Below are positions 1 through 60,579 of a stretch of 60,579 nt of DNA, piece by piece. The number at the start of each line of letters is the position of its first letter. Position 1 is the first letter of the stretch. The notes beneath the pieces are model-generated. The model had not been told where the DNA came from. It did no database searches and saw only the letters and a list, made by a program, of their open reading frames with translations. Made by a program: the position numbers and the translations under genes. Origin of the DNA: Planctomycetota bacterium (GTDB lineage Bacteria; Planctomycetota; Planctomycetia; Planctomycetales; Planctomycetaceae); the NCBI GenBank assembly GCA_022600195.1, contig JAHZKX010000009.1, forward strand, positions 1 to 60,579. The letters are read 5' to 3'.

Positions 1-1149
1 CCGATTGAAATTCGCGGGGAATTCAACCCCATTGCTACATCTCTGAACGGAGTCAACGTCTGCGAACATCTACCTCGACTGGCCCGCCAGATGCATCGAG
101 CAACTCTAGTGCGGTCAATGAACCATAGCGTCAATAATGCACACGCCGCAGCTGTTTACGCCGCCCTCACCGGGCATGATCGAGGCGAGCTCGGAGGCGG
201 CGCCAAACCAGATGATCATCCTTCACCGGGATCCGTGCTTGCCAAGTTGCGACCGACACCCACAGGGTCTCTGCCTTACATCACACTCCCGTATAAAACA
301 AAAGAAGGTGCAGGCGGTCCACTACAACCCGGTTTTCTGGCCGGCTTCATGGGGGCAGCCTACGATCCGTTCTGGGTCGTCGATGATCCGAACAAGCCCG
401 ATTTTCATGTGCGCAATCTGGCGTTGCCTGAAGGCCTGGCCCTGGATCGTATGAATGCCCGTCGCGGCCTGCTTGCTTCACTCGATCATGGTCTGGGAAA
501 AGAAACAAATCGGTCACTCTCCTCCATGAACGATTTTCAAAGGCAGGCGTTTGACCTGCTCACGTCGAATCAGGCACAACGGGCTTTCAAACTGGATGAA
601 GAATCCGCCAGTACACGCGACCGGTATGGCAGAAACATTTATGGGCAAAGTGTATTGTTAGCACGTCGATTGATCGAAGCCAGGACACGCGTGGTGACAA
701 TGTCATGGGCGCCCGACGCCAATGCTACCTGGGACACACACGGACAGAATTTTAAGAAGCTCAAAACGAATTTGTTACCACAGTTTGACGCCGCTTGTAG
801 TAGTTTGATTGAAGATCTTGCGGAGCGCGGACTTCTGGAACGAACTCTGGTCGCCGTTCTGGGTGATTTTGGTCGCACACCTAAAATCAATAACAATGCC
901 GGCCGTGACCACTGGAATTCCTGTTACTCCATCATGCTGCTGGGTGGGGGTATTAAAGCCGGTTCCGTTTATGGCGCCAGCGACCGATCAGGCGCGGTGC
1001 CCCTGCATAGCCCGGTCTCTCCCGGCGATATCGTAGCAACCATTTATCGATTACTGGGTGTGGACCATCATCACGTACTGTATGACAAACTCGAACGCCC
1101 GCACACCGTCGTTCCCCAGGCCCGACTCATTCCAGAGCTCATGGCCTGA
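1..1149 (+). CDS. DUF1501 family protein, 5' end cut off by the window edge
   Basis: The reading frame is open from base 1 without a start, so this is the C-terminal part (about 382 residues) of a DUF1501 protein, a family with an alkaline-phosphatase/sulfatase-like fold. The end of the fold is clear: a segment LVAVLGDFGRTPKINNNAGR followed by DHW, then LLGGGIKAGSVYG and the family's usual ending PELMA. The N-terminal Tat signal lies outside the window. In planctomycetes DUF1501 genes usually follow a PSCyt1/DUF1549/DUF1553 cytochrome gene, so such a gene is expected just upstream (inference). No biochemical role is established for the family. An ATG at 91 is in frame, but the family sequence continues upstream of it. 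Confidence 0.9.
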   Translation, partial: PIEIRGEFNPIATSLNGVNVCEHLPRLARQMHRATLVRSMNHSVNNAHAAAVYAALTGHDRGELGGGAKPDDHPSPGSVLAKLRPTPTGSLPYITLPYKTKEGAGGPLQPGFLAGFMGAAYDPFWVVDDPNKPDFHVRNLALPEGLALDRMNARRGLLASLDHGLGKETNRSLSSMNDFQRQAFDLLTSNQAQRAFKLDEESASTRDRYGRNIYGQSVLLARRLIEARTRVVTMSWAPDANATWDTHGQNFKKLKTNLLPQFDAACSSLIEDLAERGLLERTLVAVLGDFGRTPKINNNAGRDHWNSCYSIMLLGGGIKAGSVYGASDRSGAVPLHSPVSPGDIVATIYRLLGVDHHHVLYDKLERPHTVVPQARLIPELMA

Positions 1150-1237
1150 ATGGAGCCCCACTCTACTCGATGTCGGGCACAAACAAAGTGGCAGCATTGA
1201 GACACCCAATATCGATTCCGCAGATTAAAGGATCAGC

Positions 1238-2788
1238 ATGAAGAGTTCGCCAGTGAGTCGTAGAAATTTTTTGGCTGGTACAAGCCTTGGCCTGCTCGGT
1301 GCAGCAGGTGTCCCACTCCAGAGTGCAGAATCAAAACAGTATGAGCCCTCTTCGATTGACACACGCGCAAATCGAGTTTCGTTGGTCGACGCGCGATGGA
1401 TCAGTCACAGCAATTTTCTTACGCGCCAATTGGCTCAACCTCAAAGAGTTTCTGCAGAACCGGTCATTACCCCCGCGGGAGCCGCTGGTACGATCCTTCC
1501 CGCTGATGATGGTGGGTTTGTCATGTGGTACAGCACAACGCATTCAGTACCGGTGAAGGGGGGAAAGACTCATCAATCCTGGATTCATTATGCAACTTCA
1601 AAAGATGGAATTACGTTTCAGAAACCAGATCTGGGTATTCATCAGGGTAATGTCATCATCAAAGGAAATCAGTCTGGCGCTGACGGCAAACCACTGACAG
1701 GTATTCGTGGGTGTTCGGGTTTTAGTGTACTCGATGCAAAGCATCAGAAAGTACCCCATGCCCGAGCCCGCTATACGGCCCTCTATCGATCATGGATTCC
1801 GAATCGACCAGGTGGCTTATTGCTGGCGCATTCGGAAGATGGTCTGCGTTGGACGGAATATCCGGAAAATGCGGTGCGCGTTGGTGCGTCGGATACCTTC
1901 AATAATTTCTTCTATGACGAACGCATCAAAAAATATGTTGCTTATGTCCGTCCTCGACTTCACGCAGGTGGATCTCATGTCAATCGTCTGGTAGCCCGAA
2001 TCGTCAGTGATGACATGATCCACTGGAATGATGAGAGAGTCGTTTTAGACACCGATGACCAAGATGCACCCGCGGTGGGCACGGTTAACGAAGCGACACA
2101 CCCGGATGGGACACGTTATCCAAGAGGCCGTGATAAACAGTTCTATGGCCTGACTGCAACTCCCTATGGCGATCTCTATCTGGGGTTGGCTTCCTTGTAT
2201 GATGTGGAACCGGGTACGATGTCGATCGAGCTCGTTCACAGCTATGACGGAATAGACTGGCGGCGTGAAGCGACCAGAGGAGCATTGATTTCCCCTGGTG
2301 ACAAAGAATCCTGGGATTCGGCCATCATCTACTACCCGCTGATGGGCAATCCTGTGGAAGTCGGTGACAACTGGCTCATCTATTATCATGGTACGAACTT
2401 TGATCATCATATGCGGAACCGTTCCCGTAAAGAACTCGGCGAGTACAGGGCCATGGGCGCGGTCCAGTTAAAACGTGATCGACTGATCGGCTATCAGGCG
2501 GGAAAAACGCGGGGTGAATTATTGACGCAGCCTTTTAAATGGGAAGGGAAAGAATTGTTTCTCAACGCCTCCGCCGAAGGAGGTCAGGCACAGGTAGTTG
2601 TCTGTAACTCAAACGGAAGCACTCTGAAAGGATTTCAGCTCAGTAAGTCCGTCCCCATACATCAGGAGGGAGTGAGACTTCCTGTCAGTTTTAATGAAGG
2701 AGCCTCGCTGGCAACCCTCAAAGGCCGCGATATCCGACTGAGAATCTATCTCCAGAACGCGACTGTCTTCGGTTGGGAAGTTGCATAA
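1238..2788 (+). CDS. Tat-exported beta-propeller (glycosidase-like) protein
   Basis: This 516-residue protein starts with a twin-arginine signal (SRRNFLAGTSLGLLGAAG, about residues 7-24), so it is predicted to be exported folded. The start has a good ribosome-binding site (AAGGA). The body has repeated motifs of the five-bladed propeller glycosidases (GH32/43/68/130-like): W(I)HYATSKDGITF, LLAHSEDGLRWTEYPENA and LVHSYDGIDWRRE. This pattern is common in planctomycete proteins annotated as glycosyl hydrolase-like. Catalytic acids cannot be assigned by eye, so the substrate is unknown. It lies downstream of the DUF1501 gene in the same direction after an 88 bp gap and may belong to the same carbohydrate-related cluster. 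Confidence 0.75.
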   Translation: MKSSPVSRRNFLAGTSLGLLGAAGVPLQSAESKQYEPSSIDTRANRVSLVDARWISHSNFLTRQLAQPQRVSAEPVITPAGAAGTILPADDGGFVMWYSTTHSVPVKGGKTHQSWIHYATSKDGITFQKPDLGIHQGNVIIKGNQSGADGKPLTGIRGCSGFSVLDAKHQKVPHARARYTALYRSWIPNRPGGLLLAHSEDGLRWTEYPENAVRVGASDTFNNFFYDERIKKYVAYVRPRLHAGGSHVNRLVARIVSDDMIHWNDERVVLDTDDQDAPAVGTVNEATHPDGTRYPRGRDKQFYGLTATPYGDLYLGLASLYDVEPGTMSIELVHSYDGIDWRREATRGALISPGDKESWDSAIIYYPLMGNPVEVGDNWLIYYHGTNFDHHMRNRSRKELGEYRAMGAVQLKRDRLIGYQAGKTRGELLTQPFKWEGKELFLNASAEGGQAQVVVCNSNGSTLKGFQLSKSVPIHQEGVRLPVSFNEGASLATLKGRDIRLRIYLQNATVFGWEVA

Positions 2789-2994
2789 TTCCGGAACTTA
2801 GTGGTGAGGATACATCCCAGGTCATGAAAAATGAATCCTGATCAAACCAGATCGCCATTTCGTTTTTTGAGCAGACTCTCACTTTATTTCCATTTGGTGA
2901 TGTAGCATACATTTTAGAGAAATATGGGTTATTATACTTTGCAATACCAACAATGAATTCTTAAAAATTTATCTACGATCAAGGAACTGCTTAC

Positions 2995-3582
2995 ATGAAC
3001 TCGTTCAATATAAGATGTAATTTCGTTTTGGTTATGACATTGATGCTGTTCTTCGTGAGCGCGTCCCCAATTGATGCATCTGCTGCATTAAAAGATTCAA
3101 AACAACCTGCCGTGGGAACCGTTGCCGGTGATTTTCAACTTTCCAACTTACAGGGCAAAAAAATAAAGCTTTCCGATCAGTTAAAAAATGGTCCCGTCGT
3201 CTTGCTCGTTCTGCGTGGTTATCCCGGCTATCAATGTCCGCTATGCACGCGGCAGGTGAGCCAGTTCATCAACAGTGCACCCAAATTCAAGGCCGCAAAG
3301 GCGTCGGTACTTTTAGTTTATCCAGGTGCAGTGAATAACCTGAATACAAAAGCGGGCGAATTTATTCAAAGCCAACAGCTTCCCGCGAACTTCCACTTCC
3401 TGACAGATCCAGGTTACAAGTTTACCAATGCCTATGGGTTACGCTGGGACGCCAAAAGAGAAACTGCCTATCCTTCAACGTTCATCATTGGCACCGATGG
3501 AAAAGTGAAGTATTCCAAAATCAGTAAAACTCACGGAAATCGATCCAACGCAAAAGAGGTTTTGCAAAAACTGACAGATTGA
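2995..3582 (+). CDS. Secreted redoxin/peroxiredoxin-like protein (AhpC/TSA fold)
   Basis: This 195-residue protein has an N-terminal signal peptide (hydrophobic stretch about residues 10-24, then ASA). A thioredoxin-fold AhpC/TSA-type domain follows: VAGDFQLSNLQGKKIKLSDQ, VVLLVLRGYPGYQCPLCTRQ with Cys81 and Cys84, and a late FIIGTDGKVKYSKISKTHG. The CPLC pair sits where peroxiredoxins carry the peroxidatic Cys and thioredoxins carry CxxC. It may therefore act as a periplasmic thiol peroxidase or thiol-disulfide oxidoreductase. It is preceded by about 200 bp of AT-rich noncoding DNA and appears monocistronic. Confidence 0.8.
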   Translation: MNSFNIRCNFVLVMTLMLFFVSASPIDASAALKDSKQPAVGTVAGDFQLSNLQGKKIKLSDQLKNGPVVLLVLRGYPGYQCPLCTRQVSQFINSAPKFKAAKASVLLVYPGAVNNLNTKAGEFIQSQQLPANFHFLTDPGYKFTNAYGLRWDAKRETAYPSTFIIGTDGKVKYSKISKTHGNRSNAKEVLQKLTD

Positions 3583-3631
3583 AGTGCCATTCGCGGTCGA
3601 CTACGCTTTCGAACTGCCCCATTTTAAACCG

Positions 3632-4000
3632 TTATAACTCAAACGGCTCAGCAGTACGTTGAGTGAAAAATTTGCGGATGAATCTGGGGACTTCCCAATA
3701 GGTAATCAGGCCGCGAGGAAAATGCGCCACGTCACCCGCGCGAAGCGTGTGCGTATCACCATTCTCTTCACGAATGATCGCTTCCCCTTCCAGAACAGTC
3801 ACAAATTCATCCCACACAAATTCCCATTTGAATTTACCCGCGGTGCAGCTCCAGTAACCCGACGAGAGTAGCTTGTCTTCTGATTGATTGAGCACTGTAC
3901 CGCAAGCGGTGGGAGTACCCTCTTGAATCCACTCGGGTTCAATCGGCATCGGTGGTAATTCGTCAGGCGCGTGTGCGGCGGATATATGAAGTTGACTCAT
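3632..4000 (-). CDS. Cupin domain protein (DUF861 / cupin_3 type)
   Basis: This 122-residue cytosolic protein is a single cupin barrel. The core reads FVWDEFVTVLEGEAIIREEN, then TLRAGDVAHFPRGLITYWEV, which fits the DUF861 (ureidoglycine aminohydrolase-like) cupins. The start is supported by an AGGAGA ribosome-binding site. It converges with the redoxin gene, with 49 bp between the stops. Substrate and metal are not predictable. Confidence 0.8.
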   Translation of the reverse strand: MSQLHISAAHAPDELPPMPIEPEWIQEGTPTACGTVLNQSEDKLLSSGYWSCTAGKFKWEFVWDEFVTVLEGEAIIREENGDTHTLRAGDVAHFPRGLITYWEVPRFIRKFFTQRTAEPFEL

Positions 4001-4159
4001 CTCTGTCTCCTGTCTGGAATATCAAGTGACAATATAATGAAGGATCATCGAAAAGTAGTCAGGAACATTATCCTACGATCAGGCACACACTCAAGGAAGA
4101 GTCTGACACAATAAAAGAGATTCGAAAATCAGAAACGAAGTCATGGAATTTCGGGTCAG

Positions 4160-4253
4160 CTGGAACGCATCCCATTTAAGTATGCGCCTTTCATTCTAAT
4201 ATGCTCGTTTCAAACGGCCTTCGAGACGTTGCAATAAACCGGGACACAGGCTA
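4160..4253 (+). repeat. Dispersed intergenic repeat, copy A (94 bp)
   Basis: It begins CTGGAACGCATCCCATTTAA and ends AATAAACCGGGACACAGGCTA. Near-identical landmarks in the same order and spacing occur at 33519-33613 and 54355-54448. The two ends form an imperfect inverted repeat (CGCATCCCATTT against TGTGTCCCGGTTT on the other strand). The last three bases (CTA) are also the stop codon of the minus-strand XylR-type gene. Confidence 0.85.
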
Positions 4254-5420
4254 GATAATCTTACTGGTTCGCGTGGCACGACGATATTGTGTTGGCGTTT
4301 GTTGCAGTTCTCGCCGGAAGATACGGTTCATGATCTCAGTTTGCGAGAAACCACTGGCGGCAGCAATTTTTGGCATCGCCCAGTTCGTATTCGTCAGCAG
4401 CTCCTTTGCCTTATTCACTCGCAGGCGACGCAGCTCGGCTGCAGGAGAACGACCCAGTGTTTTGCGGAAACGTAATTCCAAAGCACGTCGTGACAAGGGA
4501 ACCTGACGCAATAGATCACTGATTTGCAGTGTTCCGTAGGCATGCTGGCGCAGATATTCCAGAGCCTGAGCAAGTTCTCTATCATCCATTGCCAGCACGT
4601 CGGTCGAATGGCGCGACAGGACACTCACCGGACTAATATGTAATGCCGTTGTTTCCACCTTTTCACCCGCAAGACAACGCGCCAGTAAAGCAGCCGATTC
4701 GTAACCCACGCGCTCTGGTCCGCAATCAACGGCTGATAATGGAGGATAGGAGATCTTACAAAAAAGTTCATCATCTTCCCCGCAGACAATGGCCACTTCC
4801 TCCGGTATCTGCAAACCAGCCGACGCACAGGCTTCACACAAAAAGTGACCATGCTCCGCGTCCCAGGCAAGAATCCCGACCGGCTTGGGCAGCGTATGCA
4901 ACCAGGACTCCAGTTCTGCAAGCGTGACATTCGAACTCGTCTTTTTACGTCGCCATTGCTTGAAATTACTGCATGTCCCTACCCCACGAAGAGCGACTTC
5001 CTCAAAACTGGATCCCATCTGGTCTTCATAGTTGGGTTGGTTCGGTACGCTGTAATAAGCGAGTGAGCGAAAACCTCGCTCAAGCAGGTGAGTCGCCGCC
5101 AGGGTCGCCGTTTCACGTTCGTCGATGCGAACTTGTGGAAAGTGAGAATTGGGTACAACACTTCGTGAGACATTGATCACGGGAATTCCCAATCGCTGTA
5201 ATGCGGCTGCTTGTGTACGGTGAGTCACACGGGTGATCACGCCATCCACATCCCAATGACGAGGCACGCTGGTATGATCGCGAACCCCGCGAGGCTGCAA
5301 CAGAATCTGCCAGGCAGGTTGTTCATGCGCATATTGTGCCACGCCTCGAATGACAAGACTGCTGAAAGTAACCGAAGTATCGATCAACAGGGCGATTCGT
5401 TGCGCTTGAGTTGAAGACAT
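4251..5420 (-). CDS. XylR-type transcriptional regulator (LacI-like sensor plus AraC HTH)
   Basis: The N-terminal part resembles a periplasmic-binding/LacI-type sensor (RIALLIDTSVTFSSLVIRGV, then VDGVITRVTHR, ATHLLERGFRSLAYYSVP and VAIVCGEDDELFCKISYPPL). The C-terminal 100 residues are an AraC-type double helix-turn-helix (LRQVPLSRRALELRFRKTLG, IAAASGFSQTEIMNRIFRR). This is the architecture of XylR-like sugar regulators in planctomycetes. The start chosen (MSSTQAQ) fits the family. An in-frame ATG at 5477 would add 19 residues. It is divergent from the cytochrome gene at 5565, so it probably controls the 5565-10772 cluster (inference). Its stop codon lies in the repeat at 4160-4253. Confidence 0.88.
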   Translation of the reverse strand: MSSTQAQRIALLIDTSVTFSSLVIRGVAQYAHEQPAWQILLQPRGVRDHTSVPRHWDVDGVITRVTHRTQAAALQRLGIPVINVSRSVVPNSHFPQVRIDERETATLAATHLLERGFRSLAYYSVPNQPNYEDQMGSSFEEVALRGVGTCSNFKQWRRKKTSSNVTLAELESWLHTLPKPVGILAWDAEHGHFLCEACASAGLQIPEEVAIVCGEDDELFCKISYPPLSAVDCGPERVGYESAALLARCLAGEKVETTALHISPVSVLSRHSTDVLAMDDRELAQALEYLRQHAYGTLQISDLLRQVPLSRRALELRFRKTLGRSPAAELRRLRVNKAKELLTNTNWAMPKIAAASGFSQTEIMNRIFRRELQQTPTQYRRATRTSKII

Positions 5421-5564
5421 ATTTTGCTCAGTCGGATCGAGGATGAAATTGCGCAAAACGTCAAAATATTTGCGCATTATATCCTGTCTACTGCCTTGGG
5501 TCTAGCGTATAGTGAATCCAGAGACCTATAATACCATTCGATCAAAATGCCGGAGCAGACCCTT

Positions 5565-8147
5565 ATGAATCCAGCAAACCTGCCTACTTCCTCTTCAAGG
5601 ACCTCCTGGTTTCTCAGCATCTCAACAGTGCTGATGTCTCTCACTGCAGGTGGATCACTTGTCGCTCAGGAAGTGCAATACAACCGTGATGTGTTACCCA
5701 TTCTGGCTGAACATTGTTTTGCCTGTCATGGCTTCGACAAAGCAAAACGTGAAGCGGGCTTGCGTCTGGATCTGGCGGAAGGCGCTCACGCGGTGCTTGA
5801 ATCTGGAGCACGCGCCATTACACCAGGAAATTTAGATCAAAGTGCGCTCATCGAACGAATTTTTACCACCGATGTTGATCTACAGATGCCTCCAGAGGAA
5901 TCGGGCAAACAACTGAAGCCTACTCAAAAGAAAACGCTCAAGCGCTGGGTGGAGCAGGGCGCTAAATATGAAACACACTGGGCCTTCATTCCTCCTCAAC
6001 GCACAACTCCTCCCCTGATCAAAGGGAGCCAGCACGCCATTGACCGTTTTATTCGCACACGCTTGAAGCAGGCAAAGATCTCACCCTCGCCGCAAGCCGA
6101 TCGTCCGACATTGATCCGACGATTAAGTTTTGATCTGACTGGTTTACCACCGACTCCACTGGAAGTGGATGCCTTCGTTCACGACCCCCGACCAGATGCC
6201 TACGAGCGGGTTGTTGATCGGTTGCTTGTTTCTGAGCATTTTGGTGAACGGTGGGCGCGGTGGTGGCTCGACCTCGCGCACTATGGGGATAGCGATGGTT
6301 ACTTGCAGGATTTCCTCCGACCATTCGCATGGCGCTATCGCCAGTGGGTCGTCGATGCCTTGAATCACGATTTGCCTTTCGACCAATTCACAATCGAACA
6401 ACTGGCCGGTGATCTCTTACCGGATGCCACAGTTTCACAAAAGACCGCCACCGGTTTCCTGCGCAATACGTTGAGTAATCGAGAAGGAGGTGCAGGGCTG
6501 GAAGAATTCCGTGTGCGGAAGGTCATCGATCGAACGGCAACAGTCAGTACTACCTGGCTGGCACTTACATTTGCTTGCGCAGAATGCCACGACCATAAGT
6601 TTGATACCATCTCACAGCGCGAGTTTTATCAATTCTATGCCTTCTTCGATAATGCCTATGAAGCAAACATTAATGCACCATTGCCGGCTGAATATAAACC
6701 CTGGGTGAAAGCAAAGCAGGAGTATGACCGGAAACGAGCTAAGCTGCTTGCACCGGTTGCCAAACCACTCGCAGAACTACAGGCAGACTGGGAAAAGCGG
6801 CTCTTGTATGCCGAGGCACATCCCGATGAGGATTTTGCCTGGGATCGTACATTAGAACTCCTGGGGCTGCAATGGGGTCAAGATTTGGGGGGCGGGCAAC
6901 TAGAAGGGCTCAATATAATTAAAACGCCTCTTGCGTTACGCAATCAAGATCAGCGGGATGAATTACTGGACTACTTCCTGAGCAGGCCCCCCACTATGTA
7001 TAGCGCGAAATTCAAAGAACTGAAAATCAACGAAATTCATTCTCAGCTCAAAGCCCTCAAAAAAACGCTGCCTCCCGTGTCGCGCGCACAAGCTATGGTT
7101 CAACACCCGGTACCGCATCCCACGCATATTCACATTCGGGGAAATTACCTCCGTCCGGGGGCTGTGGTGCAATCTGATACTCCCGCAGCTTTACCCGCTC
7201 TCAAAGCAAACAACGCAAAGGCGGATCGTCTTGCTCTGGCACGCTGGATGGTCTCGCCCCAACATCCATTGACGGCACGCGTCACTGTGAATCGGTTGTG
7301 GCAGGAGTTGTTCGGTCGAGGTATCGTTGCTACCTCTGAAAACTTTGGTGTGCGCGGAGATCGTCCGACACATCCTGAGTTACTGGACTGGCTGGCGTTA
7401 GAGTTTCAGCATCGCAACTGGAGTGTCAAAGAACTGTTGCGCCTGATGGTCACATCACAAACTTACCGCCAATCATCGCATGCAAGGCCAGAACTTTCGA
7501 CGCTTGACCCGAATAACGCACTGCTGGCGCGCCAACAAAGATTACGCCTTTCTGCTGAAATGGTTAGAGATAGCGCACTCGAAGCCAGTGGGTTGCTTTC
7601 GCATACCATCGGTGGACCCAGCGTGAAACCCCAGCAACCAGATAGCGTCTCGAAAGACGGCTATCATAACGTCTGGAAAACCAGCGCGGGTGCAGATCGC
7701 TATCGTCGGGGGCTATACACGTTCATTCAACGTACATCCCCCTTTGCGCAGTTTGTTACTTTTGATTTGCCGGATACCAGCAGTAGTTGCACACGCCGAG
7801 AGCGTTCCAATACACCATTGCAGGCACTCAATCTGTTAAATGATCCCGTGTTTCTGGAAGCAGCACAGGCACTGTCCGCACGCGCCAAACGCGAAGCAGG
7901 CAAATCCGATCAGAGTCGTCTGAACCACGCTGTCATGCTGGTTCTTGCCCGGCCTGCAAAATCCGATGAATCAAAGCGTCTGCTCGCATATCTCGATCAG
8001 CAGAAGACACTTTTTAAGAATGATCCCGCGTCAATGCGGAAACTGCTCGACGAGCCGAAACCCACTGGAGATGCCATTGAACGTTCTGCATGGATCGCAT
8101 TGTGCAGCGTGTTACTCAATCTTGATGAAGCAATTACTCGCGAATAA
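5565..8147 (+). CDS. PSCyt1 - DUF1549 - DUF1553 planctomycete cytochrome-type protein
   Basis: An N-terminal signal or anchor is followed by a c-type heme motif CFACHG (PSCyt1), then DUF1549 (DRFIRTRLKQAKISPSPQAD, FGERWARWWLDLAHYGDSDG, TWLALTFACAECHDHKFDTI with a second CAECH) and DUF1553 (ARWMVSPQHPLTARVTVNRL, PLQALNLLNDPVFLEAAQAL). These are exported proteins of unknown reaction, thought to act in extracellular or periplasmic oxidation of polymers. ATG 5565 is preferred because GGAG lies just upstream; ATG 5547 is in frame without a visible ribosome-binding site. It is followed after 16 bp by a DUF1501 gene, the standard pairing. Confidence 0.92.
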   Translation: MNPANLPTSSSRTSWFLSISTVLMSLTAGGSLVAQEVQYNRDVLPILAEHCFACHGFDKAKREAGLRLDLAEGAHAVLESGARAITPGNLDQSALIERIFTTDVDLQMPPEESGKQLKPTQKKTLKRWVEQGAKYETHWAFIPPQRTTPPLIKGSQHAIDRFIRTRLKQAKISPSPQADRPTLIRRLSFDLTGLPPTPLEVDAFVHDPRPDAYERVVDRLLVSEHFGERWARWWLDLAHYGDSDGYLQDFLRPFAWRYRQWVVDALNHDLPFDQFTIEQLAGDLLPDATVSQKTATGFLRNTLSNREGGAGLEEFRVRKVIDRTATVSTTWLALTFACAECHDHKFDTISQREFYQFYAFFDNAYEANINAPLPAEYKPWVKAKQEYDRKRAKLLAPVAKPLAELQADWEKRLLYAEAHPDEDFAWDRTLELLGLQWGQDLGGGQLEGLNIIKTPLALRNQDQRDELLDYFLSRPPTMYSAKFKELKINEIHSQLKALKKTLPPVSRAQAMVQHPVPHPTHIHIRGNYLRPGAVVQSDTPAALPALKANNAKADRLALARWMVSPQHPLTARVTVNRLWQELFGRGIVATSENFGVRGDRPTHPELLDWLALEFQHRNWSVKELLRLMVTSQTYRQSSHARPELSTLDPNNALLARQQRLRLSAEMVRDSALEASGLLSHTIGGPSVKPQQPDSVSKDGYHNVWKTSAGADRYRRGLYTFIQRTSPFAQFVTFDLPDTSSSCTRRERSNTPLQALNLLNDPVFLEAAQALSARAKREAGKSDQSRLNHAVMLVLARPAKSDESKRLLAYLDQQKTLFKNDPASMRKLLDEPKPTGDAIERSAWIALCSVLLNLDEAITRE

Positions 8148-8163
8148 ATAGAGGAACCTGGTT

Positions 8164-9585
8164 ATGTTTTTGCCTGATATTTCACGTCGTGATTTCCTTG
8201 CACGAAATTCACATGGATTCGGTGCGATGGCGCTTTGGCATTTACTTGCACAGGAGGGCCGGACAGCGGAGACACAGACAAAGCAGGCTCAGACAAACTT
8301 CGCGCCACGTGCAAAGAATGTGATCTTTATCTTCATGATGGGGGGGCCCTCGCATCTTGATCTGTTTGATCCCAAACCAAAAATGAAGCCCTTGCATGGT
8401 GAACCGATTCCAGAATCGCTTGTGCATACAAAAAAAAGTGCCACGGGTGCTGTGTTGGAAACAGTGATGGCAAGTCCACGCAAGTTTCAAAGACACGGAC
8501 AAAGTGGAATGGAAATTTCTGAACTCTTGCCGCACACTGCAAAAGTAGTCGATGATTTATGCCTCATTCGTTCTATGCACTGTGAACAGAGTAATCACGA
8601 CCCGGCACAACTGTTGATGCACTGTGGCACGCCACTATTTGGTAATCCCAGTATCGGTTCGTGGGTGAACTACGGCCTCGGTAGCGATTGTAAAAATCTG
8701 CCTGGCTATATGGTGTTGACATCAGACGATGGTCATGGTCTGGAAGGTGCAGGCAGTTCGCTCTGGTCCAGCGGTTTTATGCCTTCGACGTATCGTGGCG
8801 TCACCTTCCGAAATTCCGGCGATCCCATTCTGCACCTCAAGCGACCAGCGGGCATCAGCGCGGCCACACAGAGAGCAAGGCTGGATGCGTTACGTGACCT
8901 CAATCAAATGCACTTTCAAACTACGGGAGATGATGAAATATCCTCGCGAATTGCATCTTATGAGATGGCATTTCGCATGCAGAGTGCCGCACCTGAATTA
9001 CTCGATTTTTCCAAAGAGACCAAAGACAGCAGAGCCATGTATGGAATTGAATCCGACAACACCCATGCCTTCGGTACAAACTGCCTGTTGGCGCGTCGCA
9101 TGGTCGAACGTGGCGTACGTTTCGTTCATCTGGTCCACTCCACCTGGGATCATCACGGCGATTTGAATAACCGACTCAGTCTCAATTGTGGGATGACAGA
9201 TTTACCTTCTGCCGGTTTGATCAAGGATCTCAAGCAGCGAGGACTACTTGATGACACACTCGTCATCTGGGCGGGTGAATTTGGACGCACACCAATGGGC
9301 GAAGTGCGTCGCGGCAGCAAAGCGGGCAAGGAAGGCCGTGATCATCATCCGAATGCGTTCAGCCTCTGGATGGCGGGCGGAGGCCTGAAAGGAGGGTACG
9401 TGCATGGTACAACGGATGACTTCGGTTTTAACGTGCAAGAAAATCCTGTTCACGTTCACGATCTCCAGGCTACCATTCTCCATCTATTAGGCGTCGATCA
9501 CGAGCAACTGACTTACAGGCACAGCGGACGCGATTATCGCCTGACCGATGTAGCCGGAAAAGTGGTAAAAGAGATCATCTCTTAA
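8164..9585 (+). CDS. DUF1501 family protein, Tat-exported
   Basis: This 473-residue protein has a twin-arginine start (ISRRDFLARNSHGFGAMALW) and family landmarks VIFIFMMGGPSHLDLFDPKP, CGTPLFGNPSIGSWVNYGLG, VIWAGEFGRTP, GRDHHPNAFSLWMAGGGLKG and the terminal hydrophobic LHLLGVDHEQLTYRHSGRD. The ribosome-binding site is GAGGAA, seven bases before the ATG. It is translated directly after the cytochrome-type gene (16 bp gap) and is presumably its functional partner. The fold is alkaline-phosphatase-like; the substrate is unknown. Confidence 0.93.
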   Translation: MFLPDISRRDFLARNSHGFGAMALWHLLAQEGRTAETQTKQAQTNFAPRAKNVIFIFMMGGPSHLDLFDPKPKMKPLHGEPIPESLVHTKKSATGAVLETVMASPRKFQRHGQSGMEISELLPHTAKVVDDLCLIRSMHCEQSNHDPAQLLMHCGTPLFGNPSIGSWVNYGLGSDCKNLPGYMVLTSDDGHGLEGAGSSLWSSGFMPSTYRGVTFRNSGDPILHLKRPAGISAATQRARLDALRDLNQMHFQTTGDDEISSRIASYEMAFRMQSAAPELLDFSKETKDSRAMYGIESDNTHAFGTNCLLARRMVERGVRFVHLVHSTWDHHGDLNNRLSLNCGMTDLPSAGLIKDLKQRGLLDDTLVIWAGEFGRTPMGEVRRGSKAGKEGRDHHPNAFSLWMAGGGLKGGYVHGTTDDFGFNVQENPVHVHDLQATILHLLGVDHEQLTYRHSGRDYRLTDVAGKVVKEIIS

Positions 9586-9668
9586 GAAATTCGTATTATG
9601 AACTTAAGAAACTGATATAATTAAAATAACGGAAATTCAAATGGGGTAGTCGTATGTAGGATTCAGAT

Positions 9669-10772
9669 ATGAAATGTTCCCGACGAAGGTTTCTTGAGAC
9701 AGCTATTGGAACAGCAGCAGGTCTTGCACCACTCTCAGCTTTAAAGGGGCAGGAAACCCAGTCAAATACGTCTCCGGCATTTGCTCTGACGATAGCTGGA
9801 TATCCTTACGAACGAGTGAAGGCCATTCAGGATGGACGTACACAAGTCGCTGGATGCAAAGTGAAGTTCGAGACATCTCCCATTGGTGAATTGAATCAGC
9901 ATATATTCAGTGGTCCCGGAACGCGCGACGTGACTGAGGTGGGCCTCATCCCCTATCTTTTGGCTTTCTGTAATGATGGCTTTCGCGACTATCAAATGCT
10001 GCCGATCTTTGTGTTAAAAGTCTTTCGTCACAAAAGTATTTTTATTCGCACAGATCGCGGAATCAACAAACCGGAAGATCTACGTGGTCGAAAGGTTGCT
10101 ACCGTCGGCTATTCTTCCTCAGGTCTCACTTGGGTTCGTGGCATTTTACAAGATGAATACGGTATCAAACCAGAAGAAATCCAGTGGGTCATGACTGCAA
10201 AGGATTCCGCAAGCAAGCAAACAGGAGGTGCCTCGAAGTGGGAGAAAGTTTTACCCGCCGGCCTATCGATTACTCAGGCTCCGCAGGATAAGGATGAGTC
10301 AGATTTGTTACTGGAGGGCAGTGTGGATGCCATCTTTCATCCGGCAGAACCGCAGGCGTATATTGACGGCCATCCAAAAGTTGACCGCTTGTTTCCAGAT
10401 TCCCGAAAAGTGGAAAGCGCATATTTCAAAAAGACGGGTATCTTTCCCATCATGCATATGGTCGCAATTCGCCGAAAACTTGCAATGGCTGAACCCTGGT
10501 TACCGAAAGCAGTCTTTGATGCCTACTCGCACGCGAAACAATTAGACTATGCAGAGATGAAAAGAATTCGCTGGGCCTATAGCTCTTTGCCCTGGTTCGG
10601 GCAGGAATTCAAGGAGACTCAGTCGCTGATGGGCCAGGATTATTACTCTTACGGAATCAAGAAAAATCAAAAAGCCCTTGAAACGGTTTTTCGATACATA
10701 CACGAACAAGGTCTGGCAAAACGCAAGTTAACGATTGCTGAGGTCTTTCCCAAATCCATGCGTGGCTTCTAA
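9669..10772 (+). CDS. Tat-exported substrate-binding protein (NMT1/THI5 or dihydroxyphthalate-decarboxylase-like)
   Basis: The start MKCSRRRFLETAIGTAAG is a Tat signal with an AGGA ribosome-binding site. The body resembles the type 2 periplasmic-binding fold used by NMT1/SsuA-type binders and by proteins annotated as 4,5-dihydroxyphthalate decarboxylase: IFIRTDRGINKPEDLRGRKV, VATVGYSSSGLTWVRGILQ, and DAIFHPAEPQAYIDG. It is more likely a ligand-binding or aromatic-metabolism protein than a proven decarboxylase. It follows the DUF1501 gene (83 bp gap) and is probably in the XylR-linked cluster. Its TAA stop shares bases with the TAG stop of the convergent gene. Confidence 0.8.
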   Translation: MKCSRRRFLETAIGTAAGLAPLSALKGQETQSNTSPAFALTIAGYPYERVKAIQDGRTQVAGCKVKFETSPIGELNQHIFSGPGTRDVTEVGLIPYLLAFCNDGFRDYQMLPIFVLKVFRHKSIFIRTDRGINKPEDLRGRKVATVGYSSSGLTWVRGILQDEYGIKPEEIQWVMTAKDSASKQTGGASKWEKVLPAGLSITQAPQDKDESDLLLEGSVDAIFHPAEPQAYIDGHPKVDRLFPDSRKVESAYFKKTGIFPIMHMVAIRRKLAMAEPWLPKAVFDAYSHAKQLDYAEMKRIRWAYSSLPWFGQEFKETQSLMGQDYYSYGIKKNQKALETVFRYIHEQGLAKRKLTIAEVFPKSMRGF

Positions 10773-12160
10773 GCCATCAGTTCCGGAATCAATTCACCAC
10801 CGAATTGGGAGAGTTGTTTATAACGGCCGCCGTGGAAATAAGTCAGTTTGTTGTCATCAAGGCCAAGTAGATGCAGCATCGTGACATGCACATCGCGAAT
10901 GGGATGCACCACTTCGACGGCTTCCGCACCAATTTCATCGGTCGCGCCCACAGTGGCACCCCGTTTCACGCCGCCGCCTGCGAACCACATATTCATGGCA
11001 TCAATGTTGTGACCTCGACCCAGGGCGGTAACTCCCCCTCGATAGTTGTTATCCGGTGTGCGTCCAAATTCGCCAGTCCAGACGACAAGCGTTTCATCGA
11101 GCAGGCCGCGGGCCTTGAGGTCTTTAATCAAGGCGGCAATCGGCTGATCGACACTGGCAATTCGCGATGAGTGCCCTCGTTCGAGGTAGTCGTGACTGTC
11201 CCAGCCACCTGAAAAAATCTGAACGAATCGTACACCCTCTTCAACAAGACGTCGCGCCAACATACATTGTCGACCAAAGGCGGCGGTCTCCTTACGATCC
11301 AGACCGTAAGCCGACTGTAAATGCCTGGGTTCACTATCCAGATCAATAATACCGGGAACCGACATCTGCATCCGGTAGGCGAGTTCGTAACTTTCCATCC
11401 GCGCCTGCAGTTCGGCATGCTCGGGATGCGCTTCTGCATGTTGTGAGTTGAGCATTGCCAGTTGATCCAGGGCCTGGCGCTGATGCGCCCGGGATTTGTA
11501 TTTTGGTGGATTCAGATCCAGAATAGGCGAGCCTTTCGAACGCAGTCGTGTTCCCTGATAATGCGAGGGCAGGAAGCCGTTCGTCCAGTTCGCAGGACCC
11601 GCCTGGGGCAGCGCCAACTCGGTCATCACGACGTATCCCGGCAGGTTTTCATTCTCGGAACCAAGCCCGTAGTTCACCCAGGAACCCACGCCCGGATCAC
11701 CGCCCAGCCGACTGCCAGTATTCATATGCAGCAATGCTTCTGGATGATTCAATGAAGCGGCCTTGCAACCACGATAGACACACAGTTCGTCAGCCACCTT
11801 CGGGTCCGACAGAAACTTCCACTGGTCACACATTTCGATGCCGGCATTTCCCACCTTGTGTGACTTGAACGGACTGCCTACATAAAAACGCTTGCCCGTG
11901 GCCAGACCTTTCGTTCGCGTGGATTCCGTCAAGTGAAGTTTGCTGAGACTCGGTTTGGGATCGAATGTATCTACCTGCGAAGGACCACCTTCCATGAACA
12001 GCATGATTACTGCTTTGGCTTTCGGCTTGTGCAGGGGCTGTTTGGGTGCCAGAGGATTGGCCGCTTTTTTCTCAGCAGCCTGCAGGTCAGTCAGCGCCAA
12101 CGCACCCAGTGATGCGCCCATTCCATATAAAAACTCACGGCGAGGTATTGCAGTGGACAT
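10769..12160 (-). CDS. DUF1501 family protein, Tat-exported (second cluster)
   Basis: This 463-residue protein has Tat signal IPRREFLYGMGASLGALAL and family motifs KAVIMLFMEGGPSQVDTFDP, VVWTGEFGRTPDNN, GRGHNIDAMNMWFAGGGVKR, with the usual ending PELMA. The start has AGGAT upstream. It is the last gene of the ECF sigma - FecR/LamG - PSCyt1/DUF1549/DUF1553 - DUF1501 operon, 49 bp after the cytochrome-type gene. The stop codon (TAG) overlaps the stop of the convergent binding-protein gene in the tetranucleotide CTAA. Confidence 0.93.
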   Translation of the reverse strand: MSTAIPRREFLYGMGASLGALALTDLQAAEKKAANPLAPKQPLHKPKAKAVIMLFMEGGPSQVDTFDPKPSLSKLHLTESTRTKGLATGKRFYVGSPFKSHKVGNAGIEMCDQWKFLSDPKVADELCVYRGCKAASLNHPEALLHMNTGSRLGGDPGVGSWVNYGLGSENENLPGYVVMTELALPQAGPANWTNGFLPSHYQGTRLRSKGSPILDLNPPKYKSRAHQRQALDQLAMLNSQHAEAHPEHAELQARMESYELAYRMQMSVPGIIDLDSEPRHLQSAYGLDRKETAAFGRQCMLARRLVEEGVRFVQIFSGGWDSHDYLERGHSSRIASVDQPIAALIKDLKARGLLDETLVVWTGEFGRTPDNNYRGGVTALGRGHNIDAMNMWFAGGGVKRGATVGATDEIGAEAVEVVHPIRDVHVTMLHLLGLDDNKLTYFHGGRYKQLSQFGGELIPELMA

Positions 12161-12209
12161 TGTTCAATCCTGATAGTGTGTCGAAACTGTTTTCCTGGAA
12201 TCTATGTGG

Positions 12210-15009
<2,800 letters not shown>

Positions 15010-15023
<14 letters not shown>

Positions 15024-16659
15024 TTTCGTACATTTCCTTAATTTCATCTGCTGTCAGCGCTGCAGCAAAAATGGCAAGTTCGTCGATACGACCATTGAGA
15101 TTCCGGATTGCAAAACTTGCATCGGGCCTGGTCGAATCGGACCAGTTTCCAATCGTCGCCGCACCAATCCGTGTCGTTTTCACTAATTGTGCTTCAGGAA
15201 TGATTTCAGAGTGTATCTCTTTGCCATTCAGATAGTGTGTAGTTTGTCCCGTGTCTACATCGTAGGTCGTTGCCAGATGCAGCCACTTGCCACTTAAGGA
15301 GGGTTTCCAGAATGGTGGGGAAAGCACTTTTCGGTCAAGAATTCCCTCCACGCCTTTCTTCTCAGGCCGAACAGAAAAATAAATTTGCCCGGTGTCCAGA
15401 ATCTGCCAGTGCGGTTCGCCTAAATTATAACTGTCTGTTAAAAAGAGAGAGTTGAACCGGCGGTCAAGGCTGTCAATTTTCACCCAGCAGGCAAAGCTCA
15501 GTGAACTGTACTCTCCGGGGATATAGACCCGAACACGATCTCCGGGCTGTTTAAACTCCAAGGCGCGCTTGTTTTTCCAACGTCCTGGTACCGATTTCGC
15601 ACCAACGATGGCCCCATCCAGTTCACTGTTTTCCGGCTGAAGATCGCATTTGAGCCTGCGTTCCCATCCCCCGTCTTGGTCGAATGCAAAATAGGCGATC
15701 AGTCGCGGGTCGTGTCTAAGTTTTTCAGACCAGACTTTCCAATGTTCATAGTGGGCCGTCCGCTGCCCCTGGTCGCGAGATTCCAACGTAGCGATATCAA
15801 GGTATCGTTTCGGAGTGACTTTTGACTTTTCGAACAGTCCTGCGGGCGTTCGCACCATCCCCTGACCGGCTGTCAGAAGTTGTTTTTTCTTCTTCGCAGG
15901 CTGTAACTCAACTTCACCATCGAAAACCTGCACGTTGGCGCCTGCTTCTGACACAGAGAGCCCGAAATCCGTACCCAGATCAACGACCTTCATGTCTTCC
16001 ACTTCAAGTGAAAAACCACGAGCAGCTGGTGGGACTTGCGCCCTGAGCCGACCCTTGCGAACACGCGCCAGTGTCTCGGATTGAATATCCAGATCCGCCG
16101 GGCCTTCGATGATCAGCGTAGCACCACAAAAAAACTCGACCTGTGCAAACCCGGTTTTAAACGCCAGACGTCCAGGAGGAAGTGCATCACCGACTTCAAG
16201 CACAGACTGTCCTTCCTCCCAGCTGACATCGATCAGGCGTGTGACCATCGCAACACCCCGCGATGTTGCTTCTTTTTCTGGTAAATCTTTTGCAACGTTT
16301 AGAGGTTGATTTGAAGGAGGCAAAAATTCCAGATGAACGATCCGTCCAACTAGAACGATGAGTAGCATGGCCACTGCTGCGATCCAGTAATGGGATCGTA
16401 ACGGGCCACCTGTTGAACGTCTCATCGGCTCTGTTGGATGTACCGCGTTATTCTTGGAATTGTCAGCACTTGGCAACCCGATCCCGGAATCGCCTTCCCG
16501 TTTCAAGGCAGCACTCATTATTTGCTGCTGAAGGAAGAAGGTTCGGGCTGCCTCGTTCTGATTCAGAATTTCACGGATACGGATAACTCCCTCATTGTTA
16601 AGCGTGCCTGCTTCCCAATCAAATAGTAGTGATTCAAGTTCTTCAAGATCTGAACTCAT
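15010..16659 (-). CDS. FecR-like membrane protein with LamG (concanavalin-like) domain
   Basis: This 549-residue protein has an N-terminal cytosolic anti-sigma-like helix region (DLEELESLLFDWEAGTLN), one membrane segment (about residues 89-108, WIAAVAMLLIVLVGRIVHLE), then a FecR-type region (VEVGDALPPGRLAFKTGFAQ, VVDLGTDFGLSV, VQVFDGEVELQP). The C-terminal 200 residues are a LamG/concanavalin fold (YSSLSFACWVKIDSLDRRFN, WLHLATTYDVDTGQTTHYLN, GRIDELAIFAAALT). It starts three bases after the sigma gene stop. It is likely the transmembrane sensor/anti-sigma partner of that sigma factor, with LamG reading an extracellular glycan (inference). Confidence 0.9.
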
Positions 16660-16662
16660 GTT

Positions 16663-17184
16663 TTAACTTTCTGCCGCCATTCGTTTCTGCACACAATCAG
16701 CCAATTGTCTTCGAATTCGCAGCAAAGCGACCTTCACCGCAGACGCAGATCGATTCACAGCATTTCCAATGTCGGCAACCGGCCTCGCACGGAAATAGCG
16801 TTCCTCAATCAATTCCCGGTTTGCAGGCGTGAGTAATCCCATGCAAGGTCGTAACGCTTCTCTAATAATTTCAATCTGCTCAGAATGCTTCGCGGCTTCG
16901 TCACTCAGCATTTCTGCCAGATGGGGATCCAGTAGTAATCGATCCCGCTGTTTGTCACGCAGTTGTGCCAGTACCTGAAAGCGAACAATGGCGAACGCCC
17001 AGGGTAAAAACGGCCGCTCTGGATCGTATTCGCCAATCTTCCGCCACAAAACCAGGTTGGTCTCCTGTAAAACATCTTCAGCGCGACCGTGATCACCCAG
17101 CAGAGAATAGACATAACCGTACAGCCGATTCTGATTCTCCGTTAATTCCTGTACGAATAGTTCCGTGTTGTCCGATTGGTCCAT
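16663..17184 (-). CDS. ECF-type RNA polymerase sigma factor (planctomycete/verrucomicrobial family)
   Basis: This 173-residue protein has sigma region 2 (LYGYVYSLLGDHGRAEDVLQ, ETNLVLWRKI, FLPWAFAIVRFQVLAQLRDK) and region 4 (LLTPANRELIEERYFRARPV, then NRSASAVKVALLRIRRQLAD as the recognition helix). It matches the short sigma factors that precede FecR/LamG genes in Rhodopirellula-type genomes. It heads a four-gene operon with FecR-LamG, PSCyt1/DUF1549/DUF1553 and DUF1501. It is expected to drive its own operon when the FecR partner is triggered. Confidence 0.92.
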   Translation of the reverse strand: MDQSDNTELFVQELTENQNRLYGYVYSLLGDHGRAEDVLQETNLVLWRKIGEYDPERPFLPWAFAIVRFQVLAQLRDKQRDRLLLDPHLAEMLSDEAAKHSEQIEIIREALRPCMGLLTPANRELIEERYFRARPVADIGNAVNRSASAVKVALLRIRRQLADCVQKRMAAES

Positions 17185-17343
17185 GATTTCTCCCAGATAA
17201 AGGCAGTTACCACCGCAACCACAAAGGTTACACCAAATCTGAGAAATCTTCGAGAAAAAAGTACAAACGGAGCGAAATTCAAGTGAACCGGGGGATTAAT
17301 CGCAATCGTTTCAGATTTTAAGTCTCTGTTTGAGGGGCACCCG

Positions 17344-18621
17344 TTAGAGAGCAAATCGTGGTAGATTGCGATTTGGTTTGTTCCAGCGAATTCGGGAGAG
17401 TAAGGCATCACCTTTGGCGCCCGCTTTAGGAAGCCACTCGCCAACAGTGACACATGACTCGCTCGGGCTGAGGTTCGTGACCGCGAAATTACCCATCAGA
17501 GCGACCTCATTCGGTTTGTTAATGCCATCACCCACCAGCGGCAGCACAACCTGTTCGGTTTCACGAATCAGACAGAGTTTTTCCGGATCAACGCGGGATA
17601 TCCACAGGGGAGAACGCCAGCGAATCACATTCCGATTGGAGTCGTCTTTTCTGGTGTAGACCAGAAACAGTCCATCGGAATGCGTGAGCCAGTGTTGTTG
17701 CGTGGTTGACATGGCGATCGGCTGCCCATCATCCCAGGCCCAGGCGGTTTTTCGCTTATAGTTCAAGCCATCCGGACTGACCGCGACATAGCCGTGTCCA
17801 TCCTCGGCCCGAATCGTCATGAAGAATTGATTCTGATAGCGCGTAATGGAAGGTTCCAATAACCCACGTCCCACATTATTTTTCAAAGGGGGACCGACCT
17901 CCTTGATCTTTAATTCAGTTCCGTCAAAAGCACAACGAACACCTGCCACCATGCGCGCGTCTTTTCCAGGGCCGAATGTAAACGACATCATAATATCGCC
18001 ATCAGGCATCACGACCCGTTGACCGCAATTATTGGTATAAATAAATGATCCCCGCGGATCATTCCACTTCAGAATCTTTCGCTCTGACCAGGTCCCATCC
18101 TTTTGACGCACTGCATACACCGGATAGCGGGCCAGTTGATCGCCGCGCGCAAAACGGGGACCACGATAAAAGACAACATGCCCCATCGCAAGAATCGTTT
18201 CGGTCTTGGCATGGTATCCGGGCACAACATCACAAACCCCCGCCAGTAAGCCGGGGTGTTCTTTCATAGGGTCCCGCCCCAAAGACGGAATGGGCTGGGG
18301 TTTGCTCCAGGTGGCACCGCGATCTGTTGATTCGCTCCAGTGCACCGGGCCAAAATAATCAGAGCCGCCGATTGCCTGCAGATTCGCGAACAGTATTGGG
18401 GCGCCTGTGGGACCTGGAACCAGACAGGGGCGCGGATGAAACCAGGTCGTTCCTGATCCATCACGATTTCGAAAAATCGTTTCTTTCGTGATCGATTTGA
18501 TGAGTCGATCGTTCGCTTGATCGCTGAAGCCAACTCGGGGAGCAGCACTCCCTATAGCAGCAACGGTGAGCGCTGTGGAACGCAAAAAATGACGACGAGA
18601 TATAGACTGATGATGAGTCAC
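17344..18621 (-). CDS. Tat-exported sialidase-like (BNR propeller) protein
   Basis: This 425-residue protein starts at GTG with Tat signal SISRRHFLRSTALTVAAIGS. No ATG lies before the Tat motif. BNR/Asp-box-like motifs of a six-bladed propeller follow: WSESTDRGATWSKPQPIP, FMTIRAEDGHGYVAVSPDGL and FRNRDGSGTTWFHPRPCLVP. Exo-alpha-sialidase family membership is likely, but catalytic residues cannot be assigned, so sialidase activity is not claimed. It is upstream of, and co-oriented with, the ECF sigma gene (159 bp gap) and divergent from a second BNR protein at 18912. Confidence 0.82.
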   Translation of the reverse strand: MTHHQSISRRHFLRSTALTVAAIGSAAPRVGFSDQANDRLIKSITKETIFRNRDGSGTTWFHPRPCLVPGPTGAPILFANLQAIGGSDYFGPVHWSESTDRGATWSKPQPIPSLGRDPMKEHPGLLAGVCDVVPGYHAKTETILAMGHVVFYRGPRFARGDQLARYPVYAVRQKDGTWSERKILKWNDPRGSFIYTNNCGQRVVMPDGDIMMSFTFGPGKDARMVAGVRCAFDGTELKIKEVGPPLKNNVGRGLLEPSITRYQNQFFMTIRAEDGHGYVAVSPDGLNYKRKTAWAWDDGQPIAMSTTQQHWLTHSDGLFLVYTRKDDSNRNVIRWRSPLWISRVDPEKLCLIRETEQVVLPLVGDGINKPNEVALMGNFAVTNLSPSESCVTVGEWLPKAGAKGDALLSRIRWNKPNRNLPRFAL

Positions 18622-18911
18622 GAAAATACACTTTCTTCAACGGGAATGAAGATCAATTGTTAACACGCTACCAGAGTAGATTCAGTATACCCGAATCGAA
18701 GATCGTTGAAAAATCAGTTTTCGAAAGAATACAAACCCGATATAGAATTTCATCAGAGAATCGACGCCGATCTTAAGGTCAACGATTGAATTCTACCTTT
18801 GGCACAAATAAGATTATGAGTGCATCTGAAGCCGTCGGTTCATTTCTTCAAGGAACCAGCACTGTTCTCAAGTCGAGATAATATTTCTTTCTGATTAAGG
18901 TCAACCTGCTG

Positions 18912-20066
18912 ATGAAAATATTGATACTCACTTTTATCACTGTTTTAGGTGCAAGTGCTCATGCCTGGGGTGAATCAGAGGAGAGTCCATTAAAAGTGCT
19001 ACGCTATGGACCTGTTAATGATCAAATCGTTGATGGACTCACACCGGGAGGCCTGGTTCAAACCAAATCCGGCGATCTGATCACAACGTTTGTCGATCGT
19101 GGCGATGCAGCAGCAGGATCAAAAAGCTATTTTGTGCGTTCTAAGGATAAAGGGAAAACCTGGTCGAAACCGTTTCGGATCATAGAGCCTGCGAATCCAA
19201 AAGAAGGACTGTTTTCGCAGATCGTTCAGTTACCCGAGGGGAAGTTGATGTTAATGATCCATCGAATTTCTCACGTTGATTCAAGCCGGGAAAGTGTATT
19301 TGGAATTCGCGAATCCAAGATTGAGTTGCAGGTGAGCCAGGATAATGGCACGTCATTTCAAACAATTGGATTTTTTACGACTCCACCCAAAAGCTTGACC
19401 GCGGCAATGGGGGCTGTGTACCAACTGCAGAATGGAGATTTGATCATACCCGCTTATTGCACTCCGGGATCTCCGCGTCGTCATCCCGGTTATCATTATG
19501 GTTCGGGTTTTTTTCGCAGTGTAGATGCAGGAAAACATTGGGGACCACTTGAGGTTGTTTTTACTGACCCACCGACGAAAGACGAAGTGAAACAGGGATT
19601 CAATGAAGCGGCTTTTGTTGTTCGCGAAGATGGTACACTGATTGCCTATGCTCGCGTTGATGTCCATAAAGGGGATGATTATAAAAAAAATAACCTCTGG
19701 ATGTGCCAGTCCAAAGATCAGGGACTGACATGGACGAAACCTGTTGAAACGAAGATTACAGGAATTTATCCGTCCATAACGAAATTGGCATCAGGCCAAT
19801 TCGTCATGCTCTGCGGCTTGAGAGATTCCAAAGTGTGCCGCCGCACGACCTCTCTGTTTACAAGCAAAGACGGCATCAACTGGAACTATCGCGGGCATCC
19901 ATACTATTCTCGTACCAAAGGGATTCCCCATAACCCGGCCACAGGTGGTGGGCAAGCAATGATTTCAATGGGCGATGATACCATCTATGTTGTGTTCTAT
20001 GCCTGCGATCCCACGCTACCGGGTTATCACAAAACTTATGTGGATGGAGGATTGCTCAAATTATAG
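18912..20066 (+). CDS. Secreted sialidase-like (BNR propeller) protein
   Basis: This 384-residue protein has a Sec signal peptide (MKILILTFITVLGASAHAWG) rather than a Tat signal. Asp-box motifs are seen in SKDKGKTWSKPFRII, SQDNGTSFQTIGFF, SVDAGKHWGPLEVVF, SKDQGLTWTKPVET and SKDGINWNYRGHPY, which makes five propeller blades. Several conserved Arg and Glu residues of the exo-sialidase superfamily could be present, but substrate specificity is unknown. It is divergent from the related gene at 18621, and an SGNH hydrolase follows in the same direction after 126 bp. Confidence 0.88.
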   Translation: MKILILTFITVLGASAHAWGESEESPLKVLRYGPVNDQIVDGLTPGGLVQTKSGDLITTFVDRGDAAAGSKSYFVRSKDKGKTWSKPFRIIEPANPKEGLFSQIVQLPEGKLMLMIHRISHVDSSRESVFGIRESKIELQVSQDNGTSFQTIGFFTTPPKSLTAAMGAVYQLQNGDLIIPAYCTPGSPRRHPGYHYGSGFFRSVDAGKHWGPLEVVFTDPPTKDEVKQGFNEAAFVVREDGTLIAYARVDVHKGDDYKKNNLWMCQSKDQGLTWTKPVETKITGIYPSITKLASGQFVMLCGLRDSKVCRRTTSLFTSKDGINWNYRGHPYYSRTKGIPHNPATGGGQAMISMGDDTIYVVFYACDPTLPGYHKTYVDGGLLKL

Positions 20067-20192
20067 TCGCAATCGTCACAATACTTGAGATCAACGATAG
20101 TATCTCCTCCAGAACATAAATAGAATCAGAAAACAGCCTGGGACTTTCAATACACTTTTATTAATTCAATGATACACATCAATGGACTCACT

Positions 20193-20951
20193 ATGAAAAA
20201 ATCACAATTCACACGACGCCAGATGCTTCACTCATCTCTCATCGCAGCAGGCGCGACTGCCATGGCCACAACATCAAACGGTGCCCTTGGCGATCAACCA
20301 AAAGTACAATTGAAGCAAGGCGACGTGGTCCTTTTTCAAGGTGATTCCATCACCGATGCGAGACGCGATCGCAAATCGGAAAAACATGCAAATAACTCGC
20401 GTGGCCTGGGATACGGATACCCGCTGCTGATTGGCAGTAAGCTTCTTCAGGATCACCCAAAGCTTTCACTAAAAGTATATAACCGGGGGATCAGTGGAAA
20501 TAAAGTCCCTGATTTACAAAAGCGATGGCAAACAGACTGCCTGGATCTGAAGCCGGCCGTACTCAGTATTCTGATCGGCGTCAACGATATGTGGCATAAA
20601 ATGAATGGCAAATATGATGGGACAGTAAAAGATTACCAGACAGGATTTACCACACTTCTTCAGCAGACCAAAGCAGCGTTGCCCGATACAAAAATCGTTA
20701 TCTGTGAACCGTTTGTTCTACGATGTGGTGCGGTTAAAGAGAGCTGGATTCCGGAATTCGATCAACGTCGTGCGGTTGCGAAAGAAGTGGCTCAAACTGC
20801 CGGTACGATCTGGGTTCCATTCCAGTCTATGTTCGACGAAGCAATTGCCGCCGGGACAAAACCAGACTATTGGGCCGGAGACGGCGTCCATCCAACACTG
20901 GCAGGACATGCATTAATGGGACAGACCTGGCGAGATGTGGTTGGTGTTTAA
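20193..20951 (+). CDS. SGNH/GDSL-type hydrolase, Tat-exported
   Basis: All four SGNH blocks are visible: VLFQGDSITDARR (nucleophile Ser52), NRGISGNKVPDL (Gly102), LIGVNDMW (Asn131) and WAGDGVHPT (Asp230, His233). The Tat signal is QFTRRQMLHSSLIAAGATA. Start 20193 places the signal peptide normally; an upstream in-frame ATG at 20169 would add eight residues. It is probably an esterase that deacetylates a carbohydrate, given the neighbouring propeller proteins and sulfatase (inference). It converges with the sulfatase gene, 30 bp between stops. Confidence 0.9.
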   Translation: MKKSQFTRRQMLHSSLIAAGATAMATTSNGALGDQPKVQLKQGDVVLFQGDSITDARRDRKSEKHANNSRGLGYGYPLLIGSKLLQDHPKLSLKVYNRGISGNKVPDLQKRWQTDCLDLKPAVLSILIGVNDMWHKMNGKYDGTVKDYQTGFTTLLQQTKAALPDTKIVICEPFVLRCGAVKESWIPEFDQRRAVAKEVAQTAGTIWVPFQSMFDEAIAAGTKPDYWAGDGVHPTLAGHALMGQTWRDVVGV

Positions 20952-20981
20952 CTTTTACATCTGGTAAGGAATCAGTTCCCT

Positions 20982-22421
20982 TCAATTTTCGATGCCCAGT
21001 TCTTTCTTCCACCAGTTCAAGTAAGCACGATCGGAAAGTCTTGGATCCAGGCCGCGCCGTTTCATGGTCTTTTCGTAGGACTTCCACTTCGACTTTTTTA
21101 ACGCATCCAGATCGACAGACTCACCTTCATCAATTGCACCAAGATCACCCGTTGATTCGATCCACTGATTGACCGCGTTTCGCAGCTCCACGAGTTTTTC
21201 AGCATACGCGGGTGACGCTGCCAGATTTTTCATTTCGTAGGGATCCGCCTTCAGATCATAGAGTTCTTCAGCCGGTCGCGTTTTAGCCATGAACAGTGTA
21301 TTCCAACGACCTTGTGCGTGCATGACTTTCATCAGGGTCTCAACAGGATAGACCATTTTTTTGTAACCACTGTGTTGCAAATAGGGAATTTCCGGGTGGA
21401 AGTTGCGAATGTATTTGAAATCGCTCGTTCTTACGGAACGAATCCGGTCCACCGCATCGCCACAACGGTCACGGGCTGCGAAAAGCTGCGTGTGCCCCTT
21501 CTCATCAGGATTAAGTAAATTCTTACCCGGAAGTTGAGGGATGTTGACGCTCGCTGCTGCCAGTGTTGTGGGCATCATATCGAGCAGAGAAACCAATCGA
21601 TCATCCACCGCGCCCGCTTGAATCTTTCCAGGCCAACGCGCTATCAGAGGCACATGTAATCCACCGTCATAAAGCCACTGCTTACCACGAACATGCGGCC
21701 GTCCATGGTCACCAAAAAACAGTACCAAAGTGTTATCAGCCAGTCCTTCTGTCTCAAGACGATTCAGTACGTCGCCCACCTTTTGATCCAGCACTTCGAT
21801 ACTGGCAAGGTAGTTCGCCCAATCCGCGCGCGTCAGTGGATGCTTCGGGTAGTAAGGCGGAATCAGAGCAGCGGGACGGGGCTTTTCGCTTTTAACGAAC
21901 GGGCGATGCGGCTCCTTGATTTGCACCTGAGCAAAAAAGGGCTGGCCTTCCGCCCGTTGAGACCAGTCAAATCCATCGAAAAATGTTCGGGCATCATAGA
22001 CAAAGTTGAGATCCGATTTCGTGAGCCTCTTTTCGGCTTTCGAGCTCCCTTTACCGTTGCTGACAAAGTAGCCCGCCTGTTGCATCAGTCCTGTCACCGT
22101 TGAAATGGATTCAGGCAACACAGGCAGATTCCGTGTGCGGTGGTGATGCCCGCCAACAGTGGTCTGATACTGTCCGGTCTGAAAAGCCGTCCGCGAAGAA
22201 GAACAAACGGGCGAAGTTGAAAATGCACGTGTATATCGCGTTCCCTCCGCTGCAAGACGATCCAGATTGGGCGTCGCAACTCCCGCGTAGCCATAACATC
22301 CCAGTTCCGGCCCCAGATCATCCGAAATAATCCAAACCACATTCGGCCGGTCCTGTCCCTTCACAGAAGGAAGTGGGAAAAAGAGAGCCATAGCGAAAAT
22401 GAAAAAAAAGACAGCTTTCAT
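20982..22421 (-). CDS. Secreted sulfatase (heparan N-sulfatase-like)
   Basis: This 479-residue protein has a signal peptide MKAVFFFIFAMALFFPLPSV. Metal-binding Asp34-Asp35 lie in WIISDDLGPELGCYGY. The formylglycine motif is CSSSR (Cys73 to Arg77) within TSPVCSSSRTAFQTGQYQ, followed by GGHHHRTRN and FFGDHGRPHVRGKQW. The third motif residue is Ser rather than the common Pro or Ala. The start is re-chosen to 22421, where GAGAAAG precedes the ATG and the signal peptide begins; an in-frame start at 22487 adds 22 residues. It needs a formylglycine-generating enzyme, none of which is seen here. The family acts on sulfated glycans. Confidence 0.92.
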   Translation of the reverse strand: MKAVFFFIFAMALFFPLPSVKGQDRPNVVWIISDDLGPELGCYGYAGVATPNLDRLAAEGTRYTRAFSTSPVCSSSRTAFQTGQYQTTVGGHHHRTRNLPVLPESISTVTGLMQQAGYFVSNGKGSSKAEKRLTKSDLNFVYDARTFFDGFDWSQRAEGQPFFAQVQIKEPHRPFVKSEKPRPAALIPPYYPKHPLTRADWANYLASIEVLDQKVGDVLNRLETEGLADNTLVLFFGDHGRPHVRGKQWLYDGGLHVPLIARWPGKIQAGAVDDRLVSLLDMMPTTLAAASVNIPQLPGKNLLNPDEKGHTQLFAARDRCGDAVDRIRSVRTSDFKYIRNFHPEIPYLQHSGYKKMVYPVETLMKVMHAQGRWNTLFMAKTRPAEELYDLKADPYEMKNLAASPAYAEKLVELRNAVNQWIESTGDLGAIDEGESVDLDALKKSKWKSYEKTMKRRGLDPRLSDRAYLNWWKKELGIEN

Positions 22422-22527
22422 TGAAATTACTTTCTCAGGCAAGTTCGGAATCGATCCAAAATAGAAGAACGAAAGTCGTTCCAACAATTATAAATTACTG
22501 GAATTCTTTCTGATCTTTTGGTCAGGC

Positions 22528-24213
22528 TTATTGTATCACGGTCTGATCAGACTGCATTTTAATTGTGACTTCGTTGGTGTGAAGCATGGTCCCCTGGTCT
22601 CTTGTTGAGGCTTTCCAGTTTTCGTGCCACCAGCTGGCGGCCATCTTGTTTGTCCAAGCGGTTGCACACTTACATTGATTTAATGCATCGGCAAGACTGA
22701 TCGCATCGGGGAATCGGTCTGCTGCCTGCTTTTCCATGCAGCGAAGAATAATACGTTCAAGATCGGCGGGTACTTTTTCATTCACCTTTGAAGGGGGGAC
22801 GACTTCGGACTTTGCATGTGCGGCAAGCAGCTGAATGACATTTTTCTCTGAAAACGGCGGTTGTGCAGTCAACAGATAGTAAGCAACTGCGCCCAGCGCA
22901 TAAATGTCAGATCGCCGATCTACTTCCTGATAAGCAACTGCCTGTTCTGGTGGCATGTAATGGGGAGTACCACTAAACGATGCATAGCTGCTCTCATTCT
23001 CAATCGAAGCGTGATCGTTCGAATGTTCTTTCACCAAACCAAAGTCAAGAAGTTTTGCAACGTCATAGATTCCACCACGCTGGGCTGCAAAAATATTGGC
23101 CGGTTTGATATCTCGATGAATCAGACCGGCTTCATGTGCCTCTTGAAGCGCACCACACACCTGGCGCAACAGATGGACTACACGACCGGGGGGTAATGGT
23201 CCTTGAAGATTGACCAGTTCGTCCAAACTGAGTCCCGGTAATAACTCCATCACGTAATAAAACGTACCATCTTCCGTATGACCATAGTCGTAAATTTCAA
23301 TCGTATTCCAATGCGTCAGTTTTGCAGTTGCTTTCACTTCTTTTTCAAAGTTCGCGATTGCCGTCGTGTCGGCGACGATTCCTGGCTTGATCAGTTTCAT
23401 GGCACAAGGGCGTTTCAGTAGAACATGCTCGGCTTTGAAAACCTCGCCCATTCCACCACTGCCGAGTTTGTTCAGTAGACGATACTGACCAAATTGCCTC
23501 GCTTTAAAGGCTTCACGCCGCGCGCTGTTGATAATGTGCGTGCCATAAATACACACGAATGCAGCGACGACTGGAAGGGGGATCGGACTGATCGATGCAC
23601 CCTGGGCAAGTAATTTCGCAACCTGTGGTGACCACCAACTCTGCACAGCAAGAATAATAAAAGGCATCAGGGAAAGCGGTATCATCACAGCGGCTCCCCG
23701 TTTCCAGGTATTGGGCATGAAGATCCCGTAGATCAGTATCAGTATACACCATGCTCCCCAGAAGACGTACTTGATGGCAATCACTGAGGTGACGTCATTG
23801 TTGATCGCGTATTCATTGATTCGGGAAACAAGCATCGTTGATACTTGCAGAACAACAATCCCGAAAACGATCAATTCGAATAAGCGCAATTGAAACAGGG
23901 AGAACTGATGTTTGCTTCTCAAACTGAAAAAGCAGGTGATGAGAGCAATAAGAATCGCGACCCGGAACCACAATTGGTTTTCAATTTGCTGGACCAGCCC
24001 CCCTAAGAGGGCGGCTAGCAGTATCACTATCAGTGCAAGGCTAACCGCGGTTAGACGGCTTCGCAGCAGATCCGCTGTTTCACCAGAAAACTTCGGTCGA
24101 CTGCCGGCAACAAATCCGACAGCGGCCCGCGAAACATCTGCAGATAAATCGAGGGAGCCGATCGATTCTGATGAGTTGCTGATAACAGTATGCTCAAACT
24201 CACTATTGCTCAT
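22528..24213 (-). CDS. Membrane serine/threonine protein kinase
   Basis: This 561-residue protein has about six predicted membrane segments in residues 55-230, then a cytosolic Hanks-type kinase domain (about 243-510). Key residues are present: glycine loop LGSGGMGEVF, Lys273 in AMKLIK, HRDIKPAN (His366, Asp368), DFGLV (Asp390) and the activation end SGTPHYMPPEQA. It appears catalytically competent. The domain order (membrane part first, kinase last) is the reverse of the usual PknB layout with extracellular PASTA. The upstream region holds a perfect palindrome (24332-24350). It lies downstream of the small Tyr-rich gene in the same direction. Confidence 0.95.
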   Translation of the reverse strand: MSNSEFEHTVISNSSESIGSLDLSADVSRAAVGFVAGSRPKFSGETADLLRSRLTAVSLALIVILLAALLGGLVQQIENQLWFRVAILIALITCFFSLRSKHQFSLFQLRLFELIVFGIVVLQVSTMLVSRINEYAINNDVTSVIAIKYVFWGAWCILILIYGIFMPNTWKRGAAVMIPLSLMPFIILAVQSWWSPQVAKLLAQGASISPIPLPVVAAFVCIYGTHIINSARREAFKARQFGQYRLLNKLGSGGMGEVFKAEHVLLKRPCAMKLIKPGIVADTTAIANFEKEVKATAKLTHWNTIEIYDYGHTEDGTFYYVMELLPGLSLDELVNLQGPLPPGRVVHLLRQVCGALQEAHEAGLIHRDIKPANIFAAQRGGIYDVAKLLDFGLVKEHSNDHASIENESSYASFSGTPHYMPPEQAVAYQEVDRRSDIYALGAVAYYLLTAQPPFSEKNVIQLLAAHAKSEVVPPSKVNEKVPADLERIILRCMEKQAADRFPDAISLADALNQCKCATAWTNKMAASWWHENWKASTRDQGTMLHTNEVTIKMQSDQTVIQ

Positions 24214-24331
24214 ATTCTGGGTCTCAAGTAAATATTTTCACATCAGTTATAATTCAGAGCGAGTTGGTTAGATAGAAGCATGATCATAGGCTGAACTTGG
24301 TGGTTGTGTTTTGTCACATTGGGCGCTCAAC

Positions 24332-24350
24332 CAGATTATTACATAATCTG
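24332..24350. promoter_or_regulatory. Perfect 8+3+8 palindrome upstream of the kinase gene
   Basis: CAGATTAT-TAC-ATAATCTG is a perfect inverted repeat 119 bp upstream of the kinase start codon and 67 bp downstream of the stop of the Tyr-rich gene. It is AT-rich with no T-run on the minus strand, so an operator seems likelier than a terminator. Confidence 0.45.
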
Positions 24351-24416
24351 TCTCTGTTGTCTCTCAAGCCATCCAATCAGCCGGGCATCTCGATAACACT
24401 GGGTTCAGATTAGAGT

Positions 24417-24683
24417 TCAGTAACAGACTTTGACCCAACGAGTCACTGGTACCTTAACTGTATAGCAGCGAACCCTTTTTACACGATAAGGCTTACCACA
24501 ATGGTCATAACGCGTGATATAAACCGTCTTGTATTGTTTCTGGTACTTGTACGTGGTTACTTGTTGATATTGGTATTGATGCTGTCGCTGGTATCCATCA
24601 CCGGCAGAAACAGGAGCAGCCCCGGTTACCGCAAATATTCCTGCCAGAACTGCCAAAACCAGCCTCTTTTTCAAATTCGTCAT
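24417..24683 (-). CDS. Small secreted Tyr/Gln/Lys-rich protein
   Basis: This 88-residue protein has a clear signal peptide (KKRLVLAVLAGIFAVTGAAP, ending VSA) and an AGGAGAG ribosome-binding site. The mature part is basic and Tyr-rich (HQYQYQQVTTYKYQKQYKTV), with Cys residues in DHCGKPYRVKRVRC and a final VCY. Small proteins of this style (repeats of VTRWVKVCY type) are common and uncharacterised in planctomycetes. It could be a cell-surface or matrix protein; no function is assigned. Confidence 0.8.
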   Translation of the reverse strand: MTNLKKRLVLAVLAGIFAVTGAAPVSAGDGYQRQHQYQYQQVTTYKYQKQYKTVYITRYDHCGKPYRVKRVRCYTVKVPVTRWVKVCY

Positions 24684-24871
24684 GACTCTCTCCTGTGTGT
24701 ACGGTTTATTTTCGACTTGTGCGTTTGATATCAGGAAAACGATTCCATCTCCTCAATCTTCCCCTGAAATTCTGATTTTTATAATAATTCTGACCACTGT
24801 GTAGTAAGCAGCCGTCCGCGTAAGGCTGAAGCTTAAAAACAGCCTTGATTTCAGCCTAATTCTCGGGAGCC

Positions 24872-25087
24872 TCAGACAAAACTGCCAAATTTTTCCAGGG
24901 ATTTTTCATCAACGTCCACTCCAAACCGCGACATTTCGTCTAGCTGATTGCAGTCATCCAGCACATAGATAGGAGTCGAGGTTCGATCTCTGTCGGTGAT
25001 CAGAAGAGCGTCTATAGTGGTGCTGTCTGTAGAAGCTCCTGAAGTGATTAAAGCGATGTTGAGTACAATGTCTAAGACGATGTTCAT
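24872..25087 (-). CDS. Small hypothetical protein (71 residues)
   Basis: The frame starts MNIVLDIVLNIALITSGAST with AAAGG eight bases before the ATG, and the tail is acidic (LDDCNQLDEMSRFGVDVDE). An in-frame start at 25102 would add five residues. There is no recognisable domain, and the hydrophobic N-terminus is too short and mixed to call a signal peptide firmly. The ribosome-binding site and the non-random composition support a real gene, but it could be spurious. Confidence 0.45.
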   Translation of the reverse strand: MNIVLDIVLNIALITSGASTDSTTIDALLITDRDRTSTPIYVLDDCNQLDEMSRFGVDVDEKSLEKFGSFV

Positions 25088-25962
<875 letters not shown>

Positions 25963-25992
25963 GAGTTGATTTGTTCGTCTGTGTTGAATCCT

Positions 25993-26021
25993 CTTATATA
26001 GACATTTCAGTCCATCGTCAA
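25993..26021 (-). promoter_or_regulatory. Sigma-70-type promoter of tRNA-Ser
   Basis: On the minus strand TTGACG, a 17-bp spacer and TATAAG form a near-consensus housekeeping promoter. The -10 element ends 30 bp before the tRNA 5' end. Confidence 0.75.
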
Positions 26022-26462
26022 ATTCGCGGATGATTTGATTTGCCTCTCTTTACTTCTCCTGCATGTGAATAAAAGCCTTTTTACTCTGCTCTGCTCATGA
26101 GAAAAGTGGTAAACAAATCAAATGGAATTCGTTATTTATAGTGTCGGTCTTATGGACTCATTGGATGAACCGCCGGAAATATTAACGATTCGAGGCATCT
26201 TTCTTGCAGAGACAATGCGATCGGGATATGCTGTTATTTATAGATGTTTTCTGTAAAGATTGGTTCTCTCTCTGCTTTGCAAAATTGACCGGTCCCAGAA
26301 ATTTCCAATCGATCAGCAAACATTTAGCATAAGAAGTAGGTATAATGACAGCCGAGGTGCTTCCTTTCTATACGACTGCCTTTTTATGCCTGATTTCGCA
26401 GATGAGGCTCCTCATGTTTCTTAATATTGGTTCATTTGTTCATTGGCAATGGAATTTATAAT
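26022..26462. other. Intergenic region before the TPR/Tol-like operon
   Basis: No gene is seen in these 441 bp. A TATAAT hexamer at 26341-26346 (in GGTATAATGACA) could be the -10 of the operon starting at 26463, but the -35 is weak. Confidence 0.4.
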
Positions 26463-29400
26463 ATGCGTCTATTCCATTTAGTTTCGATTGTGAGTCTATT
26501 TACGATTCTGACTTGCGTCTCCTCTGTATCTGCTGAAGAGCAGTATCTTGAGTTCCTGCAGGGATTACGCGATAAGAATTATCACGATACGGCTCTGCAA
26601 TATCTCGATCAGATTGCTGCCGCCAAAGAAACACCCAAAGAGATCAAAGAATTAATTCCCTTTGAACGTGCCATGACTTTAATGGTGTTTTCAAGGACTC
26701 AAAAACTGCTAAAAGATCAGGAAGAAACGCTCAATCTGGCGTTGGCACAACTCGAACTGTTTGCGAAGCAGAGTCCCAATCATCCCAAAGCGGGAACCGC
26801 AAATACCGAACGCGGCAAAATCATTCTTGAAAAGGCAGAGGTCGAAGGACGAAAAGCACGGTCACCCGCTGAAGGAAATAAAAAAGAATATCAGGTAGCG
26901 GCGCGGAAACTCGTTGCACAGGCGCGAGCGATTTTTCAAAAAGCTTTTAATCTGCATGAAAAAACCTGGAAATCATTTCCTGCTACTTTTATCGACAAGC
27001 AGAAAGAACCCGAAAAATATAAAGCCCGAGCAAAAGCCGAAATTCAATTCATGAGTGCACAGCTTGATCTGGCCCAGTGTACTTATGCAGAAGCGCAAAC
27101 CTATGATCCCGGCAGCGCCGACTTCAATCGTCTGTTGAAAAAAGCTTCTGAGGAATATGCGAAAATTCACGAACGCTATCGTAGTCAGGTGGGGGGGTTG
27201 TATGCCCGCATGTGGCAGGGGAAGTGTTTTGAGGAACAGGGCGAATTGGGACGGGCTCTGGGGATTTATAACGAGTTGCTTGGTCATCCCGGCAAGTCGC
27301 TCCCCATAAAACAGCTCAAAGATAATATTCTGCAGTTTCGGTTAATCTGCCTTAATGATGAGAAGAAAAAAGATTATCAACTGGTCATTAACGAAGCAGA
27401 ACAGTGGTTGCGAGAAAACCGTTCCCGGAATCGGACTGCCATCGGCCAGGGAATTATGTGGGAGTTATCTCGTGCCCAGGAAGCGCTGGCTAATATGGAA
27501 GGCATAAAAAAGGCCGATCAGGAACGCATCCTGCGTCAGGCTTTAAAGAACGCACGTTTTGTGAATGCCTTCCGAGGCAAGTATCGTGATGTCTCCCGTC
27601 TGATGGTGGGCCGAATCAATGCCCGGCTACGGGGGAGGTCCGGCGGAGATCCCGAAGACTTCGAAACAGCTTATGGTGTTGGACAAGACCGTGTTAAACA
27701 AACCAAGAGTTTAAAAGACAAAGTTGCCGCTGCCAAAAAGGCGCCAGAGAAAAAGAAAGCTCAGGTTGTTCTCAATCAGTTTATGGATGAAACGGCTCGT
27801 ATCCTGAAAATAGCATTAAAACTGGCAACGCCCAAAACAGACCCTAAGGAGTTGGATCATACACGATTTCTCCTGTGTTATACCTATTACAATCTAAGAC
27901 GCAGTTACGAATGTGCGATTCTGGGTGAATATATTGCGAACTTTCATGATAAGGACAGTGACCAGATTGCCCTGGATGCGGCCTATCTGGCGTTGGCTGG
28001 TTACTTGCAGGCGTATAATGATTCTCCCAAGGAGCAGCGTTATGTTGATAATCAACACATGGAAAGTGTTTGCAACCTGATTACCACCAAATGGCCGGAT
28101 AGCGAACGGGCCAATGATGCAAAAATTCAGTTGGGTAATATCTACAGTCAAACAGATCGACCGGCTGAAGCCGCCAAATGGTATTCACAAGTTCCAGTCT
28201 CGGCTCCACAATATGTCGATGCACAAATCAGGGCAGGCCAGGCCTATTGGAACAGCTATCTGACGAGTATGTCACGTCGATCTGATACAAAACCTGCAGA
28301 TGTGAGTGAATGGGCAAAACTGGCTGAAAAACATCTGCTGACCGGGATTGCTGCGACTCAGAAATTAGTTCCACCCACAGCAGCCACTCCACAAAATCTC
28401 ACAGCCGCGAAAACTTCACTCGCGCAGATTGAACTTAATAATGGCCAATACCAGAAGGCCATCGATATTCTAAGCAAAGACCCTCATTCGGTTTTGAAAG
28501 CGATTCATCTTGCGAAAGGGAAAAAACGACCTGCCAACGGAGTTCAAAGTAGTGAATTTGCAAACCTGGTCTATCAACTTCAGCTACGAGCTTACATTGG
28601 CCTGCAACAGATTGATCTGGCCCGTAAGGCGATGAAACAGTTAGAAGATTCTGCATCAGGGACTGGTGGTGAATCGATTACAGAGATGTATCGTCAACTG
28701 GGTGAAAAAATTACAGAAGAGATTGAACGCCTGAAGGCGGCCGGCGATACCAAACGCATCGATGATGTCCGTAAGTCGCTCGAAACTTTTTTGTCGGATA
28801 TCTTTAAGAGAAAAGACCAGACTTACGGTTCGCTGGTCTGGATCGGTGAAACCTATTTCGGGATGGGTCAGGGAGCCAGTGAGAATCCCACCACCGCCCG
28901 AAACTACTACGACAAAGCCGCTGCCGCATTTGAAGAAATTCAGAAACGTGAGGAAGCAACAGGCGATTTCATTCCCGGAAATTTCCAGGTGGGAATCACG
29001 CTGCGTCTGGTAAATTGTAAAAGGGAACAGGGAGAGTTTGAAGAAGCGCTAACACTGATTACACCAGTTCTCAAAGAGAAAGACAAATCGCCTGAAGTTC
29101 AGTTTGAAGCGGCTTCCATTTTGCAGAACTGGGCTGCCAGTGGTCAACCTGATTCTGAAAAAAAATATCTGAATGCCATTCAGGGAATGACACTCGAAGA
29201 AGGGGCTCTCGTTCGAGGCTGGAGCTATCTCTCCCGCTTGTTGCAAGGATCAGTGGCTTCTTCTGGGCGCGAGGATTTGAAGAAAATGTATTATGACGCC
29301 CAATACAATAATATCGAATGTCGGCACAAATATGGCGTGGCCCTGAATGATGCCAAGCAGCTTGAACAGGCGAAATACGAGACGAATGTCTTCGGCCAGA

Positions 29401-30116
29401 TCAGCGTCGATCTGCCGGATGAGGTTTGGGAGCGATACAATCAGCTCTATCGAAAAATTCAGACCGATCTGGGGGAAGATCCTCAAGATCTGGAGCGGCG
29501 TGTCACTGCTACGGAAACGGTAGCCTCAAATGAAAATAACCAGCTCAATTCTGCAACACCCACTAACACGCAACAGAAGGTCGTTCAACAATCTGCCGAT
29601 CCTTCAGAGGCAAAAGGGGGGAGTAATACGGTTTTATTCCTGGCCATCATTCTCCTGGGAGTGGGAGGTGCTGTCGCATTTTACTTCTTCGGATTGAAGC
29701 CTGGAAAGAAAGGCCCGTCGTCTTATCAATTGGCTGCTGATATGGGCGCTCCGCCACTGATTTCAGCACCACCTGAAATTGCAGCGCCGAGGCCGGCTTC
29801 TAAATCAGGTCGATCTCAGCCAGCAAAGTCTTCTCTGCCAGACATTACCATTGGTAAACCACAGCAGAAATCAGCAACAGAAAAATCAGCAACAGCAAAA
29901 GTCAAAACGAAAAAGAGTCCGGAGCAAGGTGAACCCGGCAAAGAAAAACGAAAATTAACACCAGAACAAATCGCGGCTCGTAAAGCCAAACTGGCCCAAA
30001 TGTCGCCCGAAGAACTTGCGGCTCGTAAAGAAGCAATTGCCAGGAAAAAAGCCGCACAGGCAAAACAACAAAAACAGTCACGACCTCGTCCGGAAGGTGA
30101 ATCTAAAGATGTCTGA
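26463..30116 (+). CDS. Large TPR-repeat membrane-anchored protein
   Basis: This protein of about 1217 residues has a Sec signal peptide (MRLFHLVSIVSLFTILTCVS, then SVSAEE). Many TPR-like helix pairs follow (for example MWQGKCFEEQGELGRALGIY, AKIQLGNIYSQTDRPAEAAK). One membrane segment lies near the C-terminus (VLFLAIILLGVGGAVAFYFF), followed by a cytosolic Pro/Lys/Ala-rich tail with LTPEQIAARKAKLAQMSPEE. The start is moved to ATG 26463; the longer frame would begin with TTG. It is probably a periplasmic scaffold. It heads the operon with another TPR protein and ExbB/ExbD proteins, similar in idea to CpoB/YbgF beside Tol proteins. Confidence 0.88.
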   Translation: MRLFHLVSIVSLFTILTCVSSVSAEEQYLEFLQGLRDKNYHDTALQYLDQIAAAKETPKEIKELIPFERAMTLMVFSRTQKLLKDQEETLNLALAQLELFAKQSPNHPKAGTANTERGKIILEKAEVEGRKARSPAEGNKKEYQVAARKLVAQARAIFQKAFNLHEKTWKSFPATFIDKQKEPEKYKARAKAEIQFMSAQLDLAQCTYAEAQTYDPGSADFNRLLKKASEEYAKIHERYRSQVGGLYARMWQGKCFEEQGELGRALGIYNELLGHPGKSLPIKQLKDNILQFRLICLNDEKKKDYQLVINEAEQWLRENRSRNRTAIGQGIMWELSRAQEALANMEGIKKADQERILRQALKNARFVNAFRGKYRDVSRLMVGRINARLRGRSGGDPEDFETAYGVGQDRVKQTKSLKDKVAAAKKAPEKKKAQVVLNQFMDETARILKIALKLATPKTDPKELDHTRFLLCYTYYNLRRSYECAILGEYIANFHDKDSDQIALDAAYLALAGYLQAYNDSPKEQRYVDNQHMESVCNLITTKWPDSERANDAKIQLGNIYSQTDRPAEAAKWYSQVPVSAPQYVDAQIRAGQAYWNSYLTSMSRRSDTKPADVSEWAKLAEKHLLTGIAATQKLVPPTAATPQNLTAAKTSLAQIELNNGQYQKAIDILSKDPHSVLKAIHLAKGKKRPANGVQSSEFANLVYQLQLRAYIGLQQIDLARKAMKQLEDSASGTGGESITEMYRQLGEKITEEIERLKAAGDTKRIDDVRKSLETFLSDIFKRKDQTYGSLVWIGETYFGMGQGASENPTTARNYYDKAAAAFEEIQKREEATGDFIPGNFQVGITLRLVNCKREQGEFEEALTLITPVLKEKDKSPEVQFEAASILQNWAASGQPDSEKKYLNAIQGMTLEEGALVRGWSYLSRLLQGSVASSGREDLKKMYYDAQYNNIECRHKYGVALNDAKQLEQAKYETNVFGQISVDLPDEVWERYNQLYRKIQTDLGEDPQDLERRVTATETVASNENNQLNSATPTNTQQKVVQQSADPSEAKGGSNTVLFLAIILLGVGGAVAFYFFGLKPGKKGPSSYQLAADMGAPPLISAPPEIAAPRPASKSGRSQPAKSSLPDITIGKPQQKSATEKSATAKVKTKKSPEQGEPGKEKRKLTPEQIAARKAKLAQMSPEELAARKEAIARKKAAQAKQQKQSRPRPEGESKDV

Positions 30117-30196
30117 AAGTCCCTGTTTAGTCGGGATCATCAGACTGAATCTAAACCGCGGTGAGACATCAATTATCGTTGAGGAGCAATAGACTC

Positions 30197-31243
30197 ATGA
30201 AGTGCCCGATCTGGTTAATATTGATTCTTCTGGCAAGTCTGCCAGTTATGTCAGTTTCAAACCTCGAAGCAGCAGATACGATTTATCAATATAATAGCGG
30301 CAGCCCGCTGTTAGGAGATATCAAAGGATATACAAAGACAGAACTGACTTTACAACGTGGGACAAAAAGCGTCAAAATTCCTGCGAATGAAGTGCAGCGC
30401 ATACGTTGGAATGGAGAACCACCACAACTCAATATCGCACGGAATCAGGAAGCAAACGGGAATTATGCTGCCGCCTTAGATGAGTATAAAAAAGCACAAG
30501 CGAAAGGGAGTGCCAATCTAAAGAAAGATTTGCAGTTTCTGATTGCCAGGGCGACCTCCAAAAATGCATTCTCTAACCCGGCTGATTTGGATGGTGGGAT
30601 TAAAATGCTCGATACGTTCGTCAAATCCAATGGAGATCATTATCGATATTACCCGGCTATGAAACTGCTGGGTGAAGCCCACCTGGCGAAAAAAGATTAC
30701 ACGGCAGCGAATACCGCATTCGGCACTGTGGAAAGGTCTCCCTGGAAAGATTACCAGATGGATGCCAAAAACATGAAGGCGCGTGTGATGCTTGCACAAG
30801 GGAATATCAAAGGTGCCTTGGTCGCGTTTAACACAGTAGCCAAAATGGATGCGAAAACAGAACCAGAGCAAGCCAGCAAGCGGGCAGCACAACTGGGAAG
30901 TGCCTTATGTCTCGAAAAAGACGGAAAACAAAAAGAAGCAATCAAAATTCTTGATGAAATTATCAAAACCACCAGTTCGCAGCAAAGCCCTCTTCTGGCA
31001 GAAGCCTATTTAAGAAAGGGAGACTGCTTTCGAGAATTAGGTGAGGCCAAAGAGGCCTTGATCGCCTATTTGCATATCGATGTTCTGTTTCCGAAGGAAC
31101 CTGCGATTCATGCTGAGGCGCTCTATCACCTATCCACATTATGGGGAAAAGTACAGAAACCGGAACGAGGTGTAGAAGCACGGGCTGTCCTGCAACAGCA
31201 GTATCCGAACAGTGAATGGGCCAAAAAAGCCGCAGGAAGCTGA
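30197..31243 (+). CDS. Secreted TPR-repeat protein
   Basis: This protein of about 348 residues has a signal peptide MKCPIWLILILLASLPVMSV and TPR-like repeats (AAALDEYKKAQAKGSANLKK, LGEAHLAKKDYTAANTAFG, AYLRKGDCFRELGEAKEALI). A small N-terminal beta segment (GDIKGYTKTELTLQRGTKSV) precedes the repeats. ATG 30197 has GAGGAG ten bases upstream; the GTG at 30161 is less likely. It sits 80 bp after the large TPR gene and 164 bp before the ExbB-like gene. A role as a periplasmic accessory of the proton-driven motor is inferred from context. Confidence 0.88.
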   Translation: MKCPIWLILILLASLPVMSVSNLEAADTIYQYNSGSPLLGDIKGYTKTELTLQRGTKSVKIPANEVQRIRWNGEPPQLNIARNQEANGNYAAALDEYKKAQAKGSANLKKDLQFLIARATSKNAFSNPADLDGGIKMLDTFVKSNGDHYRYYPAMKLLGEAHLAKKDYTAANTAFGTVERSPWKDYQMDAKNMKARVMLAQGNIKGALVAFNTVAKMDAKTEPEQASKRAAQLGSALCLEKDGKQKEAIKILDEIIKTTSSQQSPLLAEAYLRKGDCFRELGEAKEALIAYLHIDVLFPKEPAIHAEALYHLSTLWGKVQKPERGVEARAVLQQQYPNSEWAKKAAGS

Positions 31244-31407
31244 TAATTTGAGACGAATGTCAGATTGCTGCAAAGATTCAGTGAGTCTTCCCTTTACAAT
31301 GCAATTTTGACCTATAAATAATAGCGGGAACTTGAAAAAAGACTTCGATGTCCAGTCACAAGTGATCCACGATTAACACTCCTTTCAGTAGACCGGAGAC
31401 CACAACG

Positions 31408-32304
31408 ATGATGATGGGGAATTCCTTGGAACGGAATCAGACTTCACTGGCTTACCGAAGCCTGAGCATATTACTACTTTGCGCAGTGGTGTTTACGCCG
31501 CTCGGCCTGAACAGCGATAGCTGGGCTTATCAGGACGCTGCAAAAACACCACCCACGGGCGAAGCACCTGCTGCAACCCCGGCCCCCGCAGGTGAAGCTC
31601 CAGCTCCAGCTGCAGCTCCGGCTCCCGCTGGTGATGCAGCCGGTGGTGGCGATGCTCCTGCAGCAGCTCCAGCAGCGGCAACAGAAAGCTTCCTGTCCTG
31701 GATGATTCGTGCTTCTGGTTTCTTCGGTTTGATTCTGCTTTTACTTTCGTTTTTAATGGTCGCGTTGATCATGGCTAATGTACTCTCGATTCGACGAGAT
31801 AACCTCATGCCACCAGATCTGATTGCTGCCTTTGAAGAAAAAATTAACACGAAAGATTACCAGGGGGCCTACGAGTTAGCGAAAAGCGATGATTCATTCG
31901 TGGCGCGCGTTCTGGCTGCCGGACTGAGTAAACTCAATCAGGGTTATGCAGAAGCCGTCGAAGGCATGCAGGAAGTCGGCGAAGATGAAAATATGGCCAT
32001 GGAACACAAACTGAGTTATCTGGCGTTGATTGGTGCCATCGCACCAATGATCGGACTGATGGGTACCGTTTATGGTATGATCTTGAGTTTCCAGACCATT
32101 GCGAATTCAGCCACATCTCCCAAACCTTCGGAACTGGCAGATGGTATTTCCACCGCGTTGTTTACGACTTTGGAAGGTTTGACAGTCGCGATTCCTGCTA
32201 TGATCTTCTACAGCCTGCTTCGAAATCGCGTTTCGCGGTTTTCACTCGAAGTGGGTATGATTAGCGAAAGTCTGATGAACCGTTTCTCTTCAACTTCGAA
32301 ATAA
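31408..32304 (+). CDS. MotA/TolQ/ExbB-family proton channel protein with Ala/Pro-rich N-terminal extension
   Basis: This 298-residue protein has an N-terminal hydrophobic signal or anchor, then about 50 residues of Ala/Pro/Gly (PAPAGEAPAPAAAPAPAGDA). The first core membrane helix follows (FFGLILLLLSFLMVALIMAN). The cytosolic loop and the ExbB signature come next: EHKLSYLALIGAIAPMIGLM, GTVYGMILSFQTIA, SELADGISTALFTTLEGLTV and AIPAMIFYSLLRNRV. It forms an inner-membrane proton channel with the following two ExbD/TolR proteins. The signal-plus-low-complexity extension is not found in E. coli ExbB or TolQ but is common in planctomycete homologues. Confidence 0.95.
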   Translation: MMMGNSLERNQTSLAYRSLSILLLCAVVFTPLGLNSDSWAYQDAAKTPPTGEAPAATPAPAGEAPAPAAAPAPAGDAAGGGDAPAAAPAAATESFLSWMIRASGFFGLILLLLSFLMVALIMANVLSIRRDNLMPPDLIAAFEEKINTKDYQGAYELAKSDDSFVARVLAAGLSKLNQGYAEAVEGMQEVGEDENMAMEHKLSYLALIGAIAPMIGLMGTVYGMILSFQTIANSATSPKPSELADGISTALFTTLEGLTVAIPAMIFYSLLRNRVSRFSLEVGMISESLMNRFSSTSK

Positions 32305-32381
32305 TACCTGGAGCGATCAGACAGATGTCATGCAATATAGAGTTGCAGGCTATAAAAACTGTTTGAGTAGAGAGTGATTCA

Positions 32382-32852
32382 ATGAGAATAAAATCCAAGA
32401 AACCGGCAGTCGCTGATATCGATATGACGCCAATGATTGATATTGTCTTTCAATTAATTGCGTTTTTCATGGTGATTACCAACTTCGAGCAGATCCAGGC
32501 GGATGAACGAGTCAAACTGCCCTCGGATTCACTGGCAAAACCACCAGAGGTCAAAGCCGCTGATGAACTGGTGCTAAATATTGGTTTTGAGCGAAATGAT
32601 AAAGGGGAAATCACCGACCCCGAGGCCTATATTTTTTATAACGGTGAAAAAATTCCAGTATTGCAGTTTGGTCCGAAATTCGAACAGGAAGCACGAATTT
32701 ACAAACAGAAAAATCAGGACCCGAAAGAGGTTCCTGTGATACTGAGAACGGATGCGCTCGTAAAAACAGGGCTGGTCCAGGATCTGATTAAGATCGCCCA
32801 GGAAAATGGATTTACCAAGTTTGCCTTCAAGGCGACACAAAAGACTCAATAG
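32382..32852 (+). CDS. ExbD/TolR-family biopolymer transport protein (first copy)
   Basis: This 156-residue protein has the TolR/ExbD N-terminus DIDMTPMIDIVFQLIAFFMV, with the essential membrane Asp in MIDIVFQL, and a periplasmic domain ending DLIKIAQENGFTKFAFKATQ. It is 77 bp after the ExbB-type gene. It is expected to couple proton flow to a periplasmic partner. Confidence 0.95.
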   Translation: MRIKSKKPAVADIDMTPMIDIVFQLIAFFMVITNFEQIQADERVKLPSDSLAKPPEVKAADELVLNIGFERNDKGEITDPEAYIFYNGEKIPVLQFGPKFEQEARIYKQKNQDPKEVPVILRTDALVKTGLVQDLIKIAQENGFTKFAFKATQKTQ

Positions 32853-32911
32853 CGACAATTTTTGAAATAACTGTCAATGTGACAGATACTATCATTGCAG
32901 GATCAATTCCT

Positions 32912-33424
32912 ATGAAGTTACGCAGTTCAGGTCGAGAAGCAGAAAAGATCGAGCCCCAGATGGCGCCGATGATCGATGTGGTTTTTCAGCTTTTGATCTT
33001 CTTCATGCTGACGCTGAATATTGTTGAGCCGGAAGGTGATTTTAACATCAATATGCCGATCACAAACAGCGCAGAGCCATCTGATGAACCGGACATCTTT
33101 CCTGATATCAAAGTGCGATTGGTTGCAAATGAGGATGGAACATTAAACACGATTCGCCTAGGTCAGGTGAATCTGGGCAACGGTCCGAATGTCTTTGCCG
33201 GTTTGAATCATGAGATTCTGAAAATTATCGGTAAACCTGGTAACCCTATTACCAAAGACATGGAGGTCGAAATCGAATCTGACTACAACCTGCATTATGA
33301 GTACACTCTGAAGGCAGTCAGTGCCTGTACGGGCCGCCTCGATTCTTCAGGCAAGCACATCATCCGCTACATCGAAAAAATTAAATTTGCTCCCCCCGTT
33401 GGTGGAAACAGCGCAGGCAGTTAA
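32912..33424 (+). CDS. ExbD/TolR-family biopolymer transport protein (second copy)
   Basis: This 170-residue protein has core QMAPMIDVVFQLLIFFMLTL with the conserved membrane Asp. The start at 32912 has AGGATC upstream and gives the normal N-terminus; the GTG at 32879 is less likely. It is divergent in sequence from the first copy, so the two may form a heteromer. The operon ends in a strong terminator at 33449. Confidence 0.94.
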   Translation: MKLRSSGREAEKIEPQMAPMIDVVFQLLIFFMLTLNIVEPEGDFNINMPITNSAEPSDEPDIFPDIKVRLVANEDGTLNTIRLGQVNLGNGPNVFAGLNHEILKIIGKPGNPITKDMEVEIESDYNLHYEYTLKAVSACTGRLDSSGKHIIRYIEKIKFAPPVGGNSAGS

Positions 33425-33448
33425 AAGACTCGTCCAAAATGGTTTGAA

Positions 33449-33487
33449 AGTGCTCACGGTTCATCATGACTGTGAGCACTTTTTTTA
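33449..33487 (+). terminator. Rho-independent terminator of the TPR/Tol-like operon
   Basis: AGTGCTCACGGT and ACTGTGAGCACT pair around the loop TCATCATG (one G-T pair), and are followed by a run of T residues. Confidence 0.92.
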
Positions 33488-33518
33488 TATAAATTTGTTT
33501 CTGGAACGGCACTCTTCT

Positions 33519-33613
33519 CTGGAGCGCATCCCATTTAACCATAGCACGAGTCTGTCTATTGTACTCGTTTCAAATGGCCTTGGAGACGCGACAATAAACC
33601 TGGATACAGGCTT
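33519..33613 (+). repeat. Dispersed intergenic repeat, copy B (95 bp)
   Basis: It begins CTGGAGCGCATCCCATTTAA and ends AATAAACCTGGATACAGGCT. The middle contains TACTCGTTTCAAATGGCC, matching copy A (TGCTCGTTTCAAACGGCC). It lies 32 bp past the operon terminator. Confidence 0.85.
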
Positions 33614-34503
33614 GTGAAAATTATGTAATACTGCAAATTTCGCGAATTCGCTGACGCCGTGCCCCATTTTTCTGGGAACCTTTTGTCCCGATTTGCTATC
33701 TACTATTTCAGTAAAGCTAATCTTTTATTCGTGAATATCACAGGATGTCTTACTTTCCAGAAAGTGAGTTCCATGCTTGTCTATCGTTCTGGAAAACTGC
33801 GTGGCACCAATGTGAATTAAGTCATTGTTGATTCTAAAGCCATTCCAAATAAATACTTACTGTATAAGTAAAGATTACGATTATGTTTCAGAATCATTTG
33901 ATACTGATTACTTTTCAGTGGCGGACAGGTTTTCGTTTGGATATAGTGAATGAGTATCCTTTTGCTCATAATGGGCAAACGGTTTAATATAACAGCCTGA
34001 AATTTCAACGTTCAATATTCTGAGATTTCCAGGCTGAACTATGTTGTGTGTTTGGGAGATCACACAATGATTTTGTTATGTCGGCATCTGTTAACGAAAA
34101 CAGCGACCAGAGGTTCGGTGCTATCTGAAAATTTGGTGAAGGAATAGACGAGGTCCTAAACTGAATAGAGCATCCTCAGGCTGTTGGATTCACTAATGGA
34201 TGGAATACTGCTGGTTTTTTAGAGAGATGAAATCTCGTTGCCAGATTAGTTCTTCAGGTTGACTGAACTATGAACTTACTGAGATGATTCAATAAAGACT
34301 GCATTTGCCGATCTCAAAATCATTCCCAAACTCTCTGGATGTCTGATATTGTTTTCCGGAGAACAGGAATGTTTTGGTTCAAGTCTGAACTAAGTTAGTG
34401 GACTTGCATTATCTGTTTTTATTAAAAGCATGTTAGCATACAGGGTACTTATGGGAACAAATAACTAGAATGTTTGTCATATACTTAAAGTGATTTATCT
34501 AAC
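33614..34503. other. Long intergenic region with one inverted repeat
   Basis: This 890 bp has no convincing gene. It contains the inverted repeat TTGTGTG-N10-CACACAA at 34044-34067, about 440 bp before the PIN-TRAM gene. Nothing else is recognised. Confidence 0.5.
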
Positions 34504-35517
34504 ATGCTGTTAATAAGTATCCGAGTGCTCTACGCCTTCGTTTGTGCGGGAGCCATTGCCACTTTTGTCAGTTCCAATCCCCCCAGTCCAGTTGATCAAT
34601 ATCCTCTAATCGCGTTTGTGCTTTTGATGATCTTTACACAGGGAGTAACCTGTCTGGATCTTCTTATCAGCCGCAAGCGCATTGAAGTGATGTCAGCCAT
34701 CTATTTTGGGCTGTTGGTCGGAGTACTCCTCAGTTATCTGTTAATCCAGGCTCTCGAACCTGTGATTAAAGAAACGCCCTGGGGAGAGGGAGTCGTGATG
34801 ATTACGACCCTGACTTTGCCCTATCTGTGTATATCTTTTTTACTCCAAACCAAGGACGACTTTCGATTCATTGTCCCTTATGTGGAATTTTCACGTGAAT
34901 TGAAAGGGGTCCGTCCTTTGGTGCTTGATAGTAGCGCGCTCATTGATGGGCGGATAGCAGATGTCGTCGAAACAAAAATTCTGGTTTCAGAAATGGTCGT
35001 CCCCGATTTTATTCTGAAAGAAATCCAGGATATTGCAGACAGCAGCGATAAAATTCGACGTGTTCGCGGACGACGTGGCCTGGATATTCTTTCTGGTTTG
35101 CAGAACAATCCCAATGTAGATATTTCCATGTATGATGCGAATGAAACGGACAAAGAAAAAGGACTCACCGTTGATCAGCGATTAGTCGTAACCGCGAAAA
35201 AACTTGGTGGAAAAGTGGTGACGAACGACTTTAATCTGAATAAAGTCGCCAGCGTCCAGGGAGTGGATGTCATCAACCTCAATGATGTCGCCAATTCCTT
35301 GAAACCCCGCTACCTGCCTGGAGAACATATTCAATTGAAAATCATCAAAGAAGGGGAATCGCAGGCGCAAGGCGTGGGATATCTGGATGATGGAACGATG
35401 GTAGTTTGTGAACAGGCAAATCATCTTGTGGGCCGCGATGTAGATGCTGTCGTCACCAGTGTCCTGCAAAGCAGTGCAGGTCGCATGATCTTTGGCCGTG
35501 TTACTGAAGACCGATAA
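34504..35517 (+). CDS. Membrane PIN-TRAM domain protein (YacL-like nuclease)
   Basis: This 337-residue protein has four N-terminal membrane segments (about residues 3-22, 33-55, 63-82, 96-114). A PIN nuclease domain starts [20 protein letters not shown], with acidic residues Asp142, Asp148 and Asp153, and continues to [14 protein letters not shown]-terminal TRAM domain follows ([26 protein letters not shown]). The organisation matches Bacillus YacL. RNA cleavage or binding at the membrane is the expected role. A Nudix gene follows after 40 bp. Confidence 0.93.
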
Positions 35518-35557
35518 AGGCTCATAGCGACGGCTCCGGAATCAAACGGATGATGCC

Positions 35558-35968
35558 ATGAACACCCGGAAAACGAATCAAATTGGGATTGCCGTTGTCG
35601 AATATCAACGACATTTCCTGGTTGGCATTCGAGATACCAAATCTCCACTACCAGGCTATCATGAATTTCCGGGTGGAAAATGTTTAACCGATGAACCAGC
35701 CAGGTTATGTGCCATCAGAGAGTGCCGGGAAGAAACTGGGCTCGAAGTCATCGCTTTAAAAGAATTGCTTTATCAAGAGCATTCGTATGAGCATGCGGAT
35801 GTGAAACTGCATTTCTGGTTATGCCAGCCCGCGCATCTTCGGGAAGATTTGCTCGACCAGAATCTGAAAGGATTCGATTGGTTTCCTGTGAAATCGCTTC
35901 CGAAACTGCAGTTTCCTGAAGCAAACCGGAGCCTCATTGAACTACTCTTAAGTACTTATAATACCTGA
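35558..35968 (+). CDS. Nudix hydrolase (MutT-like)
   Basis: This 136-residue protein has a complete Nudix box: GKCLTDEPARLCAIRECREE followed by TGLEV fits G-x5-E-x7-RE-U-x-EE-x-G-U. The start of the fold is IGIAVVEYQRHFLVGIRD and the middle is GYHEFPGG. It probably hydrolyses an oxidised nucleoside triphosphate such as 8-oxo-dGTP, or a related diphosphate; specificity is not readable. It is probably co-transcribed with the PIN-TRAM gene. Confidence 0.93.
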   Translation: MNTRKTNQIGIAVVEYQRHFLVGIRDTKSPLPGYHEFPGGKCLTDEPARLCAIRECREETGLEVIALKELLYQEHSYEHADVKLHFWLCQPAHLREDLLDQNLKGFDWFPVKSLPKLQFPEANRSLIELLLSTYNT

Positions 35969-36141
35969 TGATAGTTCATAGGATTTCAGTTAGAACAGAG
36001 TCATGCTGTTTATGCCTTTGATCACCAGTGCCCCTCCGCCTGATTCAATTTGACTTCCCATGTGAGTGACCTAGACTTCTTGAATGTTAGTTATCACCAC
36101 TATTCGTCGCCGGTCAGTATATTTGAAAAGGTTCTTAAAGC

Positions 36142-37203
36142 ATGGGTTATTCAATCACTCAGACGTCTGCGAGTGACAATCAGGAAGAACTACTTTCATT
36201 GATTAATCGGAATTTCAAGAAATCCGATACTCAGTGGTTTAACTGGTCTCATAACCAGAATCCGTTCGGCGACAACTTTTGCTGGCTGGCCCGAGAAGAT
36301 GCAGCCGGGCAACTCATCGGTTCCACAGGTTTATTAACTCGTCGCATAAGTTGTGATGGCAAATCTTTTGTTGCTGGACAGGCTGAGTTTATTAATATCG
36401 ATGAAGAGCACCGATCTGCCCAGGCTGCGTTGAGACTTCAACGTGCACTGATTTCACATCTACCAGAAACGGATTTTAATTTTGTCTATGGTATGACAGA
36501 TGAGGCAGCAGCCATTTTCAAACGCTGCCGTTACAAAGAAGTGGGAACATTTCAGCATTGGGTGAAACCCATTCGCTCTGAATATAAATTCAAAGATAAA
36601 ATTCGCTCCAAAATTTTAAGGAAAAGTGCTTCGACCCTCATTGATCTGGCAATGAGGGCATATTCTCTTGAATCGAGAACTTTTTTGACTCACCGCAATA
36701 AAGTGAATTTTGATGCCCCCATCGATGGCCGATTTGAGACGCTCTTTTCAAATCATTCAGAAGGAGTTGTGATGGTGGAACGAACTCGCGATTTTCTGGA
36801 ATGGCGCTTTCGTAAAGACCCTAATACACGATTTCATGTGATGACACTGGAAAGTTACAATCAGGAACTGTTGGGATACATCGTTTATGTTATGGGGGAA
36901 ACAGGTCGCAAAGGTGATTACGCAGCGGGGATACAAGATTTTTTCTTTAAAGATATGAAATCACTGAAACTGATGCTGACGGCTTTCTGTAATCATTGCC
37001 GACAAGTGGGGCTGGAGTCGATTGTTATTAATTATTTTGGTCGGGAAGAAGTGATGAAACTGTTTTCCCGGTTCGGATTTTTTCAACGACACGCCGAAAC
37101 AAAAGTCTTTATTTATGCCAATCCAAAAAATAAAGAGTTCGATTCAGAAGCGATTCTCGATCCCAATCGATGGCATCTGACGAACGCCGAACTGCTGTCT
37201 TAA
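36142..37203 (+). CDS. GNAT-superfamily acyltransferase-like protein
   Basis: This 353-residue protein resembles tandem GNAT folds: SLINRNFKKSDTQWFNWSHN, STGLLTRRISCDGKSFVAGQ, AEFINIDEEHRSAQAALRLQ and VYGMTDEAAAIFKRCRYKEV. The second half (RTRDFLEWRFRKDPNTRFHV, VINYFGREEVMKLFSRFGFF) resembles FemAB/GNAT proteins in polysaccharide clusters. The acyl acceptor is unknown. It converges with the PQQ-like gene with only seven bases between stop codons. Confidence 0.78.
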   Translation: MGYSITQTSASDNQEELLSLINRNFKKSDTQWFNWSHNQNPFGDNFCWLAREDAAGQLIGSTGLLTRRISCDGKSFVAGQAEFINIDEEHRSAQAALRLQRALISHLPETDFNFVYGMTDEAAAIFKRCRYKEVGTFQHWVKPIRSEYKFKDKIRSKILRKSASTLIDLAMRAYSLESRTFLTHRNKVNFDAPIDGRFETLFSNHSEGVVMVERTRDFLEWRFRKDPNTRFHVMTLESYNQELLGYIVYVMGETGRKGDYAAGIQDFFFKDMKSLKLMLTAFCNHCRQVGLESIVINYFGREEVMKLFSRFGFFQRHAETKVFIYANPKNKEFDSEAILDPNRWHLTNAELLS

Positions 37204-37210
37204 ATTCAGG

Positions 37211-37606
37211 CTATTGAGTGCGTGTTTGCTGGCGTTGCTGTTCGCGAGCGTTTAACTCGGCAGCCGCCGAAGAATTCGTGTTGAGTTCAGCAGTGGCAAT
37301 TGTGGGAATCCCGTATCCAAATCCTTTCAGAGGATTAAACCAGATCTCACGTCCCGTGTACGGGTCCAGACAGTAAGTATAACCATCAATGGAAACGAAT
37401 AACTGTTCGTCATCGACCAGGATTGCGACATAGTTTGACCTGCCCTTTGAAGATTTCCAGGACCACAACAGCTTTCCCGTATCCCGGTTCAATGCAATCA
37501 CACGAGAGTTGAAACTGACAAACAACAGATCATCTATCGAATATGTCTCAGAGATCTGATCGCGACTGTCTGAAAATCCCGCGTCGTCCAGAAAACCACC
37601 ATTCAT
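37211..37606 (-). CDS. Short PQQ-type beta-propeller protein (two-blade fragment or small protein)
   Basis: This 131-residue protein has two PQQ-propeller repeats: LLFVSFNSRVIALNRDTGKL (LWSWKSS) and QLFVSIDGYTYCLDPYTGRE (IWFNPL). A Gln/Arg/Asn-rich tail ends QQRQQTRTQ. Typical propellers have six to eight blades, so this is either a remnant or a small protein that assembles. The start (MNGGFLDD) has TGAGG eight bases upstream and lies ten bases after the stop of the TPR lipoprotein gene, so the two are one operon. There is no signal peptide. Confidence 0.75.
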   Translation of the reverse strand: MNGGFLDDAGFSDSRDQISETYSIDDLLFVSFNSRVIALNRDTGKLLWSWKSSKGRSNYVAILVDDEQLFVSIDGYTYCLDPYTGREIWFNPLKGFGYGIPTIATAELNTNSSAAAELNAREQQRQQTRTQ

Positions 37607-37616
37607 TTCAATTGCC

Positions 37617-39149
37617 TCACTTGATCGGACGAATGAGTGGTTTTCCAACCGTTTTTTCTTTGTTCAATTTAGCGGGACCCAGTGAAGGGTCTATGGCAAC
37701 CGCACGTTCAAAATCTTGTGCTGCCTTTTTAAGTTTTCCTTGTTTCTTGAACGACTTAGATCGCATCAGATAGGCTTTCGCAACAATCTCGTCAATACGT
37801 TTAGCCCGTTCGAAATCACGTAGCGCATATTCGAAATCACCACGCTTCATAAAGGCATCACCACGAACTGAATACGCTTCCGGGTTAGGCTGAATACTGA
37901 TGGAACGTGAGCATTCCTGAATACAGCGATCCAGTTTGTTTTCCTCCAGATAGAGTGCACCGCGAATAAAGTAACCTTTCCCTGTATCCGGAGTCAGTTC
38001 GACGATTTTTGCATAATCAGTCATCGCTTCTTCACGCATCTCTGATTTCAGATAAAATTGTGCCCGTGCCTGGATCAGATCAGTATCTTTCGGTGCCTTA
38101 GCAATGCGATCGTTGATACCTGCTAACGTTTGCAGCCAGACAATTTTTTCTGAGTCAGCCTTGGCTTTTTCTGGTTGATTCATTTTTTGATATACGACCA
38201 TTCGCTGCCGATAAAATTTCTGATTCTGGGGACTGAGTTCGATTGCTTTGGTAAAATCTTCAGCAGCTTTGGCAAATTTCTTTTGTTTCTGCCAGGCCAG
38301 ACCACGGTTGTCATACGCATTCAGATATTTGGGATTCAGTTTGATGACATGATTCAAGACCTCAAATGCCTTGTCTATCTCATTTAAATTCATCAGCGCA
38401 AACCCCAGGTTATTCATGGCATCAATACTGTCGGGTTTGATACGTATGACCGCTTCGAAGTCGGCGCGAGCTTCTTTTAGTTTGCCTGATGTCGCAAACA
38501 ATAAACCCCGGTTGTTATAAGCTTGATGGTCTTTGGGATTGAGTGCAATCACTTTGGTAAGATCTTTGATTGCCAATTGACCACCTCCACGCGTTATGAA
38601 AAACAAAGCACGCGAAGAATAATATTGTGCATTGTTCGGGCTCATCTCAATTGCTTTAGTTAAGTCGACAATCGCATTCGCATCCTGTTTTAAATCTGCC
38701 CATGCTCTTCCACGATGAAAATAGTATTTTGATTCCTGTGGATTCAATTTGATCGCCATCGATAAGAACTTGACCGAAGTAGCCAGTTTTTCCTGTCCCT
38801 CTTTTACCAGTTTTATCCGCTCTGCTTCTGAAAGAGTTCTCAGTTTCTCTTCTGATAGAGATTCCTGCTTCTGAAACGCGATCGCCTGCAGGAAGTAATT
38901 CTCTGCTTCTTTGAGGGCGGCTGCATTACCAGTCGTCTTCTTAACAGGATTCCCTTCCGCGGATTGTAAAGAAGCGCCCGCTTGCACAGCATCCTTCGAG
39001 GTGGTTTCGGATGCCTTTACTGTTTTCTGCTCAGAAATCTCTGCCGTTTGATTTGGGTTAACAGCTTGCTGTGAAGTCGGTTGCGTATCGGAGCCACAGC
39101 CAGAAATCATGCACAAACCGGCCAGCATCCATGCCATATGACGATTCAT
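37617..39149 (-). CDS. TPR-repeat lipoprotein
   Basis: This protein of about 510 residues starts MNRHMAWMLAGLCMISGCGS, with a lipobox ISGC. A Gln/Ser/Thr-rich linker precedes about ten TPR units (YYFHRGRAWADLKQDANAIV, AYNNRGLLFATSGKLKEARA, AYDNRGLAWQKQKKFAKAAE). AGGTGG precedes the chosen ATG; a frame start at 39200 would add 17 residues. It is probably an envelope scaffold or assembly factor. The PQQ-like gene follows immediately. Confidence 0.9.
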   Translation of the reverse strand: MNRHMAWMLAGLCMISGCGSDTQPTSQQAVNPNQTAEISEQKTVKASETTSKDAVQAGASLQSAEGNPVKKTTGNAAALKEAENYFLQAIAFQKQESLSEEKLRTLSEAERIKLVKEGQEKLATSVKFLSMAIKLNPQESKYYFHRGRAWADLKQDANAIVDLTKAIEMSPNNAQYYSSRALFFITRGGGQLAIKDLTKVIALNPKDHQAYNNRGLLFATSGKLKEARADFEAVIRIKPDSIDAMNNLGFALMNLNEIDKAFEVLNHVIKLNPKYLNAYDNRGLAWQKQKKFAKAAEDFTKAIELSPQNQKFYRQRMVVYQKMNQPEKAKADSEKIVWLQTLAGINDRIAKAPKDTDLIQARAQFYLKSEMREEAMTDYAKIVELTPDTGKGYFIRGALYLEENKLDRCIQECSRSISIQPNPEAYSVRGDAFMKRGDFEYALRDFERAKRIDEIVAKAYLMRSKSFKKQGKLKKAAQDFERAVAIDPSLGPAKLNKEKTVGKPLIRPIK

Positions 39150-39352
39150 TTTTTTATCCCACCTACTTCTTGTATCCGCTGTTTTCGCATAAAATGTCAT
39201 TAATTGACCGACGGCTTGTAAATCGACATCTAAAATCTGTCAATCCCAATTGATTTTTCTCCTTTTTTCATGAATGGACGTTGGCCTCGGGATCTTTTAC
39301 AATTCGTGAGCTTGAGGGACCTCAGAAATCTTTTCTTAAAGGAACAGACAAC

Positions 39353-40498
39353 TTGCAGTTACCCCGAAATCCAACCAGAGAAGTGCGCATAGGTACAGTT
39401 TTTATTGGAGGCAAAAACAAAATTGCCGTCCAAAGTATGACAGCGACCAAAACCAGCAACATTGATGCAACCGTTGCCCAGATTCACTCACTAGAGCAGG
39501 CGGGGGCTGATATTGTGCGCATTGCAGTCGACAACAAACGAGAAGCGGCTGCACTCATCGAAATCAGAAAACAGACAACAGTTCCATTAACCGTCGATTT
39601 GCAGGAAAACTATCGACTGGCAGAAGTAATCGCGCCTTATGTCAGTAAACTGCGTTATAATCCGGGGCACCTGTATCATCACGAACCAGAAAAACCCTGG
39701 CAGGAGAAAGTCCGCTTCATTGCAAAAATCGCAAAGGACAATGATTGTGCGATGCGTGTTGGAGTCAATTGCGGCTCAGTCGATCCGGCAAAACTGGAAA
39801 AATATGATCCCCAAGACTCAATCTCACCCATGCTGGAAAGCGCTTTAGATCATTGTGAATTTCTGGAATCGATTGACTTTACTCGATTTTGTGTCTCGCT
39901 CAAGGATTCCGATCCGGCAAAAGTCATCGAAGTCAATACACGGTTTGCTGCCAAGCGTCCGGATATTCCTCTGCATCTGGGAGTGACCGAAGCAGGGATG
40001 CCGCCGGATGGAGTCATTAAAACGAGAATGGCATTTGAGCAACTCATCAGTAAAGGCATCGGAGATACGATCCGCGTTTCCTTAACCGTTCCCAATGATC
40101 GCAAAGGGGAAGAAATTGAAGCAGGTCACACGATTTTAAAAGATATCGCCGCTGGTCGTGTGCGAACAGTCGTCGATTATGATCTGCCAGGATTAAACAT
40201 CATCAGTTGTCCCAGTTGCTCTCGGGTCGAAAACGAAGTGTTTGTCGATCTGGCCGCGGATGTCAAACAAATGACCGAGTATGCCAAAGACTACAAAATT
40301 ACGATTGCTGTGATGGGTTGTCGGGTCAATGGGCCTGGAGAAACAGATGATGCAGATCTTGGCCTGTGGTGTGGTCCGAATTATGTCAATCTGAAAAAAG
40401 GGAGCGAATCTTTAGGCCGTTATTCATATGATGAAATCTTGCCGCGGCTCAAAGGCGAACTGGATTCCCTGATTCAACAGCTTTCGGCAAAAATTTGA
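39353..40498 (+). CDS. ispG: 4-hydroxy-3-methylbut-2-enyl diphosphate synthase (MEP pathway)
   Basis: This is an IspG/GcpE enzyme that converts MEcPP to HMBPP using a 4Fe-4S cluster. Motifs include [41 protein letters not shown], and the cluster ligands [13 protein letters not shown] and [10 protein letters not shown]. The chosen start is TTG at 39353: AAAGGA lies eight bases upstream and the product begins [14 protein letters not shown], as bacterial IspG proteins do. The longer frame from TTG 39281 would add 24 residues that fit no family feature, and no in-frame ATG exists before the MTATK region. Length is 381 residues, close to the usual size. Confidence 0.95.
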
Positions 40499-40572
40499 AA
40501 TCCTGATGTGTGTAAATACGCGTTTCATTATCGCAGAAATCTTCTTTCTTTAAAAAGACATGGATGTAAGTC

Positions 40573-42132
40573 ATGGCCAACTCCAATTCTTCGATAGAAC
40601 TGACGACGGCGACCATTCTGATATTTGGCGCCTCAGGCGATTTGACTGCCCGAAAATTAATTCCCGCACTCTACGATCTCTGGAGCGATGGGTTTCTTTC
40701 TGCAGATCTTCCGATCATCGGTCTGGCACGACGCTCAAAGACAGATGAACAATTTCGTAACGAACAACGCGATACCGTTTCACAATTTACACGCACAGGC
40801 ACTGTGACTGATGAAAAATGGGCCACGTTTTCCAAACGGCTGTTTTATCGTGAAGTCGATATCACTAACGAAAATGACCACGAAAAACTCAAAGCCTCCA
40901 TCGAAGCAGTAGAACGCGAAACCGTTGGGGATATCATCACCAAACGCGTTGCTTATCTGGCGACGGCTCCTTCATTGTTTTATCCTGCCGTTCAGGCACT
41001 CTCCCGTGCAAAGATGGTACCCCGAAATTCTGAAGCAGAATGGTTGCGGGTCGTGATCGAAAAACCGTTTGGCCACGATCTGGAATCTGCACAGGAATTG
41101 AGTCAGCAGCTCAGCGAACTTTTAAGTGAAGACCAGATCTATCGAATCGACCATTATCTCGGTAAGGAAACCGTACAGAATATTTTGTTGTTCCGACTGA
41201 GTAATTCGATCTTCGAGCCGCTATTGAATCGAAATCATGTCGATCACGTACAGATTACCGTGGCAGAATCACAGGGCATAGAACATGGTCGAGGTGGCTA
41301 TTATGACCGCTCGGGCGCCTTACGCGATGTTTTACAAAATCATGTTTTGCAACTGCTGTGTTTAATTGCCATGGAACCTCCCGCACTATTCAGCGGAGAA
41401 GAAATTCGTGACGAAAAATTAAAAGTATTGAAAACACTCTCGCCAGGGAGCAAAGGTGATGTTTCAGACTGGGCTGTCGCCGGTCAATATACCGCGGGGC
41501 AATCGTTTGGCCAGGCGGTACCCGGATATCGGGAAGAAGATCGCGTGCCCGCAGATTCACGTCGAGAAACGTTTGTTGCAATGAAAGTTTTGGTCGAAAA
41601 CTGGCGCTGGGAAGGCGTCCCCTTTTATCTGCGGACGGGCAAAAGATTGCCTGAACGTGTCAGTGAAATTGCCATCCAATTCAAACATCCTCCGATGAAC
41701 CTGTTTACGACTGTCGAGTGCGATGGTGATATTTGTTCGCTGGTCGAACGTAAACCAAACGAACTTATTTTTCGTATTCAACCAAAAGAGTCGATTTCAA
41801 TGCAGTTTTCGACCAAACGGCCCGGTATGCAATATCAAATTCAGCCCGTGACTATGGATTTTGCTTTTGAAGATGCCTACCACAAAAGTTTGCCTGAAGC
41901 CTACGAACGCCTGTTGATGGATGTATTGAGAGGTGATTCAACGCTGTTTACTCGCAGCGATGAGTTGGAAGCGGCCTGGAAGTTTGTGACACCCATTCTG
42001 GAACAGTGGGAGCAAGCAGACCATGTCCCCGAACCCTATTATGCTGGAACGTGGGGACCAGCGGGTGCGGCTGCACTCTTAAATAAATCGAAGCGCAACT
42101 GGCGAACTCCCTCTGCCAGCAAAGAAGTGTAG
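40573..42132 (+). CDS. zwf: Glucose-6-phosphate 1-dehydrogenase
   Basis: This 519-residue protein has the NADP-binding motif LIFGASGDLTARKLIPALY (residues 17-35) and the substrate-site signature YRIDHYLGKETVQNILLFR near residue 195. FYLRTGKRLPERVSEIAIQF and a normal C-terminus follow. It catalyses the first step of the oxidative pentose phosphate route in the cytosol. It is 74 bp downstream of ispG and may share its transcript. Confidence 0.97.
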   Translation: MANSNSSIELTTATILIFGASGDLTARKLIPALYDLWSDGFLSADLPIIGLARRSKTDEQFRNEQRDTVSQFTRTGTVTDEKWATFSKRLFYREVDITNENDHEKLKASIEAVERETVGDIITKRVAYLATAPSLFYPAVQALSRAKMVPRNSEAEWLRVVIEKPFGHDLESAQELSQQLSELLSEDQIYRIDHYLGKETVQNILLFRLSNSIFEPLLNRNHVDHVQITVAESQGIEHGRGGYYDRSGALRDVLQNHVLQLLCLIAMEPPALFSGEEIRDEKLKVLKTLSPGSKGDVSDWAVAGQYTAGQSFGQAVPGYREEDRVPADSRRETFVAMKVLVENWRWEGVPFYLRTGKRLPERVSEIAIQFKHPPMNLFTTVECDGDICSLVERKPNELIFRIQPKESISMQFSTKRPGMQYQIQPVTMDFAFEDAYHKSLPEAYERLLMDVLRGDSTLFTRSDELEAAWKFVTPILEQWEQADHVPEPYYAGTWGPAGAAALLNKSKRNWRTPSASKEV

Positions 42133-42191
42133 GCCACTCGCAAGAATAAGGTCCTGGTTTAGAGTTCATTGCTCAGTCGAAATGGGTCGTT

Positions 42192-42599
42192 TCACGATGT
42201 ATCATCGTTTTTTTGAAATCGATTGAAAATTCGCTGACAGGGTTTGCGTACCAGCAGAAAGAGAGCAATTCCCAATAACGCTCCCAGGGTATCGGCTACC
42301 CAGTCGTCAACACTTGGCTCGCGCCGTAACACGGGTATTCCCTGTAACAGTTCATCCAGTATGCCAAACAGGCTCACTCCCACAAATACGATGATCAGGC
42401 GTAGGGGAGTTAGTTTGTCCCATTTGAACGAGAGCCACCAAATCAAAAGAAACGAAAGCCCCGCATACGCGATAAAATGCAGGGGGACATCAGTTCCTTG
42501 TGGCAACGTTCCTTTTTTAATCGGAATATGAGTCGCAGTAAACAGCAGGATCCAATACAGAATGAGCACAATGCGAATCAGTGTTTGATAACGATTCAT
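42192..42599 (-). CDS. VanZ-like membrane protein
   Basis: This 135-residue protein has four membrane segments: LIRIVLILYWILLFTATHIP, FIAYAGLSFLLIWWLSF, RLIIVFVGVSLFGILDELLQ and a last one near residues 109-124. The VanZ core DELLQGIPVLRREPSVDDWV with ADTLGALLG is clear. VanZ-type proteins are associated with teicoplanin resistance in one case; most have no known role. It converges with zwf. Confidence 0.88.
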   Translation of the reverse strand: MNRYQTLIRIVLILYWILLFTATHIPIKKGTLPQGTDVPLHFIAYAGLSFLLIWWLSFKWDKLTPLRLIIVFVGVSLFGILDELLQGIPVLRREPSVDDWVADTLGALLGIALFLLVRKPCQRIFNRFQKNDDTS

Positions 42600-42670
42600 A
42601 ACATCCCTGAAGTATCGAGTTCTTTCAGCTTCTGATTTGTCTGCCAGCTTAACTGACTGAATGCCAGGTA

Positions 42671-43933
42671 TTACACTGGATAAGGAGACTTCAAGCGGGC
42701 AGAAGGGTTTGCTTCCAGATACCCGCTGATTCGATCTTTCCTGGACAAGGCTACCGGAATAAAGTCAATCGCCTGTTCCAGTCGATCATTGGGTTCTGCA
42801 CAACTGAATCGCAAAAATCCATGACCTGCATCACCAAAACATTCTCCGCCGAGACACGCAATTCCAAAATCATCGTCAGCATCATTCAGTAAGTAAAGCG
42901 CCAGCCCGTGACTCGTAATTCCCAGCTCGTTGCAGACGGGAGCGACATTCACAAAGACATAAAATGTGGCATGTGGATCAAGGGCATGGAAGTTCTCTAT
43001 TTGATTCAACTTATTCGTTAGCAGAACCACTTTCTCTCGGAACTTCAACATGACCTCATCGCGTTCGTGGGAGTCACAGTTCAAAGCAGCAGCACCAGCA
43101 AGCTGTACTATCGGAGGCGTACAGGAAAGAGTCGTGTTGACCATTTTCCCGATCGAAGCAGCAATCTCTTCAGAAGCAACACAAAAGCCCAGACGCCAGC
43201 CACTCATGCTGTAAGATTTACTGAAAGTATAAGCGGAAACACATTGTTCCATCATTCCTGGCTGTGCCAGAATCGAGTGGTGTTTCCCCTGCCAGACCAT
43301 ATGGCAATAAGGTTCATCACTGAAGACAGCGATATTCTTGCCGCGGATTAAATCGGCAATCGCCTTGAGGTCGGCTTCAGCAATGACGCCTCCGGTAGGG
43401 TTATGTGGTGAGTTGAGGAAGATCGCTTTCGGAGCAGGATCCTCTGCCAGAAACTTTTCAATGTCAGCCAGATCGGGGCTGAAATTATTTTCCTGTTTGA
43501 GATCTGACAAAACCATACGTGCGCCGCGGCGTTCGATGTTGGGCAGATAGGTCGGAAAATAAGGACTAAAGACGAGTACGCCATCACCGGGGTTCAAAAA
43601 CGCTTCACAGAAGAACTGTTCAAAAACTTTGGCCCCCGGGCCGACTACTATGTTTTCCGGTTTGGCAGCGACCTGAAATTCTCGCGATACAAAGTCAGCA
43701 GCAGCTTGCCGAAATTCAGGAATCCCCGGCGATGCACAGTAATGCGACTGGTTATTCTGAATGGCTTCGATCCCCGTGGACTTCGCAGAAGCTGTACTGT
43801 CAAATGGACTGTCTCCTACTTCCAGTTCGACAACATCCTTTCCCTCTGCTTTTAACTGTTTGGCAATCGCTAGAACGCTGAAGGCAGTTTCGACGGTAAG
43901 AGACTGAGCAAAATCGCTTAATGGTAAAGCCAC
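42671..43933 (-). CDS. PLP-dependent aminotransferase, class I/II (aspartate aminotransferase-like)
   Basis: This 420-residue protein shows fold-type I motifs: VELEVGDSPFDSTA, HYCASPGIPEFRQAAADFVS, LNSPHNPTGGV (residues 173-183), Asp206 in FSDEPYC, and Lys239 in YTFSKSYSMSGWRLGF, which binds PLP. The start codon is GTG with AAAGGGGA eight bases upstream. It is of the AspC/AatA type; substrate is probably an acidic or aromatic amino acid. Confidence 0.93.
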   Translation of the reverse strand: MALPLSDFAQSLTVETAFSVLAIAKQLKAEGKDVVELEVGDSPFDSTASAKSTGIEAIQNNQSHYCASPGIPEFRQAAADFVSREFQVAAKPENIVVGPGAKVFEQFFCEAFLNPGDGVLVFSPYFPTYLPNIERRGARMVLSDLKQENNFSPDLADIEKFLAEDPAPKAIFLNSPHNPTGGVIAEADLKAIADLIRGKNIAVFSDEPYCHMVWQGKHHSILAQPGMMEQCVSAYTFSKSYSMSGWRLGFCVASEEIAASIGKMVNTTLSCTPPIVQLAGAAALNCDSHERDEVMLKFREKVVLLTNKLNQIENFHALDPHATFYVFVNVAPVCNELGITSHGLALYLLNDADDDFGIACLGGECFGDAGHGFLRFSCAEPNDRLEQAIDFIPVALSRKDRISGYLEANPSARLKSPYPV

Positions 43934-44043
43934 GAAGGAATCCCCTTTGAGTTTGATGTTTATGGATGTACGCTTTGATTACTACTTTATAAGGGTCTGA
44001 ATCTTTTTGAAACTTGCTCGACCCGGATTCTATAAATCACTCT

Positions 44044-44790
44044 TTATTTCGTTGAAATTGCCTGAGCCAAAGGTCGCAAAACCTGATCGATCACATAATC
44101 GTTCATCAACTGATCTGATTTGGTTTTCAGATTGAGCATAGTTTCTTCCAGTTTCGTCTCAGCAGAGAGACTTCCGTACTGTCGTAAGGTAAAGAAGACG
44201 GAAATCTGTTCATCAGAATATTCTTCACGTCTCACCTGATAGGCGTTGGTTCGTGTCTCGATATGGAGTCGCGCCTGACAGCGGCAGGTGTCGTCCAGAC
44301 TAAGAGTGATCGCAGGCTCATAATTGAGAGCACGCGAACCTGGAACTTGTAACAGGCTGTCGATTGCCTGATTCGATCCCAGAACTTCTGCCACCAATGC
44401 ATCGTGATTCCCCTGGTAAGAAAAGTCGAAACCCACCACATAATCCAGGGCTTCACAATCCAGCGGACTGACAGACAGCATGTACGGTACCAGTTCCAGC
44501 ATCAACTGGTGTTGTTCCAGACCATCATCTGGGTCTTTGGGGTTCAAGTAACCACTACAGATACGCTGAGTTTCCAGAGACATCCAGCGCTGGCGTCCGG
44601 TCTCTTCTTTATCTTCCTCCAGCATGAAGCCGTTTTCACCACGGTTATAAAAGTTTCGCATTGAGGGAAATGATTTTTGTACCCGTTCAAAAAAATTCAG
44701 CACAGTCTCCCGTGATGAAGGTAACGTCATTTCGGTGCACAAATTCAGATTAATAAAAAAATCGTCGGATAACATACTGTATTGATGCAT
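44044..44790 (-). CDS. Conserved-looking hypothetical protein
   Basis: This cytosolic protein has about 248 residues and no recognised domain or signal. It is rich in acidic residues and aromatic clusters (NFFERVQKSFPSMRNFYNRG, YVVGFDFSYQGNHDALVAEV). The C-terminus is helical (LKTKSDQLMNDYVIDQVLRP). The start at 44790 is the most upstream ATG that avoids reading far into the divergent gene; 44853 is possible. It is probably planctomycete-specific. Confidence 0.7.
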   Translation of the reverse strand: MHQYSMLSDDFFINLNLCTEMTLPSSRETVLNFFERVQKSFPSMRNFYNRGENGFMLEEDKEETGRQRWMSLETQRICSGYLNPKDPDDGLEQHQLMLELVPYMLSVSPLDCEALDYVVGFDFSYQGNHDALVAEVLGSNQAIDSLLQVPGSRALNYEPAITLSLDDTCRCQARLHIETRTNAYQVRREEYSDEQISVFFTLRQYGSLSAETKLEETMLNLKTKSDQLMNDYVIDQVLRPLAQAISTK

Positions 44791-44890
44791 AATGGCTCTA
44801 TTATCTTGTGTTTTCGGCAACACGAATCTTAAAATGGCAGGGAGTGAATTCATACGTTTTCGATTTAACCATTCTATCGGAGTATTTCAG

Positions 44891-45496
44891 ATGGGTCAAA
44901 GTACTGCCTCAGTTCCGAAAGCGGTTTCTGGAACATCACATAAAGCCACCGTAGACCAATCTGAACCCTTAAAAATATCCGTTTTATCCACGGAAATCGG
45001 CTGGTGTGGGCTTTTAGGACGCGCGGAGACTGTCGATCGGCTTCTGATCGGACACCACTCTGCGGCTGATGTTCATCAAGCGGTCAAGGCTCTCAATCTT
45101 GCAGATCAGGTCAATTCCGGCGAAGAAATCGAACAAGAAAACTGGTTTCCGGAATTACACGAAAGACTACAGGATTATTTTCAAGGAGCACTTGTTGAAT
45201 TCCAGGATATCAATATCAACTTGCCTCGGTTGACAACATTCCAGTCACGAGTCATTCGCGAATTGAAAAAAATTGGGTACGGGAAATCAATCACCTATGG
45301 CGAACTGGCGCGGAAAGCGGGAGCACCCCGTGCCGCGCGTGCTGTCGGAACTGTCATGTCGTCCAATCGAATTCCGATACTCATTCCCTGTCACAGAGTG
45401 ATTGCATCCGGAGGAAAACTGGGAGGCTTTTCCGCACCTCAGGGAACATCGCTCAAGCAGCATTTGTTAACTCTGGAAGCCGAGTCCTTCCGGTAA
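44891..45496 (+). CDS. ogt: Methylated-DNA--protein-cysteine methyltransferase (O6-alkylguanine repair)
   Basis: This 201-residue protein has the acceptor motif PCHRV with Cys167 (IPILIPCHRVIASGGKLGGF), preceded by the helix-turn-helix LKKIGYGKSITYGELARKAG and AVGTVMSSNR. It is a suicide enzyme that removes alkyl groups from O6-guanine. ATG 44891 has GGAG eight bases before it and is preferred over the frame opening at 44792. It is divergent from the hypothetical gene at 44790. Confidence 0.93.
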   Translation: MGQSTASVPKAVSGTSHKATVDQSEPLKISVLSTEIGWCGLLGRAETVDRLLIGHHSAADVHQAVKALNLADQVNSGEEIEQENWFPELHERLQDYFQGALVEFQDININLPRLTTFQSRVIRELKKIGYGKSITYGELARKAGAPRAARAVGTVMSSNRIPILIPCHRVIASGGKLGGFSAPQGTSLKQHLLTLEAESFR

Positions 45497-45547
45497 CGAA
45501 ACGTATCGGATCTTGATGAAGATAAACCACACCGACTGACAGGCAAT

Positions 45548-46402
45548 TCAGGCTGACTTGCGGGATGCCCTTTCAGGGGCTATCGCGCTCGATGGTGGCA
45601 CTTGTGAAACTTTGCTTTGCTGTTTTTGAGACTCCTGTTGATCCAGTAGCGCCTTCTCAAACAGAAAAATCCTCTGACTCAGTGAATCAATCCGTCGGCT
45701 CACTGATGTGGTTGCCTGTTCCATACCTGCAGAGACGAGCGTAATCACACCCAGAAACAACAGCATCTGTCCGGCGGTACTGATCAGCCAGCCTGTCGAG
45801 GCATAGTTTGCCGGCCCGCCATAATAGCCCCAGAGGACAAGCGTTGTTCCTATTGTCAGAACGGCGACTCCACCATAGGCCATTAATTGTCCTACCAGCG
45901 CCAGCCAGTTCGGGCTTTGATCATCTTCTTCAATCAAAGTCTGGATATTATTATACTCAGCATGCAATTGTGGGACTGCGGTTTCTTGAAATGATACTGA
46001 CTCCAGCTCTTCGTGAGCTGTACCTGTAACATTGTCGTCTGTTTGAAAAGTGTTTTCCTGCTTCGACTCCTCTACCGGAGTCTGGTAAGCAGCGGGTTCC
46101 TCACTAGTTCTTTCCTGTTCAGCAAACGTTTGCGGCATCGATTCCAGGGGATGAGTTTCCGATTGATCGAAGAGAGGCGAAGTCGATGTCGGCCGAAGTT
46201 CTGATTTGGCCAAAGGACCATAAGGGTCCAGCACCTCGCGATTTGACCAGCGGGCTAATAGCTCGCGGGCTTCCTGAGTTTTGTCGCTAATCCGTGCGGC
46301 TGCGGTCGTTCCGAGATCATTGCTACAGATCGCACAATGTACTCGCTTAGAGTCTGCAGAGACTTCTGCAGCCACATCCGACTGGCAATTCGTGCACCAC
46401 AT
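45548..46402 (-). CDS. Zinc-ribbon and two-TM membrane protein, hypothetical
   Basis: This 284-residue protein has an N-terminal zinc ribbon MWCTNCQSDVAAEVS with a second CxxC pair in VHCAICSNDLG. A long acidic/Gln-rich linker follows, then two membrane helices (about LVGQLMAYGGVAVLTIGTTL and STAGQMLLFLGVITLVSAGM) and a coiled-coil C-terminus with Gln/Ser/Lys repeats. AGGTG precedes the start; the frame extends to 46492 without a better start. Function unknown. Similar ribbon-plus-TM proteins are common in planctomycetes. Confidence 0.72.
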   Translation of the reverse strand: MWCTNCQSDVAAEVSADSKRVHCAICSNDLGTTAAARISDKTQEARELLARWSNREVLDPYGPLAKSELRPTSTSPLFDQSETHPLESMPQTFAEQERTSEEPAAYQTPVEESKQENTFQTDDNVTGTAHEELESVSFQETAVPQLHAEYNNIQTLIEEDDQSPNWLALVGQLMAYGGVAVLTIGTTLVLWGYYGGPANYASTGWLISTAGQMLLFLGVITLVSAGMEQATTSVSRRIDSLSQRIFLFEKALLDQQESQKQQSKVSQVPPSSAIAPERASRKSA

Positions 46403-46538
46403 AAGGCACCTGGTTTTTATAACTAGATAGTGAGAGAGGACTTGGGAAATGTCTGAAAATGAGATTTCTGGGAGAGAGAACCTCATTATCAATACTTGGT
46501 AAATTCATGCAAGACTGATTTTTCTGGAGCGGTACCCT

Positions 46539-46550
46539 GTGATCTCACAT
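46539..46550. promoter_or_regulatory. TGTGA-TC-TCACA inverted repeat upstream of YHS gene
   Basis: It has perfect five-base arms of the CRP/FNR type but only a two-base spacer, so it is a weaker operator candidate than the one at 46597. Confidence 0.3.
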
Positions 46551-46596
46551 GCTTTCACTGGAATCGATTTGTGAGAACTGAAAAACATGTGGGGAG

Positions 46597-46638
46597 TGTG
46601 AAATACACCACAGATTTGAGCGTGAGGTAAAGTAATAC
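46597..46638 (+). promoter_or_regulatory. CRP/FNR-like site plus -10 element upstream of YHS-repeat gene
   Basis: TGTGA-N6-CCACA at 46597-46612 matches a CRP-type TGTGA-N6-TCACA site at nine of ten positions. TAATAC at 46633-46638 could be the -10. The site centre is then about 41 bp before the inferred start, the class II activator position. Confidence 0.4.
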
Positions 46639-46771
46639 TCGCTGTATGACTTATGAGAGAGGTAGTCATTCGAATGTATCTCATGATGTCACTAAGTCCT
46701 GTGTTTCTGAAGCAATTCAAAGGCTCAGCCTCAACAGTAAAACGTAAAGTAATAATTTTCAGGAGAATTTG

Positions 46772-47659
46772 ATGAAGTTGACTCGATTTTTAATGGTGCC
46801 CGTAATGCTGGCAGCAATCGCCTTAACTGGTCCGATGCTCGATGCAAAAGAAGCAAAGCAAGCGCCAGTGGCCCTGGATGGTAATTGTGCTGTCTGTCTG
46901 GTGAAAAGCAAAAAAATTGTCAAAGGCTCGCCCAGGCATGCAGTAGTTTTTGATGGCCGAACTTATTTATTTCCTTCCGAGGAAGTCAAAAAAAGTTTTG
47001 CAGCCAGTCCAGAAAAATATGTTCCTGCATTGAATGGAGATTGTACGATCTGCTTTGCACATCATGATGGCGTACGCAATCCTGGCAAGATTGAGCACGT
47101 GAGTTTCTATCAGGGGCGCGCTTTCTTGTTTCCGAATGATTCTCTCAAAGCAATGTTTGAACAGTCTCCTCAGAAATATGCGGATGTCGATTTAGCTCAT
47201 GGCGGCAAGTGTGCAGTCTGTAAAATCGATGGCGGGAAAGAGATCGCGGGCAAACCGGAATTTACAGCAATTTTTCAGGGTTTGCGTTACCAGTTTCCCA
47301 ACCAGAGTGTACTGCAGAAGTTCCAGGCGAATCCTGCGAAATATACAGGGCAGAAAAAAGAAGGACTGAAAACGAGCGCTAATACTGCTACCGAGACTAA
47401 GCTGGTATCCGTGAAAGGGACCACTGGTTGCGCTGCCTGTGAATATGGGGTTCACCCCAAACAGGATCCTGACGAACTGGGGTTAGCTGTAAAAAGCAAT
47501 GATGGCTTCATCTATGTCGTTGAAGGTGCTCATGACTCGCATCCCGATCTCTATAAGAGCCGCTTCCAAAGTTTGAAAGTCAGCGTTATGGGCAAAGAAA
47601 TTGCCCGTAAAGGAAAAATTGTCTGGCTCCAACCGAAATCGATAGAAACAGTTCAGTGA
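46772..47659 (+). CDS. Secreted protein with three YHS-like CxxC repeats
   Basis: This 295-residue protein has a signal peptide (LTRFLMVPVMLAAIALTGPM). Three repeats of about 53 residues follow, each with CxxC, a beta pair and a motif F-x-G-x-x-Y/F-x-F-P then F-x-x-x-P-x-K-Y. Repeat Cys pairs are C39/C42, C91/C94 and C147/C150. A fourth CxxC (C220/C223, GCAACEYGVHPK) starts a different C-terminal domain. The repeats resemble the YHS domain, which is associated with metal binding and copper handling. The start is ATG 46772 with AGGAGA. Convergent to the thioredoxin-YHS gene; the stops are separated by the shared hairpin at 47715. Confidence 0.82.
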   Translation: MKLTRFLMVPVMLAAIALTGPMLDAKEAKQAPVALDGNCAVCLVKSKKIVKGSPRHAVVFDGRTYLFPSEEVKKSFAASPEKYVPALNGDCTICFAHHDGVRNPGKIEHVSFYQGRAFLFPNDSLKAMFEQSPQKYADVDLAHGGKCAVCKIDGGKEIAGKPEFTAIFQGLRYQFPNQSVLQKFQANPAKYTGQKKEGLKTSANTATETKLVSVKGTTGCAACEYGVHPKQDPDELGLAVKSNDGFIYVVEGAHDSHPDLYKSRFQSLKVSVMGKEIARKGKIVWLQPKSIETVQ

Positions 47660-47714
47660 TCATTAAATAAAAAAACCTGCCACCTTAAAGGGAGCAGGCT
47701 GATTACCTGAGAAT

Positions 47715-47775
47715 ACACCTGGCAGCACGTTGTTCCTCTCCCTTCCAACCTAAGTTGAGGAATGCTGTCAGGTGT
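47715..47775. terminator. Bidirectional hairpin between convergent YHS genes
   Basis: ACACCTGGCAGCA pairs with TGCTGTCAGGTGT (13 pairs, one G-T) across a 35-nt loop. A T-run (TTTTTA) follows on the plus strand. It lies between the stop codons at 47659 and 47778. Confidence 0.7.
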
Positions 47776-47777
47776 TT

Positions 47778-48596
47778 TTAATTTTTTGGTTGCAGAATAT
47801 ACATCGAGGGATTGGACGAAAACCGATCTCGATTTTCTGCAGAAGTGAAAAAGACCAGTTTCTCACGATAAACGCCACCTGATTGAGGGTTACCCTCAAC
47901 AGCCTGTTTCTTTTCCATCCGAGACACGCGGCAGTTCCCTCCAAAGGCAGGCCAGTAGCGCTCCGGGTCAGAGTCAAATTGCTTTTTATGTCCCGCTGAA
48001 GAAAAGCAGACTTTGCGTCCATTGTATTCTGAATGAAATTTCGATTCACCTTTCACAAGTAGTTGATCATCCAGCATACTGACCAGACAAACTCCTTTGA
48101 ATGCAAATTCGGGAACAACCTGCTTTCGACTGATTTTTTGAATCGCTGGTCTGGAACGTGCTGGAATTGGTTGCTCGTGTTTTACAACACAAATCTTATT
48201 CAAATGTCCTTGCATCTCATGAGCGGGGACATAGCCAGAGATCTTCTTCACGATTTTCAGTTGCGGTGAGATAATCACAGTCATCGGTAATCCGGGCACA
48301 CCAATGGCTTCTACCAATTCTGTACTCTCATCTGCGTCCACTTGAATCGGAACAAAACAGGAGTTGATATGCTTGACCACTTTGGCGTCCTTGAACGTTT
48401 CTCGCTCCATTTTGTGACAAAACCCGCACCAGGAAGCACCAATTTGAATGAGCATGGCTTTATCTTCTGCTCTAGCCCGTTTTGCGGCTTGTTGTAAGTT
48501 GGTTTGCCATCGTATTTCCTCACCCTGAACAGAGTTGGATAGTGATGGTATTGATATCAAACAGATTGAAAAAAGGAGAAGGTATAGTGGTCTCAT
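47778..48596 (-). CDS. Secreted thioredoxin-fold protein with two YHS-like repeats
   Basis: This 272-residue protein has a signal peptide (LYLLLFSICLISIPSLSNSV). A thioredoxin-like domain follows with ASWCGFCHKMERETFKD (Cys57, Cys60) and the cis-Pro region GVPGLPMTVII. The C-terminal third carries two YHS-like units: KGVCLVSMLDDQLLVKG, CFSSAGHKKQFDSDPERYWP, and NCRVSRMEKK with FFTSAENRDRFSSNPSMY. The YHS part is built like that of the convergent gene, but with single Cys residues in place of CxxC. A periplasmic oxidoreductase for a metal-binding partner is the likely role. RBS GAGGGA precedes the ATG. Confidence 0.85.
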   Translation of the reverse strand: MRPLYLLLFSICLISIPSLSNSVQGEEIRWQTNLQQAAKRARAEDKAMLIQIGASWCGFCHKMERETFKDAKVVKHINSCFVPIQVDADESTELVEAIGVPGLPMTVIISPQLKIVKKISGYVPAHEMQGHLNKICVVKHEQPIPARSRPAIQKISRKQVVPEFAFKGVCLVSMLDDQLLVKGESKFHSEYNGRKVCFSSAGHKKQFDSDPERYWPAFGGNCRVSRMEKKQAVEGNPQSGGVYREKLVFFTSAENRDRFSSNPSMYILQPKN

Positions 48597-49001
48597 AATT
48601 ATCCCTCAGGAAAAGGCCCAAAAATCTGACACGGTTTACCTATCGGTATTATTTGACGGTGTGTTCAGTTTGCAGGAATATTCTGGTTTAGATTTATGTA
48701 ATTGATTTGTGACTTGGAACGATTAGTAAAAGAAGGTAGCGAAGGATATTAGTGCAGTTTCCCTATACTTCCTGTGTTGACGGGAGGTGAATTACTGGCC
48801 TAAACCATTCCTCTCCTTGGTTTTGATTCACATCGATCAACAAGAGCACGCCCCTGGCTCCTGATATGGGATAGCTAAAGGGAACACTTCTCAGCATGAT
48901 TTAGAGAACCGTTTACAGCTTGCTCTGATTCTTGTGACTTTCACTAAATGTGAGCTCCATTTGTCTCTGAATTCATTATCGAACGACCTGAGACTCAAAT
49001 C
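48597..49001. other. Intergenic region upstream of the precursor-gene operators
   Basis: No gene is seen in these 405 bp. At 48932-48955 there are clustered half-sites (GTGACTTTCAC and TCACTAAATGTGA) that resemble the operators at 49002 and 49162. Confidence 0.45.
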
Positions 49002-49017
49002 TGTGAGTTAACGCACA
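49002..49017. promoter_or_regulatory. CRP/FNR-like operator 1 upstream of the precursor
   Basis: TGTGA-GTTAAC-GCACA, nine of ten arm positions palindromic; N6 spacing as in CRP sites. It lies 160 bp (centre to centre) upstream of operator 2. Confidence 0.45.
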
Positions 49018-49161
49018 TCCCTGGAGAATGGCCGTGTATATCAAGAGTGAATTTGATGGAAACAAAGGAAAATCACAGGACTTATCAAAAGAGACCTGTT
49101 GAAAAAGAAGTCATGTTTTTTGGTGAATTCAAAGATGCCGCAGTTTAATTTCTGAGGTAAA

Positions 49162-49177
49162 TGTGAGATAACTCACA
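49162..49177. promoter_or_regulatory. CRP/FNR-like operator 2, perfect arms
   Basis: TGTGA-GATAAC-TCACA has perfect inverted arms. TTTAGT at 49197-49202 is a possible -10, which puts the site near -41 of the inferred transcription start. Confidence 0.55.
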
Positions 49178-49258
49178 GAACAACAGAGAAACTCTGTTTA
49201 GTCTTAAAGTCTTGTCTAAAACATCATCACATACTCAATTGAATCTCTGAGGAACTCA

Positions 49259-49768
49259 ATGAAACGTCCTGAAATGAATCGCCGTGATTTTAATCGACTG
49301 ACATTTGCAGCTTTCGGCGGAATGGTAGCTGGCTCCACCATGTCAGGTTGTCAGTCTAAAACGCCACCCGCTCCAGCAACTCCTCCAGCAGGCGAATCAG
49401 AGGCTGGCAGTACTACGAAGGATGACCACGATCATGTAGAAGGAGACAAAGATGTCAGTCTCTTGATGTCCGAACCACATGTCTGTCGTGGTTTAAACAC
49501 CTGTAAAGGAAAGCATGGTGGCGTTGAAAATGATTGCGCCGGTTTGGGTGCTTGCGCTTCAGTCGCAGCACACACCTGTTCTGGTGCCAATGAGTGTAAA
49601 GGCCAGGGTGGCTGTGGTACCAATCCCGGCATGAATTCCTGTAAGGGCAAAGGGGGCTGTAGTGTGCCTTTAATGGAAGACGCCTGGAAACTGGCCCGCG
49701 TAGAATTTGAAAAATCAATGGAAAAAGCAGGTAAAAAAGTAGGTCCCGCACCTGCCGCTAAAAAATAA
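49259..49768 (+). CDS. Cys-rich Tat-lipoprotein-type RiPP precursor candidate (bufferin-like)
   Basis: This 169-residue protein starts MKRPEMNRRDFNRLTFAAFG, a Tat signal, and ends the signal at a lipobox (MSGC, Cys31). A Pro/Ala/Ser linker and an acidic/His stretch (DDHDHVEGD) follow. The core (residues 74-134) has nine Cys in a repeated pattern: C76-x5-C82, C93-x5-C99, C107-x5-C113-x5-C119, C128-x5-C134, with units such as CRGLNTCKGK, CAGLGACA, CSGANECKGQGGC and CKGKGGC. These resemble the EGKCG-type motifs of MNIO substrates. GAGGA precedes the ATG. A terminator, then the DUF692 and DUF2063 genes, follow. The modified product is probably a metal-binding peptide (inference). An unmodified Cys-rich metal-binding lipoprotein is the alternative. 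Confidence 0.75.
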   Translation: MKRPEMNRRDFNRLTFAAFGGMVAGSTMSGCQSKTPPAPATPPAGESEAGSTTKDDHDHVEGDKDVSLLMSEPHVCRGLNTCKGKHGGVENDCAGLGACASVAAHTCSGANECKGQGGCGTNPGMNSCKGKGGCSVPLMEDAWKLARVEFEKSMEKAGKKVGPAPAAKK

Positions 49769-49794
49769 GAGATTCAACTTGTAGCAATAAAGTC

Positions 49795-49836
49795 CAGGCT
49801 CCTTTATCAACCAGATTGATGAGGAGCCTGCTTTTT
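49795..49836 (+). terminator. Terminator/attenuator between precursor and modification genes
   Basis: CAGGCTCCT pairs with AGGAGCCTG, with an inner ATCAA/TTGAT pair, followed by CTTTTTG. It would let the precursor mRNA be more abundant than the enzymes' mRNA. Confidence 0.85.
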
Positions 49837-49909
49837 GTTAGGAGTCGGTATGACAGGATCGCTTCAATTTTTTTAGAAGTCGTTCTCGATCAGAGGGGAA
49901 TAGCAACCT

Positions 49910-50839
49910 ATGTTAAAACCACGTCTTGGCCATGAAAATCTGGGTTTGGGGGTGGGCCTGCGAACCGTGCACTTTCATCATATTCTGGAACACCAGCCAG
50001 AGGTTGACTGGTTTGAAATCATCTCAGAAAACTTCATGGACTCTGCTGGCAGACCCAGACATGTTCTGGAGCAGATCGCTGACCGATATCCCATAGTGAT
50101 GCATGGTGTTTCGCTTTCAATTGGAAGTACAGACCCACTCAATCGCGAGTATCTGAAAAAATTGAAAACACTGGCAGAGTCAATCAACGCGCGTTGGATT
50201 TCCGATCACGTCTGCTGGACTGGTGTCGCGGGACGCAATACACATGATCTCCTGCCAATTCCCTATAATGAAAATACATTGACCCATCTGGTAAAACGCA
50301 TTCGCATCGTTCAGGATATTCTGGAGCGTCCTCTCATTCTGGAAAACCCAAGCAGTTATCTGGAATTTCAAGATAGTACCATGTCAGAATCTGAATTTGT
50401 CTGTCGCATGGCGGAAGAAGCTGATTGTGGCTTACTGCTGGATGTCAATAATGTCTATGTCTCCAGCGTGAATCATGAGTTCGATCCCGTGAAATACATT
50501 GAAATGATCCCCGCGGAACGTGTGGTGCAATGTCATCTGGCAGGCCACACGAACTGTGGCACTCACTTAATTGATACACATAACGGGCAGGTCATTGATC
50601 CTGTCTGGAACCTGTTTCAATTAATGCATCAGCGTACAGAAGGCGTCGCCACATTACTTGAATGGGATGCCGATATTCCTCCCTTTCCTGTGGTGCATGA
50701 AGAAGTACTCAAAGCAAGAAAATATATGGATGAGAATTTACCTGTTCGGGATCAAGCGAGTAAGGAAAAGACGGTCACAAGTCCTTCCTCAACGGCAATT
50801 CCTCATCCGGCCTCGTTTATTGTAGCAGAAGTCGAATGA
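49910..50839 (+). CDS. DUF692 multinuclear iron-dependent oxidase (MNIO), BufB-like
   Basis: This 309-residue protein is a TIM-barrel DUF692/MNIO enzyme. The expected metal and active-site residues are present: Glu40 (FEIISENF), His65 (VMHGVSLSIGS), Asp99 and His100 (SDHVCW), Glu145 (LENPSSY), Asp178 with Asn180 (LLLDVNNVYV), His209 and His213 (CHLAGH), Asp222 and His224 (DTHNG) and Glu251 (LLEWDADIPPF). The family oxidises Cys residues of peptide substrates, for example to thiooxazole or oxazolone-thioamide groups. The start has AGAGGGGA upstream. The stop overlaps the next start by ATGA, so the DUF2063 partner is translationally coupled. Confidence 0.95.
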   Translation: MLKPRLGHENLGLGVGLRTVHFHHILEHQPEVDWFEIISENFMDSAGRPRHVLEQIADRYPIVMHGVSLSIGSTDPLNREYLKKLKTLAESINARWISDHVCWTGVAGRNTHDLLPIPYNENTLTHLVKRIRIVQDILERPLILENPSSYLEFQDSTMSESEFVCRMAEEADCGLLLDVNNVYVSSVNHEFDPVKYIEMIPAERVVQCHLAGHTNCGTHLIDTHNGQVIDPVWNLFQLMHQRTEGVATLLEWDADIPPFPVVHEEVLKARKYMDENLPVRDQASKEKTVTSPSSTAIPHPASFIVAEVE

Positions 50840-51714
50840 GCAACGAATCGCGTAATCTGGATCAACTCCAACGCTGGATGCAAACCGTCATCAGTTGGCC
50901 CGGAGGAGTCGAAGCTGGCATCGACTCCGAAGCGGCACAATCTGAGATCCCACTGGAAAGTAGCGAATTGGAAACGATCGTCACTGCCTCCAGCAGACAA
51001 ACAAGTCTGGAAAGAATGGGAATCTATGCGAACGCATATTATGCCCGCCTGCTGGAATGTTTAAGCGAGGAATATTCGGCGCTCGTGAGTGCAATGGGGA
51101 AAACGGCCTTTGGGGCCTTTAGCATGGAATATCTTCAGGAATATCACCCCACCAGTTACACGCTCTGTGATTTGGGGGCGCACTTTCCTCAGTTTTTAAC
51201 AGAACACAAGCCTCCCGCTGAGGAGAATGAACTCAACTGGACAGACTTTCTGATCGAGGTTGCTACATTGGAACGTGTTTATAGTGAAGTCTTTGATGGT
51301 CCCGGCATTGAACAGGAAACACTTCTGACCGCGGAAGTATTAAACTCCATTCAACCGGAAGAATGGCCTGAAGTAACTCTCAAAATGGCACCCTGTTTCA
51401 GACTGATGCAGTTTCAATTTCCCGTTCATGAATTTATTTCCCACGTGAGAAAAGGAAACTCACCACAGATTCCGGAACAGCAGCTGACCTGCCTGGCGAT
51501 CACACGTCGAAATTACGTCGTGCGTCGAGAAGTGGTGTCTCAGGCGGAATATCTCCTGCTTTCAAAGCTGCAGCAGGGCTTGAACGTCGGAGACGCCATC
51601 ACGTGCCTCGCAGAATCAGATCTCATGGAACCAGAGGAGTTAGGCACCAAGCTCCATAAATGGTTTAAACACTGGACGACAGCAGCGTTTTTCATTGATG
51701 TGTCTAAACAGTGA
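50836..51714 (+). CDS. DUF2063 MNIO partner protein, BufC-like
   Basis: This 292-residue protein has the DUF2063 N-terminal helical signature SLERMGIYANAYYARLLECL followed by SEEYSALVSAMGKTAFGAFS. It is the expected partner that recruits the precursor to the MNIO enzyme. Its start overlaps the enzyme's stop (ATGA), a sign of fixed stoichiometry. No further gene of the cluster, such as a DoxX-type BufD, follows within 400 bp. Confidence 0.9.
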   Translation: MSNESRNLDQLQRWMQTVISWPGGVEAGIDSEAAQSEIPLESSELETIVTASSRQTSLERMGIYANAYYARLLECLSEEYSALVSAMGKTAFGAFSMEYLQEYHPTSYTLCDLGAHFPQFLTEHKPPAEENELNWTDFLIEVATLERVYSEVFDGPGIEQETLLTAEVLNSIQPEEWPEVTLKMAPCFRLMQFQFPVHEFISHVRKGNSPQIPEQQLTCLAITRRNYVVRREVVSQAEYLLLSKLQQGLNVGDAITCLAESDLMEPEELGTKLHKWFKHWTTAAFFIDVSKQ

Positions 51715-52139
51715 CTGTTGTCTGTAGGGAATCTCCCACTCAGGAAGACTCAGAATCACAGCGCAATCACGGTGCCTTGCAATCTTGCAGTCGACCATTT
51801 GCCGCACTTTGGTCTGAATGACCCTGATTGGAATGTTCTCAGTTTTTTGAACAAAATCGCGCCGGTTGCGCGATATGAGGAATATGGGGTGTTTGGAGAA
51901 TAAATACATGCTGTTTTTTCACGAAATGCCGTGATTTACGAGCAATTCTAATCGCAATTGAGTTCCCTTTCGAATTCCAGAGAAGTACAGCTTAAATCAC
52001 CAGCACTCCCCGCATTGACACAAAATCGGCTCGGAATTACAGTCCCGACTTAGAAATTTTATTAACGGGATGAATTCCGTATTTTCATTCGTTTTCAAAT
52101 GAGTTGATCTGCAGTGAGGCTGTCAGGGAGGGCGGCAAT
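51715..52139. other. Intergenic region after the RiPP cluster
   Basis: These 425 bp contain short frames on both strands with weak starts and no motifs. None is supported as a gene. Confidence 0.45.
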
Positions 52140-52871
52140 ATGAAGGGCACCATAATGTGTTGCGTCGCGATGTTGCCAGCTTTGGAGATTGCAGGATGTA
52201 CCCAACGAACATCCCTGCCTCCGGTGACGATTAATTCACCGAGGCCGATTCCGCAATATCCGGCTCAGGTTGCAAAGCCCGCTCCTCACACACCGCTGTT
52301 TACAACGCCACCGATGGTAGCCATTGAACCGCCAAATCCCTGGAAGCCAGAAGCGGAATTACGTGACTGGAAATATATTGTGATTCATCACACTGCTTCA
52401 ACCACAGGTAGTGTGGAAAGCATTCACGAACTTCATAGCAAGAAAAAAGACAAGTCCGGCAACTCCTGGCTGGGCATTGGTTATCACTTCGTCATTGGAA
52501 ATGGAAATGGCATGCCGGATGGCGCCATTGAACCCACATTTCGCTGGCGCGAACAGATGCATGGTGCGCATGCTGGAGATAACAATTTCAATCAGAAAGG
52601 GATTGGTGTTTGTCTGGTGGGAAATTTTGAAAAGAAGCCTCCTACTGAAGCACAGTTGGTAGCCGTCAAGAAACTGGTGGGAATTCTCAAAGCAGAATAC
52701 AAGATTGCGGGTGAAAATGTTCAAGGACATCGCGATGTGAAAGCGACTGCCTGTCCTGGGAAATACTTCCCCATGTCTGAAGTCGCTGCTGCGGTTGACC
52801 TGCCTGTATTCGGAGCCACTTCCCCACAAAAGCCAGATCAACCCAGAACGATTGAGCTGGCTCAAGAATAA
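52140..52871 (+). CDS. N-acetylmuramoyl-L-alanine amidase lipoprotein (amidase_2/PGRP)
   Basis: This protein of about 243 residues starts [20 protein letters not shown], with a lipobox IAGC. The PGRP/amidase_2 domain has zinc ligands in YIVIHHTAS and [16 protein letters not shown], plus [17 protein letters not shown] and [10 protein letters not shown]. It cleaves the amide bond between muramic acid and the peptide in peptidoglycan. ATG 52140 has GGAGG upstream; a frame start at 52104 would add 12 residues and no signal. It is probably a periplasmic, outer-membrane-facing hydrolase for wall turnover. Confidence 0.92.
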
Positions 52872-52929
52872 TTACCACGATTACGCCCCACATTTAAGAC
52901 TTACCTCAGATTCACGCACTGAAAGAAAA

Positions 52930-53712
52930 ATGACAATGGATTATATGCAGCGTCTTAAATGGATTGAAAAAGTATTCCACGCAGAGAGAGCGGGGAATAC
53001 GCAATCCCCTCCCGTTGACAGAATAAAGAATGCGCTCGCTACATCAGACACACCCGTCAATTTACCTGTGAAACATGTCTCATTATTTCGTCCGGAACAC
53101 TACGAACCCGGCTATGCTTATCCGCTGGTCATCTGGTTGCATGCAGACGGTGGTTCTGAACACGATTTACATGAAGTAATGCCACAGATCAGCCTGCGGA
53201 ATTATCTGGGACTCTCGTTCCGCGCTCCCGCAATAGACCCTGCTGATCCTGCTGGTGGATATCATTGGCCCGACAGTCAGCTGTACGTGAAACAGTTTGC
53301 TGACACGATCCAACAGACGGTTCAGGAATTGAAAAAAGTTCTCAACATCCATGAGAGACGAATCTATCTCGTGGGAACAGGCACCGGTTGCTCTGTTGCC
53401 ACAAAACTGCTGATGTTAGCCCCCCATTTCTTTGCGGGAGCCGCTTTGTTTAACGGCTGCTTCAAGAAAACGGATTTTCAAAGTACGGGCAGCGTCAACC
53501 TGCAAGGCAAACGGGTTCTGCTGGACCATCGTATCGCCATCAACTTGAGCAGCCAAATTTCGTCTCAATGGGTAACTCGCATGTGGGAAACTACCGGTTC
53601 AGAAACACGAATTGTGAATGCACTGGAAGCCGAGACACAAGATGAATCTGAACTGCTGGTCGCTCTCGATCGATGGATCATGGAAGGTATTTCGACGGCC
53701 TGGCTCGTCTGA
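52930..53712 (+). CDS. Alpha/beta-hydrolase-like protein, probably catalytically degenerate
   Basis: This protein of about 260 residues has an esterase/phospholipase-like core: YPLVIWLHADGGSEHDLHE, LGLSFRAPAIDPADPAGG and a nucleophile elbow RRIYLVGTGTGCSVATKLL. The elbow lacks the usual G-x-S-x-G (it reads GTGTGCS), so the catalytic Ser may be lost. The late acid/His region (VLLDHRIAINLS) is also atypical. The start is moved to 52930; the longer frame overlaps the amidase gene by 77 bp. Confidence 0.7.
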   Translation: MTMDYMQRLKWIEKVFHAERAGNTQSPPVDRIKNALATSDTPVNLPVKHVSLFRPEHYEPGYAYPLVIWLHADGGSEHDLHEVMPQISLRNYLGLSFRAPAIDPADPAGGYHWPDSQLYVKQFADTIQQTVQELKKVLNIHERRIYLVGTGTGCSVATKLLMLAPHFFAGAALFNGCFKKTDFQSTGSVNLQGKRVLLDHRIAINLSSQISSQWVTRMWETTGSETRIVNALEAETQDESELLVALDRWIMEGISTAWLV

Positions 53713-53919
53713 AACCTCTCAGATGCCACTGTATAGTGTACATGTTCAGTTTTAATTACGACGATTAATCGGTTTATGCAGAAGTTTCCTGTTGTGATGC
53801 CCTTGATCAGACCGATGAATAAAGCGGAATCCTGAATTTCTCAGGTTTTCATTCGCTAATAAAACGACCCTAGTGGGGTTGATCGCTTTATTCTACTGAC
53901 TGGCAAGGAGAGAACTATT

Positions 53920-54225
53920 ATGGTGCGGCGTCTCATGCTCGCAGGGTTGTTCCTGTTTGTGGTTGGGTTGGCCACGTCTACTTTTTCGCCTTCCGATGCA
54001 ATGGCAGCCGGTCGCGGACAACCTACAGACTGGAACCGATTTTACCACTACCCCTATGTCTATTATCCCCAAAACTTCCAGAGACCACAGGGGAGCTACG
54101 ACAATCTGTATTACCGGTATCCCGAAAATCGAAGGATTCCTGTATACAACCAGAATTGGCACAACTTTTATCCCAGCGAACGTCCCTACCACAAAGGAAA
54201 TCATTTCTTCCTGGACGTATTTTAA
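53920..54225 (+). CDS. Small secreted Tyr/Pro-rich protein
   Basis: This 101-residue protein has a signal peptide (VRRLMLAGLFLFVVGLATST, ending AMA). The mature part is rich in Tyr, Asn and Pro (HYPYVYYPQNFQRPQGSYDN, FYPSERPYHKGNHFF). GGAGAG precedes the ATG. There is no domain; it could be a surface or matrix protein. A bidirectional terminator follows at 54264. Confidence 0.75.
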   Translation: MVRRLMLAGLFLFVVGLATSTFSPSDAMAAGRGQPTDWNRFYHYPYVYYPQNFQRPQGSYDNLYYRYPENRRIPVYNQNWHNFYPSERPYHKGNHFFLDVF

Positions 54226-54263
54226 AAAATAGCTGCAATGCACTAGTTGCTTTTCAGCAAAAA

Positions 54264-54294
54264 AAGCCTGCGATGATATTCGCAGGCTTTTTTT
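54264..54294. terminator. Terminator after the Tyr-rich gene
   Basis: AAGCCTGCG-N8-CGCAGGCTT hairpin (9 bp stem) with A-rich 5' and T-rich 3' flanks. Confidence 0.85.
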
Positions 54295-54354
54295 ATTTCA
54301 TTCGCCTGATCTCGATTTCCGGCTGTGATCCTTTCCTGATTTGTGAACAACTTT

Positions 54355-54448
54355 CTAGAACGCGTCCCATTTCACTGGAGCATCATCCATACTATTATAC
54401 TAGTATTGAAAGGCTCGGGAGACGCTTCCATAAACTGGATACAGGCTA
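54355..54448 (+). repeat. Dispersed intergenic repeat, copy C (94 bp)
   Basis: It begins CTAGAACGCGTCCCATTTCA and ends CATAAACTGGATACAGGCTA, in the same order and spacing as copies A and B. It lies 119 bp before the recO start. Confidence 0.82.
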
Positions 54449-54567
54449 AAATCAAACAGTCGAAGATCACGCAGCACCCACAGCACCGATTTGACAGGTG
54501 TCGTACCTCAGATGCCCTTCCAAGAACTTTAACGCGTGAACGCAGCAAATATGATCAGGCAGCTTCC

Positions 54568-55314
54568 ATGTCTAATGAAAAAACCGAAGGCTTGATTATC
54601 AGACTGGCTGACTTCAGTGAGTCCAGCAAAGTCATTACCTGGTTTACCAGGGACTTTGGTAAAACTGCGTCTTTGGCAAAAGGTGCAAAAAGGCTGAAAA
54701 GCTCGTTCGAGGCTGCTATTGACTTACTGGCCACATGTCGGATAGTCTTCATCCGAAAATCTTCCGGCGGACTCGATCTGTTGACCGAAGCCCAGCTCGT
54801 GAATCGTTTTCGCCCTTATCCTGGGAATCTTTCCAACCTGTATGTGGGCTACTATATTGCCGAATTATTGGATGCTCTGACTGAGGAATATGATCCTCAT
54901 CCAGAACTATATGACGCGGCGTATGCAGTATTACAACACTTGCAGGAACATGATGATTTTCAGAAATCGTTGATAACATTTGAGTTAACCATATTAGAGG
55001 AAATCGGTCAGCTACCTCAGTTCGATCACTGTGCCGGATGCAGTCAGGAATTAGGGCAGCTGGAATCATATCTTTACGACGTCAATAACGGCGGACTATA
55101 TTGCCAACATTGTGAACAGCAGCGACACGGAAATGTTCGTATTTCCCGCGGCACAATTGCGGTCTTACAAAAACTTTCAGACGAAAAAACAATACTTTCC
55201 CAGCGATTAAGCTTATCTCTTCAACAACAACGAGAGATTAGAAAATTGCTGTCCACAACCATGTCTCATATCCTGGGGCGCCGCCCAAAAATGGCGTCCT
55301 ATCTAAAACTATAA
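54568..55314 (+). CDS. recO: DNA repair protein RecO
   Basis: This 248-residue protein has the RecO OB-fold N-terminus (TEGLIIRLADFSESSKVITW, FTRDFGKTASLAKGAKRLKS), a helical domain and a zinc site (HCAGCSQELGQLESY, LYCQHC). It acts with RecR in loading RecA. The start MSNEKTEG at 54568 matches the family; the frame opens at 54343 but that part crosses the repeat copy C and fits no RecO sequence. Confidence 0.93.
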   Translation: MSNEKTEGLIIRLADFSESSKVITWFTRDFGKTASLAKGAKRLKSSFEAAIDLLATCRIVFIRKSSGGLDLLTEAQLVNRFRPYPGNLSNLYVGYYIAELLDALTEEYDPHPELYDAAYAVLQHLQEHDDFQKSLITFELTILEEIGQLPQFDHCAGCSQELGQLESYLYDVNNGGLYCQHCEQQRHGNVRISRGTIAVLQKLSDEKTILSQRLSLSLQQQREIRKLLSTTMSHILGRRPKMASYLKL

Positions 55315-55346
55315 ACTTTTCATTTCCCCCCAGGTGGAAGTCAGGG

Positions 55347-56810
55347 ATGACCATGTCCACTTATGACTTAAAAAATATATTTTCATACATGCCACACGCA
55401 ATTCGCTATTGTACGACTTTGGTGATTTGTGGGCTGGTCTCAGGTTGCGCAATGTTTGGAGACCAAAACTCTGAATTTGCGGCACTGAAACCTCCCTGGT
55501 CCAAAAAAAGTGGGGTAGATGATCCGTCTATCGAGGGAATTCAAGGGCCCATGCAACGCGTGATGCAGACGGCACTCTGGAAAAAGAAAAATTCCACTTT
55601 CATTGAACCCGCGCTGGGAGCCGCAGAATACAAACAGGCAAACGAAAAATTCCAGGCCAAAGAATTCAAAGTGGCTGAGAAGGAATTCAAAGCCATCGTG
55701 AAAAAATACAAAAATGATCCGATCAAAGAAGATGCCCAGTTCATGGTGGCCGAAAGCCAATATGCACAAAAAAAATATGCATGGGCACAAGACAGCTACG
55801 ACCAGTTGTTGATCGATTACCCTTCCACGCGGCATCTGGACCAGACTACAAAACGATTGTTTTCCATCGCCCGTTACTGGCTCCAGGAACCATCCATTGT
55901 CACTGGCAGCGAAATTCAGCAGGTGAATCTGGAAGAACCTGGCTCTGAAAAGCCTGAAATTCCCAGTGATGGAAAGCAGCGCAAATCACGTTGGGCACTC
56001 CTGCCAAATCTGTTTGACCGCTCACGTCCCGTCTTCGATACCGAAAACAGGGCTCTGGAAGCACTGAAATCCATCTGGCTCCATGACCCTACCGGTCCAC
56101 TGGCCGATGATTCATTGATGTTGACCGCCAGTCATTACTTGAAAGTCGGGCGTTATATGGACGCCGACCGCACTTTTACACTGCTCCGTGAAGAATATCC
56201 CAAAAGCCCACATCTCAAAGATGCTTTCATGCTGGGAACCCACGTGAAGCTGATGTCATATCAGGGGCCTCAATATGACGCGACCGTCCTTTCTGACGCA
56301 GGAAACTTAAAAGAAACTACCATACGACTCTTTCCCGAATCAGAACGCATGCGGCTCAAAGAAGAACTGAAAAAAATTGAACAGGCCAAAGCCAAACGAG
56401 ACTGGGAAACCGTTCAATATTGGATGCGACGCAGCAAGCCAAAGTCGGCAGCCATTTATTGTAACCTGCTGATCGAGAACCATCCCACATCCACGTTTGC
56501 CAATCAGGCCCGAGAATTACTGGCAGACTTAGGCGAGGAAAATACCAGCCACCTCTGGGCGAACTACGCAACGCCGAAACAGAAGGTACAACAGCAACCG
56601 GAACCGAAAAGATCATTCGTTCCTGAACTGCCCGGCTTGCCCGCTTTTGGAAAAGCAGGATCCTCTCCCTCCAGCACTCCACCAAAATTACCAGTCGCGA
56701 CAAAAACGGGGTTAGAACCTCCGGCCCGCTTGAGACTGGATGACTTAGATGACCCCATTAGAAAAATTCCACTGGAAGAAGAAGCGAAGCCGGCAAAAAT
56801 TAAACTCTAA
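55347..56810 (+). CDS. BamD-like TPR outer-membrane lipoprotein
   Basis: This 487-residue protein has a lipobox CGLVSGC (Cys about residue 34) and TPR-like repeats of the YfiO/BamD type: KQANEKFQAKEFKVAEKEFK, DAQFMVAESQYAQKKYAWAQ and SYDQLLIDYPSTRHLDQTTK. The C-terminus is Pro/Lys-rich. It is expected to take part in outer-membrane protein assembly. AGGTGG precedes the two adjacent ATGs (55347, 55353). An LptE gene follows 48 bp later, which supports an outer-membrane biogenesis role. Confidence 0.88.
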   Translation: MTMSTYDLKNIFSYMPHAIRYCTTLVICGLVSGCAMFGDQNSEFAALKPPWSKKSGVDDPSIEGIQGPMQRVMQTALWKKKNSTFIEPALGAAEYKQANEKFQAKEFKVAEKEFKAIVKKYKNDPIKEDAQFMVAESQYAQKKYAWAQDSYDQLLIDYPSTRHLDQTTKRLFSIARYWLQEPSIVTGSEIQQVNLEEPGSEKPEIPSDGKQRKSRWALLPNLFDRSRPVFDTENRALEALKSIWLHDPTGPLADDSLMLTASHYLKVGRYMDADRTFTLLREEYPKSPHLKDAFMLGTHVKLMSYQGPQYDATVLSDAGNLKETTIRLFPESERMRLKEELKKIEQAKAKRDWETVQYWMRRSKPKSAAIYCNLLIENHPTSTFANQARELLADLGEENTSHLWANYATPKQKVQQQPEPKRSFVPELPGLPAFGKAGSSPSSTPPKLPVATKTGLEPPARLRLDDLDDPIRKIPLEEEAKPAKIKL

Positions 56811-56858
56811 CATTCGGTTATTTCGTGGCAGAAAAGCAGTTTTCTGTTCAAAAAACAC

Positions 56859-57380
56859 ATGAAACGTTTTGTGGTCAATTTGTTACTGTTGTCTCTGCTG
56901 CCGATCAATTTGTCAGGCTGCGGATATACGGTTGGTAATTCTTATCAACCCGATGTACAGACCGTTTATGTACCCATCTTTGAAAACAAAACATTTCGTC
57001 GTGGATTTGAATATCAGTTAACCGAAGCCGTCCAACAGAAAATACAATCTCGAACGCCATTCCGTCTGGCGAAAGGCGTCGAATCAGATACAAAACTCAC
57101 GGGAACGATTAAACAAATTAACAAAAATGTACTAGCGACAACACAAAATACGGACCCTCGAAATTTGAACTTGAAGTTTGTGGTTGAAGTAACCTGGGAA
57201 GATATGCGCAGCGGAAGAATCTTATCTCAACAACAGGTACCCATCACGGCTGACGTCGTCAGTTTAGTGTCACAGGCCTCATTTGCTCCGGAAGTCGGAC
57301 AATCGCTGGCGACCGCAACAAAAACTGCCACAGACAGTCTGGCAAACCAGATTGTCCAATTAATGGAAGCCCCCTGGTAA
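56859..57380 (+). CDS. lptE: LPS-assembly lipoprotein LptE
   Basis: This 173-residue protein has lipobox NLSGC (Cys21). The LptE/RlpB fold shows in CGYTVGNSYQPDVQTVYVP, IFENKTFRRGFEYQLTEAVQ, LTGTIKQINKNV and VEVTWEDMRSGRI. It is the LptD partner for lipopolysaccharide placement at the outer membrane. It follows the BamD-like gene, as is common in planctomycetes. Confidence 0.9.
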   Translation: MKRFVVNLLLLSLLPINLSGCGYTVGNSYQPDVQTVYVPIFENKTFRRGFEYQLTEAVQQKIQSRTPFRLAKGVESDTKLTGTIKQINKNVLATTQNTDPRNLNLKFVVEVTWEDMRSGRILSQQQVPITADVVSLVSQASFAPEVGQSLATATKTATDSLANQIVQLMEAPW

Positions 57381-57612
57381 AAAGACGAAAATTCACTGTG
57401 ACAAATATGGATAGTCAGGATTTTTGATTCCTGCTAAACTTCGATTGAGTGTCGTCAATAACTAGATCAGAACCAATATCAACCACCCACCTCACTAAAA
57501 TGACCTATCTTCTTCATTAGCACGGATTGCGAAATCATATCAGGCGACAGACCAGTTTCACTGGTTCATCAATCAGCCAGACCGGCAATCCAGGGAAGGA
57601 TTTGGATAATAA

Positions 57613-58734
57613 ATGAAATCAAATCTTGTTTTACATCAAAGAGTTCTCCTTTTCTCCTGCTGTACGGCATTAACGCTCCTGCTGTTCAATCATGAGTCAC
57701 AAGCACAGGACCAGCGGAAACAACGCCCTGACCCCGCAGGTGCGGTACTACAGGTACAGCAATTACCTCCTGCGTTGGAAGAGATACTGAAAAACTGGGA
57801 GCGAGAATCAAAAAAAATCAATAAACTGGAAGGCAATCATACACGTTACTGGTATGACGACGTCTTCCAGGTAGAAAAACATTCGGAAGGCAAGTTCTAT
57901 TATGAACAGCCCGACAAAGGTCGTATTGATATTACTCCGTTAGAAATTCCGAAAGGTGCGCAGGGCAGGAAAAAAAATGCAAAAGGAATACCTTACCAGC
58001 TAAAACCAGGCGATAATCAACGTTGGATTTGTGACGGCAACCGAATCTTTTCGATCGATGAACACGAGAAAACATATGAGGTCTATCCCATTCCTCTGGA
58101 TCGTCGTGGTGCCAATATTATGGAAGGACCACTTCCGTTTCTATTTGGTATGCCGGCCAAGGTTGCTAAAAAACGCTACTTTTTGAAATTAGTGGTGAAT
58201 ACCCCAGAACAGATTGTGATAGCCGTCAAACCCAGGCGTCGCGCAGATGCAGCAAATTACAGTGAAGCGAAAGTTATGCTGGATCCCGAAACCTATCTGC
58301 CCAGCGCAGTACAACTGATACATCCGGGGGGCAACCAGTCAACCGTTTATACTTTTCGAAAAGTAGAAGCGAACAAAAGCAGAGGACTTCTAGATGGAAT
58401 ATTTGGAAAAAATCCATTTGTACCCAAGCTCGCCGGCTATCAACTGCAAGGCAAAGTCGTCGCGGTTGCTGGTGAGAACCAAGTACAAGAACCTGTTCAA
58501 CAAGCGGCTTTCAAAGTTCCCTCTCTGATTGGCAAAGATTACAAGACGGCTCAAAAAATGTTGCAACAGATGGGATTCCAATCAAAGCTGCACGAAGGAC
58601 AAGCAGTTGCAAAACCGGGAGAGCGCCCGTTCCATGTTTATTTACAGGCACCTGAACCAGGAACTGCTGCCAAAAAGGGAGACTTGATTCATCTGAAGCT
58701 CTATGTGAAGCCTAAGCAGGCGGCTCAAAAATAA
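57613..58734 (+). CDS. Secreted TIGR03009-like protein with C-terminal PASTA domain
   Basis: This 373-residue protein has a signal peptide (VLLFSCCTALTLLLFNHESQ, then AQ). The middle resembles the planctomycete TIGR03009 family (LEGNHTRYWYDDVFQVEKHS, EGKFYYEQPDKGRIDI, RWICDGNRIFSIDEHEKTYE). The last 70 residues form a PASTA domain (VPSLIGKDYKTAQKMLQQMG and VYLQAPEPGTAAKKGDLIHL). PASTA usually sits on kinases or penicillin-binding proteins and binds wall fragments, so this fusion is unusual. Confidence 0.85.
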   Translation: MKSNLVLHQRVLLFSCCTALTLLLFNHESQAQDQRKQRPDPAGAVLQVQQLPPALEEILKNWERESKKINKLEGNHTRYWYDDVFQVEKHSEGKFYYEQPDKGRIDITPLEIPKGAQGRKKNAKGIPYQLKPGDNQRWICDGNRIFSIDEHEKTYEVYPIPLDRRGANIMEGPLPFLFGMPAKVAKKRYFLKLVVNTPEQIVIAVKPRRRADAANYSEAKVMLDPETYLPSAVQLIHPGGNQSTVYTFRKVEANKSRGLLDGIFGKNPFVPKLAGYQLQGKVVAVAGENQVQEPVQQAAFKVPSLIGKDYKTAQKMLQQMGFQSKLHEGQAVAKPGERPFHVYLQAPEPGTAAKKGDLIHLKLYVKPKQAAQK

Positions 58735-58765
58735 GGGCACAAAGAGAACAGAAAACGCGGGACCG

Positions 58766-58800
58766 TTAAAGCCCTCTGGATTTTTTCAGAGGGCTTTAAT
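58766..58800. terminator. Bidirectional terminator containing the smpB stop
   Basis: TTAAAGCCCTCTG and CAGAGGGCTTTAA pair perfectly (13 bp) around a T-rich loop. The TAA stop of the minus-strand smpB lies in the right arm. Confidence 0.88.
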
Positions 58801-59290
58801 TATTGCGGGCGCGCATTGCACGTTGTATATCCATGCGTGCGGAATCTTTTTTGAGCTTCTCGCGTTTGTCATGCAGTTGACGGCCTTTGGCAATTCCCAG
58901 CTTCACTTTCACCAACCCGCGTGAAAAATAAACGCTTAAGGGAATCAGCGTCAAACTCGATTTTTCACCCTGCTCAGCAAATTTCTTGATCTCTGATTTC
59001 TTCATCAACAACTTGCGAGGGCGTCGTGACGCGTGATTCATTGTGCTGGCTTGCGGGTACATTGCGATATCACAATTAAATAACCAGACTTCGCCATTCT
59101 GCATCCGGGCAAACGCCTCTTCAATGGAGATCTTATTCGCACGAATACTTTTGACTTCGCTGCCCACCAGCACGATTCCACAATTCAGCGTGTCCAGAAT
59201 TTCATAATTGTGCCGCGCTTTGCGATTTTGACAAACGGTACGTGAGTTGGGGTCTTCTTTCGAAGCACCTTTTTTCCCTTTTTTACCCAT
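58796..59290 (-). CDS. smpB: SsrA-binding protein SmpB
   Basis: This 164-residue protein shows the SmpB family core: NRKARHNYEILDTLNCGIVL, VGSEVKSIRANKISIEEAFA and LLMKKSEIKKFAEQGEKSSL, with the typical basic tail KGRQLHDKREKLKKDSARMD. It binds tmRNA and brings it to stalled ribosomes. The ATG at 59290 has GGAG ten bases before it; an upstream GTG at 59303-59305 is less likely. The tmRNA gene (ssrA) is not in the window. Confidence 0.96.
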   Translation of the reverse strand: MGKKGKKGASKEDPNSRTVCQNRKARHNYEILDTLNCGIVLVGSEVKSIRANKISIEEAFARMQNGEVWLFNCDIAMYPQASTMNHASRRPRKLLMKKSEIKKFAEQGEKSSLTLIPLSVYFSRGLVKVKLGIAKGRQLHDKREKLKKDSARMDIQRAMRARNN

Positions 59291-59410
59291 CGCCCCAATC
59301 TCCACTCGCTAACAAACTAAACTTAATCTCAACGGCTTTCATAGAGAATTTACTTCTCAGATCAGTATCGACACCGCTGCCTGCCGACAGGTTCAGCATT
59401 TGATGAATTC

Positions 59411-60160
59411 CTAAATACTATCTTGTCTTACCTGAACCTGGAGTGCTCCCAGCATACGGGTAATCTGTTTTTCCTTCCTGGAAATAAAAGGCACATTGTC
59501 CAGAACAATCGCCCGGGGTTCATTCCGGGGATGCAAAACCAGACGGCCTGACCGCAGCAGAACATATTCAAATATGTCACTGATCTCTTTATCAATCTTC
59601 AGATTGGGAGCGGCAAACCGTTCCAGGTCACTTAGAAAACCATGGTGATGCAACAGTTCATTTCCTTTGACTTCCCAGTAATCAAAGCGGACACTGATTG
59701 CCACACCTACAAAAATCAAACCCAGTATTATGGAAAAGAGCCAGTACATCTGAGAATTTGCCCAGGGGCGTAAACTTCTTAAAAAGTTGGTCAGCGGAGG
59801 AACAATATCCGGATTAAACCGAAGCAGCATCCAGGCGCCCATAAACAAGGCAGCTCCCAGAAAGAGCAGCGTCAGTGAGGTCGTGCGGGGAAAGTCAAAA
59901 GCCAGGACTGTCAGATTGAGTCCGAAGACGCCCAGAAAAAGTAACGCCATGATCTCAGCCATGTGCTCACGATCCCCGCCGATCTGGGCAGATTCACCGG
60001 CAATCGACATAAAGATCGCAGCAACCAGCGAAACAAATAATGTCGGATAGAGAAACACAATTTTGGGATACGAAATCAAATAAATACTGGTCGGGGTTTC
60101 ATCTTTGGAGGAACCCTGATTGATTTCCTGTTCTTCGCTGTTCTTAGAGTCATCAGTCAT
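59411..60160 (-). CDS. Membrane protein with C-terminal PH-like domain, hypothetical
   Basis: This 249-residue protein has a charged cytosolic N-terminus, about four membrane segments (around residues 27-52, 65-85, 90-112 and 135-155) and a soluble C-terminus. The latter (VRFDYWEVKGNELLHHHGFL, LVLHPRNEPRAIVLDNVPFI) looks like a bacterial PH-type domain. No clear partner. Function unknown. Confidence 0.72.
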   Translation of the reverse strand: MTDDSKNSEEQEINQGSSKDETPTSIYLISYPKIVFLYPTLFVSLVAAIFMSIAGESAQIGGDREHMAEIMALLFLGVFGLNLTVLAFDFPRTTSLTLLFLGAALFMGAWMLLRFNPDIVPPLTNFLRSLRPWANSQMYWLFSIILGLIFVGVAISVRFDYWEVKGNELLHHHGFLSDLERFAAPNLKIDKEISDIFEYVLLRSGRLVLHPRNEPRAIVLDNVPFISRKEKQITRMLGALQVQVRQDSI

Positions 60161-60579
60161 TTTCGAATCCCTTATCTGTAGTCGCTTGTTAACTCAACTG
60201 CTTTCAAATCACAACGCAGACCTTTTTACTTACGAATCCCATTGGTTAAACGCATTCGCTTCTGAAATGGATCATAAAACCAGCAGCAAATTTTAAAAAG
60301 TTGTGGCTTTTTAAAACATGAAAAGCCAGAATCGATTTTGCATTGAGACCGCAATCTTCTCAATTTCTACCATTCCTCTTCAGATCGGCCATAGTAGACG
60401 CGTTTAAATGGGACTTCAAGGCTGATACACGTCAGCAATATCAGGCGGAAACCCGAGTAGAATCGATTCACGTAAATCTCGGACAATTGCCCGTTTTGAA
60501 TCCGATATAGTGTCAATTTTGCCTAATGAAACGATTATGTTTTAAAAGCAGCCTATTTTGTATAAAATATATAAAGAAA
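60161..60579. other. Intergenic region at the window end
   Basis: There is no gene in these 419 bp. A short segment at 60400-60416 on the minus strand (GTCCCATTTAAACGCGT) resembles the start of the dispersed repeat, but the rest does not align. Confidence 0.4.

Follow-up and report, generated by a model that had tools for sequence, protein, structure and literature searches.

A bufABC-like gene trio of a planctomycete encoding a Buf2-related precursor with a predicted Tat lipoprotein signal

Overview of the locus

The window analysed here, a 60,579-nucleotide stretch of DNA from a Planctomycetota bacterium, carries at positions 49259-51714 a bufABC-like trio. It encodes a Cys-rich precursor, an MNIO enzyme and a DUF2063 partner. 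In our preferred reading, to which we give a probability of roughly 70%, bufABC is a bufferin-type RiPP operon. Its precursor would be a remodelled Buf2 bufferin that is exported through Tat, lipidated and modified in its core, and that acts as a membrane-bound metal buffer. This reading is supported by the score of bufB above the BufB cut-off, by bufB being the single MNIO match of the genome, and by the linkage of precursor and MNIO at 31 of 33 strong places. Further support comes from the alignment of the core with Buf2 and from two Tat-type relatives, L032 and L061, that exceed the BufA2 cut-off. The RRxF motif of all 120 listed homologues, the lower hydrophobicity of Tat-type signals and the TatC and Lgt matches of the genome argue for the Tat part of the reading. 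The clustering of export route on the MNIO tree, the metal context of a relative in genome G216 and copper-stress work in Caulobacter are also consistent with it. The features of the locus are the following.

49002..49017, no strand assigned: upstream partial copy of the palindrome, TGTGAGTTAACGCACA; weaker copies also in eight other genomes of the genus
49162..49177, no strand assigned: operator-like palindrome, TGTGAGATAACTCACA, 97 bp upstream of bufA, with a CRP/FNR-type layout
49259..49768, + strand: bufA-like precursor, 169 aa (ORF, homology search and alignment)
49259..49351, + strand: predicted twin-arginine lipoprotein signal, residues 1-31 (NRRDFNRL ... AAFGGMVAG ... MSGC31)
49352..49477, + strand: variable Pro/Ala/acidic tether, residues 32-73, the least conserved part of alignment A1
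49478..49672, + strand: nine-Cys core, residues 74-138, with four N-x-C-[K/A]-G motifs (alignment with 12-Cys Buf2-type cores)
49673..49765, + strand: C-terminal extension with conserved W143, R147 and F150 and a predicted helix at 140-156 (alignments A1 and A2, AlphaFold2)
49795..49836, + strand: terminator-like hairpin and T run in the bufA/bufB gap (by eye and folding; stem in 9/9 genomes of the genus)
49910..50839, + strand: bufB, MNIO (DUF692) enzyme, 309 aa
50836..51714, + strand: bufC, DUF2063 (PME-type 1) partner with an NGO1945 C-terminal domain, 292 aa

The MNIO enzyme and its partner

The three ORFs and the ATGA overlap of bufB and bufC were found as described in the initial annotation. 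bufA lies directly upstream of the MNIO and DUF2063 genes, which is the gene order of Buf2/BufA2 loci. BufB scores 366.1 bits with PF05114 (cut-off 25) and 359.6 bits with the NCBIfam BufB model NF050167 (cut-off 310). It also matches 3bww at 2.6e-47, and it is the only MNIO match in a genome that is 99.99% complete. The motifs HGVSLS, SDHVCW, ENPSSY, DVNNVY, HLAGH, DTHNG and EWDAD start at residues 65, 98, 145, 178, 209, 222 and 251, and all seven lie inside stretches aligned with 3bww. We take these motifs to contain the iron-binding residues, in agreement with the annotation of an enzyme with all expected metal ligands. Ala follows the presumed catalytic Asp (EWDAD), which counts against the preferred reading. 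Asp has been reported at this position in Cys-Lys MNIOs (PMC13097082). Ala was found there in 28 of the 30 loci, duplicates included, in which the motif pattern matched.

BufC matches DUF2063 (PF09836) with 60.0 bits (cut-off 27.2) and, marginally, PF22106 with 27.6 bits (cut-off 27). This combination of DUF2063 with an NGO1945-type C-terminal/RRE domain is that of PME-type 1 partners. The protein stays below the HvfC cut-off (NF050145, 58.8 versus 142 bits). With an MNIO above the BufB cut-off and a clear DUF2063 partner, the description of the locus as a bufferin-type cluster held. The nearest named homologues of the precursor are Gimesia proteins, which places the organism close to Gimesia. 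Gene order, families, signal anatomy, Buf2 homology and linkage of the trio are all read directly from the sequences.

The precursor and its relation to Buf2

The precursor contains ten Cys: the lipobox C31 and nine core Cys at 76, 82, 93, 99, 107, 113, 119, 128 and 134. The core gaps are 5-10-5-7-5-5-8-5, so that five of the eight are x5. No Pfam family matched. Searching about 5.8 billion proteins returned 2292 relatives at E <= 0.001, and the trio is therefore not a chance arrangement. The following counts refer to the 120 homologues listed of these 2292, the window's own included. RRxF was present in 120/120 and RRxF together with a lipobox in 119/120. The nine core Cys were present in 108/120, with the exact spacing of the window in 97/120. 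In alignment A1, made of 17 sequences chosen from the 120, the twin arginines, the lipobox Cys and the nine core Cys are invariant, and the tether between residue 32 and about residue 70 varies. These data bear out two earlier proposals, a Tat signal with a lipobox at Cys31 and nine core Cys mostly spaced as C-x5-C. The unmodified precursor was modelled with AlphaFold2, and in its core the model is uninformative: pLDDT is below 50 over residues 41-135, and the only confident helix is at 140-156. The earlier idea of a folded peptide finds no backing in this model. The Tat pathway is known for folded cargo, and the predicted disorder of the core thus counts against the preferred reading.

By strict tests the precursor lies outside BufA2. 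It scores 21.7 bits with NF050166 (cut-off 60) and has nine core Cys instead of the 6 or 12 of Buf2; both observations count against the preferred reading. In place of a Sec signal it has a Tat-type RRxF signal, as predicted from motif and hydrophobicity. Nevertheless, in alignment A2 (the window and eight relatives) the core of the window corresponds to the 12-Cys Buf2 pattern without Cys 3, 4 and 10, the missing Cys 3 and 4 coinciding with an eight-residue gap. Relatives L021, L032 and L168 have eleven core Cys, one being missing. Among six other relatives scanned, the BufA2 cut-off was passed by L032 (60.8), L041 (67.1) and L061 (66.0) and missed by L056 (57.4), L021 (51.5) and L010 (15.5). 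Two of those above it are Tat-type: L032, with eleven Cys and no lipobox, and L061, with a lipobox. The C-terminal W/R/F extension is carried by the aligned precursors of the window's MNIO clade and is absent from five Buf2-type rows of A2 (L036, L038, L041, L056 and L061). Overall, judging from these alignments, the precursor appears to descend from the same stock as Buf2.

An unrelated new precursor class was considered and rejected, since the core aligns with Buf2-type proteins and amounts to a Buf2-type core with three Cys missing. The annotated "distinct class" was retained in one respect, the Tat route, for which we found no description. It was abandoned in the others: length and lipidation do not set the precursor apart, Buf2 precursors having 51-367 residues and about 16% of them being predicted lipoproteins (Antoine et al. 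2025, PMC12452194).

The BufA2 family model matched 38 of 392 planctomycete genomes, 11 of them above the cut-off; the window's genome was not among them. In 14 control genomes it matched nothing, yet a Buf2 is reported for Caulobacter vibrioides (PMC12452194), so that the search misses members. A tblastn search of plasmids with one Buf2 relative gave no match.

Metal context

The metal would be a thiophilic one. Copper is the best guess for the window since, in Caulobacter, Buf1 and by preliminary data also Buf2 help under copper stress (PMC12452194); this assignment is made from the family. The three genes annotated on the flanks of the window cluster include no copper gene, which counts against the preferred reading. 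Mercury or arsenic as the main target in place of copper appears unlikely to us. This alternative draws on published MerC-bufferin fusions (PMC12452194) and on the locus in G216. There, merR (TIGR02051, 154.3 bits, cut-off 150.85) is directly followed by a Tat-type relative without a lipobox, an MNIO and a DUF2063 partner, and arsS (TIGR04167, 418.5 bits, cut-off 300) lies on the far side of this trio. A MerA-like oxidoreductase follows beyond arsS (TIGR02053, 381.6 bits, under the cut-off of 454.45), and the island also includes a divergent MerT-HMA gene. However, this is one locus, neighbours having been annotated at five of ten listed loci (nine proteins), and no mer/ars-type gene was present among the three annotated beside the window cluster. 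As a single sequence context, the G216 island supports thiophilic metal handling in this branch.

Export route

The window precursor has the sequence features of a Tat lipoprotein: RRxF, a weakly hydrophobic h-region and a lipobox Cys. TatC and Lgt matches are present in the genome. The highest 13-residue hydropathy of the signal is 1.4, as compared to 2.2-2.8 for signal-like N-termini encoded nearby and picked by eye. Tat-type export is thus predicted at the level of motifs.

A contig scan for Buf2-type loci yielded 401 relatives, of which the best 80 were retained. The precursor could be read at 76 of them; L099, L120, L139 and L151 were dropped as having no recognised precursor ORF. Among these 76 loci, 34 were Tat-type, 40 Sec-type (no RR signal found) and two (L103 and L155) were set aside as ambiguous. 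L033, L053 and a few more were omitted from parts of the tree, hydrophobicity and route/motif analyses. The 34 Tat-type loci, mostly from metagenome assemblies, belong to Acidobacteriota (19), Planctomycetota (9), Pseudomonadota (4) and Actinomycetota (1), one being unranked. A lipobox was called by script in 7 of the 36 RR-type signals of this set, the two ambiguous ones included, so that the form combining Tat and lipobox is a minority outside the window's relatives. A same-strand MNIO was found within 1.5 kb at 31/34 Tat and 35/40 Sec loci.

Export route follows the phylogeny of the enzyme. On a quick MNIO tree of 97 rows (95 route-labelled, identical rows having been removed beforehand), route required 5 changes as compared to a shuffled mean of 30.3, and 0/500 shuffles were as low. 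At least 2 of the 5 changes are forced by well-supported branches. The window's clade (27 rows, SH-aLRT 98) is wholly Tat-type. Median hydropathy was 1.78 for Tat-type (n=73) versus 2.17 for Sec-type signals (n=55; p 1e-11), a difference that is overstated because kinship was ignored, duplicate loci were retained and the Sec maximum was taken from a longer stretch. The duplicates, which also enter the motif counts below, arise from two locus sets that share some places.

These results bear on another explanation, in which the precursor is a Buf2-type lipoprotein exported by Sec and the RR pair is only its basic n-region. In the literature, bufferins are regarded as Sec-exported (PMC12452194), and 31 of the 41 Planctomycetota Buf2 relatives in the best 80 of 401 have Sec-type signals. 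The RRxF motif of every listed homologue and the weakly hydrophobic h-region of the window and Tat-type signals speak against it, and we regard it as quite improbable.

The Tat route is the part of the system that we did not find described. Among the matches listed, no paper dealt with Tat-exported MNIO substrates. The terms Tat and twin-arginine were absent, by term search, from the main text of PMC12452194 and from the text of PMC12636315. The main-text parts of PMC12452194, PMC12636315, PMC12668002, PMC13097082 and PMC12538549 do not mention a Tat route of bufferins.

Linkage of precursor and MNIO in planctomycetes

Of 392 planctomycete genomes, the precursor search matched 57 and the MNIO search 110. 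Ten split pieces among 76 precursor places were removed before linkage was counted, linkage meaning an MNIO within 1.5 kb. Strong places (E <= 1.2e-15) numbered 33 in 30 genomes, the window's included, and 31 of them were linked; 25 of 33 weaker places were linked as well. The homologues thus do not occur mostly without these neighbours, and the tight linkage proposed in the initial annotation stands. The two unlinked strong places, G216:C27 and G220:C22, have no MNIO on their own contig and count against the preferred reading; both genomes carry MNIO genes on other contigs. These two copies, like the stand-alone precursors reported by Antoine et al. (PMC12452194), would suit an unmodified, metallothionein-like lipoprotein, the MNIO acting elsewhere or on some members only, but the 31/33 linkage and the single MNIO match of the window's genome make this very improbable.

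A shared signal motif as a possible leader

A motif A-x-x-G-[hydrophobic]-x-[small]-[small] was found in the hydrophobic core of 68/76 Tat and 34/56 Sec signals (both locus sets, duplicates included), some of the Sec misses being ORFs in which the script took a wrong segment. It occurred in 12/127 N-terminally hydrophobic control ORFs, unfiltered for being genes; this comparison is partly circular, since the motif was first read off these proteins, and shared descent contributes too. The motif is still kept in different phyla and does not disappear where the route changes. Because Sec- and Tat-type signals share it, the signal may double as an enzyme-recognition leader. According to preliminary data, BufB-BufC recognise the Buf1 signal peptide as one part of their target (Antoine et al., PMC12452194). 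Conservation of the signal within the genus was judged too weak to prove a leader: its residues 1-30 share 85% identity with orthologues, as compared to 88% for a neighbouring lipoprotein and 95% for another exported-looking ORF.

If BufC reads a Tat signal, the arrangement would, by analogy, resemble the action of redox enzyme maturation proteins on Tat cargo (PMC3316669). As a further and less likely possibility, the export step may serve as a checkpoint in Tat bufferins. BufC (DUF2063/RRE) might read the AxxG motif as its leader and mask it until BufB has oxidised the core Cys and the chain is compacted, possibly round a metal. Tat would accept the precursor after that, as happens for Tat cofactor enzymes with their maturation proteins. 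If this were true, Tat-exported RiPPs would form a class spanning several phyla, and the avoidance of premature export would be explained.

Regulatory and intergenic elements

The 16-bp palindrome TGTGAGATAACTCACA is identical in 9/9 genomes of the genus, 95-98 bp upstream of bufA. It lies inside an invariant 22-bp block, and the flanking DNA diverges. The exact sequence occurs once in the whole genome of 6.58 Mb. About 160 bp above the main site, the other eight genomes of the genus have a partial copy with 1-3 mismatches to TGTGAG-N4-CTCACA. TGTGAG-N4-CTCACA was also found upstream in two genomes of the same family, G152 and G299, and was missing upstream in most other genera examined. CRP/FNR-family sites have this arrangement. 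At the G315 locus, which lacks the exact palindrome, the gene immediately before bufA is of the CRP/FNR family (PF13545, 56.4 bits). A search did not demonstrate a wider regulon, with 5 forward and 5 reverse matches at up to 2 mismatches versus 3 and 2 for the reversed control. Other palindrome-like sites adjoin genes that appear unrelated by eye.

A 71-nt stretch between bufA and bufB folds at -31.9 kcal/mol (z -5.98). Its GC-rich hairpin shows, by eye, one two-sided pair change and one G-U change in the genus. A terminator scan did not list this hairpin (49795-49830). It may yield more precursor than enzyme message.

Proposed mechanism and significance

From these data we infer the modification of the precursor and its chemistry, the use of Tat, the metal and the physiology of the trio as follows. 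In the cytoplasm, BufC and BufB would bind the precursor, probably by way of its signal peptide. BufB would oxidise several Cys of the core, with those of the four N-x-C-[K/A]-G motifs as the likeliest targets and 5-thiooxazoles as the probable products. TatABC would then export the modified precursor, and Lgt and lipoprotein signal peptidase would lipidate it and cleave it at Cys31. The core, joined to the membrane by a flexible tether some 40 residues long, would buffer a thiophilic metal, most likely copper, possibly mercury or others.

Antoine et al. (2025, PMC12452194) argue that some mechanism must stop the export of signal-bearing MNIO precursors before modification. A Tat-routed branch beside Sec-routed kin with the same core type and enzymes makes this question directly testable by signal swaps. 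A Tat tag combined with a lipid-anchor site could help to explain how peptides are held back until chemically finished. The natural series of 12, 11 and 9 core Cys should show which Cys are essential. The locus points to a membrane-tethered metal defence in Planctomycetota; Tat-type, mostly lipobox-less relatives occur in Acidobacteriota and some Gammaproteobacteria.

Comparison with known systems

Like Buf_EGKCG/oxazolins (captophorins), for which copper binding is reported, the window system combines Cys-rich repeats with MNIO and DUF2063 proteins. Captophorins have EGKCG repeats and Sec signals, whereas the window precursor has no EGKCG. With NedA/DybA (PMC12636315) it shares a lipobox RiPP precursor beside an MNIO; NedA has been demonstrated to be an MNIO product that carries a lipid. 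However, their cores are of EGKCG or chryseobasin type. The lipoprotein mining of that study took ORFs of 50-160 aa, and the window precursor, with 169 aa, is longer.

The initial collection of Antoine et al. (PMC12452194) consisted of precursors with a predicted Sec signal and fewer than 200 residues; Cys-containing proteins lacking such a signal were also taken, at any length. Tat types may thus lie unrecognised in their sets. By size, the nearest set in the main-text parts is adjamnio-I (Table 2), whose MNIO-adjacent putative precursors have 122-293 residues and 8-21 Cys. Because a predicted Sec signal was lacking in the proteins among which adjamnio-I was found, this set might in principle include Tat-type precursors. 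However, adjamnio-I is described with PME-type 2 partners, whereas the window partner is of PME-type 1; its 60.0 bits to DUF2063 speak against adjamnio-I, in a comparison with the published description.

The closest system is Buf2/BufA2 (NF050166; Cys-Lys group). Both have a Cys-rich core with C-x5-C spacing and N-x-C-K-G motifs, an MNIO and a DUF2063 partner in the order A-B-C, and an exported precursor, some Buf2 being predicted lipoproteins. Unlike Buf2/BufA2, the window precursor combines a predicted Tat signal instead of Sec, nine core Cys, a long tether and a conserved helical C-terminal extension with a score under the NF050166 cut-off.

Gene neighbourhoods of the buf clusters

In the window, the buf cluster is adjoined by two genes coding for YHS proteins:

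46769-47659, (+), YHS-domain protein
47778-48596, (-), thioredoxin-YHS protein

In the rest of the genus (eight genomes), both have orthologues near the buf cluster, as do most other genes around the window cluster.

Among the relatives, a mercury/arsenic resistance island encloses a bufferin trio with a Tat-type precursor (L063:4610-10957, G216:C38). There, merR, bufABC, arsS and the gene of a MerA-like oxidoreductase share a common strand, from which a MerT-HMA gene diverges.

The buf cluster of locus L065 (G315) is ordered bufA-bufB-bufA-bufC and carries two precursors. A CRP/FNR-family regulator gene (6145-6837) lies immediately 5′ of it, separated from bufA by an inverted repeat with a TTTGTCA-N6-TGACAAA core, spotted by eye (6850-6890). 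A copy of the window's operator-like palindrome, with one mismatch, lies 5′ of a gene that on visual inspection appears DsbD-like (L084:1501-1516, G000:C49); this copy could be due to chance.

A bufferin-like gene, in locus L150, originates from a metagenome assembly titled Klebsiella pneumoniae, a label that is probably wrong; no MNIO gene was found in this locus. Finally, FGE-sulfatase/DinB and histidine-methyltransferase genes, which we take to be an ergothioneine-type pair, immediately precede bufA in L080 (9932-12620, G257).
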